Source: an uncultured Bacteroidales bacterium
Lineage (GTDB): Bacteria > Bacteroidota > Bacteroidia > Bacteroidales > P3
DNA length: 64,000 bases
Direction of reading: 5' to 3'
Assembly (NCBI GenBank): GCA_944321735.1
Contig: CALUMK010000003.1
Span: 62,001 to 126,000 of the forward strand
Of this stretch, positions 1 through 64,000 are shown piece after piece; positions within the stretch are counted from its first letter, which is position 1; each line of letters begins with the position of its first letter. The position numbers and the translations under genes are program-made. The notes beneath the pieces are model-generated. The model was not told the DNA's origin, did not search any database, and saw only the letters and a list, made by a program, of their open reading frames with translations.

Positions 1-126
1 GTCTCCGGCTGGGAAGGAGAGAGGCCTGAGTGGATAGGGAATCCGGTTAGGGGTATTTTTTTATTGTTTGTAATCAGTGTGTTATGTGAAAAGTGAAGAT
101 TTTTCTAAAAATTTTTTGCCAAAAAG

Positions 127-157
127 TTTGCAGATATCAAAAACGGTAGTATCTTTG
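127..157 (+). promoter_or_regulatory. Bacteroidales-type promoter of tRNA-Val
   Basis: TTTG at 127-130 and TATCTTTG at 150-157 are separated by 19 bp, which matches the Bacteroidota -33/-7 consensus (TTTG and TAnnTTTG). The tRNA begins about 50 bp downstream. The bases before this (1-126) show no gene that I can support; a T-run at 56-63 could be the end of a terminator of a gene outside the window. Confidence 0.75.
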
Positions 158-207
158 CAGCCTCGTAAGTCAAGGAGGTGATACGAAAAGCGCCTCTCCA
201 AGACGAA

Positions 208-282
208 GGGAGTTTAGCTCAGTTGGTTCAGAGCGTCTGCCTTACAAGCAGAGGGTCGGGGGTTCGAATCCCTCAACTCCCA
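208..282 (+). tRNA. tRNA-Val (anticodon TAC)
   Basis: The cloverleaf is complete. The acceptor stem GGGAGTT (208-214) pairs with AACTCCC (275-281). The D arm is GCTC/GAGC. The anticodon stem TCTGC/GCAGA holds the loop CTTACAA with anticodon TAC at 243-245. The T arm is GGGGG/CCCTC around TTCGAAT. The discriminator base is A282. CCA is not encoded, so it must be added after transcription. The gene stands alone, with its own promoter and terminator. Confidence 0.97.
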
Positions 283-303
283 CAAGCTAAAAGCTTCAGA
301 TTC

Positions 304-333
304 AAAGCCTCGGATTCCTCCGGGGCTTTTTTT
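304..333 (+). terminator. Rho-independent terminator of tRNA-Val
   Basis: An 11-bp stem (AAAGCCTCGGA with TCCGGGGCTTT, one G-U pair) closes a TTCC loop and runs into seven T residues. It lies 22 bp after the tRNA. Confidence 0.9.
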
Positions 334-410
334 GTTTTGGTTCTTGAATGCGTGTTTGCCTGCATTTGCATGCAAAATGTTTTGTCTATGTTCCACCAAA
401 GAATGCAGGT

Positions 411-575
411 ATGGAAACATTCGGCAGCAACGTTCCGCATCCCGACCGGAAGAACGGGGCCGGGACGGCAAGATTAGCTGTGGCATTCAATTGGATTCCG
501 GCTATCATCGGCATAGCGTTGATTGCTGCCGAAGTTCTGATTGTCAATCTGATGTTGACGATGTCAGCGCATTGA
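411..575 (+). CDS. possible small membrane protein, 54 aa
   Basis: This is a short open frame with a hydrophobic stretch (about residues 28-50, AFNWIPAIIGIALIAAEV and onward) that could be one membrane helix. I recognise no family. Support is indirect: its TGA stop (573-575) is the first base triplet of a 20-bp stem whose other end is the stop codon of the convergent hydrolase gene, so the hairpin fits between two real gene ends. There is no clear ribosome binding site. The rest of the stretch 334-572 shows no other gene. It may be spurious. Confidence 0.3.
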   Translation: METFGSNVPHPDRKNGAGTARLAVAFNWIPAIIGIALIAAEVLIVNLMLTMSAH

Positions 576-671
576 GGGTGGCTCAAAAGTCGCTGTCTTT
601 TGGAAAGAAACCCGCAGAATCCATTCTGGCAGGATTCCTCGATAAGGAAAACGGCTTTTGGGTTGCCCTCA
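573..671. terminator. long hairpin joining two convergent stop codons
   Basis: Bases 573-592 and 652-671 form a 20-bp stem with six G-U pairs on the RNA level, and the loop contains a second stem (GAATCC/GGATTC). The TGA at 573-575 and the reverse-strand TGA at 671-669 are the two ends of the stem, so it is flush with both stop codons. No T-run follows, so it may act as a bidirectional terminator or as a 3' end stabiliser. Confidence 0.6.
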
Positions 672-1682
672 CTTCAAATATTTTCTGAAAAAGGCTTCGA
701 TTTTGTCAAACGGAATGATGTCCGTCCGGTCATATAAATCGGTATGGCTCGCATCGGGAATAATCAGTAGTTCCTTGTTGTCCCCTTTCAATTTGCCGAA
801 AGCCTCCTGTGAAGCCGGAAGCGAATAGGCTTTTTCCCCATGCACGACAAGCACGGCGGAACGGATTTCGTCTGCATGGTCGAGCAGGGAGAAAGTGAGG
901 AAAGGCAGGTCGGCTATCTTTTCCCAGCCTCCGTTGGAGTTCACCGAACGGGGATGGAAACCGCGCGGAGTCTTGTAGTAATCCCGGTAATCCTTCATAA
1001 AGCCGGGCGCATCGTCGGGCAGATTGGCCGGTACGCCGCCGCTGCGTTCGTTGGTTCGTCCGGCAAGGAGATCGGCGGTGCGCTGTTCGTTGAGTTGCCT
1101 GCGCATTTCATACCTCTGCTCCTTGTCGTAAGGGTCGAACGCTCCCATCGTGGATGAAACGGTGGCTTTGATGCGGGTATCCTGCACGGCGGCATTGATG
1201 CTGATGCCTCCGAAGCCGCAGATGCCCAGAATGCCTATACGCTCTCTGTCAACCTCCGGCTGGAGCAAGAAGAAATCCACCGCCGCACTGTAATCTTCGG
1301 TATAGATTTCACCCGATGATATGTAACGGGGCTGCCCGCCGCTTTCCCCACTGAATGAAGGATCGAAAGCAAGGGTGATGAACCCGCGTTCGGCAAGGGT
1401 CTGGGCATACAGTCCCGATGCCTGTTCCTTTACCGCCCCGTAAGGGCCGCAGACGGCTATCGCAGGCAGTTTTCCTGCATGGTTCTTGGGTGTGTACAAG
1501 TCGCCGACCAAGCGGATGCCGTAGCGGTTGGTGAAGCTGACTTTCTTATGGTTCACTTTGTCACTGAGGGCAAATGTCTTGTCCCATTCGGGAGTGTCGA
1601 TGTATTTCGTTTCCATGTGGCTTGGGGTATTTTTGATTTGTCTTGGTTCCATTGCCTTATATGCTCCTTGATGATTATTCAT
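669..1682 (-). CDS. alpha/beta hydrolase, dienelactone-hydrolase-like, cytoplasmic
   Basis: This 337-residue protein belongs to the alpha/beta hydrolase superfamily. The nucleophile elbow reads GICGFGG, with Cys where esterases have Ser, as in dienelactone hydrolases. A late GASH-like motif (DASHTDLYD) gives the catalytic His, and HADEIRSAVLVVHGEKA precedes it. No signal peptide is present, unlike its paralogue at 6285-7364, to which it is closely similar from residue 26 on. The start at 1682 overlaps the aldo/keto reductase stop by 8 bp, which suggests translational coupling; a second ATG at 1652 has an AAGGAG 11 bp upstream and is also possible. The substrate cannot be told from sequence. 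Confidence 0.85.
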   Translation of the reverse strand: MNNHQGAYKAMEPRQIKNTPSHMETKYIDTPEWDKTFALSDKVNHKKVSFTNRYGIRLVGDLYTPKNHAGKLPAIAVCGPYGAVKEQASGLYAQTLAERGFITLAFDPSFSGESGGQPRYISSGEIYTEDYSAAVDFFLLQPEVDRERIGILGICGFGGISINAAVQDTRIKATVSSTMGAFDPYDKEQRYEMRRQLNEQRTADLLAGRTNERSGGVPANLPDDAPGFMKDYRDYYKTPRGFHPRSVNSNGGWEKIADLPFLTFSLLDHADEIRSAVLVVHGEKAYSLPASQEAFGKLKGDNKELLIIPDASHTDLYDRTDIIPFDKIEAFFRKYLK

Positions 1683-2523
1683 GGATTTTATGCAATCCGA
1701 TGCCTTTCACCGTTGCCAAATCCATATCGTCATAAATCGGGCTTTTCCCGGTGTCCAGTCCGGCAATAACTTCCATTTCCTGGTTCGTTAATGTGAAATC
1801 AAAGATGGAAAAGTTCTCCATCATCCGTTCCTTATGCACTGTCTTGGGGATGACCACCACATTGCGCTGGTTCAGCCAGCGGAGAACGACTTGTCCTACC
1901 GTCCGTCCGTGCTTGTTCGCGATGGTTTTCAACACCGGATTGTTCCAGATGTCATTCTGCCCCTCGGCAAACGGAGCCCAAGCTTCATGCTGGATGGCTT
2001 CTTTCTGCAAGAACGCATTGGCGGCTTGCTGTTGGAAAAACGGGTGCGTTTCAAGTTGGTTCACCGCAGGCTTTATTTCATTATGTAGGAAAAGATCTTG
2101 CAGGCGTTCATTGGAGAAGCTTGTTAGGCCGATGGCGCGGATAAGTCCTTCTTTATAAAGCCGCTCACATGCTCTCCACGCCGCATAATAGTTGCCGTAG
2201 GGTTTGTGCAGCAGGTAGAGGTCGATATAATCAAGTCCGAGCAGTTTCAATGACTTGTCAAAGGCACGGAGTGCGTCCTCGTATTCATAGTCTTGTACCC
2301 ATAGTTTGGTAGTGATGAAAAAATCCTCGCGCTTGATGCCGCTCTGCCGGATGGCATTGCCCACTTGCTCCTCGTTGAAATAAGAAGCGGCCGTGTCGAA
2401 CATCCGATAACCCGCTTCGATGGCATCGCTTACGACACGTTCCGTTTCATCCGCTGGAATCTGATAGACGCCGAATCCGATGGACGGCATCATCACCCCA
2501 TTGTTCAATCTTGCATCTTTCAT
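1675..2523 (-). CDS. aldo/keto reductase
   Basis: This 282-residue protein is an NAD(P)H-dependent reductase of carbonyl compounds with a TIM-barrel fold. The family tetrad is visible: Asp in FDTAASY, Tyr in the same segment, Lys in TTKLW and His in LLHKP. IPKTVHKERMMEN near the C-terminus is the usual NADPH-binding segment. Length is normal for the family. It is the first gene of a two-gene unit with the hydrolase, and is divergent from an AraC-type regulator that probably controls it. The natural substrate is unknown; 2,5-diketo-gluconate reductase-like enzymes are the nearest group. Confidence 0.9.
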   Translation of the reverse strand: MKDARLNNGVMMPSIGFGVYQIPADETERVVSDAIEAGYRMFDTAASYFNEEQVGNAIRQSGIKREDFFITTKLWVQDYEYEDALRAFDKSLKLLGLDYIDLYLLHKPYGNYYAAWRACERLYKEGLIRAIGLTSFSNERLQDLFLHNEIKPAVNQLETHPFFQQQAANAFLQKEAIQHEAWAPFAEGQNDIWNNPVLKTIANKHGRTVGQVVLRWLNQRNVVVIPKTVHKERMMENFSIFDFTLTNQEMEVIAGLDTGKSPIYDDMDLATVKGIGLHKIHE

Positions 2524-2547
2524 ATACTCAGAGTTTTAATTTTGATG

Positions 2548-2555
2548 CAAAATTA
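2548..2555 (-). promoter_or_regulatory. candidate -7 box for the aldo/keto reductase
   Basis: On the minus strand TAATTTTG fits TAnnTTTG and lies 25 bp before the reductase start. I see no good TTTG at the -33 spacing, so an activator such as the divergent AraC-type protein may be needed. Confidence 0.4.
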
Positions 2556-2657
2556 CAGCCTGTCTGTTGTTCCGTTATTGCATAATTGGAGGCAATATTT
2601 TCACTATTCGTGGTTTCTGCGTATTTTTACGGACAAACATATTCAGCTTGTCAGAGA

Positions 2658-3494
2658 ATGGAAGATACGAAATTCGACGGTATTGTTTTTGCCGATACAT
2701 GGCAGGGAATTAGTACTTTGCAGGATGCGGGGAGGGTGATTCATATCCTTTGCAGAAAGGGCAATATGGGATTTGCTTTCCAGGACACCCATTATAACAT
2801 TTCTTCCGGGGATTATGTCATTCTGCCTAATGCGACACTTGCTTCGGACTTCTCCGCCTCAGATGATTTCCAAGGCATCTTGATGAACCTTTCGGAATCC
2901 TTCGTTACTTCGATTGCCATCCGCAGCAATTATGGCATCATAGGGCATCTATCTCTTTTGCGGAATCCGGTCATGAAATTGTCCGAACGGGACTTCCGGA
3001 TATGCGAGGAGGCTTTGCAGTATCTGCGGATGCGCATGGAAGACGAGAAGCACTTTTTCCGCGAAGAATTATTGGGCAGCCTGCTGACCGCGCATATTCT
3101 TGACCTGTACGACATTCACGCCCGCAGTCACAGGGACTTGCAAGTGTCGGAGCGTATCACCTCCTTGTTACGAGCTTTCATAGAATTGCTGTATAACGGT
3201 GAATATATCCGGAACAGGGATTTTGAATTTTATGCTTCGCGTCTCTGCATCACGCCCCACTATCTGTCGGAAATATGCAAAAAGATAAGCGGGAAACCTG
3301 CCTCATACTGGATTGACCGCTTCACCATGCAGGAAATCACCCGTCTGCTCCGGCAAAAGGAACTTTCGCTGACCGAAATCGCGGAGCGGATGAATTTCTC
3401 TTCCGTGTCTTATTTCAGCCGGTATATCCAGAAACGGTTAGGCGTTAGTCCTACTGAATACAGGAACAGTCTTTTTAAAAATATCGAAAAATGA
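2658..3494 (+). CDS. AraC-family transcriptional regulator
   Basis: This 278-residue protein has an N-terminal sensor part and a C-terminal AraC DNA-binding domain with two helix-turn-helix units (SRLCITPHYLSEICKKISG, then LSLTEIAERMNFSSVSYFSR and the closing GVSPTEYR). The first ATG of the frame is at 2658; the frame stays open upstream to a TTG at 2586, which I do not favour. It is divergent from the aldo/keto reductase by 134 bp and probably regulates it. Its stop overlaps the start of the decayed gene that follows (ATGA). Confidence 0.9.
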   Translation: MEDTKFDGIVFADTWQGISTLQDAGRVIHILCRKGNMGFAFQDTHYNISSGDYVILPNATLASDFSASDDFQGILMNLSESFVTSIAIRSNYGIIGHLSLLRNPVMKLSERDFRICEEALQYLRMRMEDEKHFFREELLGSLLTAHILDLYDIHARSHRDLQVSERITSLLRAFIELLYNGEYIRNRDFEFYASRLCITPHYLSEICKKISGKPASYWIDRFTMQEITRLLRQKELSLTEIAERMNFSSVSYFSRYIQKRLGVSPTEYRNSLFKNIEK

Positions 3495-3719
3495 GAAAGG
3501 TCAGCAGAGAAATGCCCGCCGAATGGGTTCTGGAGGTCATGCGTAAGGCTCCGTACATCGCGGTAAGTTTCATCCGGAGGACGGTTCCGCCTACGGTCTT
3601 CCGCTGCCGCTGCCGCTGTCGCTGGCATCGGCGGAGGACGGGCGGGTATGGTATTTCCACTGGTTGATTCCTCTCATATTGCAGCAGGCTGAATTGAATT
3701 TTGGGGCCGTAAAGGTGTG
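3491..3719 (+). pseudogene. decayed pyridoxamine 5'-phosphate oxidase-like gene
   Basis: The reading starts as MRKVSREMPAEWVLEVM, a typical beginning of small FMN-binding PPOX-like proteins. After AVSFI the frame breaks near 3566-3572. The next frame continues with EDGSAYGLPL and, further on, EDGRVWYFH, which is the family pattern. After that the normal 90-100 residues of the family are missing and the frame ends in unrelated sequence at 3719. A six-base CTGCCG repeat in the middle looks like slippage. The gene therefore has at least one frameshift and a C-terminal loss. The family assignment is from motif memory, not a search. Confidence 0.7.
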
Positions 3720-3776
3720 AAAAATTTTCTCTTGGAAAGATTATCCGTATATTTACAAACTAAAAGCATGGGTGAT

Positions 3777-5921
3777 ATGAAAAAATTCATTTGTTTGTTG
3801 ATTTCTGCGTTTCTGTTCTGCTTTTGCAGTACTCAAAATAGGGCAGATGATTCATCCTGTTACAACATGAATATTGATTCAGTCAAGGGTGTCAATCCGA
3901 TTCTTTGGGAGGCAAATACACAGCATTCTGATTACGTTTTCTCGTTAGATTCAATTGAAGGTCAGGGATATTGTCTGAGCATCAAATCTCCGGATGAAAA
4001 GAAAAGCTATTTCGGTTCTTGGTCAAATACCATTTCGGAACGTTTTGATGGAAGGAAGCTGACGCTTTCGGGATACATCAAAACCGAAGCGGTCAATAAC
4101 GGTTATGCCGGAATTTGGATTCGTGTCGATCCCGATGTTTCGTTCGCAAACATGAATAGGAATGGCGTTAAGGGAGATTCTGACTGGAAAAGATACGAGC
4201 TCACAGTCCCGTACAGTCAGTCAGCCGAGCAAATTGTTTTCGGAGGAATGCTTATCGGGGATGGCCAGGCATGGTTTGACAATTTTTCAATATCCATAGA
4301 CGGGGTTCCGCTCTGTCAACTTAACGGAAGGGCCGTCAACACTCCGGAACAAAGTGATTCTGTCTTTCACGGACTGCTTCTGCATGGCGAGCCTTCTGAT
4401 TTACAGGTGATGCGCTTATTCGATTTATGCAAACTCTGGGGCGCAATGAAATACACTCACCCCGATGTCATGAATGGAGACATAGCCGTTGACGTGGAGT
4501 TGGCAAAGATTTTACCTGCCGTAATAAATGCAGACAATGAGGATTCCATACCGGTTCTTCTGAGAAAGTGGTGTAAAACCGATAATATTCCAGGTGCTGA
4601 TAACAGCGTGGCTCCCGAATGGGCTTACTCCAATACATCAACTTATGTCAAAGACCTCATAAACAGTTTCTGGTCTGCTGATTTCTCGAGAGAATCCCGT
4701 TACATCCGCCTGGAACGCAATAGCGTACCGAATTTTCAGCATGAAAAGAAATACGAAGACATGTCCTTCCCGTCACAGTCGTTGCAGCTCTTGAGTCTGT
4801 TTAGGTTCTGGAATGCCGTGCAGTATTATTATCCAAACATCGGGAGTATTCCCAACTGGGATGATGTTCTGAAAGAGTATATTCCGATATTCATGAACGT
4901 AAAATCCAAACAGGAGTACATATCGTCATTAAACAGGCTTTCACATGAAATATTTGACGGGCACAGCCAGGTGTATGCGGAGAGCGATCCTTACAGGATG
5001 CTGTACGGAGCAAAGAAAGCGGATTTGAAGGCTAAGTTTATCGACGGTCAGTTATATGTATCAAGTGTCGGTGAAAATGTTTATGGAATAGCTCCGGGAG
5101 ACAGGGTGATTTCCATCAATGGACAAAGCGTAAGCGAAATATTTGGCCAGAGGCAGGATTTGACAACAGCCGCAAACCAAGGCGCAATCAAGCTTAGAAT
5201 CAGTGAAGAAATCTTCAGGACAGATGGAGACTCTCTGACCATTGTCTTGCAGTCAACAGACAATAGTGCGCTGAAAGAAAGAACCATACCGACATTCAAC
5301 ACTATGCCGGCTACATCAGAGACAACATCCGACACATGCTATAAAGAGATAGACGGAGTCGGGTATATCGATGTTGGGAATCTGAGGAAGGAATACCTTG
5401 GATTCTTATGGAATTCAATAAAAATGACAAAGGCACTTATAATCGACCTGAGACCGTACCCGAATGAGTATATTCTGTACAGATTGGGTGATATGCTCGC
5501 TGACGGCACTTGCAGATTTGCGAAAATCCGCCAGTTACGAACTGTCAGACCCCGTGATTTTGAGATAATCGATGCGGAGCCTTTAAGAGGCAGCAGATTA
5601 TCCTGTTACAAAAATCCTGTTTACGTGATAATCGATGAAAGCACATTCAGTCAGTCAGAATATACCGCACTGGCTCTTACGTCATTGCCCAATGCAAAGT
5701 CCGTAGGCAGACAGACCTCAGGAACAGACGGGGACATATCGACAATATGGTTGCCGGGAGGTGTATTGACAGGGTTCAGCGGAGTATCCGTATTGAACAG
5801 TGATGGAAATCCCACATATCGTGTCGGTCTGATTCCTGATATAGAGATACAAAGCACAGTCGATGAATTAAAAGACGGGACCGATGCCATATTGAATCAT
5901 GTGCTTAAACTGATAGAATAG
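3777..5921 (+). CDS. S41-type (C-terminal processing-like) peptidase, exported
   Basis: This is a 714-residue protein counted from MKKFICLL at 3777; ATGs at 3717 and 3768 lie in frame upstream but would bury the signal peptide. The N-terminus is hydrophobic with Cys15 and Cys17, so it may be a lipoprotein, though the lipobox is not standard. The first 170 residues after it look like a carbohydrate-binding-type beta domain. A PDZ-like segment (GIAPGDRVISINGQSV) is followed by an S41 domain with STFSQSEYTAL, in which Ser627 is the likely nucleophile. It probably cuts peptides in the periplasm. The gene is visibly richer in A and T than its neighbours and sits between two decayed genes, which could mean separate acquisition. 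Confidence 0.8.
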   Translation: MKKFICLLISAFLFCFCSTQNRADDSSCYNMNIDSVKGVNPILWEANTQHSDYVFSLDSIEGQGYCLSIKSPDEKKSYFGSWSNTISERFDGRKLTLSGYIKTEAVNNGYAGIWIRVDPDVSFANMNRNGVKGDSDWKRYELTVPYSQSAEQIVFGGMLIGDGQAWFDNFSISIDGVPLCQLNGRAVNTPEQSDSVFHGLLLHGEPSDLQVMRLFDLCKLWGAMKYTHPDVMNGDIAVDVELAKILPAVINADNEDSIPVLLRKWCKTDNIPGADNSVAPEWAYSNTSTYVKDLINSFWSADFSRESRYIRLERNSVPNFQHEKKYEDMSFPSQSLQLLSLFRFWNAVQYYYPNIGSIPNWDDVLKEYIPIFMNVKSKQEYISSLNRLSHEIFDGHSQVYAESDPYRMLYGAKKADLKAKFIDGQLYVSSVGENVYGIAPGDRVISINGQSVSEIFGQRQDLTTAANQGAIKLRISEEIFRTDGDSLTIVLQSTDNSALKERTIPTFNTMPATSETTSDTCYKEIDGVGYIDVGNLRKEYLGFLWNSIKMTKALIIDLRPYPNEYILYRLGDMLADGTCRFAKIRQLRTVRPRDFEIIDAEPLRGSRLSCYKNPVYVIIDESTFSQSEYTALALTSLPNAKSVGRQTSGTDGDISTIWLPGGVLTGFSGVSVLNSDGNPTYRVGLIPDIEIQSTVDELKDGTDAILNHVLKLIE

Positions 5922-5945
5922 AAAATAGGTATAAATGATAAAAAC

Positions 5946-6181
5946 ATGAAAGTACTTTTAATCAACGAAAGCCCGAGAAACAACGGAACACATTCACGGC
6001 CCTGAAGGAAGTGGCCGGGACCCTTGAGGCGGAGGGTGTGGAAACTGAGATTGTGCCGATAGGGGCGAAGGCCGTGCAGGGCTGCACTCTCGGCCGCAGC
6101 ATAGCCTGGGTGCTGAAAGGTCTTAAGACTCAGCCCCTGCCCGGGAAAGAACCCTCCGTCAAGACCAATTTCGTTCGATAG
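5946..6181 (+). pseudogene. decayed NADPH-dependent FMN reductase (iron-sulfur flavoprotein type)
   Basis: The start reads MKVLLINESPRNNG, the usual FMN-binding beginning of this family. One A is missing after 5986 (expected GGAAACACATTC gives NGNTFTAL), so the frame shifts. The second frame then reads ALKEVAGTLEAEGVETEIV and KAVQGC, jumps at once to the family's C-terminal end (AWVLKGLKTQPLP, TNFVR) and stops at 6181. About 100 central residues, including the Cys cluster region, are absent. This is a deletion plus a one-base frameshift. Confidence 0.75.
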
Positions 6182-6256
6182 TCAGTTGGTGGCGGAATCC
6201 GTAAAATGCGTACAGACCTCAGTAAATCAGATACAGGGGGCTGTTGTTTGGGGGAA

Positions 6257-6264
6257 TATCTTTG
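6257..6264 (+). promoter_or_regulatory. candidate -7 box for the exported hydrolase
   Basis: TATCTTTG fits the Bacteroidota -7 consensus and lies 21-27 bp before the start codon. No convincing TTTG lies at the usual distance upstream. Confidence 0.5.
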
Positions 6265-6284
6265 TGCTGTAAAAAAACAAGTGT

Positions 6285-7364
6285 ATGAATATGGCGAAAT
6301 CATTTATCCGGAGACTCCTTCTCGCAGGGGTGATTATCACAGCTGTCAATACAAACTCAGTTATTGCACAAGAAAATACAGGATTTATGGAAGAAAAACT
6401 CAACCTCACCCAGGAATGGGACAAGACATTCCCTCTGAGCGACAAGGTGATCCACAGCAAGATCACCTTCCACAACCGCTACGGCGTGACACTTGCCGCA
6501 GACCTCTACATTCCCAAGAATACGGATGGCAGCAAGTTGCCCGCAATAGCCGTCAGCGGTCCTTTCGGAGCCGTGAAGGAGCAGGCCTCCGGGCTGTATG
6601 CGCAGGAACTTGCTAAGCGCGGCTTCCTTACGATAGCCTTCGACCCCTCGTTCACGGGCGAGAGCGGCGGTCAGCCTCGCTATGTGGCATCGCCCGACAT
6701 TAATACCGAGGATTTCTGCGCGGCAGTGGACTACCTTTCGACCCGTAACGACGTGGATCCGGAGCGGATAGGTATCCTCGGCATCTGCGGTTGGGGTGGT
6801 ATGGCGGTCAATGCGGCGGCCATCGACACGCGCATCAAGGCTACCGTTGCCGCCACGATGTACGACATGAGCCGTGTCACGGCCAATGGCTATTTCGATG
6901 CCGCTGACAATACCGACGCACGCCACGAACTGCGCTGCCAGCTGAACACCCAGCGCACAACGGATTACCGTAAAGGCGCGTATGAGCTCGCCGGTGGTCT
7001 GCCCGATGGGGTAGCTGACGATGCCCCGCAGTACGTGAAGGACTATTTCGCCTATTACAAGACGGAGCGCGGATACCACAAGCGTTCGCTCAACTCCAAT
7101 GGCGGCTGGAACAAGACTTCGGCGCTTTCGTTCCTGAATATGCCGATTTTGTCATACGCAGGCGAAATCCGCAGCGCCGTCCTGCTTGTCCACGGAGAGA
7201 AAGCCCATTCTCGCTATTTCAGCGAGGATACCTATAAGAAACTGGCTGGCGACAACAAGGAACTGCTGATCGTTCCCGATGCCAACCATACCGACCTGTA
7301 TGACAATTTCGAAAAGATACCGTTCGACAAGATTGAAGTTTTTTTCCGTGCGTATTTGAAATAA
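6285..7364 (+). CDS. alpha/beta hydrolase, exported paralogue
   Basis: This 359-residue protein carries a signal peptide (KSFIRRLLLAGVIITAV, likely cut after VIA before QENTG) and then the same domain as the gene at 669-1682. The nucleophile elbow is GICGWGG with Cys, and the late motif is DANHTDLYD with the catalytic His. A start at 6291 is equally possible. The export signal means it acts in the periplasm or on the surface, while its paralogue acts inside. It ends the AraC-linked cluster. The substrate is unknown. Confidence 0.87.
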   Translation: MNMAKSFIRRLLLAGVIITAVNTNSVIAQENTGFMEEKLNLTQEWDKTFPLSDKVIHSKITFHNRYGVTLAADLYIPKNTDGSKLPAIAVSGPFGAVKEQASGLYAQELAKRGFLTIAFDPSFTGESGGQPRYVASPDINTEDFCAAVDYLSTRNDVDPERIGILGICGWGGMAVNAAAIDTRIKATVAATMYDMSRVTANGYFDAADNTDARHELRCQLNTQRTTDYRKGAYELAGGLPDGVADDAPQYVKDYFAYYKTERGYHKRSLNSNGGWNKTSALSFLNMPILSYAGEIRSAVLLVHGEKAHSRYFSEDTYKKLAGDNKELLIVPDANHTDLYDNFEKIPFDKIEVFFRAYLK

Positions 7365-7374
7365 TCCTTTATTG

Positions 7375-7405
7375 TGCGGCATGGCGAAGCATTCGCCATA
7401 CCGCA
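7375..7405 (+). terminator. terminator hairpin of the exported hydrolase
   Basis: TGCGGCATGGCGAA (7375-7388) pairs with 7392-7405 with one mismatch and a three-base loop, 10 bp after the stop codon. A T-rich stretch with TTTT follows about 14 bp later. Confidence 0.65.
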
Positions 7406-7507
7406 TCTTGGCGTCTTTTGCCCTTTTCACGTTTTGTCGCATTTGCATGCGAAGTGTTTATACAATGTTTCGCCAGGGAGAGCGCGCATAGGGAAAGGAT
7501 TATTTCG

Positions 7508-7515
7508 TATCTTCG
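7508..7515 (+). promoter_or_regulatory. weak candidate -7 box for the LysE-type gene
   Basis: TATCTTCG is one base from the consensus TAnnTTTG and lies 29 bp before the start. The same variant occurs before the TonB receptor at 34353. No -33 box is seen. Confidence 0.3.
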
Positions 7516-7544
7516 CTGTTTCAAACATCTAAGACGGAAACAGT

Positions 7545-8237
7545 TTGTACGCAGTCTGGCACACGATAATAGAAGGATTTGTTGCAGGTCTGACTTTGAG
7601 CTTGATGTTCGGGCCTGCCTTTTTCACGCTGATACAGACCAGCTTGGAAAGGGGGTTCCGTCCGGCATTCCGTTTGGCGTTCGGCATTTTCCTGAGCGAT
7701 TCGCTTTTGGTGGCCATTTCCTTCTTAGGGGCCTCCCGTTTGTTTTCCGACCCGGCCGCCAGCAAGATTATCGGGGTGGTAGGGGGGATTATCTTGGTTC
7801 TGATTGGGATTTACACGTTCCGGAAAAAGGTGCAGCTTCAAAAAGTCATGGAAAACCATGGGGAGGAAATCCGGATGCCCTCGCATTGGAAGTACTTCTT
7901 CAAAGGTTTTTTTACCAATATGGCCAATCCGGCCACTTGGATTTTCTGGTTCGTTTCGGTCGGGACGATTTCGGCCAAATATACCACCGAAGCCGGGGAA
8001 GTGGTGCATTTTCGGGTGATACTGTTTTTTCTGATGACCTTGGGTACGGTTTTCGCGATGGATACCTTGAAGTCGTTTGTGGCGCATAGGATCAAGAAAT
8101 TCATCAATGCCCGGACCGTGGGCATTGTGAACAAGGTAGTTGGGGTGCTGCTGGTGCTGTTTGGCATTTATCTGTTGGTGAGCAGTTTCGTTCCTCTCAG
8201 TTTGGATGAGGTGACGGGGAAACTGATGTTCCAATAG
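7545..8237 (+). CDS. LysE-family exporter
   Basis: This 230-residue membrane protein has about six hydrophobic helices and the family start pattern (GFVAGLTLSLMFGPAFFTLIQTSLERGF), so it is a likely exporter of amino acids or related small molecules across the inner membrane. NPATWIFWFVSVG is the second conserved element. The start is a TTG at 7545; no ATG fits better. The 269 bp after it (8238-8506) contain no gene that I can support. Confidence 0.85.
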   Translation: MYAVWHTIIEGFVAGLTLSLMFGPAFFTLIQTSLERGFRPAFRLAFGIFLSDSLLVAISFLGASRLFSDPAASKIIGVVGGIILVLIGIYTFRKKVQLQKVMENHGEEIRMPSHWKYFFKGFFTNMANPATWIFWFVSVGTISAKYTTEAGEVVHFRVILFFLMTLGTVFAMDTLKSFVAHRIKKFINARTVGIVNKVVGVLLVLFGIYLLVSSFVPLSLDEVTGKLMFQ

Positions 8238-8506
8238 TTTTCGGGCGGTTTGGGCGCTTTGCGGCTCGGTAATAGTTTTTGCGGACATGGACTTGGGGAT
8301 GAATACGTTGGGATTATCCTCGGTCTTGTCGGGATGGGAACTGCCAAAAGTCAGAAATTTTGTGTTTTTTTGCGGTCGCGAATGCCCAAGCGGTCAAGGA
8401 TGCCGGGAACCCTGCGAGGAAATCGACAGGAAGGCTTCTTTGTGGATTTTGGTTCGTTTGGATTCGCACGATTGGAAGGAAAAGAAAACGATAAACTAAA
8501 ATAACG

Positions 8507-9442
8507 ATGGAAAAAGTAAAGTGTCTTATCATTGGATCCGGTCCTGCCGGCTATACGGCAGCCATTTATGCGGCTCGCGCCGACCTCAAACCTGTGTTGT
8601 ACGAAGGAATGCAGCCTGGCGGCCAGCTGACGATTACCACCGAAGTCGATAACTTCCCCGGTTATCCGGAAGGGGTGATGGGACCGGCTTTGATGCAGGA
8701 CTTGCGCAAGCAGGCTTTGCGTTTCAATACCGATGTCCGCCCCGGGCTGATTTCGGAAGTGGATTTCTCCAAGCGTCCTTTCCATATCAAGACCGATGAC
8801 GGCAAGGAAATCGAAGCCTTGACAGTGATTGTGGCTACCGGTGCGACAGCTAATTGGCTGGGTCTGGATTCGGAAAAGAAATACAACGGCCAGGGGGTTT
8901 CGGCTTGCGCCACTTGCGACGGTTTCTTCTACCGCAACCAGGATGTGGCGGTAGTTGGCGGCGGCGATACGGCTTGCGAAGAGGCTTGCTATCTGGCCGG
9001 GTTGTGCAGCAAGGTCTATATGATTGTGCGCCGCGACCAGCTCCGGGCTTCCAAGGCGATGCAGGACCGCGTGCTCAACAATCCCAAGATTGAAATCCTG
9101 TGGAACCATGTGACCAAGGAAATCGTAGGGGATGAAGACGGTGTGAACGGGGCTATCCTGACCAATGTGAAGACGGGCGAGGAAAAGAAAATCGAATTGA
9201 CGGGTTTCTTCGTGGCAATTGGCCATACGCCTAACACCAAGCTGTTCAAAGGGCAGCTGGAGTTGCACGAAACCGGCCATATCAAGACCAAGCCGGGTAC
9301 GACCCAGACTTCGGTGGAAGGGGTGTTCGCGGCGGGCGATGTTCAGGACTTGCATTACCGTCAGGCTATTACCTCCGCCGGTACGGGCTGCATGGCGGCT
9401 ATCGAGGCCGAACGTTTCCTGACCGACCATAACGAGAAATAA
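8507..9442 (+). CDS. trxB: thioredoxin reductase
   Basis: This 311-residue flavoenzyme reduces thioredoxin with NADPH in the cytoplasm. It has the FAD-binding GSGPAGYTAAIYAARA at the N-terminus, the redox pair Cys134/Cys137 in CATCDGFF, the NADPH-binding VVGGGDTACEEA and the C-terminal FAD motif GVFAAGDVQD. Length is standard. A terminator hairpin follows 9 bp after the stop, so it is a single-gene unit, with no clear promoter box visible. Confidence 0.97.
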   Translation: MEKVKCLIIGSGPAGYTAAIYAARADLKPVLYEGMQPGGQLTITTEVDNFPGYPEGVMGPALMQDLRKQALRFNTDVRPGLISEVDFSKRPFHIKTDDGKEIEALTVIVATGATANWLGLDSEKKYNGQGVSACATCDGFFYRNQDVAVVGGGDTACEEACYLAGLCSKVYMIVRRDQLRASKAMQDRVLNNPKIEILWNHVTKEIVGDEDGVNGAILTNVKTGEEKKIELTGFFVAIGHTPNTKLFKGQLELHETGHIKTKPGTTQTSVEGVFAAGDVQDLHYRQAITSAGTGCMAAIEAERFLTDHNEK

Positions 9443-9451
9443 ATAGGAATT

Positions 9452-9517
9452 AAAGGGTGCATGGCAAAGGCACGGGGGCACGCATGTGCTGCTCGCGATG
9501 TCGGCCATGCGCCTTTT
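9452..9517 (+). terminator. terminator hairpin of trxB
   Basis: AAAGGGTGCATGGC at 9452-9465 pairs with GCCATGCGCC at 9504-9513, followed by TTTT. The loop is about 38 bases and may fold further. Confidence 0.65.
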
Positions 9518-9593
9518 CTGTTTCCGGAACGCCGTGATGCACAGGATTCACAGGAGTGTTCTGCAATGAATGGAGTTTTTTAATCAAAAGACA

Positions 9594-10244
9594 ATGAAAA
9601 AGACTTTTGCAGTGGTTTTGTCGGGTTGCGGGGTGTTTGATGGTTCGGAAATCGGCGAAGCCATGATGACGCTTTTGGCGATAGAGGAAGCTGGTTGCGC
9701 TTACCAGATGTTCGCACCGGACAAGAAGCAGATGCATGTTGTGAACCATTTGACCGGCCAGCCGATGGCGGAGGATCGTAATGTCCTGACCGAATCGGCT
9801 CGGATTGCAAGGGGCAATGTCAAGGATTTGAAGACCTACGACCCGGCGGCTTTCGACGGCTTGCTGTTTCCCGGTGGTTTCGGGGCGGGCAAGAACCTCA
9901 GCACCTTTGCCGTCGATGGTGCTTCGATGACGGTGGATGCCGATGTGGAAGCAGCGATTCGCAAGACGATGGCTGCCGGCAAGCCTATCGGGGCCATGTG
10001 CATTGCTCCGGTCATCCTAGGCCGTTTGATTCCGGGTGTGAAGGTGACGGTCGGCCACGACAAGGGAACTGACGAGGCATTGAAGGCTATGGGTGCCTGC
10101 CCGGTGGATGTGTTCGGGCCGGAAGTGGTCTATGACGAAGCGCATAATGTCTATACTACGCCCTGTTATATGCTGACGGACGCCACTTTGGGCGTGGTGG
10201 CGGCTTGCTGCCGGAACCTGATGGCCGAGATTTTGGCCAGGTAG
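9594..10244 (+). CDS. elbB: ElbB-like glyoxalase (DJ-1/PfpI superfamily)
   Basis: This 216-residue protein belongs to the ElbB group, cytoplasmic glyoxalases of the DJ-1/PfpI fold. FAVVLSGCGVFDGSEIGEA at the start is diagnostic, and the nucleophile elbow is GAMCIAPVILGR with the catalytic Cys. FPGGFGAGKN supplies the conserved glutamate-side loop region. I chose the ATG at 9594 because it matches the family start; an ATG at 9570 would add eight residues. The 100 bp between this gene and convergent dprA hold no clear terminator. Confidence 0.93.
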   Translation: MKKTFAVVLSGCGVFDGSEIGEAMMTLLAIEEAGCAYQMFAPDKKQMHVVNHLTGQPMAEDRNVLTESARIARGNVKDLKTYDPAAFDGLLFPGGFGAGKNLSTFAVDGASMTVDADVEAAIRKTMAAGKPIGAMCIAPVILGRLIPGVKVTVGHDKGTDEALKAMGACPVDVFGPEVVYDEAHNVYTTPCYMLTDATLGVVAACCRNLMAEILAR

Positions 10245-10344
10245 TTCAGCCTTATGGCCAAGGGGTATCATGATGGGCGATTCATTCTTTCTGCTGTGTT
10301 GCTGCCTTCCTGAGGCGCGTCTTTTATAAACACACGGGTGAGGC

Positions 10345-11475
10345 TCAGTTTGCCAGTTCGTAATAGCCGCCGGGGCAGGAGCGGACAAGCCCGGCCAGTT
10401 CCAGACGGAGCAGGCAGGAGAGCAGGTCGGGCAGTGCCAATCCGGTGTGCTGCAACAGATAGTCGGTCGAGGCCGGGTTTTCGGATTTCAGTCTTTCGAG
10501 GATAGTCGATTGTTCCAAGTCGGGTTGGAATCCGGGAAGTCCGGCGTGGCCGTAGGGGTCAGTCTGTCCGGTTTTGTTGCCTTTGACAAGTCTGCATGTA
10601 TCGTCCAGTCCCATTTCCCGGCGGATATCTTTGGCTTCTTGGAAAAGCCGTGCTCTTCCCGTCTTGATCAAGTAATTGCAACCTTCATAATAATAGTCTT
10701 TGTTCCGTCCCGGCACGGCGAAGAGGCTTCTTTGGTAGGAATCCGCGGCATAGGCGGTATGCATCGCGCCCCCTTTCATTGAAGCTTCGGCTACAAGGGT
10801 CACTTCTGCCATTCCGGCAATGATTCGGTTGCGGCGAGGGAACAGTCCGGATTTGATTTGGGTATGAAGGGGCATTTCCGAGAGGATCGCTCCTCCTTGA
10901 TCTATGATTTTTTTTGCTAATCCGTGGTTTTCTTCCGGATATACTCTTTCTAAGCCATGCGCCAGCACGGCATAAGTGGGCAGGCCGGATTCCAGGCTGC
11001 TTTGGTGTGCCTGAGTGTCGATGCCTATAGCCAATCCGCTGACGGTAAAAATGTTCTGTCCTGCAAGGCCTTCCACGGCCAAACGGCTTTGTTCCTTGCC
11101 GTAGGTGCTGGCCCGGCGCGTGCCGACCACAGCCAGTCCTTGTTTGCCATTGACGTGCATAGTGCCTCGGTAGTAGAGAGCCAAGGGAGCATCGGAACAG
11201 CAGCGCAAGCTTATAGGGTAGTCGGCATCTTCCGGACAGATTATCCGTATGCCGTTTTGCCGACTTAGTTGCAGCTCTTTTTCGGCCCGGCGCAAAGCGG
11301 CGGTTCGGACTTTCTCCAAGTTGTCGCAGAATCTTGGCTTGAGTCCGGCATCTCGGCAGTCTTGGACGGTGGCTTTGAAGAATGCCGCAGCCGAACCGAA
11401 AAATTCCAGCAGGGCATTGGCCGAGCGGATGCCGATTCCTTTCAGGAACGATAAGGCGAGGTCTTCTATTTGCAT
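10345..11475 (-). CDS. dprA: DNA-processing protein DprA
   Basis: This 376-residue protein binds incoming single-stranded DNA and loads RecA in natural transformation. The Rossmann-like core is visible in VVGTRRAS, FTVSGLAIGIDTQAH, PRRNRIIAGM and GGAMHTA. A helix-hairpin-helix-like start (LSFLKGIGIRSANALLEFFG) and a C-terminal winged-helix segment flank it. Length is normal for DprA. It is convergent with elbB. DprA occurs in many bacteria with no proven competence, so it does not show that this organism transforms. Confidence 0.95.
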   Translation of the reverse strand: MQIEDLALSFLKGIGIRSANALLEFFGSAAAFFKATVQDCRDAGLKPRFCDNLEKVRTAALRRAEKELQLSRQNGIRIICPEDADYPISLRCCSDAPLALYYRGTMHVNGKQGLAVVGTRRASTYGKEQSRLAVEGLAGQNIFTVSGLAIGIDTQAHQSSLESGLPTYAVLAHGLERVYPEENHGLAKKIIDQGGAILSEMPLHTQIKSGLFPRRNRIIAGMAEVTLVAEASMKGGAMHTAYAADSYQRSLFAVPGRNKDYYYEGCNYLIKTGRARLFQEAKDIRREMGLDDTCRLVKGNKTGQTDPYGHAGLPGFQPDLEQSTILERLKSENPASTDYLLQHTGLALPDLLSCLLRLELAGLVRSCPGGYYELAN

Positions 11476-11934
11476 ATTCGGATTCCTTTTGGCTGTTTTG
11501 CTTGTCTTGGTTTGCGTTTCTGTTGTACTCCGTTCTTTCTAACCGTTGTGCATCGCTTTTTAGGGGTTTGTTGTGGGCTTTTCGCTCGTGTGCTGCGCTT
11601 TGCGGCCCGGCTTGCATTGTCGTTGCCCCAAAACTTAATGACCAGATTGGGGTTGAATCTGCGCTTTGTCGAATCGGTGCGTCTGGTCGAGGCAAAAATA
11701 AAGGAGGCTGTTGCGCCTCCTTCGTTATTTAACCAAAAGAATCTTAAAATTAAGAAGATTTAAGAAAGACTTGCCGGTCTCATTCCTTTTCTATGGATTA
11801 GTTTCCTTTCCGGCAAAGAATCAGTCTGGCAGGATTTGTCCGCATGGGGGATGGCTCTTGATGGAGAGATTCCTTTCATGGCCGGTCTCTCGTCCGCGAT
11901 GGGACGGGAATCCGTATCGAATGTTTTCAGGTTC
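11476..11934. other. intergenic stretch without a gene
   Basis: I see no supportable coding frame here on either strand. It holds the start-side region of dprA and a terminator hairpin (11694-11722). A second inverted pair (CTTGCCGG near 11770 and CCGGCAAAG near 11811) may be another weak hairpin. Confidence 0.5.
11694..11722 (-). terminator. terminator, probably of the DUF4251-type gene
   Basis: AAGGAGGC and GCCTCCTT (11701-11722) pair around a six-base loop; on the minus strand a TATTTTT tract follows. It lies 212 bp after the minus-strand gene, which is far, so the link is an inference. Confidence 0.55.
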
Positions 11935-12558
11935 TTACCATAATTGGTCGCTCATCTGCTGGAACGGGATGCTTTTGTCGGGAACTATCTTGATGGCGCC
12001 GGAATAACGGATGTCGCTTCGCATGGAACTGTACAGGTAGAATGATACGTATCCGTCTTTGTCGATGCGCAGTTCCACTTCCAAGGTCTCGCCTACTTGG
12101 TAGAGCTTGAAGTTGACTTCGTAGCCTTTCCGGGTCGTATCCACGTGATAGTCGGTGACAGGTGCATCTACTTCGACCACCAAGGGATGGTCGATGGACA
12201 GGTTGGGGGCACTGTATCGACCCCAGTAGGGCAGTCCGGCTTCCACATGCCCGTCACGGACTAACATCAGCCAGGTATGCCGTAGGTTGATGATGCCCAT
12301 AGGGAGGAAAAGCCGGTCGATTTCGATGGCGAAGGTCTTCTCGGCCAAGATTTCAGGAATCCAGGCTTTGTCTTCAATTTTTTTCCGCTTTTTGGTTTGT
12401 TTTTCGTCCCTGTCCTTTTGGGATTTTTCTATTTGATTTACTTTGTTTTTTGTGGAATCGGTCTGAAAGCTTGTGTTCGGCATTGTTTCGGCTGATGCCG
12501 ATTTGGGGACGAATGTGATGAGGGCCGTGAAGGCGATGATTGGCAATATTTTTTTCAT
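11935..12558 (-). CDS. DUF4251-type periplasmic protein
   Basis: This 207-residue protein starts at MKKILPIIAFTALITF, a signal peptide likely cut after SASA. A charged linker (KDRDEKQTKKRKK) leads to a beta-rich domain with the features of Bacteroidota DUF4251 proteins (KTFAIEIDRLFLP, LPYWGRY, KGYEVNFKL). Function is unknown. The frame is open upstream to 12633 but the ATG at 12558 gives the signal peptide. An 11-bp hairpin lies in its 5' leader. The family name is from memory of the pattern, not a search. Confidence 0.7.
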   Translation of the reverse strand: MKKILPIIAFTALITFVPKSASAETMPNTSFQTDSTKNKVNQIEKSQKDRDEKQTKKRKKIEDKAWIPEILAEKTFAIEIDRLFLPMGIINLRHTWLMLVRDGHVEAGLPYWGRYSAPNLSIDHPLVVEVDAPVTDYHVDTTRKGYEVNFKLYQVGETLEVELRIDKDGYVSFYLYSSMRSDIRYSGAIKIVPDKSIPFQQMSDQLW

Positions 12559-12572
12559 GTTGTTATTTTTTT

Positions 12573-12607
12573 CTCTTGGAACTGCACTGTTTGACGAGTT
12601 CCAAGAG
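12573..12607 (-). promoter_or_regulatory. hairpin in the leader of the DUF4251-type gene
   Basis: CTCTTGGAACT at 12573-12583 and AGTTCCAAGAG at 12597-12607 are perfect 11-bp inverted repeats with a 13-base loop. The stem ends 15 bp before the start codon on the minus strand. It could be an mRNA stabilising hairpin or a protein-binding operator. Confidence 0.45.
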
Positions 12608-12797
12608 CATAGTTTAGTAAAATTCGTTAGCAACTATAATCCATCGTGCAAAAACTATGCCAATTTAAATGTTTATTTTTGCGGACTTCCGTGAGCGGCA
12701 TCCGGCTGTTCCTTCGATGCCAATGGGAAGAGGAACCGTCAATTCGAAAGAGGATTGAACTCGGGACGGTTTCTATTTGTTCAATCCGCAGAATCAA

Positions 12798-13253
12798 ATG
12801 CGTATGCTCGAAAGTTTGGCAAAGACGGATGAATACTTCATGCGGGCAGCGCTCAAGCAGGCCGAACTCGCTTTTTCGGCGGACGAAGTGCCTGTGGGCG
12901 CGGTAGTTGTATGGAGGGATCGAATCTTGAGCCGGGCCTGCAACTATACCGAGAAATTGGTGGATGTGACGGCTCATGCCGAGATGCAGGCCATTACGGC
13001 GGCTTCCCAGGCTTTGGGAGGCAAATACTTGAATGATTGCACGCTGTATGTTACTTTGGAACCTTGCGTGATGTGCGCCGGGGCTTTGTTCTGGGCGCAA
13101 ATCGGCAAGGTGGTCTATGGGGCGTCCGATCCGAAACGAGGCTATAGCCGTGTGGGAGTGAATCTGTTGCATCCTAAAACGGAAGTGGTGGGAGGCGTGC
13201 TGGCCGAGCAATGCACCGGTTTGATTAAGGAATTTTTTCAACGAAAGCGTTAA
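12798..13253 (+). CDS. tadA: tRNA-specific adenosine deaminase-like protein
   Basis: This 151-residue zinc enzyme converts A34 to inosine in tRNA-Arg(ACG). The zinc ligands and catalytic Glu are seen in HAE (60-62) and PCVMC (89-93). Start ATGs at 12798 and 12804 are both possible; the frame upstream starts at a TTG. It is followed 13 bp later by cdd, and the two deaminases probably form one transcript. TATTTTTG at 12674-12681 may be its -7 box. A free-base deaminase role cannot be excluded from sequence. Confidence 0.9.
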   Translation: MRMLESLAKTDEYFMRAALKQAELAFSADEVPVGAVVVWRDRILSRACNYTEKLVDVTAHAEMQAITAASQALGGKYLNDCTLYVTLEPCVMCAGALFWAQIGKVVYGASDPKRGYSRVGVNLLHPKTEVVGGVLAEQCTGLIKEFFQRKR

Positions 13254-13266
13254 AAAGGAGGCGTGC

Positions 13267-13749
13267 ATGGATAAAAAATTGGACATTCCTTATCAGGAAT
13301 ACGATGATGAAATGCAGTTGGCATCGGAAGACCGGGAGCTGCTGCGCCGGGCAGACGAGATGGTGGATAAGGCCTATGCTCCTTATTCCGGTTTCCGGGT
13401 CGGAGCCGCTCTCCGCTTGGAAGACGGGACGATAGTTACGGGTAGCAATCAGGAAAATGCGGCTTATCCTTCAGGGCTTTGCGCCGAGCGGGTCGCTGTC
13501 TTTTCGGCTTCGGCCAATTATCCGGACAAGGCTATCGAGGCTTTGGCCATCACGGCTAATTCCAAACAGGCCGTGAATCATCCGGTAGCTCCTTGCGGGG
13601 CATGCCGCCAGGCCATTTTGGAATACGAACATAAGTTCAAGCATCCCATCCGGGTGATCCTGCGGGGAACAACCGGCAAGATTGTCGTTCTGGACAGCAT
13701 ACAGAGCTTGTTGCCATTCCAGTTCACCAAGGACGATATGGTTTTGTAG
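13267..13749 (+). CDS. cdd: cytidine deaminase
   Basis: This 160-residue zinc enzyme deaminates cytidine and deoxycytidine in pyrimidine salvage. The motif CAE (72-74) and PCGACRQ (109-115) give the zinc ligands and catalytic Glu. The start has a good AAGGAGG ribosome binding site 6 bp upstream, stronger than is usual in this phylum. It lies 13 bp after tadA. Confidence 0.96.
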   Translation: MDKKLDIPYQEYDDEMQLASEDRELLRRADEMVDKAYAPYSGFRVGAALRLEDGTIVTGSNQENAAYPSGLCAERVAVFSASANYPDKAIEALAITANSKQAVNHPVAPCGACRQAILEYEHKFKHPIRVILRGTTGKIVVLDSIQSLLPFQFTKDDMVL

Positions 13750-13873
13750 TTTGAACTGTCGGGAATTGGGTGCATTTTTCAGCTTGCCGGTGTGTTGTCG
13801 GATTTCGGATTCGACTACTGCCGGTAGTGCAGGCTGGGTTTTATTGACACCGCACGATATTGTTGGGAAGAAA

Positions 13874-14608
13874 ATGAAAAGCGAAGAGGAAATCAGGGCC
13901 GACTTCTGGACGCAGAAGGTCAACTGGCTCAAGAATGTGCTCAGGTACGGAGCTCCGGCTTTCAGCCTGGACGAATTGTATCAGGCTCTTTTGCAAGGAG
14001 GCTGGACGTCGGATCAAGTGGCTCGGACCACGACCCGCAGTTTCTTCGGCACGCCATGTCCGACCTTGCAGATGAGCCTTTGCAAGGAAAACGATGTCTA
14101 TGTGATTCAGAATCCGGGCATCGGGACGATGGAGCTGACGATTCAGGAGTGCAAGGAGCCGGTTTCGTTGACCGGAGCCTCGGTGGCTTCGGTGGTATCG
14201 ATGTTGCAGACCTATTGCAGTCATTACGGCCGCTACAAGGATGCCTTGGATTCGTTGGTGGACGTGGTGGGGCAGGCGGCCAAGGAGGAGGCCAAACGGC
14301 AGAAATTGAAGAGGCTGGCGCTATCGGGCATCCATATGATGCTTCCGGCTTTGTTCAAGGATAGCCCGTACCATCATTATTTGAAAGAAGGCGAAACCGA
14401 GGCGGTGCTCTGCATCCGTTTGAACGTGGGCAAGACCTTGGAAATCAGTTTGCCTTATGTTAATTTCCAGACAGTGCTGCCCAAGGTACACCAAACGGTG
14501 GCGCATATGGAGAAGTCGTTGCAGGAGTGCCCTTTGCCGGTCAATCTGTCGGATACCGATTATTGGAGCGGTGAAGGTTTTTTTGTGGCAGGAAGCCCTA
14601 ATAAATAA
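13874..14608 (+). CDS. unknown protein coupled to a MoxR-type ATPase, 244 aa
   Basis: I do not recognise the family. The protein is soluble, with no signal peptide or membrane segment. It has an N-terminal part with FSLDELYQALLQGGWTSDQV (helix-turn-helix-like in shape), a central hydrophobic segment, a basic helix AAKEEAKRQKLKRLAL and a beta-rich C-terminal half ending GEGFFVAGSPNK. The start at 13874 has GGAAG nearby and fits the size. Only 6 bp separate it from the AAA+ ATPase, so the two are surely cotranscribed and may work together with the VWA protein that lies on the other strand. Confidence 0.75.
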   Translation: MKSEEEIRADFWTQKVNWLKNVLRYGAPAFSLDELYQALLQGGWTSDQVARTTTRSFFGTPCPTLQMSLCKENDVYVIQNPGIGTMELTIQECKEPVSLTGASVASVVSMLQTYCSHYGRYKDALDSLVDVVGQAAKEEAKRQKLKRLALSGIHMMLPALFKDSPYHHYLKEGETEAVLCIRLNVGKTLEISLPYVNFQTVLPKVHQTVAHMEKSLQECPLPVNLSDTDYWSGEGFFVAGSPNK

Positions 14609-14614
14609 AGAATA

Positions 14615-15682
14615 ATGGCAGTCAGTATCAATACGAAAGAGTTGGAGGAACTGCTCCGGACCGTGCCTTATACCCAGAATGTGATGCTGGTGGGGCGGCA
14701 TGGCATCGGCAAGTCGCAGATTCTGGAACGCTATTTCAGCACGCAGGGGCAGAAGGTGGTTTCTTTGTTCCTCGGCCAGATGAGCGACCCCGGGGACTTG
14801 ATAGGTATCCCGCATAAGAACGAGAAGACGGGAAAGACGGAATTCATGCCGCCTTATTGGTTTCCGTTGGACGGGCATCCTATCGTCTTGTTTTTGGATG
14901 AGTTGAACCGGGCGCGGCCGGAAATCCTGCAGACTATCATGGATTTGGCTTTGAACAAGAAGCTGGCGGGGCGTTCGCTGCCGGAGGGCAGCCGTATCAT
15001 TTCGGCGGTCAACGAGGGCGACGAGTACCAGCTTACCGACTTGGATCCGGCGCTGGTGTCGCGTTTCAATGTCTATTATTTCCAGCCGACGGTGGCCGAA
15101 TGGGTGGCTTGGGCCAGAAGCAAAGGCTTGGATGGCCGGGTCGTCGGTTTCATTGAGAACCATGAGGATTATCTGGACGGGGAAATGCTGCGGATTCTGG
15201 ATCCGGGATTGGAGAAGCTGCCCGACCGCCGGGCTTGGGAACGTGTCTCGGAAGTGATGGTACGTACCGCTACGCCTACGGATACCACCAAGAAGATTGT
15301 GGCGGGCATCGTGGGAGCCAAGGCGGCAGCGCGTTTTTTCGAGAGCATTTCGGAAGAGCGGGTCTTGAGCGCGCAGGAAGTCTTACGCGATTTCGAGGCG
15401 GTCAGAGAGCAGGCTTCGCATTACCGGGTGGCGGAATTGGCGGTCTTGAACGAAAGCCTTTTCCGTTACCTGGATCAGTTGCCCGAAGCCGATTTTGCCG
15501 GTACGGTGGCCGGAAACCTGTTGGCCTACGTGTCTTGGCTGGTCGATAAGGGTTACCGGGAAGCCATGGCGCAGTTCTGCAATGTCTTCGAGAGCGCCCA
15601 GTATTCCCATGCCAATTTCCTGATTCTGCAGGCGGCGCCGGAGGTGTATTCTAGGATTAGCGATTTCATCTCCAACTTATAG
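14615..15682 (+). CDS. MoxR-type AAA+ ATPase
   Basis: This 355-residue ATPase of the MoxR class has Walker A GRHGIGKS (27-34), Walker B with Asp95 and Glu96 (IVLFLDELNRA), sensor-1 Asn133 and an arginine finger at Arg150 (SRF). The lid domain follows. MoxR ATPases act as chaperones that work with VWA-domain partners and load cofactors or remodel complexes. Here a VWA gene lies 400 bp away, convergent. The unknown 244-residue protein is directly upstream. The stop TAG is followed at once by a hairpin element (15683-15808). Confidence 0.93.
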   Translation: MAVSINTKELEELLRTVPYTQNVMLVGRHGIGKSQILERYFSTQGQKVVSLFLGQMSDPGDLIGIPHKNEKTGKTEFMPPYWFPLDGHPIVLFLDELNRARPEILQTIMDLALNKKLAGRSLPEGSRIISAVNEGDEYQLTDLDPALVSRFNVYYFQPTVAEWVAWARSKGLDGRVVGFIENHEDYLDGEMLRILDPGLEKLPDRRAWERVSEVMVRTATPTDTTKKIVAGIVGAKAAARFFESISEERVLSAQEVLRDFEAVREQASHYRVAELAVLNESLFRYLDQLPEADFAGTVAGNLLAYVSWLVDKGYREAMAQFCNVFESAQYSHANFLILQAAPEVYSRISDFISNL

Positions 15683-15808
15683 GTTGGCGGGTGATAACGG
15701 GCAATCTGCTTCGTTGCGAGCCTTGTCTGGCTCGGTCACGTACTCAAGTACGCTCCCTCGCCATCCGCGGCTCGACGCCTCGCATCTTGCCCGTTATCAC
15801 CCGCCAAC
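15683..15808 (+). repeat. stop-flush hairpin element, copy A
   Basis: This is a 126-bp inverted repeat that begins on the base after the TAG stop of the ATPase gene. The outer arms are a perfect 22-bp inverted pair (15683-15704 with 15787-15808). Inside are TCTGC/GCATC partial pairs, an arm GCGAGCC/GGCTCG, and the core TCACGTAC-TC-AAGTACGCTCC. Copies B (19381) and C (15985, minus) share this design. No T-run follows. It is not a standard terminator and I know no name for it. Confidence 0.85.
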
Positions 15809-15847
15809 GCCGACGCGCCGGACGGCTTCGATTATTATTGAACAAAG

Positions 15848-15872
15848 TCAGAGTGGGTTCGATTGGATTTTG
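15848..15872 (+). repeat. shared tail downstream of element A
   Basis: TCAGAGTGGGTTCG followed by ATTGGATTTTG resembles the stretch 19568-19591 after element B. It lies 40 bp after the hairpin in A and 66 bp after it in B. The rest of 15809-15984 shows no gene. Confidence 0.5.
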
Positions 15873-15984
15873 CGTTCGCGGAAGATTCTATGTAGATGTC
15901 GATAGTGTGATGTCTGAATTGATTATTTGAGTTTTGAGGCTTGATCTGATGATTTGCGGGTTGGCTTTTCGTCCCGCGGGTCGG

Positions 15985-16110
15985 GACGGCGTGTGAGCAG
16001 GGGCAAGATGCAAGGCACGCGAGGGTGAGAAAAGCGGAGCGTACTTTGGTACGTGAGCATTTTCGAATCCCTCGCGTAACGCCGCAGATTGCCCCTGCTC
16101 ACACGCCGTC
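15985..16110 (-). repeat. stop-flush hairpin element, copy C
   Basis: This is a 126-bp inverted repeat with perfect 22-bp arms (15985-16006 with 16089-16110). Read on the minus strand it begins in the last three codons of the VWA gene and supplies its TGA stop. The core TCACGTAC-CA-AAGTACGCTCC and the GCATCTTGC block are the same as in A and B, while about six positions of the outer arm differ from A with matching changes in both arms. The inner arm is CGCGAGGG/CCCTCGCG. Confidence 0.85.
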
Positions 16111-17484
16111 AAGGAAGCAGGAGCGACTATTAGGGAACGAAGAAACCCAACCATGCCGCTCAAAAAAAGCCCGGTTGTTGAAGACCCAGAGAATCTTGGT
16201 TCGGATGTTCTTCTTGAGCCGGGGCAGGGCCGCGAAACCGTCCGTGCAGATGATAAGCCCGTCGTAATCCCCGTCCTGGCAGGCGTAATCCATCACCGCC
16301 TGGTAGTTGGTCCCGGCTCGGCCCAAGACGGCCACTTCCTTCATGGCCCGTTTCAGGCTGAGGGGTTCGCCCTTGATATCTGAATCGAATTGAATCACAT
16401 CGATTTTCTCTATCCCGTATTTGAAAAAGCGGTTCACCATGCCAAAGAACTGCCGCAGACTTTCAGAAGGCACCGAGCCGCTTACGTCCACGGCAACCAA
16501 GAGCCGCGTGGAGAACTGGTGGCGGCTGCCCATGTTGTCGAAGCCGTAGCGGCGGCTGGGACGCATCCGGGTCAGTTGGCGGCGGCTTGAAATCAGCGAG
16601 CCACGGAAACCGTTCAGGATCCGGCTGGCATCCACTTTGGTCTGGGTGGAGGCTACGATCATCTCTTTCATCCGCCCTTTGAGGCTGCCCCAGGCTTGGG
16701 TCTGCTCGGCCACTTCCACCATCCGGTTGATTTCTTCCTGCATCAGCTGGTCTTCGTCCCAGAGTTCGGCGGCTTGCCCGGCCTTCTCCTGCATCTGTTG
16801 CAGGGCGGTCATCTTCTTCTCCGGTTCGTTTTCCCCTTTGCCGCCTCCGGTCGGGGTGCTCTGCTTGGCGGAAGTCGAAGCCGTGTCGCCTTCTTTCAGT
16901 CCCTTGGGGCTTTTGGTGTTCTCGTTGGGTGAACCGGCCCCGCCGGAGCGGCCTTCCTCGTCATCCACGTGTCCTTCTTCCTGCCGGTCTTGCTGTGCAT
17001 CTTGGTTCTCCGATTCCTGTTCGCCCGCTCCGGCGTGCTCGTCGCTCATGCCGGAATAGGATTGGCCCAATGGCAACAGGCAGCGGTAGTATTCTTCGAA
17101 AGCGGCCGCGTATCCGGGAAAAGTGATGCCTTGGAAGTCGTCCCGGCAGAAAATCCTGACCTTGGGCTTGTAATGGTCTTGGAGCACCAAGTCGCTGGCC
17201 CAGTAGCAGACATCCTTGCGGACGGGCTGGGGCTGGCGTTGGTAGGGATGCTTGAGCAGGATGCGGATCATTTCCAGTCGCAGATACTCTTCCAACTGGA
17301 GCTGCTCCAATTCGGCCACCCTGGCCGGGTTGTATTCGATCCGGCCTTTGCCGCAGCGCAGTACCGTCCGGCTGTTTTGCTCCTCGGTTCTCAACGCGCA
17401 TAGCTTGTGGCTGCAATAGACATTGAACAGCAGAGGCTCGGTCAGGAACCAGTTTTCGGCAATATGGCGGAATCTTTCTTCCAT
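16099..17484 (-). CDS. VWA-like protein (DUF2201-type), likely partner of the MoxR ATPase
   Basis: This 461-residue protein has an N-terminal helical domain, a long acidic and polar linker (about 148-225), and a C-terminal VWA domain with the metal-binding DxSxS at Asp333, Ser335 and Ser337, Thr392 in GTNY and Asp415 in ICTDG. DUF2201-type proteins often carry a HExxH-like motif in the N-terminal part; here the corresponding place reads RLEMIRILLKH, so the metal site seems lost. The start lies inside a 70-bp tandem repeat. It is convergent with the ATPase gene. The final codons are inside hairpin element C. Confidence 0.85.
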   Translation of the reverse strand: MEERFRHIAENWFLTEPLLFNVYCSHKLCALRTEEQNSRTVLRCGKGRIEYNPARVAELEQLQLEEYLRLEMIRILLKHPYQRQPQPVRKDVCYWASDLVLQDHYKPKVRIFCRDDFQGITFPGYAAAFEEYYRCLLPLGQSYSGMSDEHAGAGEQESENQDAQQDRQEEGHVDDEEGRSGGAGSPNENTKSPKGLKEGDTASTSAKQSTPTGGGKGENEPEKKMTALQQMQEKAGQAAELWDEDQLMQEEINRMVEVAEQTQAWGSLKGRMKEMIVASTQTKVDASRILNGFRGSLISSRRQLTRMRPSRRYGFDNMGSRHQFSTRLLVAVDVSGSVPSESLRQFFGMVNRFFKYGIEKIDVIQFDSDIKGEPLSLKRAMKEVAVLGRAGTNYQAVMDYACQDGDYDGLIICTDGFAALPRLKKNIRTKILWVFNNRAFFERHGWVSSFPNSRSCFLDGV

Positions 17485-17751
17485 GCAGGTGGTTTTGAGT
17501 GCTTTTCCCGTTTCGGAGGCCGATGCCGAGCCTTTCAGCGGAATCTTTCTTCCATGCAGATGGCTTTGAACGCTTTTCCCGTTTCAGAGGCGATGCCAAG
17601 CCTTTCAGCGGAATCTTTCTTCCATGCAGATGGCTTTGAACGCTTTTCCCGTTTCAGAGGCGATACCGAGCCTTTCAGCGGAATCTTTCTTCCGTTCAGA
17701 TGGGCTTTGAACGCATCTGCCTTTTGGGAAGCCGATGCCAGGCCGTTTGGC
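17469..17751 (-). repeat. 70-bp tandem repeat, four copies, at the VWA gene start
   Basis: Copies begin at 17469 (71 bp), 17540, 17610 and 17680; the second and third differ at two positions and the fourth is diverged. On the minus strand each of the first three copies carries ATGGAAGAAAGATTCCGC. In copy 1 this is the VWA start codon. In copies 2 and 3 the same codons are followed by TGA, so they are decoy six-codon frames. Copy spacing of 70-71 bp changes the reading frame. Confidence 0.9.
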
Positions 17752-18153
17752 GACCTGCTTGTGGCTGCGGTTGGCGATGGCTCGGTTTCCGGATTGAAAA
17801 GCAGCGCGAAAGTAATGAAATTGCCCGATTGTTGATAAATCGGGGACGGGCGGGCGCTTCCGGGGCTTGCAGAAACCGGCATTTGCAGTAATTTCGCAAA
17901 CTGTGTAAATTTGCCTTGTTGGATGTTAAAAGCAAGGTTTCCAATTTTTTTGCCGCTTCTTCAGGAGGAGTTGAGGTAGTCTGCTTTTGGCATCGGACTA
18001 CATTCACTCCATCGAACCGGAGCGGGAATTTCTGTTGAGGAAGACCGATTTTGGCATCGAACGCTTTTGTTGCGACCTTTTAGGCATCGCATGTTTGATA
18101 GGCGCGGCGCGGGCGTGAACGCAAATAAAGACTTGATCGCAAAAAGACATCCG
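17752..18153. other. divergent control region of the VWA gene and sdaA
   Basis: No gene is seen. It holds the sdaA promoter (17882-17913) and a long leader of about 235 bases before sdaA. The leader includes a possible 18-codon frame (17923-17979) and three copies of a GGCATCG-containing motif (near 17987, 18052 and 18082). Confidence 0.5.
17882..17913 (+). promoter_or_regulatory. Bacteroidales-type promoter before sdaA
   Basis: TTTG at 17882-17885 and TAAATTTG at 17906-17913 are 20 bp apart, an exact match to the -33/-7 pattern. The transcript would start near 17920 and have a leader of about 235 bases. Confidence 0.65.
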
Positions 18154-19380
18154 ATGAAAAGTATTTGCCAAATCTACAAGATAGGGAACGGCCCTTCCAG
18201 CAGCCATACGATGGGACCCATGCGAGCCGCTACGGTCTTCAAGAGAAGATATCCGGATGCCGACCGTTATTCGGTGAGCCTTTACGGAAGCCTGGCTGCC
18301 ACGGGCAAGGGACACCTTACCAACGAGACCTTGATGCATGTGATGGGCGAGGACAAGCTGACGATTCTCGAATACCCGGGGATTTTTCTTCCGGAGCATC
18401 CTAATGGGATGATTTTTCAAGCCTATAATGCCGAGAACGAGACGATTGGGGATTGGACGGTGTTCAGCGTGGGGGGCGGAGATATTCGCGAGAAGGGGTC
18501 GAACGAGATTTTCCTGGAAGAGGGCAGTCCTTATTCGAACGAGGAAATCTACGAGTTGCATACGATGAGTGATATCCTGCATTGGTGTCGCAAGAACGGG
18601 CGGACGTTGTGGGAATATGTGGATTTGCATGAGAAGCCGGGCTATTTGGAATATTTGCACGAGGTGTGGGAGGAAATGAAGCAGAGCGTGCAGAACGGCT
18701 TGGTGCATGAGGGGATGCTGCCGGGCGGCTTGCACCTGCAGCGCAAGGCGGCGCAGTACCATATCAAGGCGCAGGGCTATGACAAGTCTTTGCGCAACCG
18801 AGGGTATGTGTTCAGTTATGCGTTGGCGGTGGCCGAGGAGAACGCGGCGGGAGGCCGGATCGTGACGGCGCCTACCTGCGGCTCGGCGGCGGTATTGCCG
18901 GCTGTGATGTATCATTGCGTCAAGAATTACGGTATTGCCGAGGAGAGGGTGATCCGGGGGCTTGCCACGGCAGGGCTGATTGCCAATATTGTAAAGACAA
19001 ACGCTTCGATTTCAGGGGCCGAGGTGGGATGCCAAGGCGAAATCGGAGTGGCTTGCGCCATTGCCAGCGGTGCGGCCAACCAGATTTTCGGCGGGACCAC
19101 TTACCAGATTGAATATGCGGCTGAAATGGGCTTGGAACACCATCTTGGCATGACCTGCGACCCTATGTGCGGATTGGTGCAGATACCTTGCATCGAGCGT
19201 TGTGCTTTTGCGGCGGTGCGGGCCTTGGATGCCAATACCTATGCGAGCCTGTCGGATGGGCGGCATCGGGTGAGCTTCGACGAGGTGGTGGCGGTGATGA
19301 AGCAGACGGGGCATGATTTGCCGAGTTTGTATAAGGAGACGAGTATGGGGGGGTTGGCGTTGATGAATTCGGAATACTAG
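18154..19380 (+). CDS. sdaA: L-serine ammonia-lyase (serine dehydratase)
   Basis: This 408-residue iron-sulfur enzyme deaminates L-serine to pyruvate and ammonia. Both halves of the split-type enzyme are fused. GNGPSSSHTMGPMRA at the start and the cysteines in TCGSAAV, VGCQGEIG and MTCDPMCGLVQIPC are the family marks and cluster ligands. The start ATG at 18154 fits the conserved MKSICQIYKIG; earlier ATGs at 18067 and 18091 lie in frame but are not conserved. Its TAG stop is followed directly by hairpin element B. Confidence 0.96.
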   Translation: MKSICQIYKIGNGPSSSHTMGPMRAATVFKRRYPDADRYSVSLYGSLAATGKGHLTNETLMHVMGEDKLTILEYPGIFLPEHPNGMIFQAYNAENETIGDWTVFSVGGGDIREKGSNEIFLEEGSPYSNEEIYELHTMSDILHWCRKNGRTLWEYVDLHEKPGYLEYLHEVWEEMKQSVQNGLVHEGMLPGGLHLQRKAAQYHIKAQGYDKSLRNRGYVFSYALAVAEENAAGGRIVTAPTCGSAAVLPAVMYHCVKNYGIAEERVIRGLATAGLIANIVKTNASISGAEVGCQGEIGVACAIASGAANQIFGGTTYQIEYAAEMGLEHHLGMTCDPMCGLVQIPCIERCAFAAVRALDANTYASLSDGRHRVSFDEVVAVMKQTGHDLPSLYKETSMGGLALMNSEY

Positions 19381-19502
19381 GTGGCGGGTGATAACGGGAA
19401 ATCTGCTTCATTGCCAAGGGTTCAGGCTTGGTCACGTACCTAAGTACGCTCCCGCGCCTTCACCCTTGGCGGCTTTGCATCTTGCCCGTTCTGACCCGCC
19501 AC
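19381..19502 (+). repeat. stop-flush hairpin element, copy B
   Basis: This 122-bp element begins on the base after the sdaA stop codon, as copy A does after the ATPase. Its left end is almost identical to A for the first 40 bases. Outer arms pair with several mismatches, so this copy looks slightly decayed. The inner arm is GCCAAGGGT/ACCCTTGGC, different from A but still complementary. The core is TCACGTAC-CT-AAGTACGCTCC. Confidence 0.85.
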
Positions 19503-19567
19503 CGGGGAGTGTGGTTAGCGCATTGCAGCCTGGCGGTTCTGCCGCTCCGCTTTTAATATCGCAAGGC

Positions 19568-19591
19568 TCAGTGGGTGCGGATTGGATTTTG
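19568..19591 (+). repeat. shared tail downstream of element B
   Basis: TCAGTGGGTGCGG followed by ATTGGATTTTG resembles the tail after element A (15848-15872). Between the hairpin and this tail, 19503-19567, I see no gene. Confidence 0.5.
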
Positions 19592-19645
19592 ATGATAGGA
19601 TGTCCGGCGATGCGGAAGTGCAGCCAGATGTTAAAAGGATAGCTT

Positions 19646-20299
19646 ATGGACGATGATTTTTGCTTGCTGCCGGAGGATTTGTCGGAATATATAGAGGAAC
19701 ATACTTCGCCGGTGGAAGCCTTGCTTTCGGCTTTGGACCGGGATACGCATGTCAACGTGCTATGCCCCAGGATGCTGTCGGGGGCTTATCAAGGCAAGCT
19801 GCTGGAGTTCCTGAGCCGGATGATTGCGCCGGAAAGGATTCTGGAAGTAGGGACCTATACCGGTTATTCGGCCATTTGCCTGGCCAAGGGCTTGAAGCCG
19901 GGGGGGCGTCTGCTGACGATAGAACATAATCCGGAACTGGAGGAGCGTATCCGGGCGTATCTGGGAAAGGCGGGCTTGTCGGATATGGTGGAACTGCGGA
20001 TAGGCGAGGCGGCGGAACTGCTGCCGGAATTGCCCGAAGCGGGTTTCGACTTGGTGTTTCTGGATGCTGACAAGGCGCATTACGCGGAGTATTACCCGTT
20101 GTTGAAGCGGGTGCTGAAGCCGGGTGGCTGGCTGTTGATAGACAATGTGCTGTGGAACGGCAAGGTGTGGTCGGCCGATGCCAAGGACAAGGATACAAGG
20201 GCTGTGCGCGATTTGAACCGCATGGTGCTGGAAGACCCGGAAGTGGAAAACGTGTTGTTGCCGGTCCGGGATGGAATCAACATCGTGAGGAAATTGTAG
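19646..20299 (+). CDS. SAM-dependent O-methyltransferase (catechol-type)
   Basis: This 217-residue protein is a class I methyltransferase of the caffeoyl-CoA/catechol O-methyltransferase group. The SAM site is ILEVGTYTGYSAICLA, followed by the acidic motif LVFLDADKAHY, where the metal-binding aspartate lies, and WLLIDNVLWNGKV. It is cytoplasmic. Some bacterial members modify tRNA hydroxyuridine (TrmR), which is the more likely role in this phylum, but the sequence alone does not decide. DUF2461 and recA follow. Confidence 0.88.
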   Translation: MDDDFCLLPEDLSEYIEEHTSPVEALLSALDRDTHVNVLCPRMLSGAYQGKLLEFLSRMIAPERILEVGTYTGYSAICLAKGLKPGGRLLTIEHNPELEERIRAYLGKAGLSDMVELRIGEAAELLPELPEAGFDLVFLDADKAHYAEYYPLLKRVLKPGGWLLIDNVLWNGKVWSADAKDKDTRAVRDLNRMVLEDPEVENVLLPVRDGINIVRKL

Positions 20300-20404
20300 G
20301 CTGCTTGACTATTATTTTGGGGATTTCCTGCGGGAAGCGGGGCCGTGGATACCGGTTCGCCCGTTCGGATTCCCAAGGACGTATATTTTGGAATCGGGAT
20401 TACT

Positions 20405-21163
20405 ATGAAAACGAAACAGGAAAGGACTGGGAAGAAGTCTCTGTCCGGGCTTTCCGCAAAAACGGAAGCCAAACAGCAAGATGTCATGGCAGGGCTGCCT
20501 TCGGTGCAGGGCGTGCTGGATTTCCTGCGGCTTTTGTCGAGGAACAACGACCGCGACTGGTTTACCGAAAACAAGGCTTTGTATTTGGAAAACAAGGCCA
20601 AGGTGGAGAACCTGATCGCTTGGCTTGTGCCTAAGATGCAGGCGTTCGACAAGGAACTGAGGTTCGTTGACCCCAAGAAATGCCTGTACCGGATTTACCG
20701 GGATATCCGTTTTTCGCCCGATAAACGGCCTTATAAGGACTATATGGGCATCGGTATCTCCCGGCAGGGACGGCATGGGATGTGCTCGGGTTATTATATT
20801 CATCTCCAGCCGGGAGAATGCATCTGCGGGGCAGGTGTTTACGGCCTTGAACCGGAAAAGCTCAAGAAGGTGCGCGACGGGATTTATTTCCAGTCGGCCC
20901 GTCTGCGGCAGATTCTCGATGCGCCGGCAGTGCGCAAATTGTACGGGGGGGCGATGGCCGAATCGGCGAGGATGAAAGTGCCGCCTAAGGGCTACGACAA
21001 GAATTTCCCGGACATAGACTTGTTGAAGTACCATTACTATTTTCTGGAACGTCCGATACCGGATGCCGAAGTGGAGTCGCCGGATTTCGCTTGGCATCTG
21101 CTGGAGAGTTTGGAAGCCGCTTCGGAATTCAACCGTTTTCTGAACGAGGCTTTGGATTTCTGA
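20405..21163 (+). CDS. DUF2461-type protein
   Basis: This 252-residue protein matches the DUF2461 family (TIGR02453 type), whose function is unknown. The family marks LRLLSRNNDRDWFTENKALY, KCLYRIYRDIRFSPDKRPYKDY and GYYIHLQPGECICGAGVYG are all present. The frame opens at 20345, but ATG at 20405 gives a lysine-rich start with no conserved residues lost. It is soluble. A weak hairpin (21244-21272) may end the transcript before recA. Confidence 0.85.
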   Translation: MKTKQERTGKKSLSGLSAKTEAKQQDVMAGLPSVQGVLDFLRLLSRNNDRDWFTENKALYLENKAKVENLIAWLVPKMQAFDKELRFVDPKKCLYRIYRDIRFSPDKRPYKDYMGIGISRQGRHGMCSGYYIHLQPGECICGAGVYGLEPEKLKKVRDGIYFQSARLRQILDAPAVRKLYGGAMAESARMKVPPKGYDKNFPDIDLLKYHYYFLERPIPDAEVESPDFAWHLLESLEAASEFNRFLNEALDF

Positions 21164-21321
21164 CAGGATCCCCTACGCTGTTTTCCCGCTGTTCACGGTC
21201 TGTCCGAGGATTGCGTTCGGCGGTATTCACAATCTGTGGCGATAGCCTGTCCGGTTTCACCGGGGGAAGGCTCGTTTCCGGCAAGCCCGGACCTTGCTAC
21301 CTGTTTATGGAAGCCTTTAAC

Positions 21322-21338
21322 AAACTTTAGGAAAGTTT
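21322..21338 (+). promoter_or_regulatory. palindrome upstream of recA
   Basis: AAACTTT (21322-21328), AGG and AAAGTTT (21332-21338) form a perfect 7-bp palindrome, 25 bp before the recA -7 box. It could be an operator for a DNA-damage repressor or an AT-rich chance match. Confidence 0.35.
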
Positions 21339-21363
21339 AAGCTATTTTAAGGAATAGAAGATG

Positions 21364-21371
21364 TACCTTTG
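21364..21371 (+). promoter_or_regulatory. -7 box of recA
   Basis: TACCTTTG fits TAnnTTTG and lies 26 bp before the recA start. A -33 TTTG is not at the usual distance. Confidence 0.5.
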
Positions 21372-21397
21372 GGGCATCAAAAGAGAAAGGAAGACTT

Positions 21398-22477
21398 ATG
21401 GCAAAGAAAGACGAAAAAGAAGAAGGCAAGCCTTCTGTGGCTAACGAGAAGCTCAAAGCGCTCCAGTTGACGCTTGACAAGATAGAGAAATCCTACGGCA
21501 AAGGAGCCGTCATGAAGCTGGGGGACAACCCGGCGATTGAAAACATAGACGTGATTTCCACCGGTTCTATCGGCGTGGATAACGCGCTCGGGGTGGGCGG
21601 TTTTCCCAAAGGACGTATCATCGAGATTTACGGTCCGGAGTCTTCAGGTAAGACCACCTTGGCCATCCACGCCATTGCCGAAGCGCAGAAGAAAGGCGGG
21701 ATTGCGGCTTTCATCGATGCCGAACACGCCTTCGACCCGGCTTATGCCCAGAAATTGGGGGTCAATACCAATGATTTGTTGGTGGCTCAGCCCGACAATG
21801 GGGAACAGGCGCTGGAAATCGCAGACAACCTGATCCGTTCGGGGGCGATCGATATCATCGTCATAGACTCGGTGGCCGCTTTGACACCCCGTAGCGAAAT
21901 CGAGGGCGAGATGGGCGATTCCAAAGTGGGCTTGCATGCCCGTCTGATGTCGCAGGCATTGCGGAAACTGACTTCGACCATCAGCAAGACCGGTTGCTGC
22001 TGCATCTTCATCAACCAGCTACGCGAGAAAATCGGGGTCATGTTCGGCAATCCCGAAACGACTACGGGAGGTAATGCCTTGAAGTTCTATGCTTCGGTTC
22101 GTATCGATATCCGCCGGATTTCTTCCATCAAGGACGGGGACAATGTGATTGGGAACCGTGTCAAGGTCAAGGTGGTCAAGAACAAGGTTTCTCCTCCATT
22201 CCGTCAGGCTGAATTCGACTTGCTCTACGGGCAAGGGATTTCCAAAATCGGCGAAATCATCGATTTGGGCGTGGATTTGGGCGTGCTCAAGAAGAGCGGT
22301 TCCTGGTTCAGCTATAACGATACCAAGCTCGGTCAAGGCCGGGATGCGGTCAAGCAGCTGCTGCAGGATAATCCGGAATTGAGCGAGGAACTGGAATCCA
22401 AGGTTCGGGAAATGCTCAGGCACAAGGATGAAGAGGGTAAGCCGGGTGCGGTTGCCGCGGCACCGGAAGCGGAGTAG
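21398..22477 (+). CDS. recA: recombinase RecA
   Basis: This 359-residue protein forms filaments on single-stranded DNA and drives homologous recombination. Walker [10 protein letters not shown], Walker [11 protein letters not shown], the [10 protein letters not shown] segment and the loop regions are all normal. A charged C-terminal tail ([18 protein letters not shown]) follows. The start has GGAAGACTT upstream. The gene has its own control region. Confidence 0.99.
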
Positions 22478-22579
22478 TCCGAGGCCGGTTCATCCTGAGC
22501 GCATACTGGGCTTTTTTGCCGGTGTGCGATGGAAGGAGTTCCTTGAATTGCTTATAGGTTTGTCAAAAATGGATTTTGT

Positions 22580-22834
22580 ATGTGGTGGACAGTGCTTTTG
22601 CTGACAGTGGTCTTGGTGGCTTTGTGCGTGGCAGGTTTGGCTGTCAAGATTCTGTTCAAGAAGAACGGGCAGTTTTCGCATCGTTGCGCGATGTCGGAAT
22701 TGGGAGAAGGGCATCGTTGCGGCAATTGCTCTTCCACGGGGCGGCATGAGGACTGTCCTAATTTCCAGTTGCATCATGGGGATACGGCCAGCCGGGCCGC
22801 CAAGGCTTTGGAGTTGGCCAAGGACGGGTTGTGA
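22580..22834 (+). CDS. small membrane protein with four cysteines, 84 aa
   Basis: An N-terminal helix (WWTVLLLTVVLVALCVAG) is followed by VKILFKKNGQF, a pattern I recognise in short Bacteroidota inner-membrane proteins of unknown function. Unlike those, it has four cysteines (HRC, HRCGNC, DC) with interspersed His, which could bind a metal. It lies 100 bp after recA and 200 bp before the M17 aminopeptidase. Confidence 0.75.
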   Translation: MWWTVLLLTVVLVALCVAGLAVKILFKKNGQFSHRCAMSELGEGHRCGNCSSTGRHEDCPNFQLHHGDTASRAAKALELAKDGL

Positions 22835-23032
22835 GAAAGGCATGATGCCGAATAGGCGGTAATTTCGATTACGGCCCTGCAAATCGAGGCCTTTTGAGGC
22901 TTTTGCCAGGGCAGGATTTCGAATGGACAGAAACTTCGATTACGGCAGGAAGTCTTGGGATTGCGGCAGAAATCCTTTGAAGTTGTGAATCCTGAGGCTT
23001 CCTTTTTGCTGCAGCTTAATATTGAAATGACA

Positions 23033-24439
23033 ATGAAAACAAAGAAAGCGTCTATACTTTTGTTCCGTCGCGATTTGCTGGCCAAGGTCTCCTTGCTGGA
23101 GCAGGAAGAAATCTCCTATTTGAAAGACCGGGCGGAAGATGGCAAGGATTTTTGCTATATCCCAGTGCCGGAAGCCCGTTTCATCGTGCTTTGGCCGAAG
23201 GATGCCGATACCATGCCGCAAGGCGAGCTGTTGGAAAAGATCAGGGTTACAGCATCCCGGATATTGGACAAGATGAGGGACGAGAAGATCTTCAAGACTA
23301 CGGTAGTGGATCATTCCTGGCAATCGGCCGAAGGGGTCTCTGCTTTTATGGAAGGCTTGTATCTGGGGGCTTATCGGTTTGATACGTTCAAGAAAGAAAA
23401 GAAGGAGAAATTCAGCTTCAATCTGGAATCCGACACCCTCGATGCCAAGGCTTTGGGGCGGATAGAAGATGTCTGCAAGGAAGTGAACCGCAGCAAATAC
23501 CTGATTGATTTGCCTTTTTCGGCTCTCAATGCAAAGCAATTGGGCGAATGGGCCGAAAAAGATGCCGAAGACTTGGGTATCAAAGTGGAGGTCTGGCCGT
23601 ATGCCAAGATAGAGAAAGCGGGCATGGGCGGTCTTTTGGGCGTGAACCAAGGGAGCGTGGACAAGGCTACCTTTACGGAGATGCGTTACAAACCGGCCAA
23701 AGCGGTCAATAAGAAGCCGATAGTATTGGTTGGCAAGGGCATTGTGTTCGATGCCGGAGGGATGAACATCAAGACCGGTTCGTATATGGACGATATGAAG
23801 ACGGATATGGCCGGAGCGGCTTTAGCCATGGGCATTATCCGGGCGGCTGCCCGCCTGCGTCTGCCATTGTACATCGTGGCTCTCTTGCCGGCTACCGACA
23901 ACCGTCTCAACGGCAATGCCTTGGTTTGCGGGGATGTGATTACGATGTACGACGGTACGACGGTCGAGATTACCAATACCGATGCGGAGGGCAGGCTTTT
24001 GCTGGCCGATGCGGTCGCGTACGCCACCGCCGAGTATTCTCCGATGTTGACGGTTTCGATGGCAACCCTGACCGGAGCGGCTTCTCGTGCCTTGGGTTCG
24101 CAGGGAATAGCGGCCATGCAACAGGGCGCGGATCAATATGTCGATGCCTTGCTTCAAAGCGGGGAGAGGGTCCATGAGCGGCTTTGTTTCTTCCCGATGT
24201 GGAAAGAATACGACAAGGAGCTGGATTCGGATGTGGCCGATATAAAGAACTGCGGGAACGGTCCTGCCGGGATGATCACGGCGGCCAAATTCGTGCAGTA
24301 TTTTGCCAAAGAGACGCCCTTTCTGCATTTGGATGTGGCCGGGGTTGAGTTCCTGCATAAGAAGGATGCTTATCGCGGGCCGGGAGCAACTGCTTTCGGG
24401 ATTCGTATGGTGCTGGATTTCTTGCAAAAGCTTTGCTAA
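23033..24439 (+). CDS. M17 leucyl aminopeptidase family protein
   Basis: This 468-residue two-metal aminopeptidase removes N-terminal residues from peptides in the cytoplasm. The catalytic marks are VGKGIVFDAGGMNIK (metal-binding Lys and Asp) and NTDAEGRLLLADA. The N-terminal domain is divergent from E. coli PepA, as is common in this phylum. ATGs at 23027 and 23033 are both possible; the frame upstream to 22955 has no better start. The sequence is complete and ends in a typical closing helix. Confidence 0.93.
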   Translation: MKTKKASILLFRRDLLAKVSLLEQEEISYLKDRAEDGKDFCYIPVPEARFIVLWPKDADTMPQGELLEKIRVTASRILDKMRDEKIFKTTVVDHSWQSAEGVSAFMEGLYLGAYRFDTFKKEKKEKFSFNLESDTLDAKALGRIEDVCKEVNRSKYLIDLPFSALNAKQLGEWAEKDAEDLGIKVEVWPYAKIEKAGMGGLLGVNQGSVDKATFTEMRYKPAKAVNKKPIVLVGKGIVFDAGGMNIKTGSYMDDMKTDMAGAALAMGIIRAAARLRLPLYIVALLPATDNRLNGNALVCGDVITMYDGTTVEITNTDAEGRLLLADAVAYATAEYSPMLTVSMATLTGAASRALGSQGIAAMQQGADQYVDALLQSGERVHERLCFFPMWKEYDKELDSDVADIKNCGNGPAGMITAAKFVQYFAKETPFLHLDVAGVEFLHKKDAYRGPGATAFGIRMVLDFLQKLC

Positions 24440-24620
24440 CAAGTGAGTTGCGTCTGGGATTCTGTTTGCCTTCTTGGTTTTTGGAAGAGGATATCGTAGG
24501 GAGAGGGGAATTCCGCTTCCCGGCTTGAAAGATTTCTGTGGAAAGAATCCGTTTGGGGTTCTGGGCGGTAATGTGAGGATGTTTTTGACGTGGGTACAGT
24601 TGATATTGAAAGAGATGACA

Positions 24621-25742
24621 ATGGAAAAAGAAATGCATAAAGGGGGCGGTCGATCGGAGTTCCGGGGAACAAGGCCGCAAAAAACTGAAAAGGAAGAACG
24701 TTTGCGGATAGGAATCACTCCAGGAGAAGGATCGGATTTCGATTACGAGATTTTGGCTCGTTTGTTTGCCGATACTTCGGCTTTTGAAACAGCTTTGCCT
24801 TTTGTTTACGGTTCGGCAAGGAAACTGATGGAAGCTGCCCGCCGGATCGGGATAAATGAAGCTAATCCGTTAGTCCAGCATAATATTGTTGATGTCAAAG
24901 GCCGGCGTGTGCAGGTGGTGGAGCCTGAACGCCCGGAAGATGCGTCTGAAAGGGATATCTATTCCATTTTTCAAGAGGTGGTGGCTGATTTGAAAGGCGG
25001 GCATCTTCGAGCCTTGGTATCTATGCCCATCAATGAAGGTAATGTTCGTCAGAAATATCCGGATTTCAAGAACCAAGCCGTTTCCGTGGCTTCGGCATTT
25101 CCGGGTAATCCGTTCAGGATGTTGTTGTGCGAGAATCTTCGTCTGAGTTTTTTGACAACCGTTAGGCGGGAGGATTCCGAATCCTATCTTTCCAATCAAC
25201 GTATAGAGCAGCGGATTCGGGATTTGTACCGGACCCTGCAGATGGATTTCTCAATCACGACACCTCGTATTGCGGTTTTGGGGATGAACAAGGATTTGCA
25301 ATCGGACCGTATTACATTGCCAGGAACTCAGCGAATTATGCCTGTGGTTAATTCCTTGTTTGAGAGCGGAATGCCTGTTTTCGGCCCGTTTCCTGCCAGA
25401 GCCTTTCTGGCCAGTCAGGATATAAGGGCTTTCGATGCCGTGCTTTGCATGTATAAGGAGCAGATGGAGATGTTTGTGGAAAACTGCCGTCGGGAGGATA
25501 TGTGTTATTTTACGGCTTCTCTTCCTGTGATTCATATAGAAACGATGCCTGTTGGCGATGATTTGGATGAGGCTTTCCGCTCTTTGTTCCGTGCTGTTTG
25601 CTTGGCGATGGACATGGATGCGGCTCGTCAGCAGAATCGTTTGCTGAATGAAAATCCTCTTAGGTACGCAAACTACCGTTCGAGCCGTCGGGATGGAAGG
25701 GACGATGATGTTTCGGAGAGAATGCTGGCGGAAGACCAGTGA
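24621..25742 (+). CDS. PdxA-like protein lacking the metal-binding histidines
   Basis: This 373-residue protein follows the PdxA fold (4-hydroxythreonine-4-phosphate dehydrogenase, vitamin B6 synthesis) from end to end: LRIGITPGEGSDFDYEIL, FVYGSARKL, ALVSMPINEG, PRIAVLGMNKDL, FGPFPARAFL, FDAVLCMYKE and the closing NPLRYANY. But the three metal-binding histidine sites are gone: PGHTE is PGNPF near 161-165, NPHAG is NKDLQ at 223-227, YHDQG is YKEQM at 278-282. SPAHGTA is also lost. It is probably not an active dehydrogenase. Start at 24621 or 24615 is likely; murF-alr follows 92 bp later. Confidence 0.8.
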   Translation: MEKEMHKGGGRSEFRGTRPQKTEKEERLRIGITPGEGSDFDYEILARLFADTSAFETALPFVYGSARKLMEAARRIGINEANPLVQHNIVDVKGRRVQVVEPERPEDASERDIYSIFQEVVADLKGGHLRALVSMPINEGNVRQKYPDFKNQAVSVASAFPGNPFRMLLCENLRLSFLTTVRREDSESYLSNQRIEQRIRDLYRTLQMDFSITTPRIAVLGMNKDLQSDRITLPGTQRIMPVVNSLFESGMPVFGPFPARAFLASQDIRAFDAVLCMYKEQMEMFVENCRREDMCYFTASLPVIHIETMPVGDDLDEAFRSLFRAVCLAMDMDAARQQNRLLNENPLRYANYRSSRRDGRDDDVSERMLAEDQ

Positions 25743-25834
25743 CATGAATTTCAAAAGAAACAGTAGGGGGCTTGGTTCACTTTCCGGTTTGCGTTGGATT
25801 GTGGCCAGGCCTTTTTCCTAATAAGGAGGGTAAG

Positions 25835-28399
25835 ATGCAGATTGCTTCGTTTACATTGAAGTCTATCGTGGAAGCCACGCATGGACGTTGTCGTCAAGCT
25901 GGAGGCTGGATTGTGGCGGGGGATCAATCCTTGGATAAGCGGGTCGATCAGGTAATCACGGATAGCCGTAATTTCGAGGTGGTGCATTCGGCCTTGTTCG
26001 TGGCATTGAAAAGCCGGAAGAACGATGGGCATCGTTATGTGCGGCAAATGTACGAGGCGGGGGTTCGGTGTTTCTTGGTAAGCCAGTCCCTTCCTGAGTC
26101 CAGTGCCATGCCGGATGCGTTTTTCATTGAAGTGGAGGACACCTTGACTGCTTTGCAGGAATGGGCGGCCTGGCATCGTTCCCGCTTTTCTGTTCCGGTC
26201 GTCGGGATTACGGGGAGCAACGGCAAAACCATAGTGAAAGAATGGCTTTCATTCTTGCTGGGCTTCGACAAGCATATTGTCCGTAGCCCCAAAAGCTTCA
26301 ATTCCCAGATAGGAGTTCCTTTGTCGGTACTTCAGATGGACGCTGCCGATGACATGGGGCTTTTTGAGGCGGGGGTTTCCAAGCCGGGGGAAATGGCGAG
26401 CCTGAGGGGAGTCATGCAGCCGACGATAGGGATTCTGACCAATATTGGAGCCGCTCATGATGCGGGCTTCGAGAATCGCCGGCAAAAGGCTTGCGAGAAA
26501 TTGAAACTGTTCGGTTTGTCGCAGAAGGTGATTTATTGTTCAGATTATCAAGATGTAAAAGCGGCTTTGGAGAATGGGGGCTTGCCGGCGAGCGTCCAAT
26601 TGCTGAGTTGGAGTGCGGCGAAAACGGAAAATCTGGTATCTTCTGCCGCTTCAGTCGATTTGCGGATCCTGGAAAACCGGATTCATCCGGGCGGACGTAC
26701 GCTCAAGGCTCTTTTCCACGGAGAAGAGCATAGTTTGGAAATACCTTTTTCAGACCAGGCTTCTTTTGAGAATGCGGTGCATTGCTGGTTGTTCATGCTG
26801 GATGCCGGCTATGCGGACAAGGTTATTGAAGAGCGTTTCCGTCAGTTGCCTTCGTTGAAGATGCGGATGGAAATGAAGGAGGGGATAGGGCATAGCTGGA
26901 TTTTGAACGATGCCTACAGTTCGGATTACACATCTTTTTGCATGGCGGTGGATTTTTTGTGCAATCATGCGCAAGGTAAGCCTTGTTGTGTAATCATGTC
27001 GGATATTTTGCAAAGCGGGATGCCGGAGAAAGAGTTGTATGATGAGGTTGCGAAGGTCTTGCGTCAGAAAGGCATTAGGGAACTTGTCGCGGTCGGATCG
27101 GCTTTGATGCGTCAGCAGCTGTGCTTTGCCGGTTTCGAGGCTCGTTTTTATCCGGATACGGAGCGCTTGTTGCAGTATTTCCGTAGCGAAGACTATGCCG
27201 GAAAGGCGATTTTGCTCAAAGGGGCAAGGATTTTTGAATTCGAAAAGATTGATGCCTTGTTGCAGCGTCGGGTCCACGAAACGGTGATGGAGGTGAATTT
27301 GAGTGCATTGGTGCACAATCTGAATTATTTTCGTAGTCTTCTGAAACCGGAAACCAAGCTGATGGTGATGGGCAAGGCTTTCTCTTACGGAAGCGGAAGC
27401 CACGAGATTGCCGATGTCTTGGAGTTCAATCATGTGGATTATGTGACAGTGGCTTATGTGGATGAGGCGGTTGCATTGCGGAACAACGGAATCAGATTGC
27501 CCATCATGTGTATGAATGCAGAGGTCGAAGGCTTGGAAACCGCTGTCCGTTACCAGGTGGAACCGGCCATTTATAACTTTCGTATGCTGGAAACCCTGGA
27601 GAATTATCTTTCAGGAGAGAATCTTCCTTCCGGCCTCGCCTCGGGTTCCGTGCCGCACGTGGTCAAAGTCCATATAGGTCTGGATACCGGGATGCACCGG
27701 ATGGGCTTCGAGGAAAAGGATTTAGACGTCCTTTTGCCTCGCTTGGCTTCCAATCCCCGCATCAAAGTGCAGTCGGTCTATACCCATCTGGCCACGGCAG
27801 ATATGCCGGAGATGGATTTTTATACCCGGAAACAACTTGACTTGTACACTCGGATGAGCCATCGTTTCAAAGTTCTGTTTCCGGACATTCTGCGGCATTG
27901 CCTCAATACGGCGGGTATATTCTATTATTCGGATTACCAGTTTGAGATGGTTCGTTTGGGGATTGGCTTGTACGGCGTTGGCACAGACGATGCCATGCAA
28001 TCGCATTTGGAGACGGTCAGCACATTGAAGACGGTCATCTCTCAGATACGGACGATTCCAGCCGGGGATGCCGTTGGCTATGGCCGTCGCTTTGTGGCAC
28101 GGCAGCCCAGCCGGATCGGGGTTATCGGGATAGGTTATGCCGATGGCTTGAACCGCCATTTGGGAAATGGGCGTTATCAAGTTGTGGTCAATGGAGCCAA
28201 GGTGCCGATTATTGGCAGCATTTGTATGGATATGTGCATGATAGATTTGACAGATGTGTCAGCGCAGGAGGGGGATGAGGTAGAGGTTTTTGGATTGAAC
28301 AACCCGATCGACCAAATGGCAAGAAGCCTTGATACGATTCCATACGAGATTCTGACGTCGGTATCGTTGCGAGTCAAGCGTGTGTATATCACGGATTAG
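25835..28399 (+). CDS. murF-alr: bifunctional MurF ligase/alanine racemase
   Basis: This 854-residue fusion of two cell wall enzymes is typical of Bacteroidota. The N-terminal part is MurF, which adds D-Ala-D-Ala to the UDP-MurNAc-tripeptide, with the ATP-binding GITGSNGKTIVKEW (about 125-137). The C-terminal part, from about residue 480, is alanine racemase: EVNLSALVHNLNYF leads to GKAFSYGSG with the PLP-binding Lys, then GVIGIGYADGLNR and ICMDMCMID. The MurF and Alr reactions are consecutive in D-Ala supply. ATG at 25835 has AAGGAGGG upstream. It is convergent with the PBP1A operon. Confidence 0.96.
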   Translation: MQIASFTLKSIVEATHGRCRQAGGWIVAGDQSLDKRVDQVITDSRNFEVVHSALFVALKSRKNDGHRYVRQMYEAGVRCFLVSQSLPESSAMPDAFFIEVEDTLTALQEWAAWHRSRFSVPVVGITGSNGKTIVKEWLSFLLGFDKHIVRSPKSFNSQIGVPLSVLQMDAADDMGLFEAGVSKPGEMASLRGVMQPTIGILTNIGAAHDAGFENRRQKACEKLKLFGLSQKVIYCSDYQDVKAALENGGLPASVQLLSWSAAKTENLVSSAASVDLRILENRIHPGGRTLKALFHGEEHSLEIPFSDQASFENAVHCWLFMLDAGYADKVIEERFRQLPSLKMRMEMKEGIGHSWILNDAYSSDYTSFCMAVDFLCNHAQGKPCCVIMSDILQSGMPEKELYDEVAKVLRQKGIRELVAVGSALMRQQLCFAGFEARFYPDTERLLQYFRSEDYAGKAILLKGARIFEFEKIDALLQRRVHETVMEVNLSALVHNLNYFRSLLKPETKLMVMGKAFSYGSGSHEIADVLEFNHVDYVTVAYVDEAVALRNNGIRLPIMCMNAEVEGLETAVRYQVEPAIYNFRMLETLENYLSGENLPSGLASGSVPHVVKVHIGLDTGMHRMGFEEKDLDVLLPRLASNPRIKVQSVYTHLATADMPEMDFYTRKQLDLYTRMSHRFKVLFPDILRHCLNTAGIFYYSDYQFEMVRLGIGLYGVGTDDAMQSHLETVSTLKTVISQIRTIPAGDAVGYGRRFVARQPSRIGVIGIGYADGLNRHLGNGRYQVVVNGAKVPIIGSICMDMCMIDLTDVSAQEGDEVEVFGLNNPIDQMARSLDTIPYEILTSVSLRVKRVYITD

Positions 28400-28406
28400 A
28401 CTTTGA

Positions 28407-28454
28407 TGGCAGGCATTGCCTTATCGGGTATTATGCGGTGGAGGATGCCTGCCA
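28407..28454. terminator. hairpin between murF-alr and the PBP1A gene
   Basis: TGGCAGGCAT at 28407-28416 pairs perfectly with ATGCCTGCCA at 28445-28454; the loop is 28 bases. It lies between two convergent genes and may act in both directions, though no T-run is present. Confidence 0.4.
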
Positions 28455-28462
28455 CGGATTTG

Positions 28463-30814
28463 TTACATCAGGTTGTTCAGGTCGTTATGTGTCGGTTCTT
28501 CCACGACTCCTTGCATCGGCTGGTTGGCAACCGGGTTTGTGCCGGAGCAGTTCAAGTCAACGCCTTCCAATTCCGGAGGGCATTCAAAGTCGTCCTGCGG
28601 GAAATGCAGCACTGCCGAATCCTGCAAGATGTTTCTCATATAGATGGACCATACGGGTAATGCCGCATTGGCTCCTTGCCCTAAACGCATGCTGTTGAAA
28701 TGGATGGAGCGTAATTCTCCTCCCACCCACACTCCGCTTGCCAGCGTAGGGGTGATTCCCATGAACCAGGCATCGGAATGGTTTTGGGTAGTGCCGGTTT
28801 TTCCGGCTACCGGCAGTTTGAGACCGTATTTCCAGCGCACCCGGCGTCCGCTCCCTTCATCTACCACGCCTTTCATCAAATCCAGCATCAGGTAAGCGGT
28901 TTTGGCGTTCATGGCTTCTTCTGTCTGGGGCGTGAATTCTTCCAATACGATTCCGTTTTTGTCTTCAATCCGGGTAATGAAGGTAGGGTCGATATGGATG
29001 CCTTTGTTGGCGTATGTCGCCATCGCGCTGACCATTTCCATGACAGAAATATCCATGGTTCCCAAGCAAATGGAAGGAACCGGTTCCATGGGTGCCGTGA
29101 TTCCCAGCCGACGGGTCAGATCGATGACCGCTTCAGGGGGGAACTGCTTGATCAGGTAGGCCGTTACCCAGTTGATGGAATTGGCCAAGGCCCATCGAAG
29201 GCTTACCATTTCTCCTTCCTTGGCCTTTGAAGAATTGGTCGGGCACCATTCCGTACCATCGGGCAAGGGCACGCATACCGGTACATTCGGCACTTCGGTG
29301 CAGGGCAGGTATCCGCCATCCTGCATGGCCAGGGTATAGACAAAAGGCTTGAAAGTCGAGCCTACCTGGCGGCGGCCTTGGGAAGCGTTGTCGTATTTGA
29401 AGTATTTGTAGCTGATGTCTCCTACGTAGGCTCTGACATAGCCGGTCTGGGGTTCAATCGAAATCAGGGCGCAATGCAGGAACCATTTGTGATACCAAAG
29501 CGAGTCCCAAGGCGTCATGATGGTGTCTTTTTCACCTCCGTTCCAGCTGAAAACCTTCATTTTGACCTTGGTATGAAAGGCTTTGTGGATTTCTTCTTCC
29601 GAAGCGCCGGCGGCTTTCATCGAGCGGTAACGATCCGAATTCTTCATGGCTTGCTCCATGAATTTGTTTACTTCGCTGGTCGGGATGTCGTTCGAGAAAG
29701 GTGCATTCCGCTCGTTTTTCACATCATTGCGGAAATCGGCTTGCAATGTGCCGCCGACCCATTCGGCTATGGCGTCTTCGGCATGTTTCTGCATCCGCGT
29801 GTTGAGCGTGGTGTAAATCTTGAGGCCGTCCCGGTATAGGTCGTAGGGTGTTCCGTCTGCTTTTTCATGTTTTTTGCACCATTCGTTCATGTATTGGCGC
29901 ACGTATTCCCTGAAATAGGTTCCCGTCCCTTCCGTATGGTCTTGACGTGCAAAGCGGCTCATGTCGATGGGCAAGGCGCTCAAGGTATCGTACTGTGTTT
30001 GATTGATGTAATCGCATTTGAGCATTTGCCCTAAGACCACGTTCCGTCTTTGCTTCGAGTTTTCCGGGTTCCGGACAGGATTGTAATAGGTGGTCGCTTT
30101 GAGCATTCCGACTAAGATGGCGGCTTCATCGATGTCCAGCTCTGCGGGGGTCTTCCCAAAATAGGTTTTGGCAGCAGTCTTTATGCCGTAGGCGTTGTTC
30201 CCGAAATCTACCGTATTGAAATACATGGCCAGGATTTCGCTTTTGGAATAGTTATGTTCCAATTTGACAGCGATGACCCATTCCTTGAATTTTCGTATGG
30301 CCAATCCGGCTTTGCTGAGTTTTTGGCGAGGAAATAGGTTTTTGGCTAATTGCTGGCTGATGGTACTGCCGCCCCCTCCGCTGCGGTCTCCCCGCAGGAT
30401 GGATTTCCAGAGTACGCGTCCTAACGACCGTAAGTCGATGCCGCTATGTGTGTAAAAACGACTGTCTTCAGTAGCGATCAGTGCCTGAATCAAATAGGGC
30501 GACAATTCATTGAATTCTGCATTTGTCCGGTTTTCCACGTAGTAAGTTCCAATGACTTGCTGGTCTGCGCTGATGATTTCCGAGGCCAGGGAACTCTCCG
30601 GGTTTTCCAGGTCTTCGAAGGTGGGCATGAATCCGAACACGCCGCTGGCGATGAAAATGAAGAGCAAGGCGACAAGCCCTACGAGGGAAGCGAAAATTCC
30701 CCATAGGATTTTTCTGTATTTGTTTCTCTTTTTGTCTTTGCCTGCTGTCTTCTTGGGCAATGTCGTGCCGGAAGAAGATTTTGCATTGGTTTTACGTATG
30801 TTTGTTTTCGGCAT
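28463..30814 (-). CDS. class A penicillin-binding protein (PBP1A)
   Basis: This 783-residue protein builds peptidoglycan outside the inner membrane. A basic cytoplasmic tail and one membrane helix (ILWGIFASLVGLVALLFIFI) lead to the glycosyltransferase domain (EDSRFYTHSGID, GGSTISQQLAKN) and the transpeptidase domain with SxxK (GSTFKPF), SxN (SINW) and KTGT (AGKTGTT). It is the last gene of the holB-ricT-gldH unit. An ATG at 30844 would add ten residues; 30814 fits MPKTNIRK. Confidence 0.97.
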   Translation of the reverse strand: MPKTNIRKTNAKSSSGTTLPKKTAGKDKKRNKYRKILWGIFASLVGLVALLFIFIASGVFGFMPTFEDLENPESSLASEIISADQQVIGTYYVENRTNAEFNELSPYLIQALIATEDSRFYTHSGIDLRSLGRVLWKSILRGDRSGGGGSTISQQLAKNLFPRQKLSKAGLAIRKFKEWVIAVKLEHNYSKSEILAMYFNTVDFGNNAYGIKTAAKTYFGKTPAELDIDEAAILVGMLKATTYYNPVRNPENSKQRRNVVLGQMLKCDYINQTQYDTLSALPIDMSRFARQDHTEGTGTYFREYVRQYMNEWCKKHEKADGTPYDLYRDGLKIYTTLNTRMQKHAEDAIAEWVGGTLQADFRNDVKNERNAPFSNDIPTSEVNKFMEQAMKNSDRYRSMKAAGASEEEIHKAFHTKVKMKVFSWNGGEKDTIMTPWDSLWYHKWFLHCALISIEPQTGYVRAYVGDISYKYFKYDNASQGRRQVGSTFKPFVYTLAMQDGGYLPCTEVPNVPVCVPLPDGTEWCPTNSSKAKEGEMVSLRWALANSINWVTAYLIKQFPPEAVIDLTRRLGITAPMEPVPSICLGTMDISVMEMVSAMATYANKGIHIDPTFITRIEDKNGIVLEEFTPQTEEAMNAKTAYLMLDLMKGVVDEGSGRRVRWKYGLKLPVAGKTGTTQNHSDAWFMGITPTLASGVWVGGELRSIHFNSMRLGQGANAALPVWSIYMRNILQDSAVLHFPQDDFECPPELEGVDLNCSGTNPVANQPMQGVVEEPTHNDLNNLM

Positions 30815-30872
30815 TTTCAGGTTTTTTTTTGGTCTGTAGAACAAATTGTCGTTGGGAAACAGTTTTGCCGCT

Positions 30873-31370
30873 TTACTGGTGGGGGCTTATTTTCATTCCT
30901 GTGGCGACAATGCCTTGCAGGGTGTCTTCCCGCATGGCTTGGCGGATTTCAAACCGGTATTCTCCTGTTTGAGGGAAGCGGATATCTTGTTTATATAGGA
31001 ATCCGATATTGTGGAACTTTCCGAACCGGCTGCCTATCCATTTGCCGTCTTTGGTAGCTAAGATGCATTCCAAGGTGTCAATATGGGTTTCCATATCGGG
31101 AAAGATAGTGGTGATTAGAAAATAAGCATTGCTCCAGTGGTAAGTGTCGTTATGTTTGATGCTTAATACCCAATCATAGCCGGTGCTGGTATCTGAGACC
31201 TGTGTGTCAAAGGATACGGCTTCCGTATAGACCCATCCGTTCCGGGGCAGGTCGTAGGTCTTGTCCAATAAAGTACCTCGGGTACATGCCCCCAGGCACG
31301 ATACTGCCAGTAAGAGAGGAAGAAGCAGTCTTTTGCTTTTATTGCTGGTTCGTTTGTTCGTTCCCGTCAT
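30873..31370 (-). CDS. gldH: GldH-like lipoprotein
   Basis: This 165-residue protein has a lipobox (SCLGAC) with Cys at about 29 and the GldH pattern (GWVYTEAVSFDT, HWSNAYFLITTIFPD, GSRFGKFHNIGFLYKQDIRFPQTGEYRFEI). GldH is needed for gliding in Flavobacteria and is kept in non-gliding Bacteroidales, where its role is unclear. Its start overlaps the end of ricT by 32 bp. Confidence 0.93.
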   Translation of the reverse strand: MTGTNKRTSNKSKRLLLPLLLAVSCLGACTRGTLLDKTYDLPRNGWVYTEAVSFDTQVSDTSTGYDWVLSIKHNDTYHWSNAYFLITTIFPDMETHIDTLECILATKDGKWIGSRFGKFHNIGFLYKQDIRFPQTGEYRFEIRQAMREDTLQGIVATGMKISPHQ

Positions 31371-33054
31371 TTTGCTTGGGTTTCAAAATGGGTTTTTGGA
31401 GTGGCCGGGGAGGGCGGCGGTTTTTCCCTGATGCGTTTTGAATTTGAGCGGGCTTGGGTTCGTTCGGATTCCGTTGGAAGCTTGCGTTCTGCCGGTTGTC
31501 TGCGGGAGTCTGGCGTTCTCTGTTTCCTTGGGGACGATTCATCCGAGGATTTTGATTGGCTCGCTCTTGCCGGGATGCGTTGCTTTTGTCTTCAGTCTGG
31601 ATGGGTTGTATCGGGTTCTGCCCGTTTTTCTTTTTGGCTCCCCGGTTATTGTCCTTGTGTTTGCGGTTGTCCTTGGGTTTGTCGAAACGGGTCAAGTCGT
31701 CTTGGCCGACCACTTGTTGGAACTCAGGAACAGGTTCGGCGTTCTGGCTTTTCCCTTTGGCAAAATCCTGCAAACTGCTCACGCTTTCTCCGGCTTTGTT
31801 CTTTTCTATGATATCCAGTACTTTATCGACTTTTAAGTCTATGGGTGTGCCAGGATTGTCGTTGTACACGAAAGTCATTGTGCGTTTCAACGGATCCATC
31901 TTGATGCAATGCGCGTCACCTTGTTCGGTTTTTATTTGGGTTTTGGAATCGGGCATTGCTTGAAGGGCGTCCATGTAAACTTCGTATTCGAAGTTGAGGC
32001 AGCATTTAAGTTTGCTGCATTGTCCGGCTAGTTTCTGTGGATTAAGAGATACTTGCTGGATTCGAGCAGTATGCGTGCCGACGGAAGTGAAGTTGTGCAG
32101 GAATGAAACGCAGCAGAGTTCCCGTCCGCAAGAACCGATGCCGCCCAGAATCCCTGATTCTTGCCGGGCTCCGATTTGGCGCATTTCAATCCGGAGCTTG
32201 AATTCTTCGGCATAGAGCTTTATAAGCTGGCGGAAATCCACACGGTCATCGGCGGTATAGTAGAAAATGGCTTTCGTGAAGTCTCCTTGGATTTCCACAT
32301 TGTTGATTTTCATGCTTAACCCTAATTGGGCGGCAATAATCCGGGCTCTACGTTGCATTTCTTTCTCGGCTTGGATAGTCTCAATCCATTTGTCGATATC
32401 GTTTTGCCGGGCTTTGCGGTATATTCTTCGGATGGTAGGGCTGTCTGGATCTATCCCTTTCTTTTTCAGTTGGAGGCGGACCAGTTCTCCTCGCAGGCAG
32501 ATGATTCCCGTGTCGTGCCCGTTGGTGCTTTCCACTGTCACGATGTCTCCTGTTTGGAAGTTTTGCGGGTTTTCGTTGTCGGGAATCCGGAAAAAGTCCT
32601 TATGTGTGTTTTTGAACCGGACTTGTACTATCGGGAAATTGCTTTCCGCATTCATGCACGGGAAGGTGTTTGACCATTCGTAGCAGTGCATCTGGGCGCA
32701 ATGCCCCATTTGTCGGTATCGGTCACGGCTGCTTTCCTCAAGCTTTGGGGCATGGGAAAGGCCTCGGCTGTTGAAGATGTTTTCGTCCGTTGCCATCCGG
32801 CAGAAGATTTCGTCTTCGTCAAAGTCTTCCACATCGGGAATGTCTGGACAACGCGGCAATTCTTCCTTTTCCACGGCCGGCCTCGGTCGGGCCGTGTGGT
32901 TGGAATTGGATGCTATCGATATCGAGGTATCGGTACGCGTTTCTTCCAAGAAGGTTGCGGTCTCTTCGATTCGGACACTATGGCTCTCGATGCTTGCTGC
33001 CATTGTTTCCTGCTTGATGTTGGCTGCTGGGGTGCTATTGTCGTTCGGATTCAT
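31339..33054 (-). CDS. ricT: PSP1-domain protein, RicT-like
   Basis: This 571-residue protein carries a PSP1 domain (FPIVQVRFKNTHKDFFRIPD, GRELCCVSFLHNF, AGQCSKLKCCLNFE). The cysteines match the iron-sulfur and signalling sites of RicT. In Bacillus RicT acts with RicA and RicF on mRNA processing; in Bacteroidota the partner is unknown. A charged, disordered N-terminus (1-110) and C-terminus (440-571, rich in Lys, Asn, Gln and Pro) flank the domain. It overlaps gldH and lies 24 bp after holB. Confidence 0.9.
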   Translation of the reverse strand: MNPNDNSTPAANIKQETMAASIESHSVRIEETATFLEETRTDTSISIASNSNHTARPRPAVEKEELPRCPDIPDVEDFDEDEIFCRMATDENIFNSRGLSHAPKLEESSRDRYRQMGHCAQMHCYEWSNTFPCMNAESNFPIVQVRFKNTHKDFFRIPDNENPQNFQTGDIVTVESTNGHDTGIICLRGELVRLQLKKKGIDPDSPTIRRIYRKARQNDIDKWIETIQAEKEMQRRARIIAAQLGLSMKINNVEIQGDFTKAIFYYTADDRVDFRQLIKLYAEEFKLRIEMRQIGARQESGILGGIGSCGRELCCVSFLHNFTSVGTHTARIQQVSLNPQKLAGQCSKLKCCLNFEYEVYMDALQAMPDSKTQIKTEQGDAHCIKMDPLKRTMTFVYNDNPGTPIDLKVDKVLDIIEKNKAGESVSSLQDFAKGKSQNAEPVPEFQQVVGQDDLTRFDKPKDNRKHKDNNRGAKKKNGQNPIQPIQTEDKSNASRQERANQNPRMNRPQGNRERQTPADNRQNASFQRNPNEPKPAQIQNASGKNRRPPRPLQKPILKPKQNDGNEQTNQQ

Positions 33055-33078
33055 GTCTGTGTGTTTTTCGGGCCTCTT

Positions 33079-34272
33079 TTAACGGGTGGATTGCCGTTGC
33101 AACTCCTTTTTGGCATCCGTCAAAATCCGGCAAATTGTCAGGCTCATGTTCGTGAGCAGGGCGGGGATATAGATGTTACGTCCTGTCAAGAAGATAGCCT
33201 CATCGAATAAGGTATAATACTGGTGAACGTTCTGGTTGGATACGAAAGCGGAAAAGTTGGCCCAGAAATTTTTTTCCTCTTCTCCGGCTCGGATCCATTG
33301 GGTGCATTGATTCCTGGTCAGCAGGCTGCCTTGTATTTCGTCCAGGCAGTTTTCAAAAAAGAATTTCAGCTGTTCGCGGCCTAAGGCGCTCATGCGTTCG
33401 CTGAAGGCTTGGATTGCTGCTATGTCGAGCCGGAAACAGATACGCATCCAGTCGGCGAAAGCTTCGTGGAAATTCTTTCGCATTTCATTGTTTTCCAATA
33501 GTAAACGGGCATCAATCAAGCTGCCTCCGCTTCGGCTGGATATCATGCGGGCCTCTTGCGGGCTGCATCCTGACAGTTGCAGGTGCTGTGTCATGGCATC
33601 CTCTTCTACTTTGGGTACTTTAACCAGCTGCAAACGGCTTAGGATGGTGGGCAATACTTGATCCGGGTTTTCGGAAAGGACCAGGAAAACAGTTTGCGGT
33701 TCAGGTTCCTCCAAGGTTTTGAGCAGAGTGGAGGCGGCTTCGATGTTCAGTTTTTCGATAAGCCAGATGACGATTGTCCGGAACTTCGCTTCGGATGACT
33801 TTAGGCTCAGGTCTTGGAGGATTTGCCGGCCATCCCGGATATTGATGAGGGCTTGGCGGTTGCCGATGCCCATTTTCTCAATCCATTCGTTGTAGCTGAA
33901 TTCGCCACCGGTAGCGAGGTAGATTTGCCGCCACTCTTCTATGTAGTCCAAGCTACGGGAATCTTTTTTGATTGTTCCGCCGTTGATATTGTTGGGATAG
34001 ATGAAATGCAAATCCGGATGGACCAGTTTCTGGAACTTGATGCATGAGGGGCATTTGCCGCAAGCATCGGAAGAAATCCCCCCTAAATCATGGCCGTCGG
34101 ATGCATGGATTTTGTGCTGGCAGTTGATGTATTGTGCGTATGCTATGGCCAAGGCTAATTTCTGGTCTCCAGAGGGTCCCCAGAAAAGTTGGGCATGAGG
34201 AATCCGTCCCGCATGGACTGCGGAAATAAGCCTCTCAATCAAATCTTTTCTGCCGACAATATCCCGGAACAT
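33079..34272 (-). CDS. holB: DNA polymerase III subunit delta'
   Basis: This 397-residue clamp-loader subunit starts at ATG 34272 with MFRDIVGRKDLIERL; a start ten residues earlier is not conserved. GPSGDQKLALA is the degenerate P-loop seen in delta' proteins, which do not use ATP, and CGKCPSC is the zinc site. It is first in the operon, and a strong promoter lies just upstream. Confidence 0.92.
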   Translation of the reverse strand: MFRDIVGRKDLIERLISAVHAGRIPHAQLFWGPSGDQKLALAIAYAQYINCQHKIHASDGHDLGGISSDACGKCPSCIKFQKLVHPDLHFIYPNNINGGTIKKDSRSLDYIEEWRQIYLATGGEFSYNEWIEKMGIGNRQALINIRDGRQILQDLSLKSSEAKFRTIVIWLIEKLNIEAASTLLKTLEEPEPQTVFLVLSENPDQVLPTILSRLQLVKVPKVEEDAMTQHLQLSGCSPQEARMISSRSGGSLIDARLLLENNEMRKNFHEAFADWMRICFRLDIAAIQAFSERMSALGREQLKFFFENCLDEIQGSLLTRNQCTQWIRAGEEEKNFWANFSAFVSNQNVHQYYTLFDEAIFLTGRNIYIPALLTNMSLTICRILTDAKKELQRQSTR

Positions 34273-34296
34273 GGTTTTTCTTATTGCATAAACCTG

Positions 34297-34328
34297 CAAA
34301 TTTAGTTTAAAAGGGGGTTTTCGACAAA
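34297..34328 (-). promoter_or_regulatory. promoter of the holB-ricT-gldH-PBP1A operon
   Basis: On the minus strand TTTG (34325-34328) and TAAATTTG (34297-34304) are 20 bp apart, an exact Bacteroidota match. The -7 box ends 24 bp before the start codon. A TATCTTCG at 34353-34360 on the plus strand may be the -7 box for the divergent TonB receptor. Confidence 0.75.
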
Positions 34329-34426
34329 TTCATTGCATATTTGTTTTTTCGTTATCTTCGCTGCTTCCCTGCACAAGATGGGTAGGGTATTGTTTTTTCG
34401 CTGGTTTTATCTCATTTGGACTTTTG

Positions 34427-36790
34427 ATGGCTGCCATCTTTCGGTTGGGCTGCAGAGCCTGGGTTCTGTTCTGGATATTTGTCGTGATGCCGTTTTCCTT
34501 GTCGGCACAGACTTTTTGCACTCTTTCGGGTAGGGTACAGGACAAGCGGACTCGGGAACCGGTAGTGGATGCGGCTATTTGGGTTCCTGCTTTGCAAAAA
34601 GGCACCACCAGTGATTGGGACGGGTATTACGAGATCAAATTGCCGATGGGAACCTATGATTTGCGGATTAATAGTCTTGGTTATGCTTCGATGGATGTGA
34701 CTGTGAGATTGGACAAGGAGCAGAGCCGGAATTTTTTTCTGGAAACCGATGCTGTGCTGCTGGAGGGTGTGGAAGTCAAGGGCAGCCGTTCCAGCCGGGA
34801 GGCGCAGAATACGATTGGCATGGTCAGCCTTACATCCGAGATGATACAGAAGATACCGGCTTTGTTGGGAGAACCGGATATCATCAAGGCTGTGCAGCTT
34901 TTGCCCGGGGTTTTGATGTCAACCGAGACCAGTTCGGGCTTCAGTGTCAGAGGGGGTGGCTTGGATCAGAATGCGATTATCTTGGATTATGCCACCTTGT
35001 ACAATCCGACACATACTTGTGGCTTTTTCTCGGTATTCAATAACGATGCCGTGGGAGGTGCGCAGATATACAAAGGAGATATTCCTATATCATACGGAGG
35101 AAGATTGGCATCGGTGGTTGACGTTACCATGAAGGAGGGCGATTTCCAAAACTATCATCTGGATGCAAGTTTGGGACTGTTGGTGGCCAAGGCTACTGTC
35201 AACGGGCCGATTTGGAAAGGTCGCACATCTTTTTTAGCTGCAGCCAGGGTCACATATTTCGATATGTTTCTTCCTTTGGCAGGTATAAAGGGAACACGTC
35301 TTGGTTTCTATGATTTTAATGCCAAGCTGGTCCATAAGTTTTCCAATGACAAGGACAAGATTTCGCTTTCGGGCTATATGGGGCGTGATCGTTTCGGTTT
35401 GGAGTCGATGGATGTCGGCTTGGATTACGGGAACCAGATGCTGAGCTTGACCTGGACGCACTTGTTCTCGAATCGCTTTGTGATGAATGCTAATGTCCAC
35501 GTAAGTGATTATCTGAGTTATGCCCAGCAGAATACCGATGCTTACGATTTCATTTGGAAAACCCGGATTACCGACTATGTGGGGAAGATGGATTGGACGT
35601 TCAGTCCGGAGAACCATGAGCTCCGCTTCGGTTTCGATCTCCGTTACCATGTCTATCAGCCAGGGGATTTGACGGTGAATATGTATGAGGCCATTGGCTT
35701 TGTGGATTCCAATTACAATTACCGTTTCAATCAGGATTATTACCATGCCTTGGAAAGCGGAGTCTATATTGGGAACAATCAATCGATAGGGAAGAGGCTG
35801 CTTGTTAAATACGGCTTGCGGTTGAGCACTTTTTCCAATCAAGGGCCGGATTCGGTTTCTTTTTTCGATGCCGACTACAATCGGACCGACCGGCGTTATT
35901 ACGCGGGTCGGCAATTCTATCACACCTATTGGGGATTAGAACCGCGGGTAGGGGTGTCCTATCAGTTTGATTATGATATTAGTTTGAAATTCAACTATAC
36001 TCGGACTATCCAATATTCCCAGTTGGCAACAAATTCCAATTCGGGCAATCCGTTGGATATCTGGTTTCCGGCCAATTCGTTTGTCAAGCCGCAGACATCC
36101 GATATGTTGGCGCTGGCTTATGTGCAGAATTTTTCGGACAAGGAGTGGGAACTTTCGTTGGAGGCTTATTATAAATTCATGCACAATGTGATAGATTTCA
36201 AGGATCACTCCAATGTATTGCTCAATACGGATCTTTATGGCGAACTCCGGCTAGGGCGAGGATGGGCCTATGGTCTAGAGGTTTATTTGAAGAGAAACAA
36301 AGGAATAGTCAACGGTTCTTTGAGTTATACATATTCCCGGTCTATGCGGGTCATCGATCAAGTGAACGATGGCGAGGCTTATCCTTCACCGCAGGATCGC
36401 CCTCATGCGGTCAATGTGCTGCTTAACATAGAGCCTCATCCCCGGCATAGCGTCTCGTTGAACTGGATGTTCTATTCCGGGCAGCCGACAACCTATCCAA
36501 TTGGAAAGGCGGTGATTGATGGGCATTTCATTCCTATCTATGGCCAGCGGAATGCAGACAGAATGGAAAATTATCATCGTTTGGATGTGTCCTATACCTT
36601 CAGGTCGAAGCCTAACAATGGGAAACCCTATCGTTGGAGCCTTTCGGCTGGCTTGTACAATGCGTATGCGCGTAAGAATCCATGGTCGGTTTCGTTTTAT
36701 CAAGATGCAGATAATCCGACTCATTCCTATGCCGTCAAGATATATTTGTTTTCGGTTGTTCCTTTTGTGACATTTAATTTCAGTTTTTAG
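34427..36790 (+). CDS. TonB-dependent outer membrane receptor
   Basis: This 787-residue protein has a signal peptide likely cut after SLSA (27), a carboxypeptidase-regulatory-like domain (TLSGRVQDKRTREPVVDAAI), a plug domain (ALLGEPDIIKAVQLLPGV, SVRGGGLDQNAIILD) and a long beta-barrel ending in aromatic Phe (VTFNFSF). It would import a substrate with TonB energy. The gene is followed 3 bp later by a DUF4249-type lipoprotein, a pairing common in this phylum. No SusD-like gene is near, so polysaccharide uptake is less likely than uptake of a small ligand. The start ATG is at 34427. Confidence 0.95.
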   Translation: MAAIFRLGCRAWVLFWIFVVMPFSLSAQTFCTLSGRVQDKRTREPVVDAAIWVPALQKGTTSDWDGYYEIKLPMGTYDLRINSLGYASMDVTVRLDKEQSRNFFLETDAVLLEGVEVKGSRSSREAQNTIGMVSLTSEMIQKIPALLGEPDIIKAVQLLPGVLMSTETSSGFSVRGGGLDQNAIILDYATLYNPTHTCGFFSVFNNDAVGGAQIYKGDIPISYGGRLASVVDVTMKEGDFQNYHLDASLGLLVAKATVNGPIWKGRTSFLAAARVTYFDMFLPLAGIKGTRLGFYDFNAKLVHKFSNDKDKISLSGYMGRDRFGLESMDVGLDYGNQMLSLTWTHLFSNRFVMNANVHVSDYLSYAQQNTDAYDFIWKTRITDYVGKMDWTFSPENHELRFGFDLRYHVYQPGDLTVNMYEAIGFVDSNYNYRFNQDYYHALESGVYIGNNQSIGKRLLVKYGLRLSTFSNQGPDSVSFFDADYNRTDRRYYAGRQFYHTYWGLEPRVGVSYQFDYDISLKFNYTRTIQYSQLATNSNSGNPLDIWFPANSFVKPQTSDMLALAYVQNFSDKEWELSLEAYYKFMHNVIDFKDHSNVLLNTDLYGELRLGRGWAYGLEVYLKRNKGIVNGSLSYTYSRSMRVIDQVNDGEAYPSPQDRPHAVNVLLNIEPHPRHSVSLNWMFYSGQPTTYPIGKAVIDGHFIPIYGQRNADRMENYHRLDVSYTFRSKPNNGKPYRWSLSAGLYNAYARKNPWSVSFYQDADNPTHSYAVKIYLFSVVPFVTFNFSF

Positions 36791-36793
36791 GTT

Positions 36794-37786
36794 ATGGGTA
36801 GAATCAGTGTTATGGGACGATGGATTGCGGCGCGGATTAACGGTTTTGGAGGTAGGGGCTTGCGGATAACGTTTGTCCGCTATGTATGGGGCGGGCTATT
36901 CCTGTTGTTAGGCGGGGCCTGCACGGAGATTATTGACGTGGATTTGGGTAGCATGGATTCTATTCTGATAGTCGATGCCAAGTTGACGACCGATACGACT
37001 TCTCATCAGGTCAAGTTGAACCGCTCTTGCGATTATTACGATCCCGATGTGGACAGGACCGCAGTCGTAGGCGCGGAAGTCTATGTGCTGAGGGAAGACG
37101 GTTCCCGTATAGACTATCTGGAAGACCTTTCTTCGCCGGGGCTTTATCGGACCGCCCCGGATGTATATGGAGAGATTGGAAAGACCTATACATTGCATAT
37201 AGAGGCGGATGCCGATGGAGATGGCTCAAGGGAATGCTATGAAGCGGAAAGCAAGATGCCCATAATTCCGCCGATAGATTCGATACGGCCGATGCACGGG
37301 ATGGGGATGCCGCCGTTTTATGTGTCGAATCCGTCCCGCTTAGGTTGGAATATCATGATTTACGCGCAGGATCCTCCTACCAAGGAAAATTATGGTTTCA
37401 GTTTTGCAATTGGCGATAGGGTGTATTTCGATTCGATTACCGATATTTTCTGTTTTCCGGATATGTTCACTTCCGGAATTTATCTGGCGGGACTTACAAT
37501 ATACTTCTTTGCGGACGAGCCCTCCGATAGCACCCGGGTTCCAGCCTTGAAAGCGGGCGATAGCGTCACGATGATTCTTTATAGTTTTACCGATGCTTAT
37601 AATCAATATATTTCCGATGTGAACGAGGCTGTCTCGACAGATTTGCCTGTTTTTAGCGCAGCGCCGTCCAATGTGCGGGGCAATATCTCTAACGGGGCTT
37701 TCGGTTGTTTTGCGGTTTATTCAATAAGCCGGGCTAGCTGCATTATTCCATCCCGGTCTGACGACCAAGCGGATGATGTTCATTAG
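36794..37786 (+). CDS. DUF4249-type lipoprotein, partner of the receptor
   Basis: This 330-residue protein has a lipobox at GGAC (Cys about 43), so it is a lipoprotein; the start may be a little later than 36794, at 36812. The beta-rich part (DSILIVDAKLTTDTTSHQVKL, YRTAPDVYGEIGKTYTLHIE) matches DUF4249 proteins, which are encoded next to TonB receptors. It probably sits at the outer membrane and binds the ligand. It ends 4 bp into the convergent patatin gene. Confidence 0.88.
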   Translation: MGRISVMGRWIAARINGFGGRGLRITFVRYVWGGLFLLLGGACTEIIDVDLGSMDSILIVDAKLTTDTTSHQVKLNRSCDYYDPDVDRTAVVGAEVYVLREDGSRIDYLEDLSSPGLYRTAPDVYGEIGKTYTLHIEADADGDGSRECYEAESKMPIIPPIDSIRPMHGMGMPPFYVSNPSRLGWNIMIYAQDPPTKENYGFSFAIGDRVYFDSITDIFCFPDMFTSGIYLAGLTIYFFADEPSDSTRVPALKAGDSVTMILYSFTDAYNQYISDVNEAVSTDLPVFSAAPSNVRGNISNGAFGCFAVYSISRASCIIPSRSDDQADDVH

Positions 37787-40146
37787 AACCAATATCCGAT
37801 ATTTAAGAAGATGTTGAATTTATGAATATTGGATGTCTGGAAGCTGAGGCCGACCGGCCCGATGGGGGTATTGTATGATATTCCGACGTTCCCGCCGTAA
37901 ATAATGTGGTCAAAGTCCCGGATCATGTCGATGATTTCGTATTCGGCTTTTCCGATTCCACCACGGAAGCTGAGGTAGAGGTTCTTAATCAGCATAATCT
38001 GGGCTGTAAGCCGGATGTTGGCAAGCTGGTATCCGCTGGATTGGCCGAACTGCACTCCGGGGAGCATGCTGCTGTAAACTCCTTCGATATAGGCGCATCC
38101 TCCTTGAAAGAATTGGTATTGGATAGGAATGATGGAACTGCTGCGGAAGACTATGCTGCCTAAGCTGAAGCCAGGATAAAACGTGACTCGTTTGCCGGCC
38201 TGGATGGCAAAATCCGCAGTCCAGTATGCACTGAGAAAATGCTTGGCGATGTTTTTCCCATGTTCTGAGCCTACTTGAACAGGGAAACTTACTTCCAGGT
38301 TCATTCTTGAGCCTTTTGTAGGATAGTGCTTCTGGTTGAAGCTATTGTGCCGGTAATAGAAATAAGGGTATATGTATCCATTGTTGAATACATCTTGCCG
38401 GTCGATGGCCGATGATATCCATTCCCGGTTATTTCCGTATTCGTAAGCGATACCCAAGCCAAGTATATTCAATTTCCAGTTGGATTGGCCGTAGATACGT
38501 GCCCGATAGAGGTTGGATCGAATCTCCGAGGTCCGGTTTCCGGGCGATTCAGGATTACGGTAGAGGTATCCGTTGATATGATAGTAGTCCAAACCTATGC
38601 CAAGGCTGGGCAGCCAGACGGAGTATTTGTTTTTGCGGGGACGCCAGTCGGGCATCACAGTGTAGTCTAAACTGGCTTTCGATAATTTTGACAATTCCAC
38701 GTCCAGTGTGAGCAATGAATTCTTGAAACCCAGATTGCGGAATTCGACCCCGGCCAGGAGTGCTGCAGCTCGGGTGTTATCGTACCGGATTCCCAGGTTG
38801 AAGGCGTTTGACGGAGCTTCATCCACATTGACAACGAGGACGGTTCCGTCTTGAAAGCCGGTGTCTTGTTTGAACTCGTAGCTGACAGAGCGGAATACAT
38901 TGCTCCCATATAGGCGGTCTATGCCGTTGGTGATTTCTGAGAGACGCACCCATTTTCCCGATTCTACTTGCAGGAATTGGTTTATGTAACCTTGGTTGTA
39001 TTTTTTGAGGCCGGTATATTCGATTTGTGAGATGAATACGGCTTCAGGGGGGAGATAGGGTTTCTTTTCCTTGGGCGGTTCGGGTTCGTATTCCGACAGC
39101 TCTTCTGCCAATTGCTTGAGTTGGGCATATATTTCCGGCGAACGTGCAGCTGCTTCGCCTCTTGCCATCAGGGAGTCTGTCTTCGAAAAGCTTGTGGTCG
39201 TATAGCCTTTCATGTTAGGTCTGATTAAGACACGGCAAGCTTTGCGGTTGTCCATGACCCGGTTTTTGGAACCCATGAAAATGACTTCTTCCAATACATC
39301 CATGAAGCTGCCCATATTGTCGGCTCCAGCGTAGGAGAATCCGACATCTACTCCGATGACGATATCTACGCCTTTTTCCAGTATCTTGTCAACGGGAAAA
39401 TTGTTCAGGACCCCGCCGTCCACTAAGACCATTGTGTCGATGTTTACAGGGGAAAATACCCCGGGAACCGCCATGCTGGCCCGCATGGCCACAGCCAGAT
39501 TCCCGCTGTCCAGGTAGGCTGCTTGTCCATTGACGATATTGGCGCCCACGCAGAAAAAGGGAATGTTGAATTCCTTGAATGTTTTTGATTTGTAGGCTTG
39601 GGATGTCAGGGTATAAAAGAGGTTGTTGATATGCTGGCCTCTCAGGAATCCTATGGGGACAATCGATGAACTTGCGTCATTGCCTATACCGAAGGGCAGG
39701 CGTAGCATGTATTCGTTTTTGTTGACGTAGAACACGTCGGTCCAATCAGCCCGGTCGCTGAGCAGCAGCCCCCAGTCGGCATGAGTCAGGATGGAGTCCA
39801 GTTCATGGGCTGTATAACCGTATGCATACAGGCCTCCGATAATGGAACCCATGCTGGTGCCGCCGATATAATCGATGGGGATGCCTAATTCCTCTAAGAC
39901 TTTGATAACCCCTACATGTGCAATGCCTTTTGCGCCACCCCCGCTTAAGACCAAGCCGACCCGAGGGCGGACTCCTTTGTATTTCAGTCCATTTTGTTCG
40001 ACCCAGCGGCTGGAATCTATTTGGTAAAGAGTGAAGACTTCTTTCTGGCTCGTATCTGTTTGAGCGAGGCTTGGGCATGGAAACAGCATATTGCCTCCTA
40101 TGATCAGGAATGCCCAAAGTACTATTTTTTGAAAGAAAGCCTTCAT
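37783..40146 (-). CDS. patatin-like protein with BamA-like barrel
   Basis: This 787-residue outer membrane protein has a signal peptide (IVLWAFLIIGGNMLF), a patatin phospholipase domain with GLVLSGGGAKGIAHVG as oxyanion site, nucleophile Ser in GGTSMGS and Asp in VDGGVLNNFP, one POTRA-like segment (LPPEAVFISQIEYTGL) and a C-terminal barrel ending NIGYWF. This matches the PlpD-like group, in which the barrel anchors a secreted lipase. The start is ATG 40146; upstream frame to 40233 lies in the terminator hairpin of eno. Confidence 0.93.
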   Translation of the reverse strand: MKAFFQKIVLWAFLIIGGNMLFPCPSLAQTDTSQKEVFTLYQIDSSRWVEQNGLKYKGVRPRVGLVLSGGGAKGIAHVGVIKVLEELGIPIDYIGGTSMGSIIGGLYAYGYTAHELDSILTHADWGLLLSDRADWTDVFYVNKNEYMLRLPFGIGNDASSSIVPIGFLRGQHINNLFYTLTSQAYKSKTFKEFNIPFFCVGANIVNGQAAYLDSGNLAVAMRASMAVPGVFSPVNIDTMVLVDGGVLNNFPVDKILEKGVDIVIGVDVGFSYAGADNMGSFMDVLEEVIFMGSKNRVMDNRKACRVLIRPNMKGYTTTSFSKTDSLMARGEAAARSPEIYAQLKQLAEELSEYEPEPPKEKKPYLPPEAVFISQIEYTGLKKYNQGYINQFLQVESGKWVRLSEITNGIDRLYGSNVFRSVSYEFKQDTGFQDGTVLVVNVDEAPSNAFNLGIRYDNTRAAALLAGVEFRNLGFKNSLLTLDVELSKLSKASLDYTVMPDWRPRKNKYSVWLPSLGIGLDYYHINGYLYRNPESPGNRTSEIRSNLYRARIYGQSNWKLNILGLGIAYEYGNNREWISSAIDRQDVFNNGYIYPYFYYRHNSFNQKHYPTKGSRMNLEVSFPVQVGSEHGKNIAKHFLSAYWTADFAIQAGKRVTFYPGFSLGSIVFRSSSIIPIQYQFFQGGCAYIEGVYSSMLPGVQFGQSSGYQLANIRLTAQIMLIKNLYLSFRGGIGKAEYEIIDMIRDFDHIIYGGNVGISYNTPIGPVGLSFQTSNIHKFNIFLNIGYWF

Positions 40147-40206
40147 CCTATTTTGTTTTTGGCAGATGGATGGCAACGAACGCAGGTAGCCCTTTGCCAT
40201 GCCTAC

Positions 40207-40281
40207 AAGAAAAGAGGGGTATCCTCTTTCCATTAGCGAGACCGTTTAGGATTCCCGCTTGGATTGGCGATACCCCTCTTT
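40207..40281 (-). terminator. terminator of eno
   Basis: A 13-bp perfect inverted repeat (40211-40223 with 40269-40281) is followed on the minus strand by TTTTCTTG. The loop is 45 bases. Confidence 0.6.
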
Positions 40282-40297
40282 GGTCTGGTAAGGGAAA

Positions 40298-41644
<1,347 letters not shown>

Positions 41645-41671
41645 TTAGTTTTTTTTTGTCTCAGCAACCCT

Positions 41672-41679
41672 CAAAGATA
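41672..41679 (-). promoter_or_regulatory. -7 box of eno
   Basis: On the minus strand TATCTTTG lies 82 bp before the start. It abuts the T-run of the rplQ terminator. The TTTG at -33 is replaced by TTCTG, a weak match. Confidence 0.5.
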
Positions 41680-41681
41680 TG

Positions 41682-41751
41682 AAAAAAGAGGGTCACAGAA
41701 AAAGTATTTTTCGTTACATTGTCCCCGAAAAATGCTCTCCGTACCCTCTTT
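41682..41751 (-). terminator. terminator of the alpha operon after rplQ
   Basis: AAAGAGGGT and ACCCTCTTT pair (41743-41751 with 41685-41693), and an inner stem ATTTTTCG/CGAAAAAT extends the fold. The T-run TTTTTT follows on the minus strand. It lies 32 bp after the rplQ stop. Confidence 0.75.
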
Positions 41752-41782
41752 GGTAAGCTAATAACCAACTTCTGCCGATGCT

Positions 41783-42286
41783 TTATTCTGCTTTTTCGGC
41801 TTCGGTTTCTGCTTTTGTTTCGGCTGCTGGAGCCTCTGCTTGTGCAGGAACTTCTGTTGCTGCGGCTTTCTTTTTACCTCCACGACGAGTCGATTTGCTC
41901 TTCGTTTCTTTGGTGCTGCCGGCATTGAGGCTGTAGTCAACCAATTCGATAAAGGCCATTTCCGCATTGTCGCCAAGACGGTAACCGGTTTTCAAGATAC
42001 GGGTATATCCTCCGGGCCGCTGTGCGATTTTCTGGGAAATTTCCCTGAACAACTCTGTAACAGCTTCTTTGTTCTGCAGATAGCTGAACACAACACGGCG
42101 AGAGTGGGTTGTGTCTTCTTTTGCTTTGGTCAAAAGAGGTTCTACATAAGTCCTCAAAGCTTTCGCCTTGGCCAAGGTTGTATTAATCCGCTTGTGCAGG
42201 ATTAACGAGGATGCCATATTGGCTAACATTTGACGCCGATGGGCGTGCGTCCTGCTCAGTTTATTGAATTTCTTTCCGTGTCTCAT
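41783..42286 (-). CDS. rplQ: 50S ribosomal protein L17
   Basis: This 167-residue protein starts [21 protein letters not shown], the family beginning, and binds 23S rRNA near the tunnel exit. It carries an extra tail of about 45 residues rich in Ala, Glu, Lys and Thr, as in many Bacteroidota. It is the last gene of the alpha operon. Confidence 0.98.
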
Positions 42287-42297
42287 GATAAGCTCCC

Positions 42298-43317
42298 CTA
42301 ATTTTCTTCTTTTTCTTCTGTTGGTTCAGGTTTTGTCAATTTGTATTTGGTGACGTTCATGCCGAAGTCCAAGTTCTTGGATTTGACAAGGTTTTCCAAC
42401 TCGGTCAACGACTTCTTGCCAAAGTTGCGGAACTTGAGCAAATCGGACTTGTTAAACGAAACCAGCTCGCCCAGAGTTTCCACTTCTGCTGCTTTGAGGC
42501 AATTCAATGCACGTACAGAGAGTTCCATATCGGCCAGACGCGTATTGAGCAACTGGCGCATATGCAAGTCTTCTTCATCGAACTCCCCGGTAAAATCATC
42601 TACCGGAGCCTCCATTGCCATTTTTTCATCTGTGAACAATGTAAAATGCTCAATCAGGATATTAGCAGCATCTTTCAATGCATCTTTAGGCGAAATGGAG
42701 CCATCCGTAATAATCGTCAAGATTAACTTTTCGTAGTCGGTTTTTTGTTCTACGCGGAAGTTTTCCGTTTCATAGTGAACGTTCTTGATTGGCGTATGGA
42801 TGGAGTCGATGGCAATCGTGCCAACCGGGTCATTCGGATTCTTGTTTTCTTCGGCAGGAACCCATCCCCGTCCTTTATTGATGGCAATATCCATGCTGAG
42901 CTTGACGCTCGGCTCCATATGGCAGATTTCAAATTCAGGATTCAAGACCTGGAAGCCGTTCAAAACATTGTTCAAGTCTCCGGCTTTGAATACTTCCTGA
43001 TTGGAAATTTCCAAATGAATCTTTTCTTGATCCGTGTCCTTGATTTGCTGTTTGAATCGTATTTGCTTAAGATTGAGAACGATGTTTGTAACATCCTCAA
43101 TAACCCCTTTGATAGAAGCAAATTCGTGATCGACCCCTTCGATACGGATAGAAGTGATGGCAAACCCTTCTAGCGAAGATATCAAGATACGGCGTAATGC
43201 ATTTCCTATGGTAACCGAATAGCCTGGCTCCAGCGGATGGACTTCAAAGACGCCCTTTTTGTCATCCAAGCTGACCATGTTGACTTTATCCGGTTTCTGA
43301 AAAGCTAAAATTGCCAT
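42298..43317 (-). CDS. rpoA: RNA polymerase subunit alpha
   Basis: This 339-residue subunit has the N-terminal assembly domain ([22 protein letters not shown]) and the C-terminal DNA-binding domain with a helix-hairpin-helix ([29 protein letters not shown]). Length is normal. It lies between rpsD and rplQ, 11 bp before the latter. Confidence 0.99.
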
Positions 43318-43392
43318 TTAGTTTTGTTTTTAGTATTAAAAATGAAAGGAAGGGACATTTCCCAAAAGTGCGGATTGCACTCCAAGCAATCA

Positions 43393-43998
43393 TTACTTGG
43401 AGTACAATTCGACAATCAACTGTTCCTTGATGTTCTCAGGAATGTTTTCGCGTTCAGGGTAGTTCAGGAATTTTCCTGTCATGGATTTGCTGTCCCATTC
43501 CAGCCAATTGTATTGGTTGGAACGACCTTCCACAGAGTTCGTGATAACTTCCAAGGATTTCGATTTTTCGCGGACTTCCACGATATCGCCGGGGCGCAGT
43601 TGGAAAGAGGGAATGCTGACAACACGACCATTTACTACGATGTGATGATGCCCCACCAACTGGCGTGCAGCATTACGGGTAGGTGCAATACCCAAACGGA
43701 ATACTACATTGTCCAGACGGGATTCCAGCAACTGGAGCAGGTTTTCACCCGTGATACCTTGACGGCGCGAAGCTTGAGCGAAAATCTTGCGGAACTGGCG
43801 TTCCAAAATCCCGTAAGTGTATTTGGCTTTCTGTTTTTCCTGCAGCTGGATTCCGTATTCGGAGAGCTTTGCCCGGCGTTTGTTTTGTCCATGCTGGCCG
43901 GGAGCATATTTCTTCCTTTCCAGAACCTTGTCAGCTCCATAGATGGGTTCTTGGAACTTTCGTGCAATTTTTGACTTAGGACCAATATATCTTGCCAT
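43393..43998 (-). CDS. rpsD: 30S ribosomal protein S4
   Basis: This 201-residue protein is the S4 primary binder of 16S rRNA. The S4 RNA-binding domain shows [20 protein letters not shown] and [13 protein letters not shown]4 is the autoregulator of the alpha operon in E. coli; whether it does so here is unknown. It is 75 bp from rpoA. Confidence 0.98.
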
Positions 43999-44032
43999 GT
44001 TTTTGCTATCTTTTAATGTACGTTACACAAAA

Positions 44033-44443
44033 TTAAACTCTTCTTCTTTTAGGAGGACGACATCCGTTGTGGGGCAGGGGAGTAACGTCCATGATTTCGG
44101 TAACTTCGATTCCTGCTCCATGAATGGTACGGATAGCAGATTCACGGCCGGCACCGGGTCCTTTTACGTAAACTTTTACTTTGCGCAATCCCAAATCGTA
44201 GGCAACTTTGGCACAGTCGGTAGCCGCCATTTGTGCAGCATAGGGGGTGTTCTTTTTGGAACCCTTGAAACCCATTTTACCGGCAGATGCCCAGGATATA
44301 ACCTGACCTGCGTTATTGGTGAGCGAGATGATCACATTGTTGAAGGAAGCGAAGATGTAGGCTTTACCTTGCGGTTCTACCTTTACAATCTTCTTCTTCA
44401 CATTCTTGGCGTTTTTACCGCCAGCGTTAGCAACTTTTGCCAT
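44033..44443 (-). CDS. rpsK: 30S ribosomal protein S11
   Basis: This 136-residue protein has the family signatures [16 protein letters not shown] and [11 protein letters not shown], ending in the CRPPKRRRV tail. It binds 16S rRNA at the platform. A lysine-rich N-terminal extension is present. It follows rpsM in the alpha operon. Confidence 0.98.
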
Positions 44444-44496
44444 GTCTTATTGAAAATGAATGTTATTAGCTTAAAAATCTGGTAAGAAGCTAAATC

Positions 44497-44877
44497 TTAG
44501 CCCTTAGGTGCCTTTTTCTTGTTGGCAACGGTCTTTTTACGACCTTTGCGAGTACGGGCATTGTTCTTTGTGCTTTGTCCGCGAAGGGGAAGTCCCAAAC
44601 GATGACGGATTCCACGGTAGCAACCGATATCCATCAAACGCTTGATGTTCGTTTGTACTTCGGAACGGAGCGCACCTTCCACTTTCAGCTTCTCGCCGAT
44701 ATACGTACGGATTTTTGCCAATTCATCATCGTTCCATTCTTCTACTTTCTTGTCGAAAGAAATGTCGGATGCAGCCAAAATCTTACGGGCGGTGCTTCTG
44801 CCAATACCGTAAATATAGGTCAAACCTATTTCCCCTCTTTTGTTCTTAGGTAAATCTATACCTGCAATACGTGCCAT
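44497..44877 (-). CDS. rpsM: 30S ribosomal protein S13
   Basis: This 126-residue protein begins [25 protein letters not shown] and ends in [16 protein letters not shown], the usual basic tail that touches the tRNA in the decoding centre. The helix-two-turn-helix part is intact. Confidence 0.98.
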
Positions 44878-44917
44878 GTATTATTCCAATTTTAAATCTA
44901 AAACTCTCTTCGTGAAC

Positions 44918-45034
44918 TTATCCCTGTCTCATTTTGAGTTTGGGATTCTTTTTGTTGATCACGTACACCACCCCTTTGCGCTTGACAATCTTGCACTCGG
45001 GTGATCTCTTTTTTACTGACGGCTTTACTTTCAT
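44918..45034 (-). CDS. rpmJ: 50S ribosomal protein L36
   Basis: This 38-residue protein is read from [19 protein letters not shown] to LKMRQG. It binds 23S rRNA. The family zinc site has CxxC, C and H in its long form; here only one Cys (SPECK) remains, so it is a C-minus type. It is too short to be found by a length filter. It lies 36 bp after infA and 40 bp before rpsM. Confidence 0.95.
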
Positions 45035-45070
45035 CGGTCTTTCTTGTTATAAAATTAGAGCGCAAAAATA

Positions 45071-45289
45071 CTATTTATATCTGAAAACTATGCGTGCTTT
45101 GCTCAAATCATACGGAGACATTTCCAACTGAACCCTGTCTCCAGGTAAAATTTTGATGTAGTGCAACCGCATTTTCCCGGAAATATGGGCAATAACGGTA
45201 TGTCCGTTTTCCAACTCTACGCGGAACATCGCGTTACCCAAGGATTCGATAACCGTCCCGTCTTGTTGTATGGATTGCTGTTTTGCCAT
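45071..45289 (-). CDS. infA: translation initiation factor IF-1
   Basis: This 72-residue S1-like protein binds the A site of the 30S subunit during initiation. The OB-fold signature [22 protein letters not shown] and [19 protein letters not shown] is complete. It stands in the usual place between map and rpmJ, starting 3 bp after map. Confidence 0.98.
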
Positions 45290-45292
45290 TTC

Positions 45293-46072
45293 CTATTTTT
45301 CTTTTAAAATCTTTTCTATCTTTTCGAACGAGGAGAGAATCTTGGCTTCTCCGTCAGTGATAGTTACACTGTGTTCGAAATGAGCTGCCGGCTTGCCATC
45401 CAAGGTATATACTTCCCATCCGTTTCTGGCAATGCCGATATTCCGTTTCCCCAAGGTAATCATTGGTTCGATGGCGATGACCATGCCTTGTTTAAGCAGG
45501 ACTCCGCTTCCTTGCCGACCATAGTTCAAGACATCCGGCTTCTCATGCATATGGGCTCCGACACCATGGCCGCAAAGCTCTCTGACTACGCCATACCCTC
45601 GGGCTTCTACATACGATTGTACGGCATATCCGATGTCTCCGGTTCGCTTTCCGGCGCGAGCTTGTTCGATTCCTTTGTAAAGCGACGCTTTGGTAGCTTC
45701 AAGCAAGTTTCGAACTGTTTCGTCCACATTGCCTACCATGAAAGTATAGGCCGAATCCCCAAAATACCCGTCTTTTTCAACGACGCAGTCAACCGAAACT
45801 ATGTCTCCCTCTTTCAATTCCTGTTCGGAAGGGAAGCCGTGTACCACCACTTCGTTGACAGATATACACAGGGTAGCGGGAAATCCTTCATACCCTTTGC
45901 AGGCTGGATGTGCCCCGTTGGCTCTGATGAACTCTTCCGCTCTGCGATCCAGTTCAATCGTCTTTACACCGGGGGCTATCATTTTGGCCATTTCAGCCAA
46001 AGTGTCTCCGACAAGGAGGGCACTTTGGCTGATTTTGGCTATTTCGTCCTGTGTGTATATTCTCGGTGACAT
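45293..46072 (-). CDS. map: methionine aminopeptidase, type I
   Basis: This 259-residue enzyme removes the initiator Met from nascent proteins. Metal ligands are seen in NEVVVHGFP (substrate His), VDCVVEKDGYFGDSAYTF (two Asp), CGHGVGAHMHE (His) and MVIAIEPM (Glu). The start is ATG 46072; the longer frame begins with TTG at 46093, inside secY. It lies 13 bp after secY. Confidence 0.97.
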   Translation of the reverse strand: MSPRIYTQDEIAKISQSALLVGDTLAEMAKMIAPGVKTIELDRRAEEFIRANGAHPACKGYEGFPATLCISVNEVVVHGFPSEQELKEGDIVSVDCVVEKDGYFGDSAYTFMVGNVDETVRNLLEATKASLYKGIEQARAGKRTGDIGYAVQSYVEARGYGVVRELCGHGVGAHMHEKPDVLNYGRQGSGVLLKQGMVIAIEPMITLGKRNIGIARNGWEVYTLDGKPAAHFEHSVTITDGEAKILSSFEKIEKILKEK

Positions 46073-46085
46073 CTTTCTGAAAATG

Positions 46086-47447
46086 CTAAGCAATGCCGTA
46101 TGCTCCTCCCGAACGTCCCTTGATACGTCCCGATTTGGTCAATCCATCATAGTGGCGCATCAACAGGTGACTTTCGATTTGTTGCAATGTATCCAAGATA
46201 ACACCGACCATAATCAACAGAGAGGTACCGCCGTAGAATTGAGCAAACTGGGCGCTGACCCCGAACAGGCTGACGATAGCAGGCAAAATGGCTACGATTG
46301 CCAAGAAGATGGATCCCGGAAGCGTGATGCGCGAAATCACTTCATCGATGAATTCCATTGTTTTCTTGCCGGGCTTGATGCCAGGAATGAATCCGTTGTT
46401 GCGTTTCAAGTCCTCTGCAATCTGTTGCGAATTCATTGTGATTGCCGTGTAGAAGTAGGTAAACACGATAATCAACAAAGCGAATATGAGATTGTACCAG
46501 AAACCGTTGAAATCCATCATCGACCTCCAGAATCCGGAATTGATTGCATCTGGCGATGCAAAGCCCGCAATCGTTACAGGGATGAACATGATGGCTTGGG
46601 CAAAGATGATGGGCATTACACCCGCAGCATTGACCTTGAGCGGCAAGTACTGGCGTACGCCACCATATTGTTTGTTGCCTACGATTCTTTTAGCATATTG
46701 AACCGGGATTCTGCGCGTCCCTTGTACCAGCAGGATACAGAGGAGAATCACAGCAATCAGAACCACCAATTCCACCAAGAACATAACTAGGCCGCCGCCT
46801 TGCTGTTCCAAACGGGAAACGAATTCCCCAAACAGGGCAAACGGTAGACGGGCGATGATACCAATCATAATAATGAGGGAGATACCATTTCCGATTCCCT
46901 TGTCGGTAATCTTTTCTCCTAACCACATCACGAACAACGTACCGGCTGTCAGGATGATGCAGGACGAAACCCAGAAAAATGCCCCCGGATGAGTTCCATT
47001 GAATGGAATGAAAGCCGTGGCCGGAAGTTGGTTCACTACATTGGTCAAGTATGCCGGAGCCTGCAGTGCAGTGACAGCAATCGTGAGCCAACGTGTAATC
47101 TGGTTCATTTTCCTTCTTCCGCTTTCACCTTCCTTTTGAAGCTTTTGGAAATAAGGAATCGCCATACCGAACAACTGCACGATGATGGATGCCGAGATGT
47201 ACGGCATAATCCCCAATGCAAATATGGACGCATTGGAGAACGCACCTCCGGAGAACATGTTCAACAATCCTAACAACCCGTCGCTGGTTTGCTGTTGCAG
47301 CGCGCCTAGCTGGGAGGGATCAACTCCGGGCAAAACGATAAAAGAACCTATACGGTAGATTACAATAATCCCCAATGTATAGAGGATTCTCTTACGAAGT
47401 TCCTCTATCTTATAGATGTTCTTCAGGGTTTCTATGAATCTTTTCAT
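46086..47447 (-). CDS. secY: preprotein translocase subunit SecY
   Basis: This 453-residue protein has ten membrane helices and forms the export channel with SecE and SecG. RRKMNQITRWLTIAV, GNGISLIIMIGIIARLP and the C-terminal LLMRHYDGLTKSG are typical. The start is ATG 47447. Confidence 0.98.
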   Translation of the reverse strand: MKRFIETLKNIYKIEELRKRILYTLGIIVIYRIGSFIVLPGVDPSQLGALQQQTSDGLLGLLNMFSGGAFSNASIFALGIMPYISASIIVQLFGMAIPYFQKLQKEGESGRRKMNQITRWLTIAVTALQAPAYLTNVVNQLPATAFIPFNGTHPGAFFWVSSCIILTAGTLFVMWLGEKITDKGIGNGISLIIMIGIIARLPFALFGEFVSRLEQQGGGLVMFLVELVVLIAVILLCILLVQGTRRIPVQYAKRIVGNKQYGGVRQYLPLKVNAAGVMPIIFAQAIMFIPVTIAGFASPDAINSGFWRSMMDFNGFWYNLIFALLIIVFTYFYTAITMNSQQIAEDLKRNNGFIPGIKPGKKTMEFIDEVISRITLPGSIFLAIVAILPAIVSLFGVSAQFAQFYGGTSLLIMVGVILDTLQQIESHLLMRHYDGLTKSGRIKGRSGGAYGIA

Positions 47448-47524
47448 CAACTATCTGGATAAGAAAGATTAAAAACTGTTGCTTTCCCCTCCTGATATTC
47501 GAGAAAGGGAAAACAACAGGACTG

Positions 47525-47992
47525 CTAGTTTTCTTGAGTTTTTGCTGAAACCAATGTAATCGAACCACCTTTTGCTTCGATGGCCTCCTTGGCCTTTGCA
47601 GAGCAAGCATCCACGGTTACATGAACGCATGCATTCAACTCACCACGACCGAGAATCTTGATCTTGTCGTTCTTGGATGCAAGACCGTTTTCTTTCAGAA
47701 CTTGACGATCGATAGTAGTCAGGCCTTTTTCAGTAGCCAGTCTTTCCAATACGTCCAAGTTGATGGCGGTATATTCTATGCGGTTCATATTTTTGAATCC
47801 GCTTTTGGGCAGACGTCTGTATAACGGCATCTGACCGCCTTCAAAACCAATCTTGCGGCTGTAACCCGAACGGGATTTGGCTCCCTTGTGTCCTCTTCCG
47901 GCTGTTTGTCCGTTCCCTGAACCATAACCACGACCCAAACGCTTGTTCGTTCTAACCGAACCCTTGGCAGGGGATAAAGTTGATAAGTCCAT
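47525..47992 (-). CDS. rplO: 50S ribosomal protein L15
   Basis: This 155-residue protein begins [20 protein letters not shown] with the [20 protein letters not shown] tail that binds 23S rRNA. It is the penultimate spc gene before secY. Confidence 0.97.
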
Positions 47993-48034
47993 ATTAAAAT
48001 TTCTTTTCTCTCGTTAGTAAATAATTCAGATTGC

Positions 48035-48217
48035 CTATTGGATTTCTTCAACCTTGATCAGATGGCGGACCTTGGCAATCATACCGGCCATATCCGGATT
48101 CATTTCGACTTCAGCCGTTTTTCCAATACGCCCCAACTTCAATGATTTGAGGGTCATCTTTTGGGACAACGGACGATCGATACCGCTTTTGATCTGGGTC
48201 AATTTAACCTTATTCAT
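48035..48217 (-). CDS. rpmD: 50S ribosomal protein L30
   Basis: This 60-residue protein starts at MNKVKLTQIKSGIDRP and has the family core TLKSLKLGRIGKTAEV. The frame upstream to 48265 has no conserved residues. It lies between rpsE and rplO. Confidence 0.96.
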   Translation of the reverse strand: MNKVKLTQIKSGIDRPLSQKMTLKSLKLGRIGKTAEVEMNPDMAGMIAKVRHLIKVEEIQ

Positions 48218-48236
48218 GAAATGGTCTCCTTTTCTC

Positions 48237-48755
48237 TTAGCCGTTAAACACTTTATCCAATTCAATGCCTCTCGAATGGGCGACCATCAGCGGATCCCTC
48301 ATCTGAGCAAGGGCATTGATGGTTGCTTTTACCACGGAGTGGGGATTGGAAGAACCTTTGGATTTTGCCAATACGTCTTTTACCCCTACGCTTTCCAGTA
48401 CGGCACGCATGGCACCACCAGCGATTACTCCCGTACCAGGAGCAGCAGGTTTCAAGAATACAGTAGCACCACTGTATTTCCCATATTGTTCGTGCGGGAT
48501 GGTTCCCTTGAGGACAGGCACCTTAATCAGATTTTTCTTGGCATCGTCCAAGCCTTTCTGAATCGCAGCCTGTACTTCCTTGGCTTTTCCAAGACCATAA
48601 CCAACTACACCCTTACCATCTCCTACAACTACAATAGCCGAGAAGCTGAAAGTCCGTCCCCCTTTGGTTACTTTAGTGACACGGTTGATGCTGACCAACT
48701 TGTCTTGAAATTCGATATCGCTCGATTTCACTTTCTTTACACTTGCGTCTGTCAT
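48237..48755 (-). CDS. rpsE: 30S ribosomal protein S5
   Basis: This 172-residue protein has the double-stranded-RNA-like domain ([37 protein letters not shown]) and the C-terminal S5 part. It sits at the 30S mRNA entrance and affects accuracy. Confidence 0.98.
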
Positions 48756-48767
48756 AGTCTTGTTTCC

Positions 48768-49121
48768 TTAGAATTTGAGGCCGCCTTCCCTGGCTCCATC
48801 TGCCAAGGATTTTACACGTCCGTGATACAAATAACCGTTACGGTCGAAGACAACTTGCTCGATAGAGGCCGCTTTAGCTCTCTCAGCCAAGATTTTCCCT
48901 ACTTCGGCAGCCTTTTCCGTCTTCGTGCCTTGGAAAGAGAAACTCTTCTCCTTGGACGAGGCTTGAACTAGCGTCTTGCCGGTCTCATCATTGATAATCT
49001 GGGCATATATATCCCGGTTGCTTCTGAACACGCTCAAGCGGGGAGCCGCAGTGCTACCCGAAATCTTCTTGCGAATGCGCATTTTAATGCGCGCTCTTCT
49101 ATATCTTTTAGTAATAGCCAT
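48768..49121 (-). CDS. rplR: 50S ribosomal protein L18
   Basis: This 117-residue protein binds 5S r[23 protein letters not shown] and [17 protein letters not shown] are typical, as is the GGLKF end. It is 12 bp before rpsE. Confidence 0.97.
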
Positions 49122-49145
49122 CGTGCAAATATATTTAATAGTCCG

Positions 49146-49715
49146 CTATTTCTTGGCACTGGCAGCCGATTTACCAGCTTTCCTGCGCAAAATTTCACCT
49201 TCAAACTTGATACCTTTTCCTTTATAGGGTTCAGGTTTGCGATAGGAGCGGATCTTGGAGCAAACCATTCCAAGCAACTCCTTGTCGGAAGATTCCAGTG
49301 TGAGAGTAGGGTTCTTCCCTTTTTCTGCCGTGGCTGTTGCTTTTACTTCCTTGGGCAATTCGATGAACAAGTTGTGGGAGTAACCCAGCGCAAGGTCGAT
49401 AATTTGTCCATTGACAGTCGCCTTGTAACCCACACCCACGATTTCCATCGTTGTTTTGAATCCTTCCGAAACCCCTACGACCATATTATGAATCAAAGCT
49501 CTGTACAGACCGTGCAAGGCTTTGTGCCGCTTTTGATCCGTCGGCCGTTTAACCAATATATGGTTGGTTTCATTGTCTACTTGCACCGTAATGTCGGGAT
49601 TTACCTGGCGGCTCAATTCGCCTTTCGGGCCTTTGACCGTCACCACATTGTTAGTGGCCACACTAACTGTAACTCCCTTAGGAAGGCTTATAGGTGCTCT
49701 ACCAATTCTTGACAT
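49146..49715 (-). CDS. rplF: 50S ribosomal protein L6
   Basis: This 189-residue protein has the two repeated L6 domains, starting MSRIGRAPISLPKGV, with the C-terminal signature PEPYKGKGIKFEGE. It binds 23S rRNA near the factor site. The start is ATG 49715. Confidence 0.98.
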   Translation of the reverse strand: MSRIGRAPISLPKGVTVSVATNNVVTVKGPKGELSRQVNPDITVQVDNETNHILVKRPTDQKRHKALHGLYRALIHNMVVGVSEGFKTTMEIVGVGYKATVNGQIIDLALGYSHNLFIELPKEVKATATAEKGKNPTLTLESSDKELLGMVCSKIRSYRKPEPYKGKGIKFEGEILRRKAGKSAASAKK

Positions 49716-49729
49716 TGTATTACTGTTGT

Positions 49730-50125
49730 TTAGCTGATGTAACAAATTACTTCACCACCCACGTTTTCTTTCCGAGCTTCCTTGTCGGTCATCAAGCCCT
49801 TGGAGGTGGACATGATGGCGATGCCTAAACCGTTCATCACGCGGGGGAGGTTTTCGGTATCGGCATATTTGCGCAAACCCGGTGTGCTCACCCTGTCGAT
49901 ACGACGAATAGCAGGCATCTTTGTGGCCGGGTCATATTTCAAAGCGATTTTCAAAGTCGGTTTTACACCCTCTTCCACTTTGTAGTTTACGATGTAACCC
50001 TTTTCAAACAAAATGCGTGCAATACCTGCTCTCATTTTGGAAGAAGGAACTTCCACCATCCTTTTTCTAGCCATGTTGGCATTCCGGATAACGGTCAAAA
50101 AGTCCGCAATAGAATCTGATATCAT
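49730..50125 (-). CDS. rpsH: 30S ribosomal protein S8
   Basis: This 131-residue protein binds the central domain of 16S rRNA. It has SDSIADFLTVIRNANMA and NGLGIAIMSTSKGLMTDKEA. In E. coli S8 regulates the spc operon at rplE; no such site is assigned here. Confidence 0.98.
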   Translation of the reverse strand: MISDSIADFLTVIRNANMARKRMVEVPSSKMRAGIARILFEKGYIVNYKVEEGVKPTLKIALKYDPATKMPAIRRIDRVSTPGLRKYADTENLPRVMNGLGIAIMSTSKGLMTDKEARKENVGGEVICYIS

Positions 50126-50153
50126 CTCTGTTCTTTGATTTTAGGGTTAAAAA

Positions 50154-50423
50154 CTACCAGCTGGCTTTCTTTACACCGGGAATAAGCCCTTGGAGAGCCA
50201 TTTCGCGGAAGTTGATACGGGAGATACCGAACGTACGCATATAACCTTTGGGTCTGCCAGTCAGTTTGCAACGGTTGTGCAGACGTACAGGCGAGGCATT
50301 CTTGGGTAATCTTTGCAGGGCGTCATAATCCCCGGCTTTCTTGAGCTCGGCACGTTTTTGGGCATATTTGGCCACCATACGTTCACGCTTAAGCTCTCTG
50401 GCTTTCATTGATTCTTTTGCCAT
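50154..50423 (-). CDS. rpsN: 30S ribosomal protein S14 (C-minus type)
   Basis: This 89-residue protein has the family core [30 protein letters not shown]. Only one Cys is left, so it is the zinc-free form that Bacteroidota usually have. The basic N-terminus is typical. Confidence 0.97.
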
Positions 50424-50429
50424 AACGCA

Positions 50430-50990
50430 CTACTTGTTGTTTTGTTTTTGAAAAGGCATGCCGAATTCCCTCAGCAAAGCGTATGCTTCCTTATCATTGG
50501 TAGCGGTGGTAACGAAAGTGATATCCATCCCGCTAATCCGGCTGATTTTGTCGATGTTGATTTCAGGGAAGATAATCTGTTCGGTGATACCGAATGAGAA
50601 GTTACCTTTGCCATCCAGTCCTTTGTCGCTGATACCATGAAAGTCACGGATACGAGGAATGGCGACCGAAATCAAGCGATCCAAGAACTCGTACATGCGT
50701 TCTCCACGAAGGGTGACACGTACACCGATAGGCATACCTTTACGTACCTTGAAGTTGGAGATATCCTTCTTGGATTTTGTGGGAACGGCTTTCTGACCGG
50801 TAATGGCCGTCATTTCTTCCACGCCGGCATCCACTAATTTCTTATCTGCAACCGCAGCTCCGATACCTTGGTTCAAACAAATCTTGACCAAGCGGGGAAC
50901 TTGCATCACGCTCTTGTATCCGAATTCCTTTTGCAGGTTCGGAACAATCGTGCTATTGTATTTTTCTTTAAGTCTCGGCGTATAACTCAT
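50430..50990 (-). CDS. rplE: 50S ribosomal protein L5
   Basis: This 186-residue protein contacts 5S rRNA and the P-site t[22 protein letters not shown] and [19 protein letters not shown] are family marks. It touches rplX by one base. Confidence 0.98.
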
Positions 50991-51307
50991 TACTTGATTA
51001 CCTCCCCAGATTTTTTAGAATAGCGAACTAGTTTATTGGTCTTTTCATCCAATTTACGGCCAATACGGCTGGCAACGCCCTTTCCATCCACTACCATCAG
51101 GTTGGAGATGTGGATTCCGGCTTCGACTTTGATGATGCCGCCTTGAGGATTCTTGGAATTGGGCTTGGTGTGCTTGGAGACCATGTTGAGCCCTTCTACC
51201 TTGGCCCGCAGCTTTTTTGTATCAACAAACAGGACACGGCCCTGCTTGCCCCTTTCGTCACCGGCCAACACTTTCACAGTGTCTCCTTTTTTAATGTGTA
51301 ATTTCAT
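50990..51307 (-). CDS. rplX: 50S ribosomal protein L24
   Basis: This 105-residue protein has the KOW motif ([23 protein letters not shown]) and starts 50S assembly. The overlap with rplE by one base (ATGA-type) suggests coupled translation. Confidence 0.97.
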
Positions 51308-51321
51308 GGTCGTATTTCCTA

Positions 51322-51690
51322 TTAAAGCACTTCAGGTGCCAGTGAAACAATCTTCATGAATTGCTTTTCACGCAGTTCGCGGGCAACCGGTCCGAAGATA
51401 CGGGTACCGCGCATTTCATCAGCTGCATTAAGCAATACAACGGCATTGTCATCGAAACGGATGTATGAGCCGTCCGCTCTGCGGACTTCTTTGGTCGTCC
51501 TGACAACAACAGCCTTAGATACGGTTCCTTTCTTAACATTGCCCGAAGGAAGCGCGTCTTTGATGGCTACGACGATTTTGTCTCCCACACTCGCGTATCT
51601 TCTTTTGGTACCCCCTAATACGCGGATGCAGAGTACCGACTTGGCCCCACTGTTATCGGCAACACTAAGTCTAGTTTCTTGTTGTATCAT
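51322..51690 (-). CDS. rplN: 50S ribosomal protein L14
   Basis: This 122-residue protein has the fold signature [19 protein letters not shown] and [17 protein letters not shown]. Its start is 2 bp after the rpsQ stop. Confidence 0.98.
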
Positions 51691-51692
51691 AA

Positions 51693-51947
51693 TTATTTAG
51701 CTCTTTCAATGATTTCAACTAATCTCCAACGTTTGTCTTTGCTCAGAGGACGGGTTTCCATAATCCGTACGGTATCGCCGATGTGGCAATCGTTCTTTTC
51801 ATCATGAGCCTTGAACTTGGTCGATTTCTTTACGAATTTGCCGTAAATGGGGTGTTTCATCCTCCGCTCAACCAAGACAGTGATGGTTTTTTGCATCTTG
51901 TCGCTTACAACCACACCGATTCTCTCTTTTCTAAGATTCCTTTCCAT
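51693..51947 (-). CDS. rpsQ: 30S ribosomal protein S17
   Basis: This 84-residue OB-fold protein has [20 protein letters not shown] and [20 protein letters not shown]. It is a primary 16S rRNA binder. Confidence 0.97.
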
Positions 51948-51966
51948 GTTTTCTCTCTTTGGGGCT

Positions 51967-52164
51967 TTAGTCAGCCAATTCCCTGCGGCGCAATTCCGTC
52001 AGGATACGGGCAATGTTTTTTTTGTGGTTCTTTATCAGGTTCGGGTTTTCCACAGGAGAAATCGCATGGTTCAATTTCATCTTGTGCAACTCGGCCCTTT
52101 CCGTGTCCAAGCGGTCTTTCAATTCCGCGGTCGATAATTCTTTTACTACGAATTCTGATTTCAT
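51967..52164 (-). CDS. rpmC: 50S ribosomal protein L29
   Basis: This 65-residue helical protein has [20 protein letters not shown] and ends in the typical [12 protein letters not shown]. It lies at the tunnel exit. Confidence 0.96.
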
Positions 52165-52179
52165 GGCTTTCCCTCCCTT

Positions 52180-52602
52180 TTATTCGGCTACGTAATCTCT
52201 TCTTACGACAAACTTGACAGCAATCGGCAACTTTTGGGATGCCAAACGGAGAGCTTCCTTCGCAACATCCATGGGAACACCGTCTGCTTCGAACAAGATT
52301 CTTCCCGGGCAAACACGAGCCACAAAATATTCAGGCGAACCTTTACCCTTACCCATACGGACTTCATTCGGTTTCTTGGTGATGGGTTTGTCGGGGAAAA
52401 CGCGAATCCAAATTTGACCTTCACGTTTCATATAACGTGTCACGGCTTGACGGGCGGCTTCCAACTGGCGGGCAGTGATAAAGGCAGTTTCCATTGCCTT
52501 GATGCCGAAAGAACCGAAAGCAATCTCGGCACCTCTCTTGGCATTGCCTTTCATTCTGCCTTTTTGTTGCTTCCTGAACTTTGTTTTCTTTGGTTGTAAC
52601 AT
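52180..52602 (-). CDS. rplP: 50S ribosomal protein L16
   Basis: This 140-residue protein begins [19 protein letters not shown], with [20 protein letters not shown] in the middle. It contacts the A-site tRNA. Confidence 0.98.
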
Positions 52603-52633
52603 CTCTCTTAAATGTTAAAACGTTAACACTATA

Positions 52634-53365
52634 TTAGTTGGCTTTCTTCCTTCTGCCGCCGGCCGGACGCGAAGACATCGGTCTTCCCGAAGGTTCCTTA
52701 CCGGTGGTAGCAGCCGCAAAGCCTGCGGTCAAATCACGCTTTCCATACACGATGCCACGGCAAATCCAAACTTTGATACCAAGGCGGCCATAAGTAGTAT
52801 GGGCTTCAGCGAGAGCGTAATCGATATCAGCTCTCAGCGTATGCAGAGGTGTTCTGCCTTCTTTGAAATGTTCTGTACGAGCCATTTCAGCTCCTCCCAA
52901 GCGGCCGGATATCTGTACCTTGATGCCCTCGGCACTCATACGCATAGCCGAAGCGATAGCGGTCTTGATGGCTTTGCGGTAAGAAACACGACCTTCCAAC
53001 TGACGGGCGATAGAATTAGAAACGAGTACGGCATCCAATTCAGGGCGTTTGATTTCAGAAATGCTGATTTGGATTTCCTTTCCTGTGAGTTTCTTCAATT
53101 CTTCCTTCAGTTTGTCCACTTCCTGGCCTGCCTTACCGATAATCAATCCTGGCCGAGCCGTGAAGATAGTAATAGTGACCATCTTCAGTGTACGTTCAAT
53201 CAGAACCTTGGAAACGTATGCCTTTGCCAGACGAGCATTCAAGTATTTGCGGATTTTATCATCTTCCACCAATTTGGCTTCGAAACGGCGTCCGCCATAC
53301 CAACTGGAATCCCATCCTCTGATGATTCCTAATCTATTACCTATAGGATTTGTTTTCTGTCCCAT
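52634..53365 (-). CDS. rpsC: 30S ribosomal protein S3
   Basis: This 243-residue protein has the KH domain ([20 protein letters not shown]) and the C-terminal S3 domain, and binds mRNA at the entrance. A basic C-terminal tail ([19 protein letters not shown]) is present. Confidence 0.98.
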
Positions 53366-53367
53366 TG

Positions 53368-53850
53368 TTACTTGTTTTCAGATTCTGATTTTTCAACATT
53401 CTCACTGGCTGTTTTCGCTGCCTTCTTGCCGCTCTTTTTGGAAGTCTGAGCGGTCAAATCGCGGCTGCCCAGAATCAACGTTACATGGTTGGAACGTTTG
53501 CGGATTCTGTATCCGCGACCCTGCGGAGCAGGACGCAACCTTTTCAACTGAGCACCACCGTCCACAAAGATTTCCTTTACAAACAAGTGGGCGTCTTCCA
53601 TGCGTGCGCCCTCGTTTTTGCTCTGCCAGTTGGCGATAGCCGAGCGGAGCAATTTATGCAACTTGGGAGCAGCTTCCCTGTGCCCGTATTGGAGGACAGC
53701 CAAAGCTTTGTCAACATCCAGCCCTCTAATCAAATCGGCAGTGTACCTCGTTTTGCGAGGGGATGTCGGGTTGTTTCTCAACTTGGCCACGTAGAGCGTT
53801 TTCTTCTGCTCTTTTATCTTTTCAGCACGAATACGTTTTCTCGATCCCAT
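53368..53850 (-). CDS. rplV: 50S ribosomal protein L22
   Basis: This 160-residue protein has the L22 core ([20 protein letters not shown]) and the extended beta-hairpin lining the exit tunnel. An N-terminal start of [15 protein letters not shown] and a charged C-terminal tail are additions common in this phylum. Confidence 0.96.
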
Positions 53851-53876
53851 TGCTCTATGTTATTTACAAACGGTGA

Positions 53877-54155
53877 TTACTTTTTAGCTTTGTCTTTGTT
53901 GCCTGCGTGGCCACGGAAAGTACGGGTCGGGGCGAATTCTCCCAGTTTGTGCCCTACCATGTTCTCGGTCACGAAAACGGGAACAAACTTGTTTCCGTTG
54001 TGTACGGCAATGGTCAGTCCGACGAAATCAGGAGAAATCATCGAAGCTCTCGACCACGTTTTAATCGTGGCTTTCTTTTTGCTTTCCGCAGCAGCGAGAA
54101 CTTTTTTCTCCAGTTTGTAGTGGATATATGGACCTTTTTTGATTGAACGGCTCAT
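53877..54155 (-). CDS. rpsS: 30S ribosomal protein S19
   Basis: This 92-residue protein has [19 protein letters not shown] and the [20 protein letters not shown] core. It pairs with S13 in the head of the 30S subunit. Confidence 0.98.
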
Positions 54156-54174
54156 TTTTCTACGTTTTTAAAAA

Positions 54175-54999
54175 TTACTTCTTCCTTCTTTCAATGATGT
54201 ACTGGTTCGAAGGATTCTTCGCGCGACGAGTCTTGTAACCTTTTGCGGGAAGACCCTTGCGAGAACGGGGATGTCCACCGGAGGCGCGTCCTTCACCCCC
54301 ACCCATCGGGTGATCTACAGGGTTCATAACAACACCACGGTTGCGAGGTCTGCGACCCAGCCAACGGCTGCGGCCGGCTTTACCCGACGATTCCAAGATG
54401 TGATCCGGATTGGAAGTGGTTCCAATCGTGGCTTTACATGCTTGGAGGATTTTCCTCGTTTCACCGGAAGGTAATTTGATAATGGCGTATTTGCCGTCAC
54501 GGGAAAGCAATTGGGCGTAGGTACCTGCGCTGCGCACGATTTTGCCGCCTTGTCCAGGACGGAGTTCAATGTTGTGAATCAATGTACCTAGAGGAATCTC
54601 GCTCAAGTAAAGGGCATTGCCCAAGTCAGGAGCGATGTCCTTTCCAGACATTACTTTTTGGCCTACCTGCAAGCCCTGTGGCGCGAGAATGTATCGCTTT
54701 TCCCCATCAGCATAAGCCAACAGGGCGATACGGGCACTACGATTGGGATCGTATTCAATAGTTTTTACAATTGCAGGTATTTGATCCTTTTCACGTTTGA
54801 AGTCGATGATACGGTAGCGCCTTTTGTGTCCGCCACCGATATAGCGCATAGTCCTGCGACCTTGGTTGTTGCGACCACCGGTTTTGTGGATATAAGTAAG
54901 CAAGGATTTTTCAGGCTTTGTTGCCGTGATTTCCTCGAACGTGCTGGTACTTCTAAAGCGCTGACCCGCCGAAGTGGGTTTGAATTTCTTTAAAGCCAT
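54175..54999 (-). CDS. rplB: 50S ribosomal protein L2
   Basis: This 274-residue protein is needed for the peptidyl transferase centre. [20 protein letters not shown] and [20 protein letters not shown] are the family marks, including the catalytic-side His in VDHPMGG. Length is typical. Confidence 0.99.
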
Positions 55000-55004
55000 C
55001 TCTT

Positions 55005-55295
55005 TTAAATGTTACTATAAAAATCGATAGTGTCGCCTTGTGCCAAGGTTACCATTGCTTTTTTGTATGCATTGGTACGACCGGAGATGAATCCGGCTTT
55101 CGTGTAACGGGATTTCCGTTTTCCATCATAGTTGATGGTATTTACACGGGTCACCTTTACACCGTACATGTCTTCTACCGCCTTCTTAATCTCAATCTTG
55201 TTCGCTGCTCTGTCAACGATGAAACCGACGCGGTTGAATTTTTCCGCCACCTTGGTCATTTTTTCGGTGACGATAGGTTTAATAATCACGTTCAT
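55005..55295 (-). CDS. rplW: 50S ribosomal protein L23
   Basis: This 96-residue protein begins [20 protein letters not shown], with the rRNA-binding [20 protein letters not shown]. It forms the docking site at the tunnel exit. Spacing to rplB is 5 bp. Confidence 0.97.
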
Positions 55296-55317
55296 TGTTC
55301 TTTAATTAAGCAGTTCC

Positions 55318-55953
55318 TTACTCCGCCGGTGCAAAAATTTCGTCCAATTTCTTTGCCGAAGATTCCACGAATACTATGTTCTTAGCATTGAGGATTTCGT
55401 AAGTGTTTAAGTTTGAAACATTTGCAACTCTAATCCTCGGCAAATTTCGGGAGGACAAAAATACAAAATTATTTGGTTCTGCAAGCACTAGAAGTGATTT
55501 TTTTTCTGAAAGATTCAGGTTCTTCAGAATCTCAACCATCTTCTTGGTTTTGGGAGCATCGAACGAAAAGTCTTCAACTACGGTGACATTGTTCTCTTTG
55601 AACTTGTATGCCAAGGCAGACAAGCGAGCCAGCCTTTTCACTTTTTTGTTCAATTTGAAACTGTAGTCACGAGGCCGAGGACCGAATACTCGGGCACCAC
55701 CGTGCAACAGGGGAGAGTTGATATCTCCGCGACGAGCGCCTCCTCCACCTTTTTGCTTGCCCAACTTTTTGGTACTACCCGACATTTCGGATCTTTCCTT
55801 GCTCTTGTGGGTACCTTGGCGTTGGTTTGCCATATATTGTTTCACGTCCAAATAAATGGCGTGATCGTTCGGTTCTGCATTTACGATGCTGTCAGCAACC
55901 TGCACTTTCTTGCCGGTGTCGGTTCCGGACGTGCTATAAACAATTAACTCCAT
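55318..55953 (-). CDS. rplD: 50S ribosomal protein L4
   Basis: This 211-residue protein has the signature [27 protein letters not shown] in the loop that enters the tunnel. In E. coli L4 regulates the S10 operon. It overlaps the end of rplC by 10 bp. Confidence 0.98.
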
Positions 55954-56573
55954 CTCTCTAATTTTAAAAATGAACCTTTAGGACCGGGTACGGAACCTTT
56001 TACTAAAATCAAATTTTTCTCAACGATAACTTTTACCACTTCCAGGTTGGTGACTTTTCTCCTTACGTGACCGGTCTGTCCTGCCATGCGGAGCCCTTTG
56101 AACAAACGGGAAGGATAAGATGATGCACCTACTGAACCAGGGGCTCTGAGGCGGTTGTGCTGACCGTGAGTCTTCTGACCAACGCCGCCGAAACCATGCC
56201 TGCCGACTACGCCTTGGAAACCATGCCCTTTTGTAAGGCCTGCCACATCGATGAATTCTCCTTCCGAGAATACATCTGCCGTGAGGACTTCCCCAAAGTT
56301 TTTGCGATGCCCCTCTTCAAAACGGGTGAATTCCATGCTCACCAGTTTCGGGGTTGTATTGGCCTTGGCAAAATGGCCTTTTAAGGCTTTTGACGTATGT
56401 TTTTCCTTTCTTTCGCCGAAAGAAAGCTGAATGGCATCATAGCCGTCCTTCTCTTTTGTTTTTACTTGCGTTACCACACAAGGACCAGCCTCTATCACTG
56501 TGCACGGTATGTTACGACCGGAGGCATCCCAGACGCTAGTCATTCCGATTTTTCTTCCAATTAATCCGGACAT
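55944..56573 (-). CDS. rplC: 50S ribosomal protein L3
   Basis: This 209-residue protein has the signature [14 protein letters not shown] and [28 protein letters not shown] tail loop near the peptidyl transferase centre. It follows rpsJ after a 92-bp spacer with two small hairpins. Confidence 0.97.
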
Positions 56574-56608
56574 TACTTTGCTTGTTAATGGTTTATTTTT
56601 TCTGTTGA

Positions 56609-56637
56609 CTCTTTTGGCAAGAGGTCCTGTGCAGGAC
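56609..56637 (-). promoter_or_regulatory. two small hairpins between rpsJ and rplC
   Basis: CTCTT/AAGAG (56609-56623) is directly next to the palindrome GTCCTG/CAGGAC (56624-56637). They could be an mRNA processing or ribosomal-protein feedback site. They are short and may be chance. Confidence 0.3.
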
Positions 56638-56665
56638 GTTGCGCAGCTTGTTTAAATTGTATTCC

Positions 56666-56974
56666 TCAGACTTTGATTTCTACTTCCACGCCGCTGGGCA
56701 GTTCGAGTTTCATCAAGGCATCGATGGTTTTTGAACTGCTGCTGTGGATGTCCAGCAAGCGCTTGTAAGAGGACAATTCGAACTGTTCCCTCGATTTTTT
56801 ATTGACAAAGGTGGAACGGTTCACGGTGAAGATTTTCTTGTCGGTGGGGAGGGGGATAGGCCCGCAAACCATCGCACCGGTCATCTTCACGGTCTTAACG
56901 ATTTTCTCGGCAGATTTGTCCACCAAGTTGTAATCGTAAGACTTCAATTTGATTCTGATTCTTTGTTGACTCAC
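56666..56974 (-). CDS. rpsJ: 30S ribosomal protein S10
   Basis: This 102-residue protein has the core [19 protein letters not shown] and [20 protein letters not shown]. It is the first gene of the S10 operon, and a strong hairpin lies before it. Confidence 0.98.
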
Positions 56975-56997
56975 GGTTTTATTGTTTTATATGCCAA

Positions 56998-57032
56998 TGT
57001 CCACGACAAGACCTTCCGGACTGTCGTGGACA
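56998..57032 (-). promoter_or_regulatory. hairpin between fusA and rpsJ
   Basis: TGTCCACGACA at 56998-57008 pairs perfectly with TGTCGTGGACA at 57022-57032, with a 13-base loop. It lies 17 bp after the fusA stop and 23 bp before the rpsJ start. No T-run follows, so it may be a processing site or a weak attenuator. Confidence 0.55.
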
Positions 57033-57049
57033 CCGTTGTGTGAATTCTA

Positions 57050-59137
57050 TTATTTCGCAGCTTGTTTTACAACTTCCGCAGTGATGTTGGCCGGAGCTTC
57101 CGCATGGTGCGAATACTCCATGGTGGAACTTGCGCGACCCGAAGTCAGGGTACGCAAAGCGGTCACATAGCCGAACATTTCAGCCAAAGGTACTTTGGCA
57201 CGGATAGCCTGTCCGCCAGGCTTGGCTTCGATGCCTTCCATGATGCCGCGACGACGGTTCAAGTCGCTCGAAACATCCCCGACGTTCTGATCCGGAGTTT
57301 CGATTTCCACCGACATGATCGGTTCGAGCAAAATGGATTTGGCTTTCTTGCAAGCTTCGCGGAAGCCCATCTTGGCGCAGACTTCGAACGAAAGTGCATC
57401 GGAGTCTACGGGGTGGAATGAACCATCCAATACGCGGACTTTGAGGCTTTCAAGCGGATAACCGGCCAAGACACCGTTTTCCATCGAGGCTTTGAAGCCC
57501 TTTTCGATGGAAGGAATGAATTCTTTCGGGATATTACCGCCTTTTACTTCATTGATGAATTGCAAGCCCTTTACTCCTTCGTCAGCAGGCGATATTTCAA
57601 ACAGGATGTCAGCGAATTTACCACGACCACCCGTTTGCTTCTTGTACACTTCGCGATGCTGTACCGTGGAACAGATGGCTTCTTTGTAGGCAACCTGAGG
57701 ACGGCCTTGGTTACATTCCACCTTGAATTCGCGTTTGAGACGATCCAAAAGAATATCCAAGTGCAACTCGCCCATACCGCTGATGATGGTCTGTCCTGAA
57801 CTTTCATCGCTTTTCACGCGGAAAGTGGGGTCTTCTTCGGCTAACTTCATCAAGCCGTTGGACAGTTTGTCAACATCCTGTTGCGATACGGGTTCGATGG
57901 CAATACTGATAACCGGTTCCGGGAAAGTCATGGATTCGAGGATAATCGGATTGGCTTCATCGCAAAGGGTGTTACCCGTCTTGATTTCCTTGAATCCCAC
58001 GGCGGCTCCGATATCACCGGCTTCGATTCGATCCAGAGGCTGCTGCTTGTTGGCGTGCATTTGAAGAATACGGGAAATACGTTCTTTCTTGCCGGTCGAT
58101 GCATTGAGGACGTAAGAACCCGAATCCAATGCTCCGGAATATACGCGGAAGAAAGCGATACGGCCTACGAACGGGTCGGTGGCAATCTTGAATGCCAAGG
58201 CGCAGAAAGGATCGTTTACGTCAACTTTCCGATCTACTTCTTCCCCGGTTTCAGGGTTGGTACCAACAACGGCTTCTACGTCCAGAGGGCTGGGTAAGTA
58301 TCGAACAATAGCGTCCAGCAGAGGTTGTACGGCCTTGTTCTTGATGGCCGATCCGCAGAGGACGGGATTGATATGCATGGCCACAGTCCCTTTCCGGATA
58401 GCGGCAACGATTTCTTCTTCGCTGATGGAATTGGCATCTTCAAAGAATTTTTCCATCAACGCCTCGTCTTCTTCGGCAGCAGCTTCAACGAGCTTGTTAT
58501 GGTATTCTTCCACTTGGTCAACCATATCGGCAGGAATATCGATTTCATCGTATTCGGTGCCTTTCTCGTCTTCCCATTTATATGCCTTTTTGGTGATGAG
58601 ATCAACCACTCCGATAAAGGAATCTTCCTGTCCAATGGGCAATTCCATCACTACCGGTTTGGCATGGAGGCGTTCGCTGATCTGGCTTACAACATTATAA
58701 AAGTCAGCTCCCGTACGATCCATTTTATTGACAAAGCAGATACGGGGGACTTTGTATTTGTTGGCTTGACGCCAAACGGTTTCGGATTGGGGTTGAACGC
58801 CGCCCACGGCGCAGAACAAGGCTACAGCTCCGTCCAACACGCGGAGAGAGCGCTCTACTTCGACCGTGAAGTCAACGTGGCCCGGGGTATCGATAAGGTT
58901 TATCTTGTAATTGTTATTCTGGTATTTCCAGAATACAGTGGTAGCCGCCGAAGTGATGGTGATGCCTCGTTCCTGTTCCTGAGCCATCCAGTCCATCGTA
59001 GCGGTTCCTTCGTGGGTTTCCCCAATCTTGTGGGTTTTCCCTGTATAGAACAAGATACGCTCGGAACAGGTTGTCTTTCCGGCGTCGATATGGGCCATAA
59101 TCCCGATGTTTCGGGTTTTGGATAAATCGTGTGCCAT
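57050..59137 (-). CDS. fusA: elongation factor G
   Basis: This 695-residue GTPase moves tRNA and mRNA through the ribosome. The G motifs are [17 protein letters not shown] and NKMD. Domains II to V follow, ending in the usual short tail. It is in the str operon after rpsG, 8 bp away. Confidence 0.99.
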
Positions 59138-59145
59138 TGTCAGTT

Positions 59146-59613
59146 TTAGAATTTAAAGTGGGAGAAGGCTTTGTTGGCTTCGGCCATCCTGTGGATGTCT
59201 TCTTTGCGTTTGAAAGCGGCACCTTCTTCTTTGTATGCAGCCATGATTTCGGCGGCCAGCTTATGGGCCATCGATTTTTCATTGCGCTTGCGGGCGTACG
59301 AAATCAAGGATTTCATGCCGATGGACTGCTTTCTTTCCGGACGGATTTCCGATGGGATCTGGAAAGTGGCACCACCCACACGGCGGCTTCTTACTTCGAC
59401 CGAAGGGGTTACATTGGCCAAGGCTTTCTTCCACACTTCTAACCCGTTTTCCTTCGTTTTGGCAGAAACTTCATCGATAGCGTCATAGAAGATTTCGTGC
59501 GCGGTGCTCTTCTTGCCTTCCAACATGATGTTGTTGATGAATTTGGTAACCAGCACATCATTGTATTTGGGATCCGGCAATATGATCTTCTTTTTAGGAG
59601 TTGTCTTTCTCAT
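59146..59613 (-). CDS. rpsG: 30S ribosomal protein S7
   Basis: This 155-residue protein has [17 protein letters not shown] and [17 protein letters not shown]. It begins 35 bp after rpsL. It organises the 30S head. Confidence 0.98.
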
Positions 59614-59648
59614 GATATGGACTTATTTACCTTCTTTGCAAAACGGTG

Positions 59649-60026
59649 TTATTTCTTCTTAGGACGTTTGGTTCCGTACTTGGAACGACGCTGGTTACGG
59701 CCTTCCACACCGGAGGTGTCCAATGCGCCACGGATGATGTGGTACCTTACACCGGGGAGGTCTTTGACACGACCGCCACGGATCATGACGATGGAGTGTT
59801 CCTGGAGGTTATGGCCTTCGCCCGGAATGTAGGCGTTGACTTCCTTCTGGTTTGTCAAACGAACACGGGCTACCTTACGCATAGCCGAATTAGGTTTCTT
59901 GGGCGTGGTAGTATACACACGCACACATACGCCACGGCGTTGCGGACAGGAATCTAACGCCGGGGACTTGCTTTTGTCTGTCAATTTCTGCCGTCCCTTG
60001 CGAACTAACTGTTGGATTGTTGGCAT
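59649..60026 (-). CDS. rpsL: 30S ribosomal protein S12
   Basis: This 125-residue protein has the [20 protein letters not shown] start and [20 protein letters not shown]. Lys43 in the PKKPNS loop is the usual streptomycin-sensitive form. It is the first gene of the str-S10-spc-alpha series. Confidence 0.99.
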
Positions 60027-60079
60027 ATTGTTGTTTTTGTATTAGTTATACTATCTAAACTATAGTCCAAAATGGAGCG

Positions 60080-60110
60080 CAAAGATATGCTCTTTTTTTG
60101 ATATAAACAA
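60080..60110 (-). promoter_or_regulatory. promoter of the str-S10-spc-alpha operon
   Basis: On the minus strand TTG (60108-60110) and TATCTTTG (60080-60087) are 20 bp apart, a strong Bacteroidota match. The leader to rpsL is about 50 bases. The rest of 60111-60363 shows no gene. Confidence 0.7.
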
Positions 60111-60245
60111 TGAAATGTTTGAAAATGTATGAAAAAAGTTTTCATCTGCCGTCGGTGGGCATGGGCGAAAGAACTGTGCCCCCATGCTTTTCCACGCTCT
60201 TTCTGCATGGCTTTCGGTGGGAAACTTGAATTGCTGGATTTTGTT

Positions 60246-60253
60246 TATCTTTG
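60246..60253 (+). promoter_or_regulatory. -7 box of the nucleotide-sugar genes
   Basis: TATCTTTG lies 110 bp before the dehydrogenase start. A TTG (60226-60228) is 17 bp upstream, a bit short of the usual spacing. Confidence 0.45.
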
Positions 60254-60363
60254 CCATCTTGTAGCGAGCGGATGGCTATTGCTTGATGGATTCTCTGCTA
60301 CACCTATATTTATATAATATAGGGCATTTCAGAATTACAGAGCTAAATTTAAAGGTGCTGGAT

Positions 60364-61680
60364 ATGAAAATAACAATTGTAGGAACGGGTTATGTGGGGT
60401 TGGTGACAGGAACTTGTTTTGCTGAGATGGGGACGGATGTGTGTTGCGTAGATGTAAATGAATCCAAAATCGAGAGCTTGAAAAGGGGGATACCTCCGAT
60501 TTACGAACAAGGCTTGGAGGCGATGTTGAGAAGCAATATCGCTAAAGGGAGACTTAGCTTCACAACTTCTTTGGCTGAAGGGATGGAAGAAGCCGAGGTG
60601 GTCTTTTCTGCCGTAGGTACGCCTCCGGACGAGGATGGCAGCGCGGATTTGCATTATGTGCTTGAAGTCGCCAGGGAGGTAGGGCGCAGTATGCAATCCT
60701 ATGTATTGATGGTGACTAAAAGCACGGTTCCTGTTGGTACAGCCCGGAAGGTAAAGGCGGCTATCGCGGAAGAATTGGCAAAGCGGGGCGTGGATATTCC
60801 CTTTGATGTGGCCTCGAATCCTGAATTCTTGAAAGAGGGGTCGGCTATCAAGGATTTCATGTACCCGGAGAGAATTGTTGTCGGCGTAGAGAGCGAAAAG
60901 GCCAAGGATGTGATGGCTCGTTTGTATAAGCCTTTTACATTGAACGGGCATCCGGTGCTTTTCATGGATATACCTTCGGCAGAGATGACTAAGTATGCTG
61001 CAAATTCCATGTTGGCAACCCGTATCAGTTTCATGAACGATATAGCCAATTTATGTGAATTGGTCGGGGCTGATGTGAACAGCGTCCGGAAGGGTATCGG
61101 TAGCGATTCCCGCATTGGAGGCAAATTCCTGTATCCGGGCATCGGGTATGGGGGGTCTTGTTTTCCGAAAGACGTGAAGGCTTTGGTCAAGACTGCCGAG
61201 CAAAATGGCTATGCAATGAAGGTGCTGAAAGCGGTGGAAGAGGTGAATGCGGATCAAAAGACCTTGTTGTATCGTAAGTTTGTGAAGCGTTTTGACGGTG
61301 CAGTCGATGGAATGACGGTGGCGTTCTGGGGCTTGGCCTTCAAACCAGGGACTGATGATATGCGTGAAGCTCCTTCGTTGGTTATGATTGACGCTTTGGC
61401 TGGAGCTGGCTGCAATGTTCGGGCGTACGATCCGATTTCAATGGATGAATGCCGGAGGCGGATTGGCGGCAAGATCACCTATTGCAAAGATATGTATGAT
61501 GCCATAGAGGGCGCGGATGTCGTTTTCTTGGTTACGGAATGGACCGATTTCCGCTTTCCGGATTGGGATAAAGTAAAATCGATGTTGCGCTATCCTGTTA
61601 TATTCGATGGGCGGAATCTTTATGATCCGGCTGAAGTCAGGGCGCATGGGTTGGAGTATTACGGTGTCGGGATATTGTGA
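60364..61680 (+). CDS. ugd: UDP-glucose 6-dehydrogenase
   Basis: This 438-residue enzyme oxidises UDP-glucose to UDP-glucuronate with NAD. The Rossmann motif [11 protein letters not shown] and the catalytic Cys in [13 protein letters not shown] are clear, as is the Lys in TKSTVPVGT. The start is ATG 60364; the frame upstream is open to 60283 but not conserved. It is followed 17 bp later by the decarboxylase that uses its product. Confidence 0.97.
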
Positions 61681-61697
61681 CTTTTGAAAGTAAAAGA

Positions 61698-62639
61698 ATG
61701 AAAACTGTTTTGGTGACAGGCGGTGCGGGTTTCATTGGGTCGCATTTGTGCGATCGCCTGCTGGACGATGGCAATACGGTTATTTGCCTGGATAACTTTT
61801 TTACAGGGCAGAAGAAAAATGTTGTACATCTTTTGGATAACCCCTATTTCGAGTTGGTTCGACATGATGTGACACAGCCTTATTTTGCAGAGGTCGATGA
61901 GATTTACAATTTGGCTTGTCCCGCTTCCCCTGTGCATTATCAGTATAATCCGATTAAGACTTCCAAGACTTCGGTTATGGGGGCGATTAACATGCTAGGA
62001 TTGGCTAAGCGGGTGAAAGGCAAAATGTTGCAGGCTTCAACCAGCGAGGTGTACGGAGACCCGAAAATTCATCCGCAAGTGGAGTCTTACTGGGGGAATG
62101 TGAACCCTATCGGGCTTCGTTCCTGTTATGACGAGGGGAAACGTTGTGCAGAGACCTTGTGCATGGATTATCATCGGCAGAACCGAGTAAGAGTTAAGAT
62201 TGTCAGGATTTTCAATACTTATGGGCCGAGGATGTTCTTGCGTGACGGCAGGGTGGTATCGAACTTCATTGTCCAGGCTTTGCAGAATGAGGACATCACA
62301 ATATACGGAGATGGGAGCCAGACTCGTAGTTTTCAATACGTGGATGATTTGATAGAAGGGATGGTTCGGATGATGGCGACCGAGGATTCGTTTATTGGAC
62401 CGGTCAATGTTGGCAATCCCGGAGAGTTTACTATCAAGGAGTTGGCTGAGAAGGTAATCGAAATGACGGGAAGCAGGTCGAAATTGTTATATAAACCTTT
62501 GCCTGCCGACGACCCTGCGCAGCGGAAGCCGGATATTGCCTTGGCTCAAGAAAAATTGGGTTGGGCTCCTAAAATATGTCTGGAAGAAGGATTGAAGAAG
62601 ACGATAGCCTATTTTGAGGAAGAATTGCGTAAGCGTTAA
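61698..62639 (+). CDS. UDP-glucuronate decarboxylase (UDP-xylose synthase)
   Basis: This 313-residue protein of the short-chain dehydrogenase class turns UDP-glucuronate into UDP-xylose. It has [16 protein letters not shown] and the catalytic [24 protein letters not shown] wording and [22 protein letters not shown] are typical of the UXS group. The pair with ugd supplies pentose for surface glycans. The start is ATG 61698. Confidence 0.95.
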
Positions 62640-62681
62640 TAGGGATAGGCAGGTCTTTTATAAAGTAAAAAAACAAGAGGG

Positions 62682-63581
62682 ATGAATGAACGATTGACTG
62701 TATTGGTCACAGGTTGCGATGGGCAGTTGGGATCGGAATTGAGGAAGCTTGTCAAAAGCGGGTGTTGCAGTTTTTGCCGTTTCTTGTTTGTGGATGTCAA
62801 TGTTTTAGATATTTGCAATCGGGCAGAAGTGCACAACTATTTTAAGACCAATCATGTAGATGTGGTTGTCAATTGCGCTGCTTATACGGCGGTGGATCGG
62901 GCGGAATCCGATTCGGAGGCTGCCTTTGCTGTGAATCGCGACGGCGTGTCTATTTTGGCAGAGTGCTGTGTGGAAGAAGGTGCATTTATGATCCATGTAT
63001 CCACGGATTACGTGTTTGACGGTACTGGGAATGTCCCGTATAAGGAAAGTTGCCCTGTAAATCCTACCGGTATATATGGAATCTCGAAGCTGGAGGGAGA
63101 AGAAGCGATGCGGGTCAAGGGGGTGGATGGTATTATTATCAGGACTGCGTGGCTTTATTCTGTTTACGGACATAATTTTGTCAAGACAATGCTTCGGTTA
63201 GGTTCGGAGAAGGAACAGGTGTCTGTTGTTGCAGACCAGCATGGGACTCCGACATGGGCAGCGGATTTGGCTGTAGCTATATTGCACATACTTCAGCATA
63301 CGGATATCAAGAATGCGCATGGTTTGGAAATATACCATTATACGGATGAGGGAGAGTGCACATGGTATGAATTTGCTTCGGCTATCATGCAGATGTCCGG
63401 GAAGTCTTGCCAGGTGATACCTATCAGCTCTGATGAATATCCGGCTTCATGCCATCGACCGGCTTACAGCGTATTGGACAAGACCAAAATCAAGGAACGC
63501 TTCGGCTTGGATATTCCGATGTGGGATGACTCGTTGCAGAAGATGTTGGATGAACTCAAATTGAAGGAATCATGGCGGTGA
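62682..63581 (+). CDS. rfbD: dTDP-4-dehydrorhamnose reductase
   Basis: This 299-residue enzyme makes dTDP-L-rhamnose from the 4-keto sugar. It has VTGCDGQLGSEL, STDYVFDG and YGISKLEGE (catalytic Tyr-x-x-x-Lys). Other rhamnose genes are not in the window. The stop overlaps the start of rsfS by 10 bp. Confidence 0.95.
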   Translation: MNERLTVLVTGCDGQLGSELRKLVKSGCCSFCRFLFVDVNVLDICNRAEVHNYFKTNHVDVVVNCAAYTAVDRAESDSEAAFAVNRDGVSILAECCVEEGAFMIHVSTDYVFDGTGNVPYKESCPVNPTGIYGISKLEGEEAMRVKGVDGIIIRTAWLYSVYGHNFVKTMLRLGSEKEQVSVVADQHGTPTWAADLAVAILHILQHTDIKNAHGLEIYHYTDEGECTWYEFASAIMQMSGKSCQVIPISSDEYPASCHRPAYSVLDKTKIKERFGLDIPMWDDSLQKMLDELKLKESWR

Positions 63582-64000
63582 AGAGGAAGAAGGTCAGTTC
63601 TTCTGTAGAAAGAGGAATCTTTGAACAATCTATTGCGAAACAGAACGTCTTGCAAGGAGAGATTGTGATTCCCGCAAAAGAAGCATTTGGATTTTCCCGG
63701 TTTTGCAAGAATGGCTTTGATGCAGATGTGATTGCTTGCATAGCTCATGCTATGCTTGAAAAAAAAGGCGAAAGGGTGGTAAGCATGGATTTGAAGGAGA
63801 TTCCTGGTGCTTCGTTCGATTTTTTTGTGATTTGTGACGGTTCATCCGGGCCGCAGGTCAGAGCGATTGCCGATGAGATAGAGGAGAAGGTTTATGAACA
63901 ATTCGGTATTTCGGCTTTGCATGTGGAAGGTTATGCGAATGCGGAATGGATTTTGATGGATTTTGGTGGAGTATTGGCGCATGTTTTCCTGGATTCGGTG
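63572..64000 (+). CDS. rsfS: ribosome silencing factor RsfS (partial)
   Basis: The reading from ATG 63572 has no stop before the window end, so only its first 143 residues are seen. From about residue 50 it matches RsfS (ACIAHAMLEKKGERVVSMDL, FFVICDGSSGPQVRAIADEI, VEGYANAEWILMDFGGVLAHVF). RsfS binds L14 and blocks subunit joining when nutrients are low. About 48 residues precede the domain; most family members lack these. The start could also lie further downstream. Confidence 0.85.
   Translation, partial: MAVKRKKVSSSVERGIFEQSIAKQNVLQGEIVIPAKEAFGFSRFCKNGFDADVIACIAHAMLEKKGERVVSMDLKEIPGASFDFFVICDGSSGPQVRAIADEIEEKVYEQFGISALHVEGYANAEWILMDFGGVLAHVFLDSV

Follow-up and report, generated by a model that had tools for sequence, protein, structure and literature searches.

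The three hairpins of the window, the 64,000-nucleotide stretch of Bacteroidales DNA that we analysed, are confirmed members of one family of ~125 bases (copies A, B and C; Table 1), and they match the ERIC/IRU/RU-1 repeats in length, tip, boxes and intergenic place, which overturns the suspicion of a nameless element raised in the preliminary description. We read A, B and C as an ERIC-type non-autonomous mobile hairpin that is probably mobilised as the folded strand opposite the mRNA and probably targets TA within or next to stop codons, a reading to which we give an even chance.

Table 1. Hairpin copies in the window, their conserved parts and the open reading frames that they follow or close.
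Feature	Position	Strand	Context or basis
Copy A, whole hairpin	15683..15808	+	First base directly 3' of the TAG of ORF 14615-15682
ORF upstream of copy A	14615-15682		AAA/MoxR-type ATPase, named by eye
Copy A 5' box, ATCTGCTTCGTTG	15704..15716	+	Read from sequence; conserved in copy alignment
Copy A tip, TCACGTACTCAAGTACGCTCC	15736..15756	+	Sequence and genome-wide core search
Copy A 3' box, GCCTCGCATCT	15777..15787	+	Sequence; conserved in copy alignment
Copy C, whole hairpin	15985..16110	-	Contains last codons and TGA (16099-16101) of ORF 16099-17484
ORF ending in copy C	16099-17484	-	VWA-type protein, named by eye
Copy C tip, TCACGTACCAAAGTACGCTCC	16036..16056	-	Sequence and genome-wide core search
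Copy B, whole hairpin	19381..19502	+	First base directly 3' of the TAG of the ORF ending 19380
ORF upstream of copy B	ending 19380		L-serine dehydratase, named by eye
Copy B tip, TCACGTACCTAAGTACGCTCC	19432..19452	+	Sequence and genome-wide core search

Copies A, B and C measure 126, 122 and 126 nt and are imperfect palindromes, as is ERIC with its ~126-127 bp. Their presence, coordinates and strands, the start of A and B on the base after a TAG, in agreement with the ORF ends, and the closing codons that C supplies to its minus-strand gene (GAC GGC GTG TGA) are all as the preliminary description gave them, and its observation that no T-run lies 3' of A, B or C is upheld; the gene 3' of copy B starts at 19646. 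Its further statement that the copies share the orientation of their genes holds for the tip sequence but not for the better-folding strand, which is the other one: on the listed strand the folding energies of A, B and C are -75.3, -67.5 and -83.0 kcal/mol (z = -10.3, -7.9 and -12.2, with none of 200 shuffles equally stable in each case), compared with -87.7, -72.5 and -90.6 kcal/mol on the opposite strand. Inside the window alone the 17-nt core is weak evidence, giving three matches at up to three mismatches against 0.55 expected, a number that 3 of 100 shuffles reach; the genome-wide count is decisive. An Rfam scan of the window at the gathering score returned a tRNA elsewhere as its sole match and nothing on the hairpins.

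At up to two mismatches the 2.71-Mb assembly contains the core CACGTACNNAAGTACGCTCC at 81 places, with 50 exact matches, and the reversed core pattern, searched over the whole assembly as a control, gave no match. Variants of the core often keep the tip stem paired (CATAC/GTATG, TGTAC/GTACA, CGCAC/GTGCG). The covariance model proposed earlier was built from 80 of the 81 copies, locus L037 at a contig end being left out of the alignment, and this model (R1), with a weak automatic structure of 25 pairs, found 112 places genome-wide at E up to 1e-4. Three tandem copies at 135-bp spacing occupy locus L049. The genus of the window is that of Candidatus Pullibacteroides excrementavium, in which G011 and G080 (from L113) gave the same places; core matches were present in 10 of 12 same-genus relatives, with G001 and G011 at high copy number and G008 and G012 at zero; elsewhere in the family 1 genome of 24 had any.

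From foot to tip the element consists of ~20-bp outer arms, a box pair (ATCTGC-TTCGTTG and GCCTCG-CATCT), middle arms and a tip of the form TCA-5 bp-4 nt-5 bp-CTCC, and across the alignment variability is highest at the ends and lowest at the tip. In a plain MAFFT alignment 75.3% of cells pair, against 58.8% when shuffled and 33-44% in slid versions, and two-sided changes were found for 22 of 24 outer-stem pairs and 44 of 51 pairs overall. Likeness between copies is correlated within a module (r = 0.59 for outer arm against outer arm, r = 0.61 for the middle arms) and hardly at all between outer and middle arms (r = 0.06, a value that 6 of 500 permutations attained), and outer and inner modules of the hairpin are exchanged nearly independently of each other. 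The ~95% identical relative G001 provides examples, found by comparing 79 elements of this genome with 26 of G001: L005/L209 and L033/L213 have the same outer arms and an entirely different middle. We rejected selection on the RNA as the sole cause of arm pairing, since a block at L019/L199 matches the other arm in one genome only. This is the pattern that template-switch correction would leave, and covariation is therefore not counted as proof of selection; the paired arm changes could have arisen by such correction instead. The idea that the outer arms are host terminators into which the inner hairpin was inserted is not supported, as bare outer arms were seen neither in the G001 comparisons nor at the empty sites described below.

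The 127-nt E. coli ERIC consensus, as printed in Table 1a of PMC2759123, contains CTGCGTTGG, TCACTTACTTATGTAAGCTCC and CCGCCTTGC in this order. Aligned with the copies of the window's genome, it reached a best local score of 35 (shuffle maximum 33) and a mean of 22.3 (shuffle maximum 19.2; 200 shuffles), and with the tip masked 5 of 200 shuffles scored as high.

A search of species genomes with the tip pattern gave at least 113 stretches. Whole-genome searches of 35 genomes found copies in all 35 and the reversed control in none, copies being expected throughout because these genomes were chosen for having the tip; at least three of them (G063, G080 and G085) are same-genus relatives. Pattern counts were 213 in a deltaproteobacterium, 95 in Scalindua, 91 in Fulvivirga, 70 in a Verrucomicrobia MAG, 58 in a Rickettsia endosymbiont and 46 in Listeria fleischmannii. 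Two apparent distant hosts were discarded: the contigs of a 'Ruminococcus flavefaciens' record (JAMPAI) are those of G010, and the contigs of a 'Lentimicrobiaceae' record (JAFLTI) are those of G002, both same-genus relatives. Altogether 12 loci judged from shared contigs or near-identical arms to belong to the window's genus are excluded from the other-genera counts. Among unselected genomes the tip occurred in 2 of the 246 other Bacteroidota, compared with 1 of 247 for the control, and in 19 of the 299 Pseudomonadota (the centre included), compared with 2 of 299; these figures undercount because a single stem sequence (CGTAC patterns) was used. Of 35 non-redundant tips from other genera, 15 have both boxes at the spacing expected, compared with a shuffle mean of 0.33 and maximum of 3 and none on the reverse complement; the remaining 20 have the tip without both boxes as defined. 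The own-genome model gave E-values of 1.3e-20 for Scalindua, 2.6e-20 for a Selenomonadales bacterium, 2.1e-7 for Klebsiella ERIC and 1.2e-3 for E. coli ERIC, values that are flattered in that most of those loci had been fetched by the tip. Over whole genomes it counted at least 149 copies in Scalindua, 127 in the Verrucomicrobia MAG, 56 in Clostridiaceae M8S5, 47 each in the Rickettsia endosymbiont and Listeria fleischmannii, 44 in the Selenomonadales bacterium, 28 in Klebsiella and 1 in Vampirovibrio, and these counts, like the 112 of the window's genome, can be low, with at most 150 candidates scored per genome. The tip, often with the boxes, occurs far outside the Gammaproteobacteria and is rare and patchy in unselected samples.

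Many copies with an end-of-gene bias had been predicted in the preliminary description, and this genome bears the prediction out: 63 of the 81 core matches have a stop codon (33 TAA, 18 TAG, 12 TGA) no more than 40 nt from the hairpin foot and in the orientation of the tip, 4 have a reverse-orientation stop within 60 nt and 14 have neither. Gene calls for placement came from two simple scripts, not from an annotation pipeline. With the caller based on codon usage, 70 of the 79 copies with an upstream gene have that gene on the same strand, and no copy lies inside a called gene or between divergent genes; with the second, length-based caller, a stop stands at the foot of 51 of 76 copies against 0 of 76 reversed and 154 of 8640 random positions. 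The tips of other genera are at a stop in 34 of 106 cases, against 3 reversed (1 both) and 155 of 10100 random positions, and individual hosts differ. Stops are at the foot in 10 of 23 Scalindua copies (2 reversed) and 4 of 6 in the Rickettsia endosymbiont (1 reversed). Listeria fleischmannii has 2 of 25 at a stop, most of its stops being 84-112 nt distant, Fulvivirga has 1 of 28 with reversed stops outnumbering forward ones at 64-93 nt, and the Verrucomicrobia MAG (0 of 6) and the deltaproteobacterium (0 of 5) have none. The stop-codon and orientation rule is thus not general, failing in Fulvivirga, Verrucomicrobia and Deltaproteobacteria and being shifted in Listeria. Five or more T among the 8 nt that follow the hairpin are present in 8 of 79 copies on the tip-reading strand and in 10 of 79 on the other; given these figures and the absence of T-runs at A, B and C, we rejected the intrinsic terminator as the class of the element.

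Comparison with relatives indicates that A and B are insertions at stop codons, seen as presence or absence of the element between genomes. Site B is element-free in six relatives (G002, G005, G006, G007, G009 and G010), where the dehydratase stop is followed by 4-11 nt and then the next start codon; G004 diverges before the stop, and the upstream gene end was not recovered for G003, G008 and G012. Site A is element-free in eight relatives (G002, G005-G010 and G012) in the stretch read after the same gene and is occupied in G001 and G011. G011 also has B, and G001 has B together with an extra copy at the same stop, arranged as TA, element, TA. Because of the TA on both sides of this extra copy, and because ERIC is printed as having TA termini and a TA target duplication (PMC2229807, PMC2759123), we take TA as probably the insertion target, an assignment drawn mainly from this one site. 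Among 78 copies mirrored TA pairs number 34, against 107 for AA and 85 for TT, which amounts to no overall enrichment, and 22 of the 34 lie at 61-65 nt from the tip centre.

The better fold belongs to the strand opposite the mRNA of the upstream gene in 77 of 80 copies of the window's genome (mean -65.2 compared with -55.2 kcal/mol), in 21 of 23 copies of Scalindua, 27 of 27 of Fulvivirga and 25 of 25 of Listeria, and in 87 of 95 cross-phylum copies, a set that still includes some loci of the window's genus. With DNA parameters the corresponding counts are 76 of 80, 22 of 23, 27 of 27, 25 of 25 and 86 of 95. Since copies within one genome share ancestry, we place the weight on 35 non-redundant copies of other genera, where the opposite strand is better in 34. 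The asymmetry extends beyond the tip: when the tip was replaced alike on both strands, the opposite strand was still better in 26 of the 35 copies of other genera and in 56 of 77 own copies. Internal loops of the opposite strand are purine-rich, with 666 purine-purine against 94 pyrimidine-pyrimidine mismatches in own copies; for the 35 copies of other genera the numbers are 284 and 38, with 34 copies leaning this way and none the other; in the modelled fold GAG/UGA by the tip stem and GA/GA by the box would form tandem G.A pairs. A strand test by G.U versus A.C gave 18 against 48 isolated mismatches in own copies, a trend that reverses once internal loops enter the count, since it is dominated by a few fixed positions in the boxes; we do not use it as evidence for either strand.

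These observations bear on three rival explanations. The element might instead be a 3'-UTR structure, a hairpin kept in the upstream gene's mRNA for termination, 3'-end protection or exposure of a cleavage site. The gene-end place and orientation bias within the genus, echoed by the tips of other genera, speak for such a role, and for a Yersinia ERIC at a gene 3' end the printed accounts describe transcript levels altered through an RNase E site in an orientation-dependent manner (PMC2229807, PMC10969869). But the mRNA of the upstream gene does not contain the strand with the better and conserved fold, T-runs are rare, copy B separates two genes that are nearly contiguous in six relatives, a place at which a terminator would interrupt an operon, and the gene-end bias is absent in several phyla, so that we regard this explanation as unlikely. 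Decidedly unlikely, in our estimate, is a classic MITE, in which double-stranded DNA would be moved by a TA-targeting transposase that reads the ends, the strand asymmetry reflecting a later RNA role; the printed TA termini and target duplication of ERIC and the TA that bounds the extra copy of G001 at either end speak for it, whereas ends that are the most variable part and a tip that is the least are the opposite of what an end-reading enzyme needs. A standard antisense-RNA gene, transcribed from the opposite strand and regulating the 3' end of the neighbouring gene, would account for the full-length matches of Rfam family RF02818 to E. coli and Klebsiella ERIC and for its 27 places in the Klebsiella genome, but those matches score far below the family's 96-bit gathering score and are lacking in the window's genome and most others, and the explanation appears improbable.

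In the mechanism that we favour, the folded strand opposite the gene's mRNA, whether RNA or single-stranded DNA, would be the mobilised form, and a putative machine acting in trans would read the tip and box loops of that strand. Insertion would take place at TA dinucleotides in or beside stop codons, and the orientation bias might stem from selection against the folded strand in mRNA or from the way of insertion. Because the loops of one strand are the least variable part and the ends the most variable, because copies are mosaic and patchy, and because A and B appear as insertions, a folded strand read in trans fits better than a 3'-UTR device or an end-read transposon. More tentatively, as a possibility that we hold at somewhat below an even chance, ERIC may be one branch of a bacteria-wide hairpin 'SINE' superfamily, in which a common machine pastes the folded strand at the TA of stop codons and modules are swapped like cassettes. 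It would span Bacteroidota, Pseudomonadota, Bacillota, Planctomycetota and Verrucomicrobiota and be marked by a common tip and box and by purine-rich loops only opposite the host gene, a breadth that we advance with the same reserve. With the tip and boxes in many phyla and the conserved fold on one strand, the old question of ERIC transfer, a mechanism described in PMC2759123 as not elucidated, is now testable: the strand to probe for a reading machine is defined, and the high-copy genomes of Scalindua, the Verrucomicrobia MAG, Clostridiaceae M8S5, Listeria fleischmannii and the window's genus are those to search for its gene.

Several known systems resemble the element in part. The attC sites of integrons are hairpins right after a stop codon whose folded active strand is antisense to the gene, and in these traits they are like our copies; the class was nevertheless rejected, as an RYYYAAC/GTTRRRY core is present at either foot in 0 of 79 copies, and here the tip is conserved and the ends are variable. 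REP/BIME and RAYT-linked repeats are likewise palindromic, intergenic and of high copy number, but the present element is several times longer, and the foot motifs GTAG and CGTC each occur in 2 of 79 copies, so that REP/BIME was rejected too. Rickettsia palindromic elements, Caulobacter CIR, Brucella Bru-RS and rhizobial RIME are similar short palindromes of 100-150 bp. The hosts of those repeats, or relatives of the hosts, also hold the ERIC-type tip. Rfam RF02818 V_AS5 (Vibrio RNA AS5, an antisense type) aligns over its full length with the ERIC of E. coli and of Klebsiella, on the strand that folds better; the two matches score 30.6 and 28.2 bits (E = 0.0024 and 0.011). It differs in that ERIC copies score 28-53 bits against its cut-off and in that, at E up to 0.01, the window's genome and 8 of the other 9 genomes searched have no match. 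If the family came from transcripts, as we presume, the folded strand is transcribed in Vibrio.

The closest system is ERIC itself. Described in 1990-91, ERIC repeats are now used routinely for typing. With ERIC/IRU/RU-1 the element shares a length of ~126 bp, the imperfect palindrome, the tip architecture, the boxes CTGCGTTG and CGCCTTGC, a mostly intergenic place and a better fold opposite the reading of the tip. The differences are a host in another phylum, a tip stem of CGTAC where the consensus has CTTAC, outer arms that are paired, highly variable and exchanged relative to the middle, and the close stop-codon link. ERIC is an element of Gammaproteobacteria, given in the review PMC10969869 as one of Enterobacteriaceae and Vibrionaceae; the window is Bacteroidales, outside this printed range, and we therefore class its copies as ERIC-type and not as ERIC proper. 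In open-licence papers, which include the printed ERIC primers (PMC3696847), we found no account of ERIC-type elements outside Gammaproteobacteria and none of a wide host range, strand asymmetry or modular build for such elements, and AGTACGCTCC was not found among the matches listed. Beyond the preliminary description, the present analysis adds the wide host range, the strand asymmetry, the modular build and the empty state of site B in six relatives.

Downstream of the same gene, the window's genome (G000) carries a whole element followed by what appears to be a 3' half-element (stretch L069), and comparison with the corresponding stretch in the same-genus relative G001 (L214) suggests that the extra piece is the 3' half, from the conserved hairpin tip onward, of the element that G001 retains there. 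Tandem arrays of the element were also observed, and consecutive direct repeats span the start of the minus-strand putative VWA-type ORF (16099-17484) and its upstream region.

Features and their locations
Feature	Location	Arrangement
Whole element and apparent 3' half-element	L069:3025-3220	
Tandem array	L049:2956-3351	3 elements, spacing 135 bp
Comparable array	G077:C1:1077421-1077957	spacing ~172 bp
Comparable array, G001	G001:C28:30638-31266	spacing 185 bp
Direct repeats	window 17450-17730	4 repeats of 70 nt
Apparent Vibrio ERIC, V_AS5	L197:404-527	

The middle TATCGAG...CTCAG defines a subfamily (L013, L022, L043, L045, L078, L163) with a common tail outside the hairpin, AAATCCCTATTT or a close variant; because this tail is shared, the repeat unit of the subfamily may extend past the hairpin. 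Upstream of the tip, copies L073, L083 and L125 contain ATCAAACTCTCC, which we take to be complementary to the beginning of 16S rRNA, and thus some of them may lie immediately before rRNA operons.

Some public records bear wrong species names (L076, L087, L134): the contigs of 'Ruminococcus flavefaciens' JAMPAI are those of G010 and the contigs of 'Lentimicrobiaceae' JAFLTI are those of G002, both same-genus relatives of the window.

Among known systems, the Rfam family V_AS5 (RF02818) looks like a Vibrio ERIC read on its better-folding strand.
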